DNA from: Leuctra nigra
Lineage: Eukaryota > Arthropoda > Insecta > Plecoptera > Leuctridae
NCBI GenBank assembly: GCA_934045905.1
Contig: OW203762.1
Location: 14,354,345 to 14,418,344 of the forward strand
DNA length: 64,000 nt
Reading direction: 5' to 3'
Shown: piece after piece, positions 1-64,000 of the stretch
Layout: every line of letters starts with the position of its first letter
How positions within the stretch are numbered: position 1 is the stretch's first letter
Notes under the pieces: model-generated
What the model saw: the letters and a program-made list of their open reading frames with translations, nothing else
Told to the model about the DNA's origin: nothing
Databases searched by the model: none
Translations under genes and position numbers: made by a program

Positions 1-720
1 AAACCCGCTCTAATGTAGCCAATTTCAAAAAAAAAATCGCTGCTCGGCTTTTTTATGCATAATTTGATCACTTATATTTTAAGCCCGTCCTGGGTACCCG
101 AAATCCAAAAAATTCTCTGCGCCGCATTCTTATGTGTTTTTTATTTTATCAATTAATCACATTTTTGTTTTATTTCAAAAATCTAGTTCCAGTAGAATCA
201 TTTTAAACCCGTTCTTATGTAGCCAAAAACAAAAAGTTTCGCTGCGCGGCTATTTTATACGTGTGATTTCATTGCTAATGTAAAATCATGTTAAAACTGT
301 CCTAAGGTAGCCAAAAACTAAAAATTCGCTGCGCGGCATTTTTATGTGTATTTATATATTTTAAAATTAATTATAGCCTTTTTTGTTTTCATTAAAAAAT
401 ATAGGTAGTACTTATCTATAAAATCATTTTAAACCCGCTCTAATGTAACCAAAATCGAAAAGTTTCGCTGCGCGGCTATTTTAAGTGTGATTTTATTGCT
501 ATTGTAAAATTTGCTTAAACCCGTCCTAAAGTAGCCAAAAAACAAAAAATCGCTGCGCAGCATTTTTATGTGTGCTTTTTTCAAATGAATTATCGACTTT
601 TTTGTTTTCTTATAAATATAGTACCTACTTATAAACTCATTTTAAACCCGTTCTAATGAAGCTAAAAACAAAAAAAATCGCTGTGCGGTTTTTTGTGTAT
701 TTTTTATTGCTAATATAAAT
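1..720. repeat. Diverged higher-order tandem repeat, truncated by window start
   Basis: A motif of the form AAACCCG(C/T)(T/C)CTAATGTAGCC, then an A-rich spacer, CGCTGCGCGGC and a T-rich tail recurs at about 1, 81, 204, 290, 428, 515 and 640. Alternate copies match best (204, 428 and 640; 290 and 515), so the larger period is about 212-224 bp and each period holds two diverged sub-units. The array starts before the window. No coding potential is seen. Confidence 0.75.
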
Positions 721-802
721 GACCAGTGGGGGTGGGTGGGTATACTCGCCAATGAATTTGCACAGTCCTCAAGATAGGTTCGGCACGCCACTGTGTAAAG
801 AC

Positions 803-1087
803 CATCCCAGAAAAAAACACTCCTTGTAAAAAAGGCAGCCAAGGCTCTTCAAATAAGAAAAATGAAAGAAATCTAAAATTCAGCACTGAAAAGTAGGTAG
901 TGATATAAAAAATGAGACAAGTCAAAACTATTAAAAAATCAAAAAAATACTTTGCGCATCGTCTATAAATAATATAGACGTGTAGGCCAGGAATCAATGT
1001 AGCTATACCTATAATATACCTATCTCTAATACACAAAAAAACGATGCGCCAAGTATTTTTTGATTTTTTAAATAGTTTTTAAAATGA
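803..1087. mobile_element. Decayed copy of a foldback MITE
   Basis: This stretch matches the left arm and centre of the complete foldback element at 3789-4172 (AACACTCC(T/G)TGTAAAAA, CAGCCAAG, TCAGCACTGAAA, GATATAAAAAATGAG, then ACGATGCGCCAAGTATTTTT). Only the inner part of the right arm survives, to about 1087. Non-autonomous; no transposase reading frame. Confidence 0.7.
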
Positions 1088-1611
1088 GTTACACGAGGTT
1101 CAACGAGTTCCACAGAGCGTTTTCCATAGGGATGATCCTAACCGTTAACGTCACATTTCAGATGCTCCCTCGGATCATAAGTCCTAATTGCTTAGAGTCA
1201 AGGTGGCATGAGCTCAACTCATACAATTACACCGTGGTTTGATATTATCACCTATAAGCTCACTGCCTAACCTACTTTACAATCAGCATTGCTCAACATT
1301 GAACGAACATCAGATAAGATGCCTGATCGCTCCCGTCCCAGCAGTATCGGTAATCAACTGCAGGAATCCAGTCATCTTATCACGAATAACTCTAGATCTC
1401 TGTCACGTGATCATTCTGGCCAATCAGGAGCCACGAGATTACGTAGAAATGTTTCAATTATCTTGACGATAGTAAGAAGAATTGACTCATTCTTATGAGA
1501 AGAAAAAGTTTCATAGTGAGTATCTTAAAAAATCGATGTGTTCAATAAATCTACGTTTTCGTATGTTAATTACAGAATGTAGTGTTTGATAGTGACATGT
1601 GTTGATTAAGA
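1088..1611 (+). other. Upstream region and presumptive 5' UTR of the ankyrin gene
   Basis: This stretch is more GC-balanced than the repeats to its left and lies just upstream of the first coding exon of the ankyrin gene. Short open frames occur in two phases, but none has a convincing start or splice pattern. I see no clear TATA box. It probably holds the promoter and 5' UTR, but the sequence alone does not place the transcription start. Confidence 0.35.
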
Positions 1612-4600
1612 ATGGAAGTGAGGAGTGGGAAGAAGATGGATGATCGGGGAAGGAGCAAGCAGTATGTGGTCCGAGATGTACCGGCGTTGTCAGGCGTAAG
1701 TAGTGGTCCTCAGAGTGTTTTCAGATATCAATGTAATGCTCACTTGCTTAAAATATTTTTTTAAACTACGCCCAGTTTTTCAATACTCTGCTAAATTTTA
1801 AACAGTTGATTATAAGACTATGTTGCCTTGGCAACAACCAATGACGTTTCTTGAATGTCAGTTGAAACTTAACACCTACTGGTTTTTGCAGAGAATTGAA
1901 AAACTGGCCCTTAATTGAAAACCAATTTTGCTGACATAATTCATTTTATACAATGTGGTATTGAATTGTATTGCAAAAAATACAAAAAGTAAATTGTTCA
2001 AACATACCTACTCGTAAGACAAAAACAACACAATATTATAAATATGGTTAGGATGCTTAAATTTTCTATTAACTCAAGTGATAACCACAATTTGAGTTTT
2101 GAATTAAGAAATTATTTACCAAACTAAAACCTTTTTAATCTTAAATTATCGTGATTCGTTCTCACATTCCATTTTTCTCGTTGGTAAGAATTTACTCGAA
2201 GCCGTCTTTCAAATCGAAGTATTTGATCAATAAATCTCTTATCTATCAAGGCGATGTCTCCTGCCTGCTGTGTTTATATCTTTAGATTAACGACGCACGA
2301 AATTGCCTTATCGAGGCCATTGCTAAGAAAAGCTCAAGTATATAATTACCGGTGAAGTATGCAAGGTTAGGATCAATAGATAACGTGAGGTGCCGGGCAA
2401 CTAACACAAATTCACGTAGATTTGTTCGAAATCGTTTTACAGGCGACGAGAGTAAAGCAGCCGACACCAATGAAAACTGTTACTGGACAATTGGTGGAGA
2501 AAGAGGAGAAGAAGAAGCATTCGGAAGAGAGGATGGAAGAGAAGAAGGAAGAATTCGTGGACGGAGAGCAGTATTTAGCTGACATGAAGAGACGCGTGGA
2601 AGAGAGTAGGAGGGCGTGGGAAAGAAAGTGCACAGAAGAAACTCAGCCGAGAACTCAAGTTCAGCGGGTAAATGAGAGTTCCATAACTCACATAACTTTA
2701 ATTAGCTAAGAAAAGTTATACTTACAAATATACGTATTACATACTAACTTTTGAGGACTTTTTGTCCATATACTTTTTGATATTCTGGGAACGTAAGATC
2801 GGCGTTCCATTCGAAAAATTCAAATTCGAACATATTGACTTGCTGCGTTCACAATCAATTTTAATATGAATCTAGTGGAGCGGTCGCTCCACGCCAGCCA
2901 AGTCGTATGGCGCGCGCACACTCTCATATAAAGGCTGGAGCAAACCCACTTTTACTGTAAGCATCAAAGTGGCATTTTCGGCCTACTGGATCTCAAAATT
3001 GGGAAATATCACATTGTTGCAAAATCTCTTAATTTTGAGCTATGGCCCAACCCACCCAATATACCAAATTTGGTAACAATAGGATATGATGTTTGCGAGC
3101 TAGAGGGCCGTGAAAACAGTGAAATTGTACGGCTTTCTTCAGATGATTATAATAATGATTCATCTTCAAATAAATTCTGCGGTCTCAGCCACAGCCTAAA
3201 CGGCTGGGTCGATTGACCCGAAATTTTCACCATATATACAGCTCGTCTGCCTGATGATACCTTGCCCTCATGAATTTTTTGTGCCGCCATTTTGAAACCG
3301 GAAGTGACGTCATATCTCAAAAACGGCTTGACCGATCGGAACGAAATTTGCGCCAATCGATTCAGACGGTCCTCTTTACGAAATAACAATAGTAAAATTA
3401 AAGTTTTATAATTACTGAAACCGGAAATGACGTCATAGTTTTGCGAAATCTGCCTAAATTCACTTCCCCTTTATATAAAAACCAACTACATATTCAGAAG
3501 GCTTATAATGAAATATTAGTATTTATATACATATAAATACAATGTGTAAGAGCTTTCGCCGCCATTTTAAAAACCGGAAGTGATGCCATATCTCGAAAAC
3601 GGCTGGACCTATTGGAACGATGCTTTCGCAATTCTTCATGGAATATCACTTTAAGTTTATATTTAGCTCCAAACAATATTTTTCTTAGTAACTAATTCGG
3701 AAATGGCGTATTTTTTTAAAGGAATTAGTCATTGTTGCCCCAATAAGTTTTACAAGTTGTGTAAATAAACTAAAAAAATAAGTGATATCCCCATAAAAAA
3801 CACTCCGTGTAAAAAAAACAGCCAAGTCTCTTCAACTAAAAAAAATTATGAAATCTAAAAATTCTGCACTGAAACGTAGTGATATAAAAAAATGAGCCAA
3901 GTCAAACTTTATTTGAAAATTAAAAAATACTTGGCGCATCGTTTTTTTAGGGCATTGTAGGTATACTATAAGTATATGTATTTATATCTAGCCTATACTT
4001 CTAAGCTATTTATTTACACGATGCGCCAAGTATTTTTTAATTTTCAAATAAAGTTTGACTTGGCTCATTTTTTGATATCACTACGTTTCAGTGCAGAATT
4101 TTTAGATTTCATAATTTTGTTTAGTTGAAGATGACTTGGCTGTTTTTTTTACACGGAGTGTTTTTTATGGGGATCGATATTTATTCAGATATTAAAATGT
4201 GTATAATTCCTGTGATGTTCATCCTGTTTTCTCGCATTTCAGACTGGTGTCCGAGATAGCCCAGTCAGACCGTCTTCGGAGGCATCGCTCGAGTTCAAAA
4301 TGGCGGCGACAACCAAGATGGTTGTCACAGAACACAGGTCTTCACGAGACAAGATGATGCCGACACCAACACCAAGTCCAAGAATCAACACTGAACTCGC
4401 TTTAACAAGTCCAAGTCCTGTGCCAAGAAGAAGAACTAAGAGTCCTAGCAAACCCGCAAGCAAGTCAAGTCAACAACCAAGTTTAGAAACCAAACCGACG
4501 TCGCGAGTAGAGTTGATGACACAGTGTAGTGTGAAGGACAAGGCAGTGCAGACGACGTCTGATGTTAGGTCTTTACCTGTCTCAAGAGTCAAGGCTCCAC

Positions 4601-7600
4601 CTCGATCAGAACTCATTCTGGCAACAATAGCACAGCTCCACAGACTCTCCAGGTCGGAGTTCGACATGGCAGAGAGTTCAGAGCTCGAGGAGCTGTCCAG
4701 AACAGAACACAGAAATACAAGTGCAGAGCAAGATGGGGATCCTAGGTCAGGAGGGAGAAATCCAAGTCCAGTGCAGAGGGATGCACGAATACCAGAACTT
4801 ACTTCGCAGAAAGACACACCTAGTTCAAAACTCAAAGAGGTTGTCAGAACAGAACAATATGAGACTTTCCAACATGAAAAGAAGTATGTTACCAGAACAG
4901 AAGTAATTACTGCGCCCAGATCGGAATTGAAGTCAGTTCCTAGATTCGGACTGCAGAGTGAACTTAGTTCAGAGAACATGGAGGTACCTGCACCTAAATC
5001 AATACTGAAGACTGCACCTAAATCAGAACTTCATACTTCGTCTAGAACAGAAATGCACCCTGTAACTACAGTGTACAAGGAGGTGCCTACTCCTAGATCA
5101 GAAATGAAGCCTGTACCTACAGTGTACAAGGAGGTGCCTCCTCCTAGATCAGAAATGAAGCCTGTACCTACAGTGTACAAGGAGGTACCTACACCTAGAT
5201 CAGAACTGAAGCCTGTACCTACAGTGTACAAGGAGTCTTTTTCTAGATCAGAAATGAAGCCTGTACCTAAAACGCACAAGGAGGTACCTACTCCTAGATC
5301 CGAACTGAAGCCAGTACCTACAATGCACAAAGAGGTACCTACTCCTAGATCAGAAGTAAAGATTACACCGAAACAAGCATTCGACTCTGATCAGAAAGCA
5401 GCTCCTTCCCAGACGTACAAGGTAATGTCAGAAATATACTGCGGTAATCGCGGTATTTTTCCTAACACATTGAATTTACAGCCCAAGTTAAACAAAAAGT
5501 GTTGAAATTAACAATGCGTGCATTTTGACGCATTTTAATACAACAATAATTAATGATCAATAATCTATTCGATTAGGGCCGGTTTTTAAATAGTCTATTA
5601 AAAAACCGGTCATTCAGGGTTGACTGTTTAAAATTTAATTTAGCATATTATTGGCCAGTTCTTCAATACTCTGCTAAAAAAACAGTAATTATGTTCGGTC
5701 GATCAAAGAATCTCATTGGTTACTGCAATAGAAATACAGTCCTAATCAGCTCTTAAAAATTTAACAGAGCATTTTAAGACAAAAATTTTAAGACAAAAAT
5801 TTAACAGAGCACCTTAGGGCCAGTTTTTCATTGCTCTGCTAAATTTAAACAGTGTATTACGACTCGATTGCCACGGCCAAAACCAATTATATTCCTATTA
5901 CCGAAAAGTAACTTAACTTACCATCTACGTAACGTATCTGTTTAACTTAGCATCTTAATTAACAGAGCATTGAAACATTATCAAGCCAGCTTTTAGGTCC
6001 ACTCCACAGGTACTACATCCTCCTAAAATATATTTTGTATAAACCAAACTTGAGCCAATATTATTCTGAGTCAGTCAAAGAATATATGAAAATAGGGCAA
6101 AAGATGCCAATAATGAAATCAGTGATCGATATTCAAAGCTAACAATGAAAACATTGTATTTTACTTTGATGTTCAAGAAAAATCGAATTTTAAGGGGAAT
6201 GCATTAAACTCAAAGCTCTGACTGATGTGAAATGTTTGCTAGACGCCCGTACGTGAGACGACGCCGACGCCGGGCGACGAGCACGAGGGCGTCGTGCTGC
6301 GACGTCGGGACGCCTCCACGCGGCGGAGTGAAATGGAGGACAGGAAGATGAAGGTTCGCTCGCTCCTGGAGGAGATGGACGAGGATCTGGAGCGATGGGG
6401 GAAGAGGAATCAGGACTTCATCAGGTCCTCGAGCAGGCAGAGTCTTGGAGTGCTGCCGGTGACACCAGTTAGTACTACCATTATGTGAAGACTGGAGGGG
6501 GGCGGGGGGTATGGGGGGCAATCCTCCGATTCCCGTTTAGCTTCTTCTTTGATAGTATTGATCTCCAAAGGGTAGGTAGGTATATACTTCATGTCAAAGT
6601 GAATGGAATACCAAGAGTATCGAGTCCCATGGCGCCCGACGAAGGTTCCAGGGGGGGGGGGGGGGGGGACACGTCTTGATGTTCACCTCGTGGATGTGAA
6701 TGGAAACTTAAATCTGTAAAAATCTGGATAATATGATTTTGTGTCTCTTTTATTATAGTATTTTAGTTTTAAATTTGAGTACCTGCCGCTGCCACCATTT
6801 GTGAAATTGATTATTAAATTCCGTGTTGCCTATAAATTGTTACGTTTTCGCATTAATTCATCTGTGGCCAGATTCACAAAAAGTATTATCTCCTAATACG
6901 TACTATCTTTGGTATTATCTTTCATTTAACATGGTGTTTTTGGTATTAAATCAAAAGATAATACGTATTAGCAAATAATACTTTTTGTGAATCTGGCCCC
7001 TGGGGATTAAGTTTTAACACATTTTCGTGCAATTACAAATTCAAAGAATACCTAAATAAAAAAATACATTTCTTTTCTAAACATAGAGATAATCTGATAC
7101 CGGTATTTTTCATTTACAGACAGAGCAGACAGCTGTACCTTTGCTGACGTGAGTATTGGCTTCAATATTATTACATCATAGAACAGAATACATAATAAAT
7201 AATAATGTATTGTTGTGCACAACAGAAACTTCTGGGATAATTCCCATACCACACAACAAGTGACTAATGTACAGGGCTAGTCTTAAATACTCTGCTAACT
7301 TTTAAAAAGTTGGTTAGGACTGTATTGTCATGGCAACAACCAAACCAATGACATTCCTAGAATGACTGTGTTACCTTAATTACTGGTTTTAGCAGAGTAT
7401 TGAAAAACTGGGCCTGAATACTTATTAAATATTTCAACAGAAATATCCACACTTCGATACTAAGCATAAGTTCCTTACAAGCCAGGTTGGCTCCAGCTCG
7501 AATCATATTGTGCTTATAGAACTAAAGTCTGTGTCATCTTCTGATACATGTATTGTTCTCACTTACCCTATCGTAAAAATCCTAAAAGTGTCAAAACAGA

Positions 7601-10600
7601 CCTCAGCTTTGGAATGCTCTCTGTATCAACTCTGCCGACCCCTGCCGAGTCAATAGACCCCCAAATGTGTCTACGTTTTCACAGACACAAGATCTATTTT
7701 TTCTGAACTAATCTTTATAACCCTTATAGAAAGCTAAGAGCTACAAGGCTGTAAGCGACATCGAACATGGGATTGGCAATAAATGGTCGCAGATACAATG
7801 AGAGCAAATGATTTTACGATACATTATCAGTGTGCCTAACTTTGACATTGAACTAGATATCCATCACGTGACATGCCGCCATCTTGTTCTGCAGGCAGCC
7901 ACGTGACTTGTCGAGCCGCGGCTACATGCGCAAGAGCGTGCGCGTGAGGTCAAGACAGACGATGCACATGATGACAGCCTCCTTGATGTACCTGCGAGCG
8001 ATCAACAGTCGTCAGCCGTTCTTCCTCGCCTCCAACATGGCGGCGGCAAACATCTTCGGCGACATCGTCTTCCGGACAGCGTCGACGACGACATTCCTAC
8101 ATCTCATCCACAGAAACACGGACGATCAAGTTGGTTATCAGCAACTTCTTACTTTGAGTGGCAAAGCGGACTTTGGTTTGATGCGATGTTGCAGATCTTT
8201 CATGAAGGTCAAAGAGGATTATGAGGTTAACGATGATCTTAATTGGTGTGGTGATTTTGATGATTTTGATTTTGTTGTTTACACCAGTTCCATTGTCGAC
8301 GATGACGTTGAAATGTGTATGGATAAGAACGTGTCACTGTTAAGTTCAAATTCAGAAGGTGTGTTTCATTTCCAAGATTCGACCCTTGTTCGTCAGGGAT
8401 TAGAAGAAATAGTTGGTTTCAAGAAACTTTTACAAGGACTGAAGGATAGGTTTTCAGTTAATCTTGAGGAATCCCGTAAAGTAGTCAAGGCAACTGTAGA
8501 AAAGTTCAAAGTTATGTCTCAAAATGTGGAACTAGCTGCGATGAAGTCCGCACTTGATCTCCAACCGTCCAGAACTAAAGTATTATCCACACTTCGCGAC
8601 ATGGAGTTGGTCGACGAGTTGTCTTCGTGCGACGATTTCATCTCTCAGCTGCATCTCTACGTCGACCAAGCAGACGAGCAGGCGATTGACGACTTGATCC
8701 TCGAGGAGATCAAGCAGGCTCTGGACGTCGGCGATGATTCGGAGGCTGTGGAAGTGTTGGAAGAGTTGTACACTTTGATGAGTAGTTGGTGGGCTGACGA
8801 GGCGGTGTGCTGTGATTGGTTCACGGAGCAGTCGGGAGTGTGGCAGACCATTGTGGCGGGTAGAATGGAGAGGGTGGCCGGCAAAGTGGACAAAGTGATA
8901 AAACAAGTTGTGGTAGACACAGATTCCTTCAGAACAGACAACACTACTTTCAGAATTGACACGTTGCCTGGTAAAGTAGACATTCCTGATAGATTAGCCA
9001 TGGTGTCTGGTAAAATGGACAAGACTGACAGTATGCACATCGTGTTTGGTGAGATAGACAGACCCACAACTGACAATGCTACTTTCAGACTTGACCCAAT
9101 GTCTGGCAAAGTGGACCAGTCTAACGCAACAAAGCAAGTTGTGACAAACAAAGATTCCTTCAGAACAGACAATGCCACTTCCAGAATTGACACGGTGTCT
9201 GGCAAAGTCGACAAGCCTGATAGTATAAACATCGTGTTTACTAAAGTAGACAAGCCCAGAACAGACATGGCTACTTCCAGAATTGACACCATGGCTAATA
9301 AAGTGGACAAGCCTGATAGTATGAACATCGTGTTTACTAAAGAAGACAAGCCCAGAACAGACATGGCTACTTCCAGAATTGACACCATGGCTAATAAAGT
9401 GGACAAGCCTGATAGTATGAACATCGTGTTTGGTAAGATAGACAGGCCCACAACTGACAATGAGACTTTCCGAACAGACACGATGTCCGGCAAGAAAGAA
9501 ATTTCTAACGTAACAAAGCAAGTTGTGACAAACAAAGATTCCTTCAAAACAGACAATGCTATTTCCAGAATTGACCCCATGGCTAATAAAGTGGACAAGC
9601 CTGATAGAATAAACATCGTATTTGGTAAGATTGACAAGCCTAAAACTGACAATGAGACTTTCCGAACAGACACGATGTCCAGCAAAGTGGACAAGCCTGA
9701 TAGAATAGCCATGGTGTCCGGTAAAGTAGAAAAGCCCAGAACTGACATTGAGACTGTCAGAAAAGTATCTGTGTCCGGCATTGTGGACAAGTCTAACGTA
9801 ACAAAGCAAGTTGTGGTAGACAAAGACTCCTTTAGGACTGACAATGCTTCTGTCAGAATTGACCCGATGCCTGGTAAAGTGAACAAGCCTGATAGTATGA
9901 ATATCGTGTTTGGTAAAGTAGACAAGCCCAAAAATGACAATGAGACTTTCCGAAGAGACACTGAGTCTGGAAAAGTGGAAAAGTCTGACAGAATAGAAGA
10001 AGTGACAGTTAGAACAGACCAGGACACTTTCAGAAGAGACGCGATGTCTGGTAAAGTAGACAAACCTGATGAAATAGACGAGAAGTCTGTTAAAACAGGC
10101 AACGATACTTTCAGAATAGACACGGTGTCTAGCAAAGTGGACAAGTCTGACAGTATAAACAACGAGTATGACAGTACGGACGAAGTGTCCGAGATAAAAG
10201 TCAATGAATCTGATGGAAAAGACAAGCTTGTCATCACAGATATATTGTCAAGAGAAGTCCACGGTGTATCAGGAAAAGTCGACAAGGGGTTTGGCAAAAT
10301 AGACAATGCATCGAAGAATAGTGAGGTCGAGAAAGAGGTAATCAGATTTGAAGGAGGTTCGGTTCGCAAGTTACTTGTTGATATTCAAAGAGGGAAGGTA
10401 GTAAATGTCGTTGTCAAAGATGAAACTACGCGAGTGGTAGCTGCCAAAGTGCTTCAGGGTCTTAAAGTAGAACATTACGTCTGTGTCGGAGCCAAGGAGT
10501 TGGTTTTAAAGAGCGATGAAGTGTTCCAAGACGTGTCGAAGTATCTTGTGATTGTTTGCGACGAACAACTGTCGGATGAAGAAGTGAACGTTGTCGTCAG

Positions 10601-13600
10601 AGACATCGAAAAGATCCTAACAGAGCGTAGTTCAGTGCGATGCATTATTGTGTCAACGAAAAATGACAACTTGTCTCAGAAACTGCAACGTACTATTTTA
10701 GATTTTGCTAAAATCTATGACAGTTGTCTTTGGAACGATCTCACCGAGGAATCGAAAGCATTCTTGAGATCTCGCCAAGTGTTCTTCCAAGGTTACAGAA
10801 TGCCGCTGAATCTTTTGTTTCCGGACTCGTGTCAGTTGTCCTCTGTAGTGAATGGCACCACCTTGTTGAAATTGTCAAAAGAAGAATGCGTTATCGGTCA
10901 GGAGTTGAGTTTGTCAGTTGAATACTTTGTTCCGAGACGACTGAAGCGAAATGATGTGATCAAACATGTCGCCTCTTTGACCGACATTTCTGACAGAATA
11001 GTTCTCTTGTCGGGAGAATCAGACATGGGCAAGAACACTCTCATTACCCATTTAGCTGAATCAGTCAAACTTCTGGATCCAACCGCATGGGTTTTATGCA
11101 TCAACCTTAAAGACTCAACATCGTATTTAGCCACATTAAACCCCAATCAAATAGATAAAAACACATCTATCGATTTCTTGACGCAATGTGCTCGTGTAAA
11201 TAACAGTTTAGAAGCAGCACTGTTCAAGGAGCGTTTGCTCTCAAATGGAAAGATTGTGGCATTTATCGAATGCACTGATGAAACGTTTCGTCTGTACGAA
11301 GATGTTGTTTGCTCCTTGCTGACTCATCTGACTAAAACTAGGATCGACAATGTCTGGATAACGTCAAGCAATATGTCACAGAAATGGTTGGAGGAGGTTT
11401 TGGGAGTAAAAGCATTTGCTCTACAACCATTCTCTTCTGGAGAACAGAAGCTGTTTTTCACGACGTATTGGACCAACGATTTCCCGAGTGATGGACTCTT
11501 CTTGAACACTTTTGTCGACCAAGTAATGAAACACTCTGAAAGCATTTCAGACAGAGAGAACATTGCGCCACCAACCCCTCTGCAGTCACTAGTTTTAGCA
11601 GAGTACTTTGACGAATATCTTAGAGACCATGCAAAACTGCCGGAGAAAGTCAACATGTTCAACTTCATTGAGAAATATGTACAGAAAAATATAGAAAAGC
11701 ATTGTTTTCGAAAAGTAAATCAAAGTTCAACGAATGAAGCTCAAATGTTCTGGGAGAATCACGTAACAGCTGCTCTAAACCTTCTTCTGCATCCAGATGA
11801 ATTCCTGGCGCTCAATTTGCAGAATACAGACAATTACTCGCGCTTCTGCAAGAACATGGAAGAAAGTCAAGAGACTATTGGAATTGTTAAATTTGTTGGC
11901 AAGAAACCTCACTTCATCCTGAAATCTTGCGCCGAGTACTTTGTAGCCATTTGGATGTCTCAGAACTACACCTCAAGTCGGGACTTCCTGCGTGAGAGTC
12001 TCTTCGAACCGAGATTCAATGTCGTCAAGAACTTCTTGGACCAGCATCTGGCAAGCAAGATCGAGTTGCATGACGCTGTTGTCAACCGCGATCTGCCAAC
12101 TGTCAACCGACTGCTGTCATCTGGTGTCAATGTCAACCAGACCGACGAGGGCGGGAGGACGGCGTTGCACCTAGCCGCTGGAGGCTCTTGTCCTCTGATA
12201 GCCCAGACGTTGCTGTCAAACGGGGCGAGGGTAGACGTCGTCGACAAGCTCTTGGAGTGGAGGCCGCTTCAATACGCCGACAGAGCTCAAGCTTGGACCG
12301 TGGCGAAGATGATTTTACCTCTCGGAGGTCAAGTCGAGGACTTGGTCGACGCGAAGAAGAACATTCAACTGGAGGTGTTCAACGAGTTTGTGAGTTTCTT
12401 ACGTAACAGCAGCTCGAGTTGTGTGGAGCTCATGATCCTTGCATCGCGCCACGGAGACTTGCCCGTGGTCCAGTTCTTGGTCGACGAGTGTGGGGCTGAC
12501 GTCAGCTGCTGGGGGGAGGAGGACACGAGCCCCATGCACGAGGGCGCGGACATGGGACACATCGATGTCCTGCGGTATCTGCTCAAACACAACGCATCTG
12601 TGACCATTGCAGATGCAGACAACAACCTCCCACTGCATTACGCAGCTAGTAAAGGTCACACGAAGGCGATGAAGTTTCTCCTGGATCAAGGTTCACCAGT
12701 AAACGCATTCAACATCGAAGGACTAACTCCTCTCCTCGGCGCCACCTGGTGTGGTGACACGAAACCCCTCAAGTTCCTCCTAACTCGAGGAGCTGACGTC
12801 AACGCAGGGAACTTGAAGAGAGTGACGCCACTCCTCAACGCCATCCAACACGCTCACATCGACGCCGCCAAGCTGCTGATCAGCAACGGCGCCGACGTGA
12901 ACGCGGTCAGCGCCAAGGGGTGGACGCCGTTGTTGCGCGCGATGGACCAAGGTGATCTGCATCTCATCGCGGACCTCATGCAGCACGGAGCGACGATGTC
13001 GACGACGCCCTCGACGACTCTGACGGCGCGTCAGAGGGACATGTACCTCCAGCTCGCGGCGTACGAAGGAGATGCGACGCTGGTGAGGCGGCTGGTGGAC
13101 GACGGCGCCGACGTCAACTGCTGCAACACCCGAGGCACAACGCCACTCCACTGGGCCGTGCTCAGAGGCAACTTGCACGCTGTCAGAACACTCATAGAAC
13201 TAGATGCCAATGTGAACGCCGTGGATAACTACGGAGTTACTCCTGTATTTTACGTCTGTGACATGTTCCATGAAGGCGACGATATGTCTTCGCTTGAGTA
13301 TCTATACGACATGCTCGAGATGCTGAAGAGTTTGCTGATGAACGGAGGCGATGTCGGGGCAACGGCCCATGACGGCGAAGACGTCAAGAACTACGCCACA
13401 AGACGTCAATCTCCGGCCGACGTTTACATTGAGGACCTCGAAGAGATCTCAGAAGATGAATACGACGAGAGGTTCAAGGAATACAGCCATGAGCTGCTTT
13501 ACCGTGCGGTCAAAGATGGAAACGTCCAGAGTTTAAAATATTTCAAGGAGAATGGAATGAATATCAATATACTTACAAGAGACAATGACACCGTCCTCCA

Positions 13601-13946
13601 TTTATCAGCTCAGTGGGGTCAAATTGACATTCTGAAGTATCTAATCGACGAAGGCGCTGATTTGGAGGCTGTGAACGCGAACCACGACACTGTCCTTCAT
13701 CGGGCGTGTTACAGCGGCGACGTCGACGTGGTCAAGTACTTGGTCAAGCTGCGAGTCGACGTGAACCCTGTCAACGTGTACGGGAACACGCCTCTTCATC
13801 GGGCTGCTGTCCGCGGCAAGCTGGAGGTCGTCAAGTACTTGGCGGAGAACGGGGCTGACCTCCAGGTCGTCAACAAGAAGGGGCAGCGAGCTGTTGACCG
13901 AGCGGCTCAGAGTGTAGTCGATTATCTTACTTCTGTCAGTAACTAG
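1612..13946 (+). CDS. Large NACHT/STAND-like ankyrin-repeat protein, six coding exons
   Basis: Exons 1612-1695, 2443-2667, 4243-5421, 6243-6467, 7120-7148 and 7895-13946 join in frame (phases 0,0,0,0,2) into about 2,597 aa. The start ATG has A at -3 and an in-frame TGA just upstream. Order: charged Lys/Glu segment (about 29-103), Ser/Pro-rich region with 17-aa repeats (about 370-482), charged helix (about 525-560), a region resembling a degenerate nuclease-like domain (about 600-723), a 32-aa repeat linker (about 913-1337), a P-loop region (Walker A-like G1621-E-S-D-M-G-K-N-T; Walker B-like I1701-V-A-F-I-E-C-T-D-E) and about 14 ankyrin repeats (about 1970-2590). The C-terminus resembles arthropod NACHT-ankyrin proteins, probably intracellular sensors or scaffolds; the ligand is unknown. 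The large last exon is secure. Fusion to exons 1-5 rests on splice phase only, so two genes or alternative transcripts remain possible. Confidence 0.68.
1771..1910. mobile_element. MITE, CCCAGTTTTTCAAT family, copy 1 (intron 1)
   Basis: The ends CCCAGTTTTTCAATACTCTG and CAGAGAATTGAAAAACTGG are inverted repeats. The interior (TGTTGCCTTGGCAACAACCA) is shared with the copies near 7273 and 47603. About 140 bp, non-coding. Confidence 0.72.
3000..3720. mobile_element. Dispersed-repeat-like segment with three CCGGAAGTGACGTCAT motifs
   Basis: The module ACCGGAAGTGACGTCATATC, followed by TC(A/G)AAAACGGCT and a basic-looking tail, occurs near 3298 and 3575, with a shorter relative at 3420. The internal repetition and lack of coding potential suggest a degraded transposon fragment in intron 2 of the ankyrin gene. 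No termini or target duplications were identified. Confidence 0.45.
3789..4172. mobile_element. Foldback MITE with long terminal inverted repeats (intron 2)
   Basis: Left end CCCCATAAAAAACACTCCGT and right end ACGGAGTGTTTTTTATGGGG are exact complements. The arms continue inward for about 165 bp each, to a short AT-rich loop near 3955-4015. There is no transposase frame. Flanking bases do not give a convincing target duplication longer than AT. It lies immediately upstream of exon 3 of the ankyrin gene. Confidence 0.85.
5041..5380 (+). repeat. 17-aa coding tandem repeat (51-bp units) in exon 3
   Basis: Six to seven in-frame copies of a unit like K-P-V-P-T-V-Y-K-E-V-P-T-P-R-S-E-(L/M) occur back to back, with 51-bp spacing at DNA level. 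Looser R-S-E-L/M motifs extend upstream through the exon. The units are proline- and charge-rich and predicted disordered. DNA identity between units is high, which suggests recent slippage or unequal exchange. Confidence 0.85.
5652..5977. mobile_element. Two abutting MITE copies, CCAGTTTTTCAAT family (intron 3)
   Basis: GGCCAGTTCTTCAATACTCT starts a first copy near 5652 that ends in TTAACAGAGCATTTT-like sequence. A second begins at about 5817 (GGGCCAGTTTTTCATTGCTC) and ends near 5977 with TTAACAGAGCATTGAAAC. Both match the copy at 1771-1910, but the tandem arrangement is rearranged. Confidence 0.6.
6647..6669. repeat. Poly-G tract
   Basis: A run of G residues lies in intron 4 of the ankyrin gene. 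Such tracts are prone to slippage, so the exact length in the assembly is uncertain. Confidence 0.9.
6865..6999. mobile_element. MITE, GGCCAGATTCACAAAAAGTA family, copy 1 (intron 4)
   Basis: Termini GGCCAGATTCACAAAAAGTA and TACTTTTTGTGAATCTGGCC are exact inverted repeats, extending inward through CTAATACGTA. About 133 bp in total. A second, more diverged copy is at 60691-60821. Non-coding. Confidence 0.85.
7120..7148 (+). other. 29-nt micro-exon of the ankyrin gene
   Basis: A 29-base exon encoding T-E-Q-T-A-V-P-L-L plus two bases lies between acceptor CATTTACAG and donor GTGAGT. It enters at phase 0 and leaves at phase 2, exactly what is needed to join exon 4 to the 6-kb exon starting at 7895. 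It is the only link I found between the N-terminal exons and the NACHT-ankyrin exon. Confidence 0.6.
7273..7415. mobile_element. MITE, CAGTTTTTCAAT family, copy 4 (intron 5)
   Basis: Left end GGGCTAGTCTTAAATACTCT and right end CAGAGTATTGAAAAACTGGG are diverged inverted repeats. The interior GTCATGGCAACAACC matches the copy at 1771. Non-coding, about 143 bp. Confidence 0.65.
8885..10340 (+). repeat. Coding repeat linker, about 32-aa units, in the ankyrin gene
   Basis: The segment is built from degenerate units carrying R-I-D-T-M, K-V-D-K-P-D and N-I-V-F-G-K motifs. Two adjacent 96-bp units at about 9252-9347 and 9348-9443 are almost identical. Residues are Asp, Lys, Thr and Ser rich with no Cys, probably a flexible spacer between the N-terminal part and the P-loop region. 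It is stop-free in two antisense frames, which gives spurious antisense open frames up to 570 codons. Confidence 0.85.
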
Positions 13947-14172
13947 CGCGAAGATCAATTACTCACATTGTACAGTGTACTTCATCTACATCACACGAAA
14001 TGTTTAAGATGTTAGATAAAATACTACGAATTAAATATCATAAAGCCATGGACTCCTAAAGTAACCAACTATGTTTAAATTATGTTATTAAAGCTAGTAA
14101 CTACATGTAATTAATATTAATTAATACTAATAATTAGGTAGGTACCTTTATTAAGTGATGTTTGTTTATCTA

Positions 14173-14178
14173 AATAAA
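14173..14178 (+). terminator. Poly(A) signal AATAAA, ankyrin gene
   Basis: AATAAA lies about 227 bases after the TAG stop at 13944-13946, followed by T-rich sequence. This is a suitable distance for the 3' end of the ankyrin gene mRNA. Confidence 0.6.
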
Positions 14179-14279
14179 CGTTTTGCTATAATGATTATAG
14201 AGATCAAGAACCTTTATCCTCCATACAAATTCCATTACTCATCATTTCAATGATGCCAGACTCCATGGCGTCTGGTACT

Positions 14280-15020
14280 CCCTGTTTACTATTGATAGAC
14301 TTTTACACATTCGAGATTTTAGTAGAGTAGTAGTAGTAGATTTTTATTAAGCAATGTATGCTTTCTGTGTACATACATGAATACAATACAGGATACAGTG
14401 CATTACAATTACAGTATGAAATATAAAAATAAACACAGAGTACATCATTAGAACATTTCAATTTCAGTATTAAATTTTAAAAGAAGAAACATAAAGTGTA
14501 TCATTAGAACGGACAATCTTTGAACACATTCAATTTGTCATTAAAATTATTTTTATTTATAGCCTATCCCAAAAACCTACTGTAATGTTTGACAATGGGT
14601 CAAATGTCCACATATTATTTTTTATAACATTAATAGGTACATTCTCTTCTAAAAATTTCCGCATTCGAGACTTGACTAACATTGGGCGGCAGTCTATTAA
14701 ATAGTTGCATACCTTTTGAAAAAACAGAGTTATTTCCAAACTTTGAATTTTTCCTAGCCACTGTCAGACTATTTGAATTTCTAGTATTATGGTGGTGTGT
14801 GACTCTAGATTAGAGTTTATCTGTCAGATATTTGGGAGCAAGGCCCATTGAAATTTTAAAGATGAAGGTGAGAGTATTTAGGAGGATTCTCTCCTTTACT
14901 GACAGCCAGCAAAGAGCATTTCTCATATTCACTATAGGAGACATTCTGCCTACCCATAAGATACTTCTCATAACCTTGCTTTGGAGTTTCTGGAGGGTAT
15001 TAATGTCATTCTGCATAAAG
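14280..15020 (-). pseudogene. LINE (non-LTR retrotransposon) 3' fragment, reverse transcriptase C-terminus
   Basis: Minus-strand frames read L-Q-K-L-Q-S-K-V-M-R near 15000 and then N-A-L-C-W-L-S-V-K-E-R near 14930. N-T-R-N-S-N-S-L-T-V-A-R and K-G-M-Q-L-F-N-R-L-P-P follow near 14790-14690. These are the usual C-terminal motifs of insect LINE reverse transcriptases. A stop near 14810 breaks the frame. The 3' end carries an A-rich stretch and a (CTA)n tail near 14320-14340. The element is 5'-truncated and inactive. It lies between two convergent genes. Confidence 0.8.
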
Positions 15021-16616
15021 AGGAATAGTACTGTACTACAGTATATAACTTTTATATTTTTTTACACGTTTCCTTTGAACAAAGCATATGAATAACATTA
15101 AAATTTGGCTATGTAGGAGCTAGGATCGTCCTAGGTGGGAGGTATTGATTGCAGCTGATCACGGATCTGTATATCTTGCATGGGCATCGAGATCCACTTA
15201 TTTGACTCGGTGACTTTTGTGGCGAGTATGGAAAATCCAGGGAAGAAATAGGGAAAGTACACTTAGTTAGTGTAAATGAATACAGCACTCATCTGGGAAT
15301 ATATCATGGGTTATAATAATATACAAACAAATGCATATCCAAAGAATTCATATTTATTAAGAAATTGATACTTAAATTCTAAAAATTTCACAGAATTTAC
15401 ACAACACCTTTTTAATAATAATTTAATGACATGACATCAAAGAATTATATAATATGAATAATCCTACTAAATCTTAGTTATATTAATTTATAATAATCAT
15501 TTATCAAATATTTCACTCGCACACATACGTAGAGTATTTAATAAAGTGCTATATCTACACATTACGTAATTAATTATTGCCTTACACCTCCCACGACGGG
15601 AAGTTCGCAGTGCCATTGCCTCGCGACAGTTGTAACTAATGATTGGAACCCGACGGAAATAACCAACTCCACAAAATTTAATCAATAGATCAATAATGCA
15701 GCAGGCAACACTGTACACTAATTACTGTTGCAACAATATTATAATATTTCTACTAATTAATGCACCAAATCACACAAAAACATGACGAATTAGTTCGATA
15801 TTCACAGGTGTTCGTGTTTCATTCACAATGAAAAGTGTAGATATTTACAAAATAATAACCAGGTCTATGTTGACAATAGCTATCTAGTAAATAACAGTAG
15901 CAATCAATGCACATAGGATTACTACAGCAAGAAGGAACAACATCCATTAAACGTTACGGAAACATTCAGCAATCAACACAAAATCGGTTTGTTTGCGCAT
16001 CAACACTATCAGTATTCTGTGGTGTTGTCTGAAGACAGGTTTTCACACTCACTTTAGACATATTCTTACTCGATTTCAATTGGTGTATTGAGATGCACAT
16101 CAATCGATGCAAATTAGAAAGCTCTTCAAAAGCCGTCGACTTATTGAAGTAAAAAGAACTGAGATACTAAACTTTAATGAAGTAACATCATAATTGATTA
16201 GTGATTATTACTTTACTCACACGCGAGTACGGATTAGCTAGATTGCAGGAAGTGAGCAAGTTTTGAGCATGTCTCTGTCAAATTGGTGGAGATATATGTT
16301 ACAGCGACTTCTTTGACCACAGTAATGTACGTAGGAGGTACTGGGTTTGTTTCCAATGAAACATTCGTTGAGGAGAAGTTTAGAAGATATTGTTAGTTTA
16401 GTTTACTGATCTTGAGCTGCAGGATGCAATCTTGATTTGGATGATTGGCGCCATGTTGATTTGAATAAGAGTCGGAACCATTTTGGAATTTCCATAACTG
16501 ATCAGAACTTTGGTGCCTCCTAACATATAGGTAGCTTAATAATGCAATCCTGCATGTCCAGAGCGGATTTTTCCTCAAGAAAATACCACAAAGCAACACT
16601 AGAATTGAACGAAATG
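15021..16616. other. AT-rich intergenic or 3' UTR region with no gene seen
   Basis: No supported exon, RNA gene or clear repeat is seen. Part of it may be a long 3' UTR of the p66 gene if the AATAAA at 16617-16622 (minus strand) is bypassed. Confidence 0.4.
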
Positions 16617-16622
16617 TTTATT
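16617..16622 (-). terminator. Possible poly(A) signal of the p66 gene
   Basis: AATAAA on the minus strand lies only about 20 bases after the stop codon at 16642-16644. It would give a very short 3' UTR, so a more distal site is also likely. Confidence 0.35.
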
Positions 16623-16641
16623 TGTCATAGAGTCTGTCTCA

Positions 16642-21736
<5,095 letters not shown>

Positions 21737-21780
21737 TTTCGACGGAAGGATTCAAGCTCTTCTTTTTACTCGTTCGGAAC
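21737..21780 (-). other. 5' UTR part of the p66 start exon
   Basis: On the minus strand, acceptor TATTTTCAG is followed by 44 non-coding bases leading to AAAATGGAG. This implies at least one upstream non-coding exon; the best candidate ends at 23597. Confidence 0.6.
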
Positions 21781-22186
21781 CTGAAAATATTGACCAGAAA
21801 TTGGAATAAAAAATCTCAAAACTAAAAAACTATTTCATTGACTAGGAAATTTTTTAACATAGACTTTCATCAAGCAAAATTATGTAAATCAAGAGATGAT
21901 GATTTTTTTTACTCCGCAAACATGTGTAGTCAGCTTGAAGAATTAAAACATCGTTTCCGATCAACAATCTACTAGCTTGTAAACCCAACCCAGATGTGTT
22001 TATACCTACTGTGTGGCACAGGGGCATAAAATGATTGCTCTTCAAGCATTAGGTATTCAAGTTTGGTTTCAATTCCCGTTCTGGTAGGTCTAGATCTAGG
22101 TAGACCTATAGCAGACCTATCGGCTAGGTATAGCAATTGTCATTTGATTGATTGATTGATTATTAATCACAAGCACACACAAATAG

Positions 22187-22613
22187 TGTGTTCGTTGACA
22201 CTGCCAAATCTGCCAAAACAGCCAAACTGTGTTCATTTTGGAAATTTGGTAATTTGTGGTAGCTCACAGCCTGTTCGATTTGACGTTTGTGGCAGGTAGT
22301 TAGTTGCAGCCAAATCCTACCATTTCCAACACATGGTTCTGATGATATGTAGGTTGTGGCAAGTTGTGGTTAATTTAAAATGCAGACATTTTTTACTGTG
22401 ACAGTAAATAATCAAGACCAGGAATTTTGTTTAAGAAAAAATATTTATTTGGCAATATCTACCTATTTTATTAACCTTACTCTTCAATCACATGCATTCG
22501 TTTTGCGTGACTATTTTCGACTGTTTGTGGTAACACCGCCCACTTTGCTCTACCACAGTCTCACAGACTACAAACAGCTGCCATTTGGCAGGTTTTGGCA
22601 CGGTAAACGAACA
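22187..22613. mobile_element. Possible foldback element, GTTCGTTNACNNTGCCAAA ends (p66 intron 1)
   Basis: TGTTCGTTGACACTGCCAAA at the left and, on the opposite strand, TGTTCGTTTACCGTGCCAAA at the right form imperfect inverted repeats that continue into CTGCCAAA words. About 427 bp, non-coding. Confidence 0.5.
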
Positions 22614-23596
22614 GAAAGTTTATGACCTGCTTCGAAAACAGAGCAGTTTTGCATTATTCCCAGGTGTTTTTTCTAACCCACTGGAAGGCCGTGTTTTACG
22701 TTTTCTCTCTGGATCGAGGTAACATTTGATTGGTTCAAGAGCATTGCAAATTTTGGTAAAATGGGGATAATTGCACTCAATCCCCTCATTGTATCGAGGC
22801 ACTCAATTTAGCATGGGAGCTGACAAACATTTTGTCATTACCTATTCTTCGGTTGACCATGCACGGCTTTTTCTGAACACTGGCAAGTGCTGTCCTCTGA
22901 GAAGAGTGTAAACTTGTTGAATAGTATTGATTATAACTAGATGCATGCATTAATTAGATTGATTTCATAGCCCAGACAGTAAATGAAGACCAGAAGGCAA
23001 ATATTCATGAAGATCAGTATGAGGCTTTTGGGCCAACATCCTGTCCTAACCAATCCAAACAAAGCATTCTAGAGACAATGGAAGCACACTCTAATTAGAT
23101 AATTTGGCACCTCTGATTATGTGGCCAGATTAGGTAGCTACTACACAGACACAACACTTAGCGTAAGAAATGACAGATATCACGGTGAAATGTACAGAGA
23201 GTAATAACAATGTGAATTTACGGCATAAATTAATTTTAACATGTTAGGAATACTGTAACTTGGCTTGATTACCTTCCCACAGTCCGGAATAATGAGTGAC
23301 AAATCGATTACGAAGTACCGACTCTAGGTGTTAATTGGTTATTGTTATCACTAAATGATGGCACTAATCAGTGTGCCATTTACATATTATTATATGTACT
23401 ATCATCTGAGAGAATTGCATTCACTTTCTACTATATTATACAAAATCTTTCGTTTTAAAGTACATTGTTATTACAAAGATTAGTATTTCGCTCGGCATCA
23501 AGCGACCATAGCGACTGCAAATATTAACAACTCGAATCCAATATGGCGGCGTTTGTGTGGGCTGGATCGCCTGGATTGGCTACGGGGCTTCCTTAC

Positions 23597-23720
23597 CTCC
23601 AACAACGGTTCGATATCAAAATGACATGTAAACAAATGCACGTGGAGATGGAGGTGCTTTAAAAATTTAAAGTGACTTATCGGCGTTATCGGGTTCCAGA
23701 CGTTTTCCTAAAGCCACAAA
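23597..23720 (-). promoter_or_regulatory. Probable non-coding first exon and promoter of p66
   Basis: On the minus strand, CGTTGTTGGAG is followed by a strong donor, GTAAGG, in a locally GC-richer island (about 23500-23720). The p66 start exon needs an upstream non-coding exon, and this is the best donor in range. The transcription start is not resolved. Confidence 0.4.
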
Positions 23721-25548
23721 TATCGAGTAGATGTGGTATTAGATTATCACCATATCTATGAAAAGAAATGTGAACTATTAATATTTAATTAATTTTAATA
23801 GACTAGAATTTAATTTTTTTTTAAATAAGACAAAACTAATATTTTTTTTAAAAGTATTTCCTTTTTTTATTTTTTATTTTTTAAATTTTGAGTGTTTTAT
23901 CTTTATAAGATAAATATAGACTAATCTTGAAGGTAAAAATTAAATATCTTGTAAAAAAAACAATACCTAATGTATACGTATGGAAGAGGAAAAATGGGTG
24001 TAATAATGCATACAATTTGAAATAATCCACAAAACAAATGTATGATTTTATTTCAGCTTCATAATAGATATAATATATAGATGATAGAATGATTATTGAA
24101 GTAATTTGTAAACAATATATATTCTTCTACCATATTAGATGAGCATTTCATAATTATAATAATTATGTAAGTAAACATTTTTCATGGCTCTTATGATGGC
24201 TCATTGTCATAGATCATAGTTCTTATAACTAGCAAATTAGGTACACAGTATTCACTAGTTTGTCATCAGCTGCATGGTATCGCTTAGGTCACAACTTGAC
24301 GTAAACATAATACATTTGTCGCAGTTAGCAATTGCAATCGCTTCCGAGACCACAGTAGTTTGACAAGTTAAAAATGTCAGGTACTTTGTTGTTAATGTTG
24401 GTAAATTCCAAACAGACAGGCAGTTTCGAACATACTTGTGATGAGTTCATTTTGGAATGTTCCTTGGGTATAGGTAATACTGGTTGGCGCAATTGTAGAG
24501 CCTTACTCGTTAACGGAATACAATGGATATTGGGAGTGCAAAGCAAATCGAGAAAAACTGTATCATCACCGCGGAACATTTTAGAAATATTTTTACGTCA
24601 TTTTACACTTATTTATAATAATATAATAAAATATATTAAAAAGTGATAAAATCTGAAGCTTAGAGGATTTGGGACCATCAAAATACCTAAAAGAAATACG
24701 TAACTTTTAAAATAGGGATAGCAAAATATGAGATTGAACTCATATATTTATATCTTGCTGACCTACATGTAGAATTCAGATTCATAATTTAAAGATGCGT
24801 TCATTTTCACTTCGGAAAAGAGTTCAAAACCAATAATTGAATTTGTTTGAAGTTGCACAGGGGTGAAAGATGACAAGATTGCTGGGTTGTAGTAGCTCAC
24901 TGGACAGACAGATGGAGTTAGAGTGGATGTTCGAGCAAGGCTCTAACATGATCTTAAGTTGGCACAATATTGTGCTCTTAGGATCTCAATCACAATATTA
25001 GTAAGCTGACAAGTTATTATCATGGTATCTATACCCGTAATCCAGTCAGGTTCTTAATCTCCCACTACCTACCTAGTATCACAGTTGTTTCATATGCCAC
25101 TACATATTCTAGAAGGTTGTTTGTTTACCCAGGATAAACTATTTAAGTTGAGATTTAAATAGTACTTAACAACCTCGGGCCTGAATCAAAGCGTATCGTT
25201 GATTTTATCAAACTCAATATCAACTTTCTTCTTAGCACCATCACAATCTTAGGCCTCGATGTAAACAAATCGACGGTTCCAGTCGTATTTAGGTAGACGT
25301 GTTGTTACATTCTTTACATTATGTATGAACATTGGAATAAATCAGTTGGCAGTCGTGGTGTTTTGTTGGACTTCGACAGTTACTGATACCTGGTCGTTTC
25401 CACGGGCTTCGTAAGTCAAGCCGCTCTATATTACATATCACGCGCAAGTGAACCAAATGCATCAATTCATATCTTGATGTATGCACTCGAGAAAACAGTA
25501 ACAAAATATATAGTATATGAAATCTATTTACCTAATATAAATGTGATC
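23721..25548. other. AT-rich intergenic region, no gene seen
   Basis: Only short open frames with no family resemblance or splice logic are present. The region separates the p66 promoter from the 3' end of the F-box gene, so those genes lie in tandem on the minus strand. A minus-strand ATTAAA at about 25549-25554 could serve the F-box gene. Confidence 0.5.
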
Positions 25549-25879
25549 TTTAATAGAATGTAACTCATTAAATATTTGTTATCTAATATTATGCTGCATT
25601 CTAGGATACATATTTAATTATATAATCAATGGTAGTTTAAGTGCGTACCACTACGTAAACTCTGTCATTTATAATCTCAACGTCAAATATTAATAACTAT
25701 TATACTACATCCAATAATAGATTCCCAACACTAAAAGTTACAGCGTAAATATTATCTTTAAAATGGTAGCTTTATGGTAACATAATTAAAAAGTAAGATT
25801 ATTACAATCAGCTAGATCGAAGACACAAAGTAGTCAAGTACCGTCATATTTTGTGCTGGGGGATGTTGAGCGTGTTTTC

Positions 25880-28800
25880 TTAGATGTCGAAGTCTCGTTG
25901 GGTGCTCGCCAAGACTACTCGGTCGATGTCGAAGGAGTTGACCAATCCCTCAGGCAGTGTGGCGTACGTCAGAGCCTTCCAGTCTCGATCCAACGCTTCG
26001 CTCACTTGCTGTGGAGGAGAAAACATGAAAGGTGTTTGTGAAAAAGCTTTGGCGCATTGTGTCAAGAGAAGGCAGCATAAGAATATGATGACGAAGAAGG
26101 AGATGATGAAAGAAAGAAGATGATGATAAAGGGGCCGAAGAAAGACAGAAAGTGGGAAAAAGATTAATGAAGTCTAAGTAGTCAGTGAAAATTCAATGCG
26201 CCAAAGCTATATTTTTAATTTTTTTAATTTTTAGTTTTAGTTTTATTTTAAGTTGTGTTTTAAATTAATTTAAAACATTTATTTTGGTTGTAAATAATAC
26301 ATTTTGCTTAATTTTTATATTTCAAAGAATTTGTATTATCTCTTTTAATTTTTTTAATTTTGTTAAAGTGTGCAATGATGGTTCACATAATTAGATCGAT
26401 TTGTTTAAATTTGGGCACAACGTTAGGTTTTTAGTGTTGTGCTTGGGGGCAGTAACTTGGTGGCCGAGAAAATGATTTCAGGAATTTTAAGTGCGAAAAA
26501 GTTTAAACAATATATTATTGCTTGGCCCTTCTTTTAGATCTCAATCCTTTTAGGTGCGAAGGTGCTTTGGCCGTCTTTATACAAGTTTTTGATTTTGTAC
26601 AATGTTTTGCACTGCAAAAGTATTACATATTATAACATTTACTTTCTTGGATTCATGAGTTGAACAGGTCATACAAACAAGTCTTTGACAAACTCGACGG
26701 ACTTACCCGCTGCAGAGATGCCAAGTTGTGCTGAAGGTCACTGATGTCTGGACCGAGAACATCGAGGCGCTTCAAACCACGACCTCGGAGCCGGGCCATG
26801 GCAACGATGTTGTGAGCAGCGTATTGGTAGCCTGCAACATGCCACTCCATGAGCATCAAACCACACATACAACGCCTGACATAACACATAACGCCTTCTA
26901 CATACAAGGAAGCTGATCCATAGTGACGACTTGTGGTCGGACAAATCACCTAACAGCACCATCTCCTCTAGATTAGGACTTGCGGTTGGACAATTCACCT
27001 AGCAGCACCATCTCCTCTAGATTAGGACTTGCGGTTGGACAACTCACCTAGCAGCACCATCTCCTCTAGATTAGGACTTGCGGTTGGACAATTCACCTAG
27101 CAGCACCATCTCCTCTAGATTAGGACTTGCGGTTGGACAACTCACCTAGCAGCACCATCTCCTCTAGATTAGGACTTGCGGTTGGACAATTCACCTAGCA
27201 GCACCATCTCCTCTAGATTAGGACTTGTGGTTGGACAATTCACCTAGCAACACCATCTCCTCTAGATTAGGACTTGCGGTTGGACAATTCACCTAGCAGC
27301 ACCATCTCCTCTAGATTAGGACTTGCGGTTGGACAACTCACCTAGCAGCACCATCTCCTCTAGATTAGGACTTGTGGTTGGACAACTCACCTAGAAGCAC
27401 CATCTCCTCTAGATTAGGACTTGTGGTTGGACAACTCACCTAGCAGCACCATCTCCTCTAGATTAGGACTTGTGGTTGGACAACTCACCTAGCAGCACCA
27501 TCTCCTCTAGATTAGGACTTGCGGTTGGACAACTCACCTAACAGCACCATCTCCTCTAGATTAGGACTTGCGGTTGGACAACTCACCTAGCAGCACCATC
27601 TCCTCTAGATTAGGACTTGCGGTTGGACAACTCACCTAGCAGCACCATCTCCTCTAGATTAGGACTTGCGGTTGGACAACTCACCTAGCAGCACCATCCC
27701 CTCTAGATTAGGACTTGTGGTTGGACAACTCACCTAGCAGCACCATCTCCTCTAGATTAGGACTTGCGGTTGGACAATTCACCTAGCAGCACCATCTCCT
27801 CTAGATTAGGACTTGCGGTTGGACAACTCACCTAGCAGCACCATCTCCTCTAGATTAGGACTTGCGGTGGGACAACTCACCTAGCAGCACCATCTCCTCT
27901 AGATTAGGACTTGCGGTTGGACAATTCACCTAGCAGCACCATCTCCTCTAGATTAGGACTTGTGGTTGGACAACTCACCTAGCAGACCATCTCCTCTAGA
28001 TTAGGACTTGCGGTTGGACAACTCACCTAGCAGCACCATCTCCTCTAGATTAGGACTTGCGGTCGGACAACTCACCTAGCAGCACCATCTCCTCTAGATT
28101 AGGACTTGCGGTTGGACAACTCACCTAGCAGCACCATCTCCTCTAGATTAGGACTTGCGCTTGGACAATTCACCTAGCAGCACCATCTCCTCTAGATTAG
28201 GACTTGTGGTTGGACAACTCACCTAGCAGCACCATCTCCTCTAGATTAGGACTTGTGGTTGGACAACTCACCTAGCAGCACCATCTCCTCTAGATTAGGA
28301 CTTGCGGTTGGACAACTCACCTAACAGCACCATCTCCTCCAGATTAGGACTTGCGGTTGGACAACTCACCTAGCAGCACCATCTCCTCTAGATTAGGACT
28401 TGCGCTTGGACAATTCACCTAGCAGCACCATCTCCTCTAGATTAGGACTTGCGGTTGGACAACTCACCTAGCAGCACCATCTCCTCTAGATTAGGACTTG
28501 CGGTTGGACAACTCACCTAGCAGCACCATCTCCTCTTGATTAGGACTTGCGGTTGGACAACTCACCTAGCAGCACCATCTCCTCTAGATTAGGACTTGCG
28601 GTCGGACAACTCACCTAGCAGCACCATCTCCTCTAGATTAGGACTTGCGGTTGGACAACTCACCTAGCAGCACCATCTCCTCTAGATTAGGACTTGCGGT
28701 TGGACAACTCACCTAGCAGCACCATCTCCTCTAGATTAGGACTTGCGGTCGGACAACTCACCTAGCAGCACCATCTCCTCTAGATTAGGACTTGCGTTCG

Positions 28801-31800
28801 GACAACTCACCTAGCAGCACCATCTCCTCTAGATTAGGACTTATGGTTGGACAACTCACCTAGCAGCACCATCTCCTCTAGATTAGGACTTGAGGTTGGA
28901 CAACTCACCTAGCAGCACCATCTCCTCTAGATTAGGACTTGTGGTTGGACAACTCACCTAGCAGCACCATCTCCTCTAGATTAGGACTTGTGGTTGGACA
29001 ACTCACCTAGCAGCACCATCTCCTCTAGATTAGGACTTGTGGTTGGACAACTCATCTAGCAGACCATCTCCTCTAGATTAGGACTTGCGCTTGGACAATT
29101 CACCTAGCAGCACCATCTCCTCTAGATTAGGACTTGCGGTTGGACAACTCACCTAGCAGACCATCTCCTCTAGATTAGGACTTGCGGTCGGACAACTCAC
29201 CTAGCAGCACCATCTCCTCTAGATTAGGACTTGCGGTTGGACAACTCACCTAGCAGCACCATCTCCTCTAGATTAGGACTTGTGGTTGGACAACTCACCT
29301 CAGCAGCACCATCTCCTCCAGATTAGGACTTGTGGTTGGACAACTCACCTAGCAGACCATCTCCTCTAGATTAGGACTTGCGGTTGGACAACTCACCTAG
29401 CAGCACCATCTCCTCTAGATTAGGACTTGTGGTTGGACAACTCACCTAGCAGCACCATCTCCTCTAGATTAGGGCACAGCCAACACGCCATGACGAACGG
29501 ATCGGTGGGATCTTCGAAGTCCTCGTTTAAACAAGGAGACACAAAACCTTCTTCCACTGATTCCATGACCCAGATGGATCGAAGTGTCCCTGAATACCAT
29601 TCTGAGAGTTGGTGGAAAGCTGCGTAGTTGACATGCTGTAAATGCATAGAACTATGTTTTAGATGAATGTTCACAGGGCTCATTTGAAAGTTAGAAGCAC
29701 GATGCCACCCACTCTACTGGTTAGATGCTGTTGGGTGGCAAAACTTATATCCTGTAAAACAATTTTACAATAATATTTAAGGTGCGGTAGGTAGGTTTAA
29801 AAAAAATTGATGCTAAATTAAAACTTTTAAGGATAAGCAAAGTTGAAAAATGAAGTCAGTAGCATCAAGTTTCATAATTTAATTGGCTACAAGTTCAAAG
29901 TTGAATATTACTGTGTGAGGAAACACATGAGAAATGTTCCTTATTTGATTGTAATTTTGCTAAAAAACTTTAAAACAGACTAAACATGATCGAGCGTCTC
30001 AAACTTCAGCTTGGAAACTCTGGGAAAAGTCTGTCAACTTCCAAACTCGCAGATTTTCATTGGGCAAAAGATTTTAGAAGACATATTAGGAAGATGATTA
30101 AAATTAAGTTAATTTACCTAAACAATGTAGGTACTAAATGCTACTCACATTGCCACAGAAGAAGCTCTTCAGATGTGTCAGTGGCATCGCCCGTTTCAGG
30201 ATTTCTGATTGAAGTTCTGCGGCGCCTTCGAGCGAGTGAATGAGATTGATTCGCAGCTCACAACTTGGGCTGCAATCAAGAGTCAAGATTTACAGCATTG
30301 CAGAGAGCCTGTCACATCGAGAGTAAGACGAGATGTGCCACAACACTAACTTGCGCTGAGTGAAGTTTGTCCATCCCGAGTTGGTAGTTCCGGGATGAGC
30401 TTCTGGAATTCCGTGCACGTGGATGATGAGCCGAACAAGTCCTGAACTTCCAAAAGCCATCAGAAACCTGTCGCTTACAAAGTCATAGTCTATGCTGAGT
30501 GCCTAGAAAAAAAATCATTAAATTAGGTAGGTATCTATCTTCTTATTTAAATTAACTGATTTTAAGTGAGATTTACCAAACACATTCCATGTGTTTTTTG
30601 TTACCCTTCCCAACACAGAACATTTAATCAATCGATCCAATTTTGTACGCACACTAAAAACATCAACGTGGATAATTTTTTAACAAGACCCCTCTAGTCT
30701 AACGAACAAAAAGTTTAAAAGTTTTGCCACAGAAAGCTACAGTTCAGGTACAAATTGACATTCATGATTAAATCCATTCACCCTACACTACCAACCAAGC
30801 CCAGAAGTTTGTCAGCTTTATGTTGATTCACTGAAAAGAGTATGAGCTGTTAGATACAGACTGCTTGGTTGGAGCTTTAAGCTGAGGGTAGCGTGTGTTT
30901 GGGAACATTCTCATTTCTCATAGTACAATCAAGAAGACCAGCAGTCGGAGACATATTGACTAGATTCCACTCTCTAGCATGGCCAGAGATAGGTCAATCC
31001 ATGCCCCACCGAGTGGAGTCAACTAGGTATGTTAAGTGAAGTGGTGAATACATTACCTGAAGACACTGAAAAGATTGGAAGAAAGTAGAGTTCAAGTCAG
31101 GAAGTTCGTAGTTATCTGGATCGTTCTTAACGGTGGCAAGACCAAGGTGGCGTAGTGAGCAAGCTTGATGGTCCTGAAGAGCATCTAAGACTGGTTTGGA
31201 ATAGGAGACGAGCTCTTCGGATGATCCAAAGCAGAGAGCTTCCATGCTGCGACATTGCTGAACTATCAGCTGCAGAGGTTTGATAATGCACCTGTAGAAC
31301 ATATAGGTAGGTATAGAAAACATAAATGTGTGTCAGATAGCAACAATTAGCGACAGAAGGCCAGTGACAGCAAACTCAAATCGAAAGGGGAGGAGAAATG
31401 CAACAGGCTTCTCTTGCAATTCTCTTGCAATTTGAGTTAGGTACCTATTATATAAATTGCCAAATTGTCGAGACACGACATCCGATAATAATCGTACCTA
31501 AGTCTTAACTCGGCTGTTTATGGAGCATCAAAACGAGATGAAACGAGAATCAGTGCTATGATCATAAACTAGGGATGATTGATAAATCATTGCATGGGCT
31601 CACCTCTCAAAGAAGTCGAGTTTTCCTTCCCCCAACTGAATGCATAATTGGTACACAGAATGATCAGCCTTCTCTGGATTCTGAAATATGCAATTGCTTG
31701 GCTCCAGGATCAGTCTTCGCAGATTAATATTGTTGCATATTTCTTTCAAAATTCTTGCAACCTCAAACAGACATTGAGGGTCTAAAGAATTAAACGTAAG

Positions 31801-32034
31801 GGTAACATTGCGTAATCTTTTAGCACAGCAGCTGGTAAGAAATCTTGCTCGCGAAACACTGTCTTCATCGTTTGTTTTTATATTGAAGTGAATATTCTGC
31901 CAGTGGCTGTTTTGAAATAACGCCCATCTCCATGATTTGCACGTTGAAGAAGCTTTAATTCTTTCTTCATGAGATAAATATGAAAATAATTCTAATAAAA
32001 CTACACTGGGCAAACAGTTCCATGAAATCTCCAT
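25880..32034 (-). CDS. F-box protein, FBXO33 type, seven exons
   Basis: Coding exons in transcript order are 32034-31604, 31291-31057, 30502-30351, 30269-30149, 29635-29446, 26831-26707 and 26008-25880. All junction phases agree, giving 460 aa. The start is the ATG in AAAAATGGAG; the frame is open upstream without another ATG. An F-box (about residues 5-48: W-N-C-L-P-S-V-V-L-L-E-L-F-S-Y-L, later C-K-S-W-R-W-A-L-F) should bind Skp1 in an SCF ubiquitin ligase. The rest is leucine-rich-like: L-R-H-L-G-L-A-T-V-K, S-I-D-Y-D-F-V-S-D, L-V-R-L-I-I-H-V-H, then P-N-L-E-E-M-V-L-L-G-Y and A-R-L-R-G-R-G-L-K-R-L. The order resembles FBXO33; FBXO39 is a second possibility. The substrate is unknown. Oddity: intron 5 is almost entirely a minisatellite of its own splice junction. 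Confidence 0.85.
26928..29473 (-). repeat. 49-bp minisatellite, about 52 copies, amplifying an exon-intron junction
   Basis: A 49-bp unit repeats head-to-tail with very high identity; a few units are 48 or 50 bp. On the gene strand the unit reads CTAATCTAGAGGAGATGGTG, then CTGCTAG, then GTGAGTTGTCC and a short tail. The first 28 bases are the coding end of exon 5 (N-L-E-E-M-V-L-L), and GTGAGT is its splice donor. The 5'-most copy (ending at 29473) is the functional exon end at 29446; the others form intron 5. About ten copies carry GTGAAT instead of GTGAGT, the 3'-most has GTGATT, and one near 29051 has lost the GT. Confidence 0.97.
29446..29635 (-). other. Exon 5 of the F-box gene, source of the minisatellite
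   Basis: Acceptor TTTACAG precedes H-V-N-Y-A-A-F-H-Q-L. The exon ends C-W-L-C-P-N-L-E-E-M-V-L-L plus one base before GTGAGT. Reading through the donor gives G-E-L-S-N-H-K-S then TAA, so retention of the next unit truncates the protein after eight codons. Confidence 0.85.
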
Positions 32035-32542
32035 TTTTCCTGGCCCAGTTTTCTCTAACTTTGACTGACATCTACTTGAATGCGCAATACTCCATTGTGT
32101 CAAAAACAGCTGTTCACGTAAACATTTCACTTGTCATCATATATAAATTTTGAAAATAGAAACAACTATGAGGTATAAATGTAGAATAATTTGTATTTAT
32201 TTAAATAAATATTCATTGAGATTTATTTAGAGTTAAATACGTTCAAAATAGAAATTGTTTTCTCTTTTTTTATCTACTGTTAGTACCACCACTCGACTCG
32301 ACAACCTACAGGTGCTGCCACGAACTGTCAATGTCAAGTCAACACGAAACAAGATTGCGTAAAATTTCTCTTGTCCACGAAAGTAAGATAAAAAGTGCCG
32401 ACGCCCGCCTTGCAATTGCTTCTATAGCAACATTAGAAAGATGACAAGACCTCACGGTTATAGCTAAGTAGTAATTATTCATTCATTCAATTGGTGGGCA
32501 GAATTACAAATAACCTGTTGATTGCATTTTAGAGGTTAGGTT
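32035..32542. promoter_or_regulatory. Shared bidirectional promoter region, F-box gene and FAM174-like gene
   Basis: The two start codons face away from each other, 508 bases apart, with no other gene between. No TATA box is evident on either side, and transcription starts cannot be placed from sequence alone. Such close head-to-head pairs often share a promoter. Confidence 0.5.
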
Positions 32543-34973
32543 ATGCGTTTACAAACTTCCTTGTGTTTCGTATTTGTTTGTTTGAGCTATTCAACATCTG
32601 TAGGTGAGCCAACAAATGTCGAAACAAATTCAAACATTGCTAGATCTGATAGTATTGTTAAACTTAACGATACGAAAAGTGTCAAAGATTCAGTTGATCA
32701 AAGTAAAGAACCGAAGTTGCCACCGCCAAGCTCAGAGCATGGGAACAGTACAGTTAAAACTGCATCAAATGGTAACGTGACAGCCACACAAGATGGACCT
32801 GGAATAACTGGAAAAGCTCTGAAGTTAAATTCTGCTGCTCTTCTAAGAGGATTTTATGTATTTGCCGGTCTGGGTGTTATGGTGGCAATGTACATCTTGG
32901 TGCGAGCAATAAGGTAAATAATACTTCATTGCAGCAAACAATTCTTTGTGACAGGAAACAAACGGCATTAAAAAGTATTATTTTGTACTCCTAAAAGTAA
33001 ATTGGGCATAGTTATTATTAAAGCCAATGAATTTGAAAAGTTCATTATAACTTTTAGGAATAAGAATTTTTCAAAAGTGGTCAATGATTCACAACATAGT
33101 ATCTACGATCACCACACTTTACAGGGATTGGAAACTATCTGTGCATTGTGACGTCACTCCCATAAGACCAATGCTAAATGAAGGCGGCCCAGGGTCTGTT
33201 CCGTCGATTTGCACCGAATTACTTCCTGCACCCGTTTACTTCCGGCCGGTGACCCGCGAAATTTCAAAAATGTACACTTTTGGAGTGCTCAAATTTGATT
33301 CACATAATTGCCGCCAGGTTTGAAAGAGCTTCACAAACTTGCCGCTGCTAGTTATAATGGCGCATTATCGACCGTTTTGAATTTTTGGAATTCTCTTCTT
33401 GGCGGGCGGGAGAAAAAGACATGTGTAACGAGAGCGACATCACAGCCACTTGTTCTCAGATTGTTTTGTTCAATGGGACCAAACCCATGGGCAGCTAGTC
33501 AGACCGTTTCCAATCCCTGTAAAGTGTGGTGATCGTAGGTTGTATGTAACTTCAACATAGTCAGTCGTCAGCAAGTTGATGGCAATGTCAAAATGACAGT
33601 TTAGAGCCTTCCCTTCCACTTAATGTTTTGTATTCAGAGGATGTCGATTTGACTTAAAAATGTCTTTGTACAGTGGTACAATCTTTGGTAGTACTCTACT
33701 CTACCTATAGATGTGCTACATACAAAGTAAAATCATATCTAGGTAGGTAAGGTATGCTCATCAGAAAATAAACATTTCTGAAGATCTTGTGACATCGCAG
33801 GTAGGGTCAGCATCCCAGTTCTCGTCCATGGTGCCCCTAATCTCAACCACCATTACATAATACTCCATTAACCATTAACCATACTCTTCCAATTCAACAT
33901 TGAATTTCTCAAGTGGCTGAGATTTAGGTTTGTGGTTTTTTGTTAATTTAACTGTAAAATAACTTTTCTGAGCTCACCCTTCTAGCATTGACCAGTCAGA
34001 AATGAATCTTCAATGTCTAATTTATCATATGGAATGCAGCCAAGACATGACATTTCACAAACAGTTGTTTTAAAAATTAGTGTAATATGCTGAATTGTGC
34101 TAAAGGGTGACGATTACTAGCACACTGACCCTAGGCAGAGACTGGAGCCGGAATCGGAATCCGAATACATAAATTAGTTTTTTTATTTGGAACTGGAACC
34201 AGAATCCCTAACAATTTACCTAACATTATTTGACATTGGGTTCCATAACGGTTTCATGGGTTCGTTAAATAATTCATTAATCATTACAATACATTTTTAC
34301 TTCAATGCCCTCCCAATCTTAAATTGTCTATTAAAATTTACAGTGTTTCAACTTTCAGATAAGTAGGTGTACCTCTAGGTAATCAATCACTTTCTGTCAA
34401 AATGCTGTTAAACATTTGCCTTCGGCCTTAGTTAGATGCAATCTACTGTGCCAAGTTCCCAAAAGTAAAAAAAATTAAATTATAGTCTGAATTTTAAGGA
34501 ATCGATTGGAACCCAAATGGAACTGAAATGGAACCGGAATCGGAACCATTAATTTATTATTTTCAGGAAGCGGTCCCGGAATCGGAACCGGAACCGAAAT
34601 TCATTTGGGTTCCAGTCCCAGCTGGTAGGTAAGTTGAGGCAGCTGGCACATGTTGAAATTCCCGTGTAGAATGTAGCTCCCTGCTTGGCCTACTAGCAAC
34701 GTCACAATCTATGAAAACGTATTCCTTTATGAGCATACCTGGTATCTAGGCTACGATTTAAACCTTACACTGCATACATGTCTCTTTCATTGTGTAGAAG
34801 AAAACTACATTCTGCATCTTCTTTCTTACAGACTGAGGCGTAGAAAATCTCCTGTGAGAAAGTATGGCATCTTAGGCAGCCGTGAAGACTTGGAGATGAC
34901 ACTACTAGACGACGAAGACGACGATGAAGAAGATACGACGCTATTTGATGTGAAGAAACAAGGCACCATTTAA
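32543..34973 (+). CDS. FAM174-like single-pass membrane protein, two exons
   Basis: Exons 32543-32913 and 34832-34973 join at phase 2 (AG|A, Arg) to give 170 aa. Residues 1 to about 21 are a signal peptide (L-C-F-V-F-V-C-L-S-Y). A Ser/Thr/Asn/Lys-rich lumenal part follows, with N-D-T, N-S-T and N-V-T glycosylation sequons. One transmembrane helix follows (F-Y-V-F-A-G-L-G-V-M-V-A-M-Y-I-L-V, about 104-121). The short cytoplasmic tail has R-K-Y-G-I-L-G, then E-M-T-L-L-D-D-E-D-D-D and D-T-T-L-F-D. Tail order and acidic D-T-T-L-F-D end match the FAM174A/B family, whose members are linked to the Golgi; the biochemical role is little known. The intron holds a foldback element. Confidence 0.88.
33103..33538. 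mobile_element. Foldback DNA element in the FAM174-like intron
   Basis: Termini CTACGATCACCACACTTTAC and GTAAAGTGTGGTGATCGTAG are perfect inverted repeats, extended by AGGGATTGGAAAC/GTTTCCAATCCCT. About 436 bp, no transposase frame. No clear target duplication was found. Confidence 0.85.
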
Positions 34974-35062
34974 TATTCATTCAGTTTACATTTGTTTGAT
35001 CTGCAATCTTCCAAAATGGATCCATATTTATCTAAGGTCTGTTATTCCATGAATTATGGTTG

Positions 35063-35068
35063 AATAAA
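35063..35068 (+). terminator. Poly(A) signal AATAAA, FAM174-like gene
   Basis: AATAAA lies 89 bases after the TAA at 34971-34973, with T-rich sequence downstream (TACTGTTTTG). It is a good candidate for the transcript end. Confidence 0.65.
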
Positions 35069-35218
35069 TATTTTAAGATTGAGATACTGTTTTGTTAGTC
35101 ACACATTCAGCATGGGATTAGGAAGGATTAGGTATGAAGAGCGACCCACAGGTACAGGTTGATCTCAACTTGTCGACAATATTGCAACATTGTGATAGGA
35201 AAGCAGTCCCACCCCTGA

Positions 35219-35338
35219 AGCCAGGCTTCCTCTTATAACTAAAATTAAATAAATTCGGTCTGAAATCATTTCAAAGTCAATGCTATTTTTATGGCAAAAT
35301 GATTTCATTTTATTTTAGTTAAGAATATGAGGCCTGCA
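35219..35338. mobile_element. MITE, CGGTCTGAAATCAT family, copy 1
   Basis: The left half TTCGGTCTGAAATCATTTCA and the right half, ATGATTTCATTTTATTTTAG, are imperfect inverted repeats. The interior word TTCGGTCTGAAATCAT is shared with the better copy at 61951-62076. Confidence 0.55.
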
Positions 35339-35342
35339 CTGT

Positions 35343-35428
35343 ACACCCATCTCCAAGTGTTCCTACCGTTTTATACATTGTGCTCTTATGAGAAACACAG
35401 TACAAACACTTGGAGGTGGGTCTACCTA
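35343..35428. repeat. Short inverted repeat CCCATCTCCAAGTGTT
   Basis: CCCATCTCCAAGTGTT at 35347 and AACACTTGGAGGTGGG at about 35407 could form a stem with a loop of some 45 bases. Possibly a small transposon remnant. Confidence 0.5.
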
Positions 35429-35429
35429 C

Positions 35430-38400
35430 TATTCTTATCAGCTGTTCATAATATCTTATACTATTTAGCTATTTACACGCCTAAGAAATAAGTTGCTGTC
35501 CACCTTTCCCCCTTTTATGTAGTGAGAGGCCCAGTTATAAGATTCACAGTGTCTAATTGTGATTTTGATTGCCAGTAATACTTCGTGGCCATTACTTTTC
35601 TATCGGACAACTTGACTTTCAAAGATGTAGCCCTGAACTACAGTATGATTATCCTTTCATTCTATTTGCCATCTTTAGTAGGTACCTGTGTATGTGGAAG
35701 AGTTCAGAGCAGTTTGTAAAAGAATACCAGTATATTCTTGTACCTGGGTACAAGTGAGTGAAATATTTGAAAACAAGGTCAGGTTCTGACAGATTTGTAT
35801 GACATTTTTTTAAATCTTATTAAACATTGGCCCAAATTGCTGTGTAAAATTTGAAGTTGATCAAAAAAACTTTCATTTCTAACGAATCCGAAGATAATTT
35901 TTACATTTTCACAAACCTATGGATATCAAAATCTAACAAAATTTAAAAATAAGCGACAATTTTGACCATGCAAAGTATGACTTTTGGTCAGATATAGGTA
36001 TTGAAGAACAATTTTGATTTTTCAACCAATCAAGGGATATTTCTTTTAATTTTAACCAATGAACGGATTTCTAAAACAATAGGGTCTGCAAACCGCAGAG
36101 GTGATCCTTACATGTGTGCAAAATTCCATATCAATCGGTTAAAAGGTGCAACCTGTATATCGTCCGTAACAGAAAAAAAAGTCCTGTGTCAAAAGAGTCA
36201 TAAGGAGTCGCTCGCTCAAAAATACACATAATTTCCCACACCCTGGCAGGGTGCTCTCCATTGACCAGCTGCACTAATAAATCAAAATGCAAAGGATGAT
36301 CTTTCACTTCACTTCTGTTTTACACATAGAGGAAAACACTGTGTTTGTAGCGTATTGATAAGTGAGCACCAATACTTGCAACTCCTCCAACTGTTTTCCG
36401 TAAAACACAGAAAACACAAGCTAACTGTCACTTTGTCGCTGCTTCCCATTGCCAACGGATTGTAGAAATTTAGAAAATATCTGAAAACTTGGTGAAAAAT
36501 TTTCAGGTTTATATTATTCTCTTACTAAGTATACTGTGCAATTGTAACCGTAGTTTAAAATGTTCCACATCATCGGGTGAGTTCAATTGAGTTGTGGAGT
36601 GATAAAGAGTTTATTTTCCTGGACACTCTTCATAGGTAATTTGTAAATTACCTACCTTGTTTACCAAGCTTAGCATAAACCTTGGGCATAATCTCTAGTA
36701 GTTATGCATACTTTTCTATGCTGGTTGGATTGCCAGTAACACATGCCATGTTGACTGTTATACATCTATTTAAATTTTAAATCCATGGTGCAACATTATA
36801 CTTAACGGGGCTCAACCGATCGAACATTCCAATTTTTTTTTTAAAATAACCCTCGTGAATTACTTTTCTCTTCATCTATTTTTAAGTATAAAAAAATCAT
36901 AAAATGTAATTTAACTTGCAACTCCTGTCTTACAGCTAGGTTTCAATTTATTGCCTTCTGAGATTGAAGAAAACTTTAACACATGAGGTATAGGAAAATC
37001 ATTTCGTTTTTGGTTTGTAACTTTTAAAATAGCACACGTTGATATTGTTTTCAATTTTTTTCCTAATAGAATGGCTAACTATCTATCATAAAATAAGTTT
37101 TTTGTTCAAAGTTGGGACAAAATAAAAATTAGATCTACTATTAGCCTAAAATGTGACACGATTTTACTTGTCTGCCATAAGATAACATGGGGAAGAAAAC
37201 TCAATTTATCTCAGAAACTAGACACGAGAAGTGTTTAATTTTTTCAAGGATTGTGTATGGCATGATTATCAATAAGTAGGCAAAAAATTATGAAAATCTG
37301 AGACCATGCCCGATTGGATGAGCCATAAACTTTGCTCCCCTAAAAATATCACCAGCAAAGCAATATTCATTATTACTCATTTCAATTGTTCTTTTGCAAT
37401 AGTTTTGTACCTGCATGTAGAATTACCGCAGATTAGTAATTGTATTTTTTTATTTTTTTATTTTCACCCAAATGATGCACCATAATTTAGATTTCGAAAG
37501 TCAGTGACGAATATGGCCTTGGATCACAAAAGATGACATCTCATATACCTAGGTACGAAGCTTAGACGAAAATAATGCAACTATAGTAAAGTAAGAAAAA
37601 ATAAATTTTTAAAAATATTTAAATATTTCATCACATTTTTCAACATACATTAAAAATTGATCTAAAATTTTTCAGTACTTCCACAGACTAAAAGCTGTTA
37701 ATAATTTATTAGCCATAAATCCAATCCAAACAATGTTTCAGCTAGAAATTAGGATCAAGTATTGATTTTCAACAGCAATAAAAACGTGATAAGAAGGTAA
37801 TAATAGCGATTGGTCTGATCTGATAACTCTTTGATTATTTGCATTTGATTGACAGAACCAATTCTGATATTAGTTCGGTATGAGCAGTCACTTTGTGCGA
37901 GATGTAGGTTATAGAGAATGTATGCAACCACCAGAGCGTGCTAACTGATTAATATAATAATATGTTGGTATTGCTTTGGATCAATTAACATTTAGCAAGT
38001 CATTATTTCGCGTTGAAGTGTAACACTGATGATGAGCCAGCTCTCCCTTCTTCATCGGATTGTTGTCAGTCTCTGCTGCAGTTGGATCGAACATCTAGTA
38101 AACAGTACTTCGAGAACTTCAAAGTATTCATCAATCTTCAAAGACTGAATCGATGGATATTACGAGTTGTACGTCATCACAATAGGGAATATGCATGAAT
38201 TTATTAAAAAGTATAATTCAAAATAACAACATATTTGTGGGTAAATCACACTATTTTCACACTCAATTGTGTAAATTTTCATTCATAAATCTGAAATAAA
38301 AGATCGGGGCTTATTTTGGCGGGAAAAGCCATCATGGCTAGTAATGTCATTTTATCAACCAACAATGATGTTGCCATGGTTACTATAAAATATGGAACTA

Positions 38401-39100
38401 AATGAAAATATACACATTGTTATTCATTCCCTATTGTTTTATATTTTGAAATTGATTAATATTTATTATAGGGCACTAGCCAAACTATCTCCCGCTAGGG
38501 TGCTGCCATCGGTTTTGTGACAAGTGTGAAGTAAGCTGTTCGTGCCACTCAAAATTAAAACTCGCGAAACTTTATTTTGACATGCGTAAGAAGATGTACT
38601 CACTGTTTAGATACATAGATTTTTTACTCTAGTATAATTAAATGTGTAAAAATAAGAAGATAGTGCAATATATAAAGCAAATTCTATTTCAATCTGAAGC
38701 GACACCCTCTCAATTGTTTTAATTGGAAGTTACAAAATTCCATTAAGCAGTGAGTCAGTTCAAGAGAGCACTGGAAACAAAAATAATTCTGTGAGCTGTC
38801 CATATATGATCAAAATATCATTATTACACTACCATTTCTAATAATTATCCACTATTTCGTTAAATAACCAAATATCAACATTAATTATTATAATATAACA
38901 TGAAAATACGGACTGTGGAGTAAGAAATGCGTTGATTTGAAAAGCACAGCCTCGACGCTAGCGCCGAAGTGGCCGATCCCGTCGTCCTAGCTTGGCATCG
39001 CCCCATAGGCACCGAGAGTTCGCCACGAGTGAGAGAAATTGGCAACTTTTGTGGGAAGATCGTCAACTGTTTTATTTCTCATTGGCCGTGACCTAGCAAC
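35430..39100. other. Gene-poor AT-rich region
   Basis: No exon chain, RNA gene or well-bounded transposon is recognised. The 38880-39080 stretch is more GC-balanced and sits just upstream of a candidate first exon. Short open frames here look random. Confidence 0.4.
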
Positions 39101-39262
39101 CGATCAGATGTCAACAAATGTACTCAAAATATTTCGGAATCAGAACTAAGTCGCGCAAATTAATATTGTGATCAGATTCAGTGAAATTGTGAACACTTTA
39201 TTATTAATATTTTTTAGGCGAATAAACATTAGATAAACTTGTGTAAATTTTAAGAATTAATA

Positions 39263-39323
39263 ATGCGTAATATGTGCAGCAACATAACATATAACTGCAG
39301 CGACTTGGACGCCTTGCCAAAAG
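39263..39323 (+). CDS. Candidate short first coding exon, unassigned
   Basis: An ATG with an in-frame TAA 15 bases upstream opens 20 codons (M-R-N-M-C-S-N-I-T-Y-N-C-S-D-L-D-A-L-P-K plus one base). It ends at an excellent donor, AAAG|GTAAGC. A TTCAGT initiator-like word lies near 39178. No matching phase-1 acceptor exon was identified downstream, and the protein start is not recognised. It could be a first exon of a gene inside the gene-poor region, or an alternative first exon of the gene reaching 63802, but chance is equally possible. Confidence 0.25.
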
Positions 39324-39631
39324 GTAAGCTTCCTTCCCACAGATTAGGTGGCTCTGTCTGTACTTTTTGCAGTGCCATCTGTTGTCTAAACACGCTGCAA
39401 TCTCATCTGACGTCACAGCTGATCAAATTTAGCTCGGAGAGAGATGCTTATCAGTAAATAATTCATTTATCTTTCACAACTAAACTATGACAATTGCCTG
39501 TCCCCCAGCAAAATAAACTAGATTAACGTATGTTACCATAGCAACCAGGGTGTGTTTGAATTTTCGATTTTTTTTATAAATTGTTGTTTATTTTAAGTAT
39601 AAAGTACCTAACTGATATAAAAATAGGAAAA

Positions 39632-39770
39632 TGTTCTAGTTCTCTTAGAATTAGGACATTTTTAAGTGATTGTAGATTTATAGCGTTTGCTATAAAAATA
39701 ATAATATAATGTTCTAGTTTACTTCCATTTAGGACATTTAAAGTGATTGTTGAAAGTGATTGTTGAAAAG
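39632..39770. repeat. Diverged short tandem duplication
   Basis: GTTCTAGTT, TTAGGACATTT and AAGTGATTG words recur with about 80-bp spacing (39632 and 39712), suggesting a duplicated 80-bp unit. Non-coding. Confidence 0.5.
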
Positions 39771-39837
39771 GCGAGTTAACGATCTATCACGACTTGCAAT
39801 AGCGTGGCATTTCTTATCTTTTAGCCGGCTGTGCCCC

Positions 39838-39858
39838 TCCCCCCCCCCCCCCCCCCCC
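39838..39858. repeat. Poly-C tract
   Basis: A run of C residues flanked by CTCCCC-like sequence. The length is probably unreliable in the assembly. Confidence 0.85.
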
Positions 39859-39859
39859 A

Positions 39860-41530
39860 CCCTCTCCCCAACTCGCTGAGATAATCTGGAGATAACTGAA
39901 TGTAAAAAATGGTTTGCCTATTTCGTGAGTCTGGATCAGAAAATTGCTCGAAAAGTATAGTAATTTGTCAATTTCAAAAACTATAATACCGGATTACGTA
40001 GCACAATCATTAGTACAATACACGGTTTATGATTTTATTGACTGCATCATCACAAAGCTATACAAAAATCAAAGTATTCTCCTCGAACTCTTTCTAACCA
40101 TCTTCAACTGCGCCGTCCTCAATATTGTATAACAAATTCTCGGTATCATTTACTCTGAATTGAGGATGTGATGATTTAAGTTTTAATAAATACTTGTTGA
40201 TGTTGGGCGTTATAACGAAAGTGTAGCTAAACGAAAGTTGAGTCTGGCAACTGTTTTGCAGGACAAGAGAAGATAACAAACAGGTGGAAAATAACTGACG
40301 TACGTTTTATGTTACTTTTGACATACCTAGATGTTACAATTTATACATTTTTGTATTACACAGAAATGTTACCAGACAGGTTTGTGGTAATCTTACTTCA
40401 TGTAAATGTAGATCTAATTCTAAATGATCTATATATGTGTAGGTATAATGAATGACAGATTGTAGATGAATTAGCATCTACTTATTCAACTTCATAAGTT
40501 TATGATTTAATTAACATTATCGCTAATTACAATTCAACGTCATATTTTAATCAAGTAGGAAATAATGTTAATTGATGTTTATTTGCCAATCAATTGACTA
40601 GAAAGCAAATTACTGTGTTATTAGTTGAATCAGTGTGTGGAATGTATCTTCGATTCTCCATCGTCGTTTGTGAAAGGGGAAAGTGCACGACTAAAATTTG
40701 GGAAAATAGAATTGTTGGGTCCTGACACAAAGCTGCTGGAATTCAGGTTACGAAAAAATCTCATTTAGTTTTTTTTAACTGATAAAATATCCGAAAACTT
40801 GTTCTTGACGTGAGGTCAACTTCGAGATCATCAAATGTACGTTATTGTTCACTAAAGGCGGAGTGATCATTTGTTGAAGACTGACGCGAAACAGAAGTGA
40901 ATGTGAGGATACCACTCGGGTCCGTGTCAAGAGAGGCTGGAGAGACACACCTCAAGTTTTCTCACTGCTATCCGTCTAAGAGAAGGGGAAAGATCGTCAT
41001 AAAAGTTTCAATTTCTTCAGTTATTTAGTGCGTGTTTTCAAGAGAATGGCAAAGAGCGTTAATTTTTCCGTAATTTGGATCACAGCCTGGGGGTACATTT
41101 TTCATTCTACTGGAGAAAAATATGAAAAATCATTTTTTTTTACTTAAAATGTTCTTGAAACTGTAGAATGAAAGATAAATATGCAGGTTTGTTTGAAAGG
41201 GACGTGTTCCTAATAAATTTTATTTTATCAGATTTGTGAAAAAATGACAAACAAGCTGGTAGCTACCACCTGAAAAAAAAATCATAAAATCAAATTCATA
41301 TTTCATTTGACATTTTGGTGGGAAAATGGCAAGTGACCCTACATTTCAGAAATGTGATTTAATTTTTTATGTATCCAACAATGGTTTACCTGCTGACAAC
41401 TTTGTTGCCATATAAATATAACAAGAAAGTATATTGTTGAGTTTAAAAATTATAAGAATTCTCATCACAGGGACTTGTAAATTTCCTTGAAAACTATTCA
41501 TCCCACAACAATGTTGACTTTCCTTGGTTT
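39860..41530. other. Non-coding AT-rich region
   Basis: No supported gene. Short open frames lack any family signature. Confidence 0.4.
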
Positions 41531-41536
41531 ATAGTA

Positions 41537-41753
41537 GGTACACTCGGCCAAACAAAACTTGAATGTTGACCAAATTTGAATGACTGCTGGTCATGTCCCA
41601 TAACCAATCAATGCTTGTTATTCATTGAAATGTGAGGTCACCTACTAGAGAGAGACAATGAGATCGCTTAGACTGACTTCTGATGGTGCGATCTAACATT
41701 TATCAGCCTATCAGATTTATTGAACGTTCAAGTTTTGTTTGGCCAAGTGTACC
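41537..41753. mobile_element. Foldback MITE, GGTACACT(C/T)GGCCAAACAA ends
   Basis: GGTACACTCGGCCAAACAAA at the left and TTTGTTTGGCCAAGTGTACC at the right are inverted repeats with one mismatch, extending through ACTTGAA. About 217 bp, non-coding. Confidence 0.75.
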
Positions 41754-42159
41754 TTGCAGTTGCAGGTGACCACTTCGCAGGTTAGTTTCTTCGAGTCCCA
41801 TCAATAAACTTTCATAATTAACAAATAATTTCTTATTTACGCAACACTTCCCTTTGACGATCTTCAACCCCCAAAACAGACGTATTTTCAAGTTTACATT
41901 TCACAATTGGACATTCCTATACTATATATTGGCGTAACTTCGATGTTTGCAGCCCCCGCAGTCGCAGGGGGGCCCAGGGCAAGGGAGGGCCCGAAAATAT
42001 GGATCGAATGAGTATCTTCAAAGGCAAAATATCGATAGTAATGAAAACAGTAGTACCTGTAGTACCCTTCTTACCTCTGGTATATTGAAATCGACGAAAA
42101 TGTAAAATTAAATCGCGCTAAAAATGCCACTAACAGTACAAAATTCAAACATTCTGGGC

Positions 42160-43430
42160 CTGTGCGGCCCGGACCCTCGTATTTTTTTGAGGCCCTCAGA
42201 CCCTTAATAGTCAATAGGACCTTAGATTATTGTTTCACCTTCTACTAACCTACATTTACTACACAAATCAATTGAAAAGCATGGCATAAAATATATTTTA
42301 AAAATTAACACAAAATGATTCGTACCTATATATTTAAAGATGTTAACGGTATTGAAATCTGAAGTTAGGTACAATGTTGTGAATGCAAGAGTAATAAAAT
42401 TAACCAATCCAATCCTCGTCTAGATACTTACAGGAACGTGTTCTAAATTGCATTCAATTATGTTACATCTATAGATGCACGTAGTACTAATTACTATAGG
42501 TATACGTGCTGTCTTTACGGTACGCAAACCTAGAATCTTGTACATTTTCGCAACATTCAGAATGACCCAGGTTTGAACCTGCTGGTCAATAAGGAGGTTA
42601 ATGTGAGAGTCGACACAGGGACTTTGCTAAACGTTAGAATTGCACACATCGGGGAAATTTAAGAGTTCAGTTTTTTTAATTTTAATTGACACAAATTGCC
42701 ATAATTATATTGCCCCAAATTGAACCCCAATCAATTAATTTAATATTTATAAATAAAAATGCAAGAACTATTAATATTTAATAACGTTTTTTATATCGAT
42801 TTTAAGAGAATTGCTTAAAGTACTTCCATCAAAAGACCTTGTTAAATAGAAATGCTTCAAATTTTCCTCCAATATGCCTCGAGCAATATCATTTGCAAAT
42901 ACGAAAAGAAAAACATGCGTCACGGGATTAATTTAAGAGATATCTTAAAAGGAAATCTTGAAATTTCCCATAAGATAACATGGTGAAGCTTCAAAATTAC
43001 ACTTATATCTTCTGTAGAAATCGTAATATAAACTACAAAGTAAAATTATTGATTTCATTTTAAAGGCCGATTTTTTTCTCTCAATATTTTAGCCCTTTAA
43101 AAAATAATTTAGCTTGTTTCTACTAGAAACTGCTTAAAATCAAATCAAGTACTTAATTCGTACTGCATGAAATTAATTAAAATAATTGTAAATTCTTTAT
43201 AAAATACCGTATTTTCTACAAAGTAATCTTATGATATTCATCAACAATGCAAAATATAGTTGTAAAATATTTATTTCATTTATTTGTAATTTAATTTGTG
43301 AGTCACTGACTTGAATTACGTGGACTATCGATGGTACTACTTTAACCTGACATGACATCTCGAAATCTGAAGTTACAATGTTGTGACTGCAAGAGTAATA
43401 AAATTTAACCAATCTTGGTCTATCTTGGTC
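42160..43430. repeat. Two diverged direct copies of a dispersed repeat
   Basis: AAATCTGAAGTTAGGTACAA ... GAATGCAAGAGTAATAAAAT near 42355-42405 recurs as AAATCTGAAGTTACAATGTT ... ACTGCAAGAGTAATAAAATT near 43365-43410. The shared block is about 60 bp and both are followed by AACCAATC. Probably fragments of one dispersed element. Confidence 0.55.
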
Positions 43431-44130
43431 ATAGCTTGCATGAACTTTTTTGTTTTATATTAACAATTTTAAAAATTGAAGTTTTCCTCCGAGGGCGGAC
43501 ATTATGTTGGCACGTTGACGGGCCAGGTTTAACTTGAAGTGGAGGTAAATCGAAGCATTTTTGCTCGCATTTTTGTAATGTGAGTGATTCCTATTCGTAT
43601 ATACTAAAGATCTCTCCGGAGCCTACAATTGTTCAGGTAACCATTAAAACTATGAAAATCGTCAAAAGAGCACAGAATCACAGCCATTCTGAATTGTGCC
43701 ATCAAGATGGTCGCACGTTCCATTTTTCAGAAATGCCGCTCGAAATTATATTATGTTTTCAAAAAGTGTGGTAAATTTGCTCTCCCGATCGTCAACGCTA
43801 AATTTTGCATAAGACTCGTCGTCCGGGTGTTCTTTGGCATACCGATTGTCTCGTCCACTCATTGACGCTCGGTGTCCCGAATCACTGCCTTCATGACTAT
43901 CATCGCAAATTGAATGTTCAGCAGAATGACATTCAAGAGACCGATGCCAAGATGGCCGATGTAAACAAACGAAGACTGACAAATGTGTTTTCAATATTTC
44001 ACGTGAAAATGTCACTAAAAAAACCTATGACAAAATGTTATTTTTCTAAAACCTTTGAGCTACCACGTTAAAATTTTGTTTTTCAAAGTATGTAGCGCCC
44101 ACTAGTGTAATAACATAAATAACATGCTAC

Positions 44131-44423
44131 GGAACAAGTATGGCTGAGTGGTAGCGCTCTGAACTTGTATTCCGGAGGCCCGCGGGTTCGATTCCCGCGG
44201 CCGACCTTCCTGACTGGGTTTTTTCGTGGTATTCCCTCAGTCGACAGGCAAATGCTGGGAAGGTACCATACTAATAGGCCACGACCGCCTTCTTCCCACC
44301 TTCCATCCTTACCTACTCTTCACCGTCATCTCCCAATCATCATCGAAATCATTCATCCGTCACCATTAGCCTCGCTGCAGAACAGTGCGACGTTAAGCCC
44401 CCGAAGAAAATGATAATAATATG
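44131..44423 (+). mobile_element. tRNA-derived SINE, copy A
   Basis: A polymerase III box A (TGGCTGAGTGGT) and box B (GGTTCGATTCC) lie in a tRNA-like head of about 75 bases. The body has the landmark words CAGTCGACAGGCAAATGCTG, TAATAGGCCACGACCGCC and GCAGAACAGTGCGACGTTAA, and the 3' end is GATAATAATA. The cloverleaf is imperfect, as expected for a SINE rather than a working tRNA gene. Confidence 0.85.
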
Positions 44424-44540
44424 CTGTCAATTATAGCGGCCGCAAATGAATCATATGAACCTGTATTTTTTATATGGGAAAACATTATAAAGTATATTTT
44501 TGCTCACGGTCAGATCTTTCTCTAAAACTACACAGGTCCA

Positions 44541-44822
44541 TTTTTTTGTCTGGGGCTTAACGTCGCACTGTTCTGCAGCGAGGCTAATGGCGACGGATGA
44601 ATGATTATGATGATGATTGGGAGATGATGGTGAAGAATAGGTAAGGATGGAAGGTGGGAAGGAGGCGGTCATGGCCTATTAGTAGGGTACCTTCCCAGCA
44701 TTTGCCTGTCGACTGAGGGAAAACCACGAAAAAACCCCGGTCAGGAAGGACGGCCGCGGGAATCGAACCCGGGCCTCCGGAATACAAGTTCCGAGCGTTA
44801 CCACTCAGCCAACCTGTTCCGT
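44541..44822 (-). mobile_element. tRNA-derived SINE, copy B, facing copy A
   Basis: On the minus strand the same head (TTGGCTGAGTGGTAACG, GGGTTCGATTCC) and body appear with few differences from copy A. The two 3' ends point at each other with about 120 bp between them, so a read-through RNA could form a long hairpin. Confidence 0.85.
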
Positions 44823-44839
44823 GGTCCAAATTATAATGA

Positions 44840-45915
44840 ATTAAATGTGTGTGAAAAAATTCGAATCAGTTGAGTTGACGCAAAAAAAATCCCAACGAAG
44901 TGTCAAGTGGAGACAACACCCTGTCAACACCTATAAGTATAACTGACAGTCCTGAAGAAGATACCCCTGTGAAAGTGCATACTGCATGAAGAGAGGTAAT
45001 GAAGGAGCCAACATGCTCGACCCATGTCAATCACCACCAACAACAAACCCAATCATTACATTTGTACTTTCTCGTCATCTCACTCTCAACGCGCCCGGCT
45101 AACCTTCATCATTTCACGGAGGTAACCTCGATTTCGTTGTCCCGAACCAGCTGATTGTCTGGGTACACACACACGTGACCATTCGACTCGTTCTGCTCCA
45201 AGTGGTCTACCTAATTGAGATCTTGTGGTTGTTGAAAGAAAAAAACTAGTACCTTGTCCAATCAATACACTTATTCACTTTATAAAACATATTGAAGGTG
45301 TGTAAGAATTTGTTTTGCTGCAAAGAGCTGATGGTTACATGATGATAACCGTGCACTATATAATTATGATCTCTGTATGATTTGCGGATCTTTAGAGCAT
45401 GGACAGCACGTTGAAAGATGTTAGCCAAGGTGCACTTGTATTGCCGGTTGTGTAGTTTACAAGTTACGAAAGTTTTTATCAAGTTTTATTGAATTGGGAG
45501 TTACGTCTGTCGTCAAGTATAATATTGCTACTTAAATTTGTCTAGTAAATAATTGTACATTTTCGGATTGTAGAATATGGTTATAAAATGGTGTCAGTCA
45601 CTTTAAAAAAATTTAATAAATGGACTTCCACGGGCTACTATGTGCACATTTCCCCCAAAAAAACATATTTATATAATACTAGCTTTTGTGATCTTTTTGA
45701 AGGCAAGTGAGTGGAAGCCTGCGGGTTTCAAATGTCGATTGTTTGACGTTAACCTTGATTTTTTTTATTAAAAATCGATGGACCCGCATAATTTTGGTAT
45801 TCTGACAAATGCCATTTTTTTACCAGCTTGCCACTTTTTGCCCATTATATTTTATCCATCTTGGAGCACCATTGATGTAAGAAAGCCCAAGTATTGTGGA
45901 AGATGTGGAGTATAA
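44840..45915. other. Non-coding region, no gene seen
   Basis: Contains only random short open frames. No RNA gene or bounded repeat is recognised. Confidence 0.4.
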
Positions 45916-45920
45916 TAATA

Positions 45921-45993
45921 CGACCGAACCGGGGCTCGAACCCGGGACCTCTCACATTGCCGGGCGAGAGCTCTACCAACTGAGCTAAAAATG
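45921..45993 (-). mobile_element. tRNA-like SINE head or tRNA pseudogene
   Basis: The minus strand reads TTAGCTCAGTTGGTAGAGC (box A) and GGGTTCGAGCCCC (box B), with a good D arm and T arm. The anticodon arm has an oversized loop of about 10 bases, and the bases where the acceptor stem should be do not pair. It is therefore a tRNA-derived element or pseudogene, of a different family from the SINE at 44131. Confidence 0.6.
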
Positions 45994-45999
45994 GGTGTC

Positions 46000-47330
46000 A
46001 TCGACTCCTCAACATTCCTCTATAAATTAGCAATTACCTCTAGCTACCAGCACCCTAGGTTTCCCTCCGCATTGCGTAACATTGTTTCATAGAAATCACT
46101 TGACGTTCTTGTATCAAGTGTCGCCGTCCAACCTGCTAATTATTGTGCACGATCAGTTTCACTGGGCAGCTTGCGTGCGTCATTAATGTCCAAGTTTTGG
46201 GCGGGTCTCTTCAGACTCGCTGCACAGACTTCATGTGTGTCAAGTTAGCACCTTTCTCCAGAGCATTATACTCCTTCCGGCTGTACAACTCGAGTCAGAG
46301 GACGATAAAAGTGAAATTCCTTATTTATAGGATGAATTTGTCCTTGACTTTCTGATACTAAAAGGCATGAACTTTGTTTTCTCTTGATTTTGTCAACGTT
46401 TGGTGTTGTCCGATTGTTAATGATCGTTATACAGGATTAACATTAATTATTACTAAAGCGCGAAAGTTTTGTCTTCTTTTCTGGACTGGTCCGGAAACCC
46501 ACATTCGAACTGCAATTCGAAGTTGAATATTTTGGCGCGTTTATTGAAAGCCAATCGGATTACAGTACTGTTAGCTGTGATTGGTCAATAATTGCAAGTG
46601 ATAATTTTTAGGTTAATACATGGATTTCTTGGCCTTGAATCCATGCACAATGATTTTATTGCATTTTAAAGCATATAGGCATAAATTCACGGCAATTCTA
46701 AAAATTGTAAAGATATACATTTATATTGCCTATCATTAAAATAGCACTTGAATCGCCTCATCATAGTGAAAACTATTATACATTAATTAAATACTTCCTA
46801 TTAGATTATAACCACGCTATAACATAAGTAAACCGCATATTTTATTAACGATTTATTGTGGACAAAATCACAAGTGACGGGGAAAATGTAGGAAGATTTG
46901 ATGTTATGGGCGAGAGTTTGTTCAGTTATAAACAACAAAGTATGTGAGTACTTTATGATTATACATCAGTCATGAGTCACTTTAGTTGTCACAATGAAGA
47001 AAGTATTTTCATTTTTATGGGCTTAACGACGCACCGTCCAATAACATGTCAATGGATATTTATTATTTTAGATGATTGGGGTGGATCAAGGATTTACCTC
47101 GGGGGTGAGTATGCCACGTCCCTTCGTTACTATAACTTTCCATTCTCCGTAATTATTTTGTTAGGGTAGGTATTAACCAAGTCGGATATAAGTCGGATTA
47201 ACTAAATCAGATTTCAAAATGTATGAAACAGTTGAATTTAATCACAAAGTTAGTTAATCCAGCACAATTTAACTTTGGTAATAATACAGGGCCATCCCAG
47301 GCCATTAGTTACTACAGTTCATACAGCAAA
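46000..47330. other. Non-coding region, no gene seen
   Basis: No supported exon or bounded repeat. A few open frames of 60-70 codons look random. Confidence 0.4.
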
Positions 47331-47344
47331 GCCATGAATATTCA

Positions 47345-47520
47345 CTCTGAAGTTCCCGTGTTCGATTCCTGCGCCTTTCTTCCAGACTGAGGGGTTTTAT
47401 TAATTTTCCTCAGTCGAGAGTCAAATGCTGGGATGGTTCCCCTCTTAGGCTACGACCGCATCCTTTCCACCATCCCTGCATTAGCTTAGTTGCAGAACAG
47501 TACGACGTCAAAAAGACAAT
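47345..47520 (+). mobile_element. Degraded tRNA-derived SINE, copy C
   Basis: Box B-like GTGTTCGATTCC, then CAGTCGAGAGTCAAATGCTG, GGCTACGACCGC and GCAGAACAGTACGACGT follow the order of copy A with many changes. The tRNA-like head is mostly lost. Confidence 0.75.
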
Positions 47521-47602
47521 TAAACATGTGGGACCCCCCCCCAACTTATGAACACCCCCAACCACTATGTGGAACTATACCAGCATTGTCATGGCGCATT
47601 TA

Positions 47603-47735
47603 GGCCCAGTTTTTCAATGCTCTGCTAAAACCAGTACCTCCTATAGTTATACGTTCATTTGGTTCTTGCCATGACAATATAGTCCTAATCAACTGTTTAA
47701 AATTTACAATTTAGGCAAGTATTGAGAAACCGTAC
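47603..47735. mobile_element. MITE, CCCAGTTTTTCAAT family, copy 5
   Basis: GGCCCAGTTTTTCAATGCTC opens the copy and GCAAGTATTGAGAAACCG closes it. CTTGCCATGACAATATAGTC in the interior matches the reverse complement of the copy at 7273. Confidence 0.65.
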
Positions 47736-47739
47736 AACA

Positions 47740-49364
47740 TAATCCGTAAGACATAACTGACATTTATTCTCAGATTACATCCATTTTGACAACCAAACAA
47801 GGTCTCTCGAATGACTAGACAGACGGGATACGCCCTGCAACAACTATAAATGCAGTTTCAGTTTGATTGGTCAATACTCAGGAGATTGTAGAAATTGATC
47901 CATTGCAAAATATACCTAATTATGTAATGATATGTTATTATAACAGACATATGATTATAGAATGTAGTTAGGTACATGATGAAACCGGAAATCCCAAAAT
48001 CTGTATCGAATCATCTTCGTTTAAAAAACCTTCAGGCATTTAGAAAAGTGATTGATAGGAAAGAAATGCACGTACGAATAGAATCTCTCTTCGTTACACT
48101 ATTGACACTAATATATCATATTGACATTTGACAATGACATTGAATTTTACACAGAGAAACCTTCTCCGTGACCTTTACGTAGTTCGAGTGTGCAAATAGC
48201 CGGCCTATTAGTGTAGACATGAAACATTTCTTTCCAGTTGATGTGTACTGCTTTTCTCTGTGGATGTGATAAGTTGGGAACTTGACCGTCGTGACCTCTA
48301 TATCCTAATGAAGAGTGGGGGGACTTTCCATCAGCAGTGGGTGCGCCAAGGTAAACCACCCCCAGGTGGTAGTGAAAGTTACAAGATGCTATTATGTAGA
48401 TTACGTTCGGAAGATGTGAGTTTTCTCGTCACAATAGTTTTGTTGTGTGTTTGTAATGAGATGATTCTGCCCAAGGAAATGGGAGGATGTTTGATGAGAA
48501 TTTTAGTTATGTGATTCACTTCCGAATCATTGGATGTGATTAAACTGTAATTAAAATGAGTTAATGTGAGAGTTTTTTTTGTTTATTAGGTAAAACAGTG
48601 GGAATTGAAGCTCTCCCCGTTGATTTCATGTGTACTGTATTTTAATGAATTCAATATATTTGTCAAGACTGGTTGGTGTAGAAAGCTAGCCCATCCGTAA
48701 CTTTGCAGTTCATCTTAAGTATTTGGGATGAATGAAGGTACGTTTTAGAACATTTATTAAACGATGGCAATGTTCCATATTATTGTCCGTTTAAGCTTGT
48801 TAAACATGTCGTTGATTAAACGATGTTTTAAATTTTACACTAAACATACTTTCATAAACATGATGATGTTCAATAAGCCGATTGCAGAGTGATGTAAGGT
48901 GTAAAGTGTCTAGAGTATCTAAGATATAATTAAAATTTCAAATTCAAATTCAAAAATTGTATTTATGTATAGGTACATACAATGTTGTATAGATACAATA
49001 GGTACAAATCTAAATCTTATACTATAAATAAACACCTACATAGGCCTAAGCCGGTGTGTGGGAGATGGGTACAATTTAAAATTCAAGATAACGGGAGTAT
49101 ACAGATAGGTAAGTCAAATATTCTAATTTGCAATAACATAGTTTTACAGTAACTAACTTCAAAAGACTTCAAAAGATTTAGATAAGTGAGGGTTTGTGGG
49201 TGTGTTCGTGATTTCCACTTAAATATGGTCCTTTTCACGTTTTAGCTGGCGTATAGCTCTCGCATCTTCAGTTCGCAAATCGCCTCTCGCAACTTTCTGA
49301 TCAGCTGGAAGGCGTTGTTAATAATTTGCAACACTTTATCTGGCGATCGTAATAGTTCGTCATC
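47740..49364. other. Non-coding region; AT-rich LINE-like tail near 48940-49060
   Basis: TTCAAATTCAAATTCAAAAA followed by TGTATTTATGTA and TACATACAATG resembles the 3' end of non-LTR elements read on the minus strand. No reverse transcriptase motifs are present. The rest shows nothing recognisable. Confidence 0.35.
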
Positions 49365-49900
49365 ATGGGCGCCGGCAGGATTTCTGACAGGGGGGGGGGG
49401 GGGGGGGCAAAGCAGGGAAATCACTTTTCCTCCCTCACTCTGTTCCACATACCGTTTTTTTTTTTTTAATTTTTAACATTTTGAAATCAATTTGAGACGT
49501 TTTGATGAGTATTTTGTTGAAATATTTATCGTTATTTAAAATGTAACACTTTGGGGTTTAAAGTGGTTATGCCCTTGCCTCTCAGTGCATTTTTTTGACA
49601 CTTTGAAATCAAGTTTTTTACGTTTTATGTTTACAAAATGCAATTTATTACGTGAAAGAGCACAAAAATTTACGTCCATCTACCAATTAAATACATCTTT
49701 ACGTCCAGTTTTGTCACAAGGATTGTTTTTTAAACTTCAAAATCTTATTCGAGGAATAATTTAATCATTTTCATGTTACATTTTTTAATATAGGAACGAT
49801 ATTTAGGAACAGTGGCATGTTTCGGTGCAGGCATCACAAAACACAATTTTGTTATGAAGTTGCATTTAGAGGAGGGGCTCCTTCCCAGTTGAGTTCTCAA
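49365..49900. mobile_element. Truncated relative of the hAT-like element at 58383
   Basis: CATGGGCGCCGGCAGGATTT then CTGACAGGGGG parallels CATGGGCGCCAACAGGATTA then ATGACAGGGGG at 58429. Downstream, CTTTGAAATCAA and GAGACGTTTTGATGAG also correspond. The terminal inverted repeats and target duplication are not seen. It contains an 18-base G tract near 49391. Confidence 0.6.
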
Positions 49901-52420
49901 TACATTACTTTCACACAGCAATTAAGCCGCCCTGCATAGTGCATAATATAATATAAAGCAACCCAGCAGGTCACGGAAGAAAATATAACAAGGTCTCTGC
50001 CATGTAACTGTCCCAGCATTGATGGATTTATTCTAAACATAGGTTATGTTACCGTCTTGACGCATGTAAGAGGAAGAAAGCTGAGACGCTAATGATTAAT
50101 AACAAGAATAATAGAGTATCAACCCACGAAGAAGGTAATTGCCAATCTACGTATTCTTTCGTTCGGGAAGGTGGAGTAGCGAGTGAGATCAAGAGAACTA
50201 TATCGGAAAGAAAGATGATTTGAAGAAAGGTCGTGTGGATTCGATCAAGCACAGTATCTCTCACTTTTCATTCACCTTGAACGTGCACCTGCGTCAAGGT
50301 TCTCTTGGGTATTGTAACGCGAGACCCAGATAAAATCCTTTTACTCCACCACGGAACTATCTCGAGGTATTGCGTTGTTAAAGGCACTGATGACACTCAT
50401 CAAGTCAAGTGTGTGCTTGAATTAATATTCCGGTCAAACGATGACGGACAATAAAATTCTGGCATGAAAATATTATGGCGGCTGAAAATGATTGTGTCAA
50501 AAGATTCAGATACAGGTAGGTATAGATGCTGTACCTATACTTCGTTTATTATTTTGCTATCTCAAAAGAACATTGAACTTAGGAGTATAATTTGTCATCA
50601 TAATGCTGAAGCTTACACCCCTTTTTGTTAATAAACACACAGTTTCGTATTACGATTTTTTTTTCCACAAACAAAATGTGGTACAAAATTATGGTAATTA
50701 TGGTCTTCATCATATTGTGAATGGTTTACATACGTTACCGTGTGACACAATTTTATAATTCATTTTGAAGACAGTCGAAATAAATAATTACGTTTTAATT
50801 AATATGCTTATGTAAGGATATGAATACTAAAAAAAACGCATATGAACGTATATAAAAATTGTTTCGAATGTCATTAAAAACAATCTTATTACTCATCATT
50901 CTGTAACATTGTCTTACAATGTCCACCACATCAGAGCGACAAATATCTCCATGCTTAAAGATCTCCACAGCAATCGCGTATCTTTCGTCAACTATATCGA
51001 GTGTCGATCGACAGCTCTTATGTGAAATTATTGACACGTCAGCCAATCGACTTCAATCTTCTAATAGCCGTCGATCAACCTGTCGACAATAGTTCTTCGA
51101 TCGCGTTCCAGTCGTACTCGATGCTCTTAATCGCCTCCACTGACACAGAGAAACCAGCGGCACCACGAGGAAATGGAACATAATAAGCGGAAGGAAGACG
51201 TTTCGCGGTGTTGCGATCACAACTCGAGGATTGTCCGAGACTTGTCGACTGAGAAAGAAACAATTAAACAATGTCTCGGACCAAGTGAACCACAATGGAT
51301 GTTTCCTTATCTTACGGAGTTATTTGGTACGATGCCCCCAGCAGAATAACTCTTTCTTTTTACACGTGGTTCTAAATTGCTAATTGATGGTATGGATTAG
51401 GTTTACTTTCGATTGAAGGATGGAAAAAACAGTGAAAATTCTAAAAAAAGTTGGGTGATTAGCGATTAATCATGATGAGGTTTTGATTAACCGCTCCTTG
51501 TTCAAGTGCATTCTAAATCAAGGAATATTCAGATCATCACCACAAGAGAAGGGGAATAGAAACTAAATATAATTACTAAATTACTAAACCCCTCGTGGTA
51601 TAACACACGTACTGTCACGTTGTCAAAAGTTCAATAAAAGCTCGCTCAAGCTCAAGTGGGCTTTAGACAACACGATGCTAGAACTTTTGTCAGAACGCAT
51701 AAATTACTGCAAGAAGAGCCTTTTTACGTAGATTCTTCTCCCGAGGTACTACAGTAAGGGTTATGTTCAATTTAGTCGTCGAGAAGTATAGGTAAATCTT
51801 AGAGTGGTTTCATGTTATTGTTATAACGAAATTAACGTATACAGTTAGATCTAAATGCATGCGATTTGAGAAATCATATCTAAAAAATCATATCTAAAAA
51901 ATATAGTCCTCTAAAAAAAGTACTACTACTTTTAAAAGTCGTATGTACAACATTTTGTGCAATATTAACATACGCACATTAGTAAAAAATAATCCCATTA
52001 CGAAAATGTAAATATCAGTTCTAAGAATGGTCACCACGACGACGACAACGCCTCTACCTATTGTCAAGAAGATTACCGCGCCTGTTCTGGCGTACACGTC
52101 ACCGACTGAGCATCGAACCCACGTTCTGCACCACGGACCAACTCTGTCATTGTCATCTCACTTTCATCCCAATCCCCAAGCAAAGATCATCAATATTCAA
52201 ATCTTCTGTCCGCACACCCATGACCCACATTGTAACACAAACACATCCCGTTTTCACTTTTCGTTCAAATTTGATTCTGTAATACGAGATCGGCGTCTGT
52301 GAAGGTGGTTTTGGTCACACCCTGCAGTAAATGACTGCCCCTCGCGCAGGGCGGCCTGCGCTGATGGTGCAGCGGCGCAGCGCTCTCTCTGCACAGTGGC
52401 CCACATTTGAACAACACTAA
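49901..52420. other. Non-coding region upstream of the last gene
   Basis: No exon chain is recognised. The segments 51000-51300 and 52030-52420 are more GC-balanced than the surroundings and could be regulatory for the promoter at 52430. Confidence 0.35.
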
Positions 52421-52429
52421 CTGGAACAG

Positions 52430-52584
52430 TATAAGAAGTAGTGGAGAGAGGGGCGCTGCGACTTTCATTCGACAGACGTCTGTCAGTGAGGACGACGATT
52501 TAGTGGAGTTGCATCTCGACGACTGATTCTTGTGATAAGAAGATCGTGAACGAAGATAAGGGATTAATTATACTATAGATATAG
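52430..52584 (+). promoter_or_regulatory. TATA promoter and probable non-coding first exon
   Basis: TATAAG at 52430-52435 is followed by initiator-like TCATTC at 52465 (about 30 bases on) and TCAGTG at 52483. The exon ends at ATAG|GTGAGT, so the donor begins at 52585. The stretch contains no ATG before the donor that opens a long frame. The next plausible exon downstream is the signal-peptide exon at 63791, about 11.2 kb away; that link is inference. Confidence 0.5.
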
Positions 52585-53929
52585 GTGAGTACTTAGATTT
52601 TGTAAGCTTTTTTGTTTTTTTGAGAATTCAGCTTTTGGAGAGGAGCTGGTTGAGGAAAGAAAATTATGGAAACCGGCTTCGCTTTTGTTGATGGCACACC
52701 GGCATACTCTTGATTAACTTAGAATATCTTCTATTGGTGGGAAGTACATCATATTTTCATAATATGATATGTTTTGTTCATATTCTCATATGTTATGTTT
52801 TGCTTCATATTTTGTTTATTTTAAATAAACATTTTAAATTTATTGTGCGCATAAAAGATCCGTACTAAGATTTTATATTCTAAAAAATATTGACTTACAG
52901 TTTCAATTACTTTTGAAATAAGTTTAATGTTTTTTAATGAAACTGAAATCTACGATTATTATGATTCATTTTTTTGAGAAAGTTTGAATGATGCATTTAA
53001 AATCCATCTGATATTAATAAAAAATAGAAAAATACAAATAATTTATAGTCTACCAAACTAAATCATGTCATATAAAGTCTATTTTGCGCTTTTTAATATT
53101 TCTGCAATTCTTGTGATTCTATAAACGACTGAATCTGAAAACGGGCTGATTTTTTAGCCTTGTAATGACGCAACCATGGGGCGTATCCCGACATATTAAT
53201 CCGCAGTAATTATTGTGTATTTGAGAAAATACCGGTTGCAGTTCCAGTACGACTTGATTTGGCAAATGTTATTACTTTTATTACCTCTAATAATCATAGC
53301 AGCTACGGACTAAAACAGAAACCGGTTAAATCAAAATTTGTCTGCCTCACATAATAATTATCTAAAAAGCGAAAAGTGGACTGGATACTTTATTACAATG
53401 TTATCTAATATAGTGGACTAAAATCTCTCACTATTTAGCATAAATATTCAGAATTCTCACAATTATAATAATCCGTCATTTTCTTTCTCCTTTTGCATTT
53501 ATTAATAGTTGTTACACTTACTTAAACAAACGAATACGACGATAAAAAGTATGTTACACTGAAGGTCAAGATCTACCTAAAGGCTCACGAAACAAAACAA
53601 AAAGCTGTGAAGAGAGAAGCCTAGCTCGAGCTGCACCTGTCACTTTAGTCGTTTTCACCTGTATTTATTTTAATAAGCAGGTTTTGTCTAGTCTCATGTT
53701 CTCATTGTCTCAAAAACACGTAAAAACTCATCTTAGTTCGGCGCATGCGCATTGCATGTGGGATTATACAGCAGCACGACATGACAATACCAACAATACC
53801 CTCTTTAAACAATACCTGGTAGTATACAATACCACCTGTCTTTTAATATATTCCGTTTTTATTATATTTTAAGTTGAACTCCTAACGGCGACGGATAAAT
53901 TATTTTATGAGATTTGAGTATGATAATGA

Positions 53930-53975
53930 TGATGATGATGACGAATGATGATGATGATGATGACGATGACGAAGA
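53930..53975. repeat. GATGAT microsatellite
   Basis: Imperfect GAT/GAC trinucleotide run. Non-coding. Confidence 0.8.
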
Positions 53976-54113
53976 AAAAAATATCTGAAACCACGAAAAA
54001 TGCATTTATAATGTTTAGAAACCTTACTACCAATTATTAAATGGTACAAGAAGGTGGTGAATGGTACATTTCGAATTAATTTTGTAGGAGGATGATAATA
54101 TGGTGGGATTGTA

Positions 54114-54797
54114 GTCCAGTAATTGTGTGATTATACCCACCACTAATTGCAACAGAAGGTTTCAATACATGAATCGATTCAGAAAAATTTCCTCTACAAC
54201 ATATCCAAAATCGACCAAAATCGCTGTACGGAAAAAGGGTTTTAATGACTTTTTAAGATAATTTCCCATGTTAATTCCATCTTGGAAAAAAAACTTTTTT
54301 TCATGTAACTTCGATTTTGACGAAACTTGGCAGAATTGTTCACCATCCTAAATGAACACAAATAGCTCTCCTAGCGTTTTCCTCTAAATCTCATCGTTTG
54401 GGAAATATGGACCTCGCAAAACGTCAAATTACACTCAAATCGACGAAAACGGACTAAAATATGACTTTTCAATAGCCAATATTTCCCAAACGATGAGATT
54501 TAGAGGAATACGCTAAGAGAGCTATTTGTGTTCATTTAGGATGGTGAACAATTCTGCCAAGTTTCGTCAAAATCGAAGTTACATGAAAAAAAGTTTTTTT
54601 TTGCAAGATGGAATTAACATGGGAAATTATCTTAAAAAGTCATTAAAACCCTCTTCCGTACAGCGATTTTGGTACAGCGATTTCGGTCGATTTTGGATAT
54701 GTTGTAGAGGAAATTTTTCTGAATCGAACGGCACCAAAAACGCTTCTGTTGCAATTAGTGGTGGGTCATGCTGATTTTTTCACTAGAATTACTGGAC
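54114..54797. mobile_element. 684-bp foldback element, near-perfect palindrome
   Basis: Starting from GTCCAGTAATT and ending AATTACTGGAC, the sequence is a mirror for roughly 300 bases per arm. Inner markers include CCTCTACAACATATCCAAAA with its complement near 54700, and ATCTCATCGTTTGGGAAATA facing TATTTCCCAAACGATGAGAT. The loop is about 60 bases (54416-54475). Arm identity is high, with a few small indels near the outer ends. Confidence 0.9.
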
Positions 54798-55224
54798 TAT
54801 TGGGGATGGTACAAAGCTTAGGAAATTATAGTTTGTTCAGGGGTCATAGCCTCCGACTCGTGATTTTCTGCTAGGATTTCTCACACTTTAAAATAAATCA
54901 AGTACAGTACATTTCATTTACTTCTCTTGAAGAATTTATATTCGATAGGGGGATGGATGCCATTCTCCGGCATCCTTCCCCTCCCTAATGCTCCAGTCAT
55001 CGTTTTTCTTGTTTTTACATCACGATTGTTGAATCGAGAATGCAGTTACCACCAAGACCTTGATAAACTTGAAGTACTGCATGTGTCAAAATAAGAACGG
55101 AATACGAATAAGAAGTGTTAAATGATCATTCGACATGTCTTTGTGTTTACAAATTGTTTCGTCACAGCCGTGAAATATGTTTTGAGACTCATTTTATTTG
55201 CTCTTTCCGTTCGCGTGTGCGCTC

Positions 55225-55340
55225 GAGCATTGTTTACCTCAGTCATTATATTGTTTACCTCAGTCATTACATTGTTTACCTCAGTGTCAGTCATTACATT
55301 GTTTACCTCAGTCATAACATTGCTTACCTCAGGCATTACA
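55225..55340. repeat. 21-bp tandem repeat, six copies
   Basis: The unit TCATTACATTGTTTACCTCA recurs with few changes; one copy has a 6-bp insertion (GTGTCA). It is open in several frames but lies in no recognisable gene. Confidence 0.9.
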
Positions 55341-55439
55341 TTTCAAATCAAATGTTTTGGTGCAACGAGCCCCTTGCGTTTCTTCAGCACTTGCAGCTTT
55401 TATTCCGCCATTGTTTGGAATTTTTATGAAATTTTTTAA

Positions 55440-58370
55440 TGAATAATTGCATTGTTTGAATTCAATTCAATTACTTTTCACCTATGGACAATGCACAGTA
55501 ACTTCAATTGCAAAATTAATGCGTTTCGATTACTTGTTTGGAATTAAGGAATGTAAATTTAGTTCAAAAAATACAGATTCTATAGAGTCAAGTTGGTACA
55601 CAAAATAGCAAGTTTTACTTTAAAAACGATTCAATAGGCCACAAAAGTTGACACCTCAAACATGAAGTTTATTATTGAAAAAAGTATATATTTTTTCAAA
55701 TTGAAAATTTCTCTTCCTTTACATGCTATTGGTATTCTATAACATATTTACTGCGATTTCCCTCTGGAAAAAAAACATAAAATACCGTAATACGTGACTC
55801 GCTTTAGCCTTGCGACTTTCAACATTTACGAATTAATTTTAATATCGATCAATATAATTAAATCGATTTCATATGCAACAGGTATAACTTGCTCTCTGGT
55901 CAGGAAGTATGAATACGGGAATCTCAGAGATTTCCTGCTCGATCTCAGAGATCGAATGCGGAAGATGCAACCGATTCTGCTCGCTTCAGGCATCACAGGA
56001 ATTATACACAATATGATAATGAGAGAGATTGCTAACGTGGTCTGAAAGACGGAAACACATGGGTATAATTGGTTGGGAAGAGAAGAGATGTAATACCTGA
56101 TGATTCGCATCCGTTTAGGTGGGGGGAGGCCCTCAAGCCCTTGGTTTCACTTATATACTGGCGACACACACGTAATACGCCGGCTGTCATGGTGCAAGTT
56201 TCACTCAATTATAGTTTAAGTTGTTACACATTTTGAAATGTCAATTTGATTTTTAATAATTAATTTGAGAAAGTCGCTTTACCTATCAAGTCATTAAGAC
56301 TTGAGGCATTTCTAGAGTTTTTTTTCTGATTGTCCTACGTTTCGAAGCTTTAGAGTGAAAAGTGAGAATACAGATGCCAGATGGAAAATTTTCTCCCAAA
56401 CAGCAGTAAAAAGTGATCTTAAATATTTTATTTTGTGATAAAGTAAACTCAATTACCAATTGTCTAAAATGTATAGGTCTAAATAGCTTTAGGAGCTAGA
56501 TTTTGTCTTGTTTATAAAATTATAATATTTGCTCAGAAGGGCTCTCAGAGAACGTAAATTCTACCGCCGACATTTGTTTAAAATATTAATATAATTACAA
56601 AGAGGATTGCGGACCAATTCCCAAAAGGCCATATTTGACGTCAGACCAATTTACCCAGTACATTCGATACCTCGTTATAGCAAATTTAATTAACTCTTAG
56701 TGAAAAAGTTCGTGAATTCAATGAAAATGTAATAAAGACAACTCCTTCACAGAACACTAAATCGTGCATTATCAGATCAACAATCGTGATCAACCATACG
56801 ACCTTCTCCTCTCCAATCGGGAGCACAATTAACAAAACTGGCTCAGTAAAAGTGAGGTTATAATTAATTCTCTCGTTGATTAAAGAAGACAGCTGAAGTT
56901 GTGAGACTAGGTTACCTGGATGCGGACAGTATATCACAATCACAGGCAGCTACATAACAGAACAGTGCAGACAGCTAAATGGCGATGCGAACTGTGACTA
57001 AGTGAAAACCGACCATGTGGAGAGCGATGGACTATATTTCGCGGACTTGTAAGTTTTGAGGTAACACGCGAAGTCGTTTAATAGATACAGGTGTTTCATT
57101 AAATGGAAGGCGTTGTAAGCATGGAATGCAATTAATTATAGGCGTTGAAAGTCATACATGCAAATTTCCCTTTTCACGTGAAACAGAAAATAAACATTCC
57201 TGAAAATAAACAATGACACAAAAATAAATGGATGTCTTTACGCTGTGTCATTAGTGATTAGATCTCTTATATTGCTATACTATATACATTTATCACTTTT
57301 ACCTAGATATTTTTAATGGTTTATGCTTCTTGAATTAATGCTCAAAATCATTCATGCGCCGCTATGTTCAGCTTGACAGGAACGAAATATAGTGCATCTT
57401 CTAATGAAAGGGGTCAATCATTGCCAGCGTATAAAATACTTTTTTCACTTGATGAGACTACAAGTTGATTTGCAAAGACAAACAAAATTTGTACGAAAAA
57501 CAAAGTGTGGTAACTGTTTTTTAAGTTTACTTGTGGATTGAATAATATTGAATTTGTTATCACTTCTTCCGGTTCCGTGTGTATTATTTTCTAGACAAAG
57601 CGACTTGGCTAACTCTTTTACACTGCGAGTGGCGAAATAATTCCTTCTTTAGTTCCAGTGAAATTATTTGTCGTAGTTATTTAGAACATTTTCTAAAAAT
57701 TACATAGCTTTTGAATGAAATATAAGCTCAATCTCTGTGAACTTAAGTTGAAAAATCCTACTCTATATTATTATAACGTAATATGCTTCTTCACCTGCTA
57801 ATAAATAGAAACGTTTAAGTTTGAGGTGAAATCCAGCACTAGTAGGCTTGACATTTCACATAGTTATGTGTAACAAGTAGGTAAGCAAATGACACAAAAG
57901 TATAACTCTTCTGTGTGGATTTTGAAACATTTTCTCGCGATTATCCGCTAACTTCTTGACCCGTTGCGTGAATTTATAGAAATTAAGAACCATAATAACT
58001 TATGATGATGGTCATTATTATTACGCAGGTTTTATACAATTCAATATACAATTATACAATGTTTGTTTCCTTGAAAACAGCCACTTATGTCCAACCATTG
58101 TTTCATTGAAATTGCGTTCTGTGTCTCATTTTGCAACATTGATGGTAATTTTATTAAAACGTCGAGGTTTATTTGTTGTCCGTCATTTATAATATGTCTT
58201 ACAGATTTTGATTTTTTTTTTATTAAAACCTAAATGACAATCAATTTTGATTTCACAACATTTTATTGGACAGATACAACATCATTTTATTAATTTTAAT
58301 AAACGCCATAATCATAATTTCACAAATCAACAAAAGTATCACCAAATACAGTGCATATAATATTATAAAA
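55440..58370. other. Intron-like AT-rich region, no gene seen
   Basis: If the promoter at 52430 and the exon at 63791 belong together, this is intron. Only random short open frames are present. Confidence 0.4.
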
Positions 58371-58374
58371 GTAA

Positions 58375-59139
58375 TATGTTAGCATAGGCGTGCGCAGGAG
58401 AAATCATTAGGGGGGGCCAACATGGGCGCCAACAGGATTAATGACAGGGGGTGTAAAGTACAAGAAAAAAAATTGCCATGGGATAAGGGGGGTGTGGGGG
58501 GCGTGCCCCCCACCTTGCCCCGCAGGGCGTTTTTTGGTTTCTTGACACTTTGAAATCAATTTTGAGACGTTCTGAGGAGCATTTTCTTTAAATTTTTGTT
58601 TAAATTTTACACACCTTTTCACTATAATAAGGTGAGGGGGCCATGCCCCAAAACATGCCATGGCTGAGCGTTTTTAGTATTTTGGGCACTTCAAAATGAA
58701 TTTGAAACGTTTTAAGGTGCTTTTTGTTCCCAAAACATTTTTTTCACGACATAAAAATATAAATTGATATGAAAGGGTGTTTAGGGGCGAAGCTCCCGAG
58801 AAAATATTCTCTGAAGGTCATACATAAGAGCAATTTTGAGTCATATTAAAAATACATTTTTAGGGGAAAAACCTAGAAATTCATGAAAAATCGTGTTTTT
58901 GGAAGGTACCTTGTAGGCATTGTTTTTCAAAATTTTGTGTTTTTGATCAACCTAGTACTTGAGTCTAGTGATTTGTGCAACTCCAGTCTGCCCCGCAGGG
59001 AGATTTTTTGTTTAAACCCATTTAAAACAAAATTTTGACACTATGAGGACCACATTTTATAATTTTTTAGTTGAAGCTGACCCATTAGGGAGGGCCAAGG
59101 CCCCCCGGCCCCCCCCGTGCGCACGCCTATGTATGTTAG
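58375..59139. mobile_element. Non-autonomous hAT-type transposon with 8-bp target duplication
   Basis: The element occupies 58383-59131. Its ends are 14-bp perfect inverted repeats, CATAGGCGTGCGCA and TGCGCACGCCTATG, flanked on both sides by TATGTTAG (58375-58382 and 59132-59139). An 8-bp duplication and this type of terminus indicate the hAT superfamily. The interior has G/C-rich ends (GGGGGGGCC and its complement) and no transposase frame. A decayed relative lies at 49365. Confidence 0.92.
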
Positions 59140-59452
59140 CCTACACGAATTGTTTATTAAACACCATTATTTAATATAGATTTATTACAAATTTACTGCA
59201 CTATTGGTCAGAATTCTCAAAATACCGACGCATTTGCCACGTAGGTAGAGAATGTAAAAGAACTGTGAGCGCATTCCTTTGATCAAATACATTTGATTGA
59301 AGTAATTGTTTGCTACAATTGCATTGAATAGTTGCATCACAATAATGTGTATAGGAATGTAGAGAGCAGTACACACTCTCCTGCAGTAAACCGGTAAAGA
59401 AGAGAAACTCTAGGACTCTAGATCGATCAATCTCGATCGACTCTGGATTAGC

Positions 59453-59668
59453 ATGATTAAAAGTCTTGATCGTCGAGATCGCTCAAGACTTATGGATGCT
59501 GAGAGAAAGTACCTACCTTCTTCTGACAGCCGGCTTGGGAGAAAAACAGCGGCGAAAACCATCAAAGAAATGATTTCATTAAAACACGGATTGTATGTCG
59601 AGAAAGAATCGTCGAAATGTGAACATGGGAAGAACAAATCAAACGTTAAGAAAGTATACCGAATTTGA
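59453..59668 (+). other. Open frame of 71 codons, Lys/Arg-rich, unassigned
   Basis: An ATG opens a frame containing S-L-D-R-R-D-R-S-R-L and K-T-A-A-K-T-I-K-E-M. No signal peptide, motif or clear splice context is seen, and codon use does not stand out. It could be a small protein, an exon piece or chance. Confidence 0.15.
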
Positions 59669-60690
59669 CTGATACGGCATGAGAAATTTTTAATTTCAAT
59701 GAAATATTGCTTCTAAGAGTGGGTCATTCTTTATATTGAATTATCTTATAACAATAAATTTCATGCTAACTTTTCTTTCATAAACATTTTGCTTTCTTCA
59801 TATTTCCTTTAATAAACTCTACCTACTTACTATTTACAGCCAGTTCATTTGTCTATGAAGATGTAGCTAATTTTACATTGCTACACTGTGGACACGTAAT
59901 AGCAATTAGTTATTGTTAACAACATGATTTAAAACCGACCAATAAATGTGTAGTAATTATTTTATTGTATTCGATTCACGAAAGTCATGGAATGTTGTAA
60001 TATCAAGAAAAGAAACGAACTACAATTAGATTTAATTTCATGTCTTTCGGAGTTGAACACGAATCAGCATCCTTTATGTCATTACATCATGAAGTGAAGT
60101 TAAAACAAAATAAACGACGACTTATGTTTAAATGGAACTAAGTTCCTGAGGTGACATTGATAGTGAAAGGTTAAAGAAGGAGGTCTATTAAAGACAACAC
60201 ATGAGAGAGTTGTCTGTGGACCGAGAAAAAAGTGTCTTAATTTAAAAACTGACCCTTCACTTTACTATTATAATTGTGCTGATGTGATGCTAACCTATAT
60301 TTTGTCACTATAGACGCGGATGATGCACGAATGCAGTGCGGAACTTCTAGAGTATAATGTGATCATTAAAACATTCTGACTGCACACTTCGTGAGCTCCA
60401 AGAATTTCATTAATAGCCCTTTTATTCAATATCTGGTTCAATTTGAAGTAGGTATATTATAGCGAGTTTTCCACGCCCTAAATACTTTAATTTATGGCAA
60501 TATTCAACCTACTAAAATTTGCACATTTGAGAGAATTATCAAGTATCATGTTTGGAAAATAGAACAGGGGTTTGTGGTGCTTATAATTGGTACTCTTTAT
60601 AGCAATTCATAAGTCAAGATAAACGTGAAAACAAATTCGTTTTAAAATTCAAATTAAAAAAAAGCTCTGGACCTGCAACCCACCTATATG

Positions 60691-60821
60691 GTCTGGATTC
60701 TAAAAAGATATTATCTGATGATACGTGTTATCTTTTGATATTAAACCATAAACACCATGTAAGATGGAAGATAATACAAAAGATTATACGTAGGAGATAA
60801 TACTTTTTGTGAATCTGCCCC
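60691..60821. mobile_element. MITE, GGCCAGATTCAC family, copy 2
   Basis: The right arm GATAATACTTTTTGTGAATC is intact and the left arm is diverged (GTCTGGATTCTAAAAAGATA). It also contains TGATATTAAACCATAAACAC, related to the copy at 6865. It abuts a SINE on its right. Confidence 0.75.
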
Positions 60822-60825
60822 CACA

Positions 60826-61075
60826 GGTCCCGGGCTCGATTCCCGCTGCCGCCCTTCCCGACTGAGTTTTACCTCAGTCACGAGGCAAATGATGGGAAGG
60901 TTCCCTATTAAGCCACTGTCGCCTCCTCTCCACATTATAGTCTACATAGTCTACATCTTTCTTTATAGTTACGTATTCTTCATCATCACCTCCCTTTCAT
61001 CTAATAGCACGTCATGTACGTAGTACATTGAATTGCCTTGACAAATGGAAATAAACTGAAACTGAAACTGGAACT
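60826..61075 (+). mobile_element. tRNA-derived SINE, copy D, variant tail
   Basis: Box B-like GGGCTCGATTCCCGC is followed by CTCAGTCACGAGGCAAATGA and TTAAGCCACTGTCGCC, matching the SINE A body. The 3' part differs: it ends in GACAAATGGAAATAAACTGA then AACTGAAACTGG. The tRNA-like head is missing where the neighbouring MITE begins. Confidence 0.7.
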
Positions 61076-61950
61076 ATCTGCAAGCATTCTAAAAAATGAA
61101 CAGCTATCACGTTAGAAATAACATAAAAATCAAGTTAATCAGGTAAATCGGGTGTTCAAACGCATCAAATGCCATAAAAGGTGTCCACTAAAGATTCAGG
61201 AAGACGGAAGGACAAGTTGTCCGTTTCAGACGCTCCGAGTTCGATATCTGGTGACGACATCTAGGGATATTGACAAATTGTTGCAGTGAAATCTTTTCCT
61301 ATGAAATCACTTTCGACTTCTTCGATGTTGTCTATAAAAAGGGTGAATCAGTTTATAAATGCCTGCTCAACTTTCCTAGATTTAAACAGTGAAAGTGGTG
61401 GCTACGACTTAAGGACGAAATGGTACTAAGAATTATGACAGTAAATCCGAAGAAATTCTAAGAAATCTATTCATAATTTATAGCTTCATGGTTAGATTAT
61501 CAACCTATAAACTGTTCACGTTATTATTTTTATTTTTGATACATGAGAAAGTTTTGAGTCAGTCAAAAATCCATAAAATTGTTGCAATATGATAGAAATT
61601 CCTGTTCCATTACGAAGAAGGTGTGTGTTGTGGTTTAGGAATCTTGTTTTCCACCTGATTTTGTTCCGTGAATTCAACTGTAATCGTACTATTAACATAA
61701 AATAATATCATACTTGACAATTATGAAGCACCGAGCTTTTTAGTGGTTAGTGGTTATGGTTGGAATTATAGATATTTTGCAAAATGTAATATTTTTCATA
61801 GAGTTAACATACAATTTTCATGCAGTTTTCATACAGTTACCTTTAATACAATTTATATTTTTCGTACTTATAAAAAATTATATTGCTGGTTGAAGTGGTA
61901 GGTGAAGTTTTCAGTTCAATCTTGCAATTCATTCCACAGTTTTGAACTCT

Positions 61951-62076
61951 GGGCCCTTATTCCATAACGAAAACGAAATAATTTCGGTCTGAAATCATCA
62001 GTTATCAGATCAATGTTACCCTTATGGAGGGGAATGGTTTAAGACCGATTTCGTTTTCGTTGAAAAATAAGGGCCC
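61951..62076. mobile_element. MITE, GGGCCCTTATTCCA family, copy 2
   Basis: Ends GGGCCCTTATTCCATAACGA and AATAAGGGCCC, with inner AACGAAAACGAAAT facing ATTTCGTTTTCGTT. About 126 bp, non-coding, related to the copy at 35219. Confidence 0.85.
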
Positions 62077-62719
62077 TGGAGCACAATTGAAAAGAGTTAT
62101 AACATAAAGTGTAAAAATTTAAATTTTTGGGTGACGTTGATAAGAAAATACAATTATGGATTTGAAGTCTTTTGGGCTATTTTGATGCATCGTCATAGCG
62201 AATTATCGGTGTACTATTAACTGATCAAAATGAATTATTCGGTCATGGACCCACTTTTGTGTTCCATTTGGTTTCATCCGCGGCAAACATACATTGTGTT
62301 AGGGAGATTGCCGGCTAGACAGATTACCCAGCAGACCATGAAACTCTCACAAAAACTACAACTACACGGAGCACGAAAATATACGTTCTAAATAATTAGG
62401 CAATGTATTTAAATCGGGATGTTTCCACTGTTGTCAATAACTAAAACAGTACAACTACAATCACGATTGATTGAGCCTACTGATTCAGTTGTAAGACCAT
62501 GTGACTGTCATCACCAAGGTCAACTATACTGATCGTGGTTTCTCGTGATTTTTTTATTCATTTTATTGAACCAGTTCCACTGCCAAGTCTTGATACGATG
62601 CTATTTGTTTTAAAAAGACAAGTTGTTTTGTTAATGCAAATAAAAGTGCTTCTATTCTTTATTAATTGAGCGAGCGTAGCGAGCGTCACCACGGTACTCT
62701 TATGGCACTTTCTGTGTTT

Positions 62720-63440
62720 TTTTTTTTTGCCTGCACTGCCCAGGTCAAACCGCACAACCAATCGATCTGAAATTTTGTACACATACTAACGTAATCTATG
62801 CGATCCCTGGGATCTTTTCTGAACGAGATCCTGTGATTGGTTCAAATTTTATAAAAATTATCTTTCGATTGGTTGGTTCGATCAATTTGAAATTTAGCAA
62901 AGTCATTGCAACCAACATTGTACCCAATCAAAAAAAATTTCAGCCAAATCCTCTAATTGGTTCAAATTTGAAACAATTTTTCCTGTGATTTTTGAAATTT
63001 AAACTGGAACCGATTGACCGACCAACTAAAAACTTTGCATGGTCATTGGTACCAACATTTAAGGTATTTTTGCCAATTTTCACTCTAATCTGTCGTTATT
63101 TTCAAAAGTTTTTGTCATTTTAGGGACATTTTGCGTGTTGGCTGTCAAATTCACGGCGACTTCGAATCTACAGTTCAAGGCAAGGTAGTTAGAGCAGAAA
63201 GTTTTAAACGATATGAAACTAATATTGACCGTTCAACAGATTGATCTGATATTGTGTACACACACTACATATCATATCATATGGGTGGTCCCAGGTATAT
63301 TTTTTGAACGAGATCCTGTGATTTTTTAAAATTAACAAAGAACCGTTCAATCATAAAGGTTTAATCGATCAACTTAAAACTTAGCAAGGATTGGCACCAA
63401 TATTTTTTGGAGATTTTGGAGATTTTTATACAAGTCTGTG
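62720..63440. repeat. Internally duplicated dispersed repeat
   Basis: Blocks around 62750-62870 and 63220-63330 share AATCGATCTGAAATTTTGTA/GATTGATCTGATATTGTGTA, GTACACA(C/T)AC and GAACGAGATCCTGTGATT. This indicates two diverged copies of a roughly 450-bp unit, or one transposon with an internal duplication. Confidence 0.55.
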
Positions 63441-63801
63441 ACGAAACTAAAGAATTGTTGGCTTTTAATGACATTCGATAGACATAATTTCGGTTCGAGG
63501 TGTTGCGTGTATCCGTGCTCGCTCATCAACGCGTTACACAGAGCGTTTTCCTAGTTACAATGTGTGTCATTCACCAACATTTTGTAATAAGGTCTATTTT
63601 GGTTACCCAATTCAGTATTTGATGCGTTAACCTAACCCATCACTTTGTACAATACCTACAATACAAACTTTCATATTCATGGTGCCACTGCTCTCAGCAA
63701 GTATTTCTTTCTTTTGTAATTGATAGAACAGTGATGAAATTCTAGTAAAAAATGGATAATTAACTAATGCAATGTATGGTTTATGTTTAGGTGAGGCCGC
63801 C

Positions 63802-64000
63802 ATGGGCTTGCGCGCCTGGGTGATCGTTGCGCTTGCGCTGACATCGGCAACAACAGCTGCTGAAGAACGATGGAGCAGACCCTTGGCCGACCGTCGCTCG
63901 TCAGCGGAATGGGTTCCCGTCCCCGCACCGTGCACCAATTGCCGCGACGAGTTACAAGAAGCATCGGACCAAGTCGCCAGTCTGCTCACTCCTCCACGCG
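63802..64000 (+). CDS. Start of a secreted or membrane protein, partial (window edge)
   Basis: Acceptor ATGTTTAG at 63783-63790 is followed by a strong start context, GCCGCCATGG. The first 20 or so residues form a signal peptide (L-R-A-W-V-I-V-A-L-A-L-T-S-A-T-T-A-A). The mature part begins E-E-R-W-S-R-P-L-A-D-R-R and has W-V-P-V-P-A-P-C-T-N-C. It stays open to the last base (66 codons). The local GC content rises sharply above the flanking intron, as in the other coding exons here. The family is not recognised. A non-coding first exon at about 52465-52584 is the likely 5' end, giving an intron of about 11 kb. Confidence 0.7.
   Translation, partial: MGLRAWVIVALALTSATTAAEERWSRPLADRRSSAEWVPVPAPCTNCRDELQEASDQVASLLTPPR

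Follow-up and report, generated by a model that had tools for sequence, protein, structure and literature searches.

The FBXO33 gene

The window, the whole 64,000-nucleotide stretch of Leuctra nigra DNA analysed here, contains a gene of seven predicted exons on the minus strand (Table 1). The exons join into one open frame of 460 amino acids and all of the introns are of the GT–AG type. The encoded protein contains a match to the F-box-like domain (E = 5e-10) and has 17 FBXO33-like matches among insects and a mantis shrimp, the best (E = 9.9e-116) being 47% identical and covering 99% of the query. It was assigned to FBXO33 on the F-box together with this full-length similarity, in agreement with an earlier note on this DNA, which had recognized an F-box (SCF) adaptor gene. 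The frame of exon 1 alone, used as a protein query, gave no matches, and a phylogenetic tree did not resolve the placement of the protein among the insects and a crustacean. The gene is single-copy. The protein has seven matches in the genome, each of them at this one locus, which leaves no paralogue to represent the ancestral state.

The join between exons 5 and 6 (..CPNLEEMVLL-G-YQ..) aligns without an indel with the 17 relatives, which fits the predicted end of exon 5 at 29446, and Gly377 at this join occupies an invariant column. One of the 17 relatives, an isoform, stops at the join. Isoform X2 of the planthopper Lycorma departs from the alignment immediately after the glycine equivalent to Gly377; an exon boundary at the same position in the planthopper is suggested.

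Table 1. Features of the FBXO33 locus (positions within the window) and database-supported exons at the other arrays
Feature	Position	Strand	Basis
FBXO33 coding region, 7 exons, 460 aa	25880..32034	-	predicted, relatives' proteins
FBXO33 exon 1	32034-31604	-	predicted
FBXO33 exon 2	31291-31057	-	predicted
FBXO33 exon 3	30502-30351	-	predicted
FBXO33 exon 4	30269-30149	-	predicted
FBXO33 exon 5, 190 nt	29446..29635	-	predicted
52-copy 49-bp tandem array	26929..29473	-	unit-by-unit parse and TRF
First unit (exon 5 coding end 29473-29446; true donor from 29445)	29425..29473	-	
FBXO33 intron 5, 2614 nt; about 118 nt if 51 extra units removed	26832..29445	-	
FBXO33 exon 6, directly after intron 5's own acceptor	26707..26831	-	predicted
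FBXO33 exon 7	26008-25880	-	predicted
L026, Rab26 exon			Pfam Ras 1.7e-7; PDB 2.9e-13
L028, cadherin exon, acceptor side			1.8e-7
L061, DDC exon			1.8e-31
L062, FLVCR exon			5.2e-17
L063, ABCA exon			1.4e-37

The array at the exon 5/intron 5 junction

Intron 5 is largely formed by a minisatellite. The earlier note had described about 50 copies of a 49-bp unit, in sense orientation, and this is borne out: TRF reports 52.0 copies of period 49 with 96% matches (26928-29473), the parse likewise gives 52 copies, and the minus-strand units follow the gene. The unit is also as had been claimed, with the 28 coding bases that end exon 5 followed by the 21 bases that open intron 5, the first copy starting at 29473 inside exon 5. 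With the last copy cut at 49 for the length count, 47 units measure 49 bp, four 48 bp and one 50 bp. There are 20 sequence types among the 52 units, in irregular order. The array reads as young or homogenized, because units differ on average at 1.76 of 49 sites and the first, coding copy is no outlier (mean of 1.43 differences from the other copies). The exonic half of the unit encodes protein sequence that is conserved in the alignment with the 17 relatives, so the array would derive from the gene and not the gene from the array. A lower variability of the exonic than of the intronic half was not supported (p = 0.06 by cells and 0.16 by types).

The 536-Mb assembly (144 contigs) was searched, with match counts as lower bounds. 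A 60-base query from the array has at least 52 genome matches, and all 52 listed fall at the FBXO33 locus; a dispersed satellite was rejected on this ground. A structured RNA was also rejected, as three stretches were less stable than the shuffle mean (z = 1.15 to 1.82).

The donor reads TAGGTGAGT in 39 copies, GAGGTGAGT in one and TAGGTGAAT in ten; the two remaining variants are TAGGTGATT in the last copy and TAGATGAGT in copy 9, in which the GT is lost. Near-uniform CTAG|GTGAGT donors with identical flanks had been described earlier. A full GTGAGT donor is indeed found in 40 of the 52 copies and the GT is kept in 51; the donors are however not all identical, 11 being weaker and one dead. Pairing with the 5′ end of U1 amounts to -10.3 kcal/mol in 39 copies and -10.5 in one, and among the weak copies to -6.8 in ten and -6.6 in one, with -3.6 kcal/mol for the GT-less copy. 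Elsewhere in the gene region, 0.5% of 189 GT sites reach a strength comparable to that of the strong copies. Six of the last eight copies carry weak donors, against 6 of the 44 elsewhere, a cluster that was chosen post hoc; weakening towards the 3′ half of the array gave p = 0.10, and shared descent would account for the cluster equally well.

Use of any distal position, the dead copy 9 included, leads to an identical truncated protein of 384 amino acids with the tail GELSNHKS* (51/51), and the TAA after eight codons that had been predicted thus holds throughout.

A candidate mini-intron in each unit

A feature that the earlier note did not mention is that the unit ends in AG and carries a CTAAT match to a branch point, so that a retained block is itself a candidate GT...AG intron. 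Between successive donors the sequence is GTGAGT...CTAAT...CTAG, and the branch A lies 24 nt upstream of the following donor. All 51 blocks that a distal donor would retain start with GT and end with AG, and AG is directly followed by GT in 51 of the 52 copies. An acceptor matrix built from ten introns of the window gives the consensus unit a score of 6.0 and the 52 copies a mean of 5.4 (range -2.0 to 9.4), compared with leave-one-out scores of 1.2 to 13.1 for 11 real acceptors. Among 6,887 further AGs of the window, 5.4% attain the unit mean. When 461 other AGGT sites were treated as 28+21 duplications, none gave an exact CTAAT with an equally good acceptor, and four did so with a 4/5 match to CTAAT. 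Selection on the splice positions, measured as invariance of the branch and AG/GT across the 52 copies, was not detected (p = 0.15).

The consequences were explored in a toy model that allows re-splicing for ten rounds and in which, as a simplification, the strength of the upstream donor stays unchanged after each step. Provided that introns of 49 nt are spliceable, 98.5–99.8% of runs gave correct mRNA; the share was 58–60% if they are too short, compared with 3–13% without re-splicing and 3% or less without the unit acceptors. Introns of 40–50 nt exist in flies and are slower to splice (PMC5762160), and splicing of 43- and 49-nt introns is described in human (PMC4463651).

Arrays at other splice junctions

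Words taken from the donor were counted in the genome against reversed controls, the places counted being copies rather than arrays. Tandem triples of AGGTGAGT occur at 914 places, compared with 344 for its control, of which 63 of those listed belong to one 9-bp array; single words number 13,609 against 17,307. For AGGTAAGT the triples number 161 versus 117 and the single words 17,945 versus 31,748, while CAGGTGAGT goes in the opposite direction, its triples (115) lying below the control (201). Distinct places for AGGTGAGT in the first 28 Mb of contig C1 number at least five against at least two for the control among the matches listed; for AGGTAAGT on C1 and C2 there is no excess (at least seven against at least ten, again among the matches listed). 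The word counts are mixed and insufficient alone to prove a class, and the position of the arrays is more telling.

For this purpose 15 loci were taken, comprising, among the matches listed, all five AGGTGAGT arrays and 10 of the 11 AGGTAAGT places; the AGGTAAGT place at C5:37603960 and eight CAGGTGAGT places lie outside the set. All 15 were picked by a donor word, so that a degree of enrichment at donors is inherent in the search. Twelve of them lie at an apparent coding-exon junction, 11 at the donor (L024, L025, L026, L027, L059, L060, L061, L062, L063, L065 and L067) and one, L028, at the acceptor on the opposite strand. The significance of 11 in 15 depends on the assumed chance that an array word lies at a real donor, with p = 0.0007, 0.009 and 0.06 at 30, 40 and 50%, respectively. 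For three loci (L064, L066 and L068) a coding junction was not seen.

The identity of the exon is supported by database matches in five of the 12 junction calls (Table 1) and seven are based on an open frame that runs up to the donor. L024 has weak matches (CopC 6.6e-4; Pfam 0.012) that were taken as chance, L025 and L060 gave no significant match in Pfam or PDB, L027, L059 and L065 gave no Pfam match, and the call at L067 rests on an open frame running to the donor. The DDC array has a GC donor in its first copy and in its commonest unit (24 of 41). TRF analysis of the window together with the 15 loci, 178.5 kb in all, detected six more minisatellites with a period of 25–100 and at least three copies, two of which lie at junctions and were thus found without a motif search. 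One, a 71-bp array, opens where the next Rab26 exon ends (..LTFMAIA|R, GCCAG|GTGCGT); the other, of 8.9 copies of 50 bp, runs up to the L067 exon's acceptor, so that this exon is flanked by arrays on both sides. Joining the two Rab26 exons at the first donor gives an alignment to Rab-26 of 84 residues with no net gap, as predicted if the exon-side copy is used.

Similar arrays are thus present at six or more further predicted splice junctions, and splice-junction minisatellites are likely to form a genome-wide class of which the FBXO33 array is one member. Read-through meets a stop in all 13 donor arrays (FBXO33, the 11 loci and the second Rab26 array), and the period is not divisible by three in 10 of the 13, which is close to chance. 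Periods and stops are as expected were the units absent from mRNA, with no sign of pressure for an open frame.

Three of the 12 donor arrays at junctions, namely FBXO33, L024 and, at the borderline, L025, pass a loose version of the mini-intron test with thresholds set afterwards, the chance rate being 16 in 461 (p = 0.007; 0.05 if FBXO33 is left out). L064, which has no junction, passes too. The mini-intron was therefore rejected as a rule for the whole class, which it does not explain, although particular arrays may benefit from it.

Comparison with known systems

The closest parallel is the 31-bp VNTR of human CBS, c.1444_1467+7(16_21), present in 16 to 21 copies, whose unit, by its name, consists of the last 24 coding and first 7 intron bases and includes the donor (PMC2630376). 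The FBXO33 unit similarly contains an exon end and an intron start, with a donor in 51 of 52 copies, and the two arrays are one kind of object. They differ in that FBXO33 has 52 copies of 49 bp and similar arrays recur in the genome; the FBXO33 unit, for its part, carries CTAAT and a fair acceptor. In the human VNTR several of the donors are reportedly used. CBS 844ins68 is also similar, being a duplicated splice junction from which the surplus upstream piece of exon is removed, but it is a single extra copy at an intron–exon junction (PMC2630376).

Drosophila ratchet points share the AG|GT and, in FBXO33, another strong donor likewise follows about 50 nt downstream. In flies, however, they number at most seven per long intron and divide it into segments nearly all above 1 kb (PMC8605326, PMC6110457), whereas FBXO33 has 51 candidate sites spaced 49 nt apart in a 2614-nt intron. 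Fungal stwintrons resemble the array in that successive splicing reactions act on adjacent introns, but in these the internal intron splits one of the outer intron's splice elements (PMC8469720); the FBXO33 units abut at AG|GT and their donors are intact before splicing. Duplication of a segment containing AGGT or a junction can create a GT...AG intron, one duplication giving one intron (PMC4974935), in contrast to the dozens of copies inside an existing intron in FBXO33. From a comparison with the literature made for the FBXO33 array rather than for the class, three features seem to be new: the number of copies, the presence of an entire mini-intron in every unit and, most of all, the repeated occurrence of such arrays in a single genome.

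Interpretation

We favour, with a probability of about 0.5, the reading that the FBXO33 array is a member of a class of junction minisatellites, in which the first, exon-side donor is used and the other 51 copies are discarded as intron. The array would have expanded from the exon 5/intron 5 junction by repeated local duplication, through slippage or unequal exchange; growth out of the junction is inferred because the exonic half of the array encodes conserved protein. Such arrays may be tolerated since only the exon-side copy would be joined to the next exon, as under exon definition. Use of this copy fits exon definition, exon 5 being 190 nt long, and also fits the outcome described for the 68-bp junction duplication in CBS (PMC2630376). 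Intron definition would prefer the last donor, which would count against an exon-side rule. In FBXO33 a block retained after the choice of a wrong donor would still be a removable intron and may provide a second safety net, although re-splicing of this sort is not general in the class.

A stronger role for the units, as mini-introns or ratchet points that are removed piecemeal, so that later splicing restores the mRNA whichever donor is used first, is considered unlikely. It draws on the combination of GTGAGT, an exact CTAAT and an acceptor score within the range of real acceptors, on the failure of all 461 other AGGT sites to match it, on the GT...AG form of every retained block and on the occurrence of 40–50-nt introns in flies (PMC5762160). 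The pyrimidine tract is nevertheless weak, 49 nt may be too short for an intron, in which case the toy model falls to its 58–60%, and the invariance of branch and AG|GT is not significant. The loose test is moreover met by just 3 of 12 junction donor arrays and by the junction-less L064, and AGGT-to-AGGT recursive junctions were not found in flies (PMC6110457).

A wider view, that the genome repeatedly sprouts minisatellites at donors and acceptors, of which only the exon-side copy is read, so that fifty-fold copying is harmless and, where a branch point is included, yields an intron that erases itself, is put forward tentatively; it is weakened because the CAGGTGAGT count falls below its control. 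If correct, it would provide a route for intron growth and perhaps for new introns to start.

The earlier note had proposed a tunable on/off switch specific to this gene, with donor choice in the array setting the level of FBXO33 and copy number acting as the dial. The identical early stop from every distal position would make the effect of donor choice binary, and the CBS VNTR has reportedly (Lievers, in 2001) been tied to reduced activity. The proposal is not supported in its gene-specific form, as unrelated genes show this arrangement at their own predicted junctions; a genome-wide class weakens it, the stops in 13 of 13 donor arrays fit tolerance better than a private switch, and the splice positions are without sign of constraint. 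We regard it as improbable. That the copy number was invented or inflated by the assembly is very improbable: tandem arrays are difficult to assemble, but the assembly is highly contiguous, with the array on a contig of 57 Mb, the 20 unit types are irregularly ordered and many distinct arrays of like kind exist in the genome.

The choice of a single donor from several almost identical neighbours is a long-standing problem, most often approached with minigenes of few copies. The arrays of FBXO33, Rab26, DDC, FLVCR and ABCA, in which predicted junctions are present in about 6 to 52 copies, would offer a natural test that could tell apart an exon-side rule, intron definition and re-splicing, and a recurrent class would inform how introns grow and arise. 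Junction arrays could also mislead gene annotation.

Donor- and acceptor-motif arrays at other loci

Tandem arrays at predicted coding-exon junctions are also seen at other loci of the same genome (assembly G000; contigs C1 and C5; loci prefixed L). Two consecutive exon ends of a Rab26-like gene each carry a donor array, with periods of 33 and 71 bp. The donor array of a DDC-like exon has a period of 38 bp and approximately 43 repeats, the first copy of which contains a GC donor (GGATCAAG|GCAAGT). At L028 a predicted acceptor junction is contained in 54-bp units, present in 48 copies ahead of a cadherin exon; this array was detected only because the opposite strand carries AGGTGAGT. At L067 both ends of a single predicted exon carry arrays, one of the acceptor and one of the donor type. 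A highly regular array of 56 copies of a 47-bp unit containing AGGTAAGT is found at L066, where no coding exon was seen at the array; the unit is listed a second time approximately 40 kb away (G000 C5:37603960).

Other features of the window

The acceptor scoring matrix, built from introns of the window, drew on the p66/GATAD2-like gene. The arms of an inverted pair of elements are complementary at 93–95%, and their outer ends look tRNA-derived by eye. The ankyrin-repeat open frame contains a 96-bp coding repeat (9161-9961), and a 51-bp repeat, lying within an open frame, consequently gives a 17-aa repeat.

Coordinates of the arrays and other features
Feature	Location	Strand	Remarks
Rab26-like gene (L026)	G000 C1:25784500-25791500		Donor arrays at two exon ends
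DDC-like exon with donor array (L061)	G000 C1:63752500-63760000		
Predicted acceptor-junction array (L028)	G000 C1:27886000-27895500		Upstream of cadherin exon
Arrays at both ends of one predicted exon	L067:2544-3002 and 3159-3431		
Inverted pair of elements	window 44141-44811		
p66/GATAD2-like gene	window 16642-21700	-	P66_CC, E 4e-21
Ankyrin-repeat open frame, 2024 aa	window 7872-13946	+	
51-bp repeat, six copies	window 5042-5355	+	Within open frame
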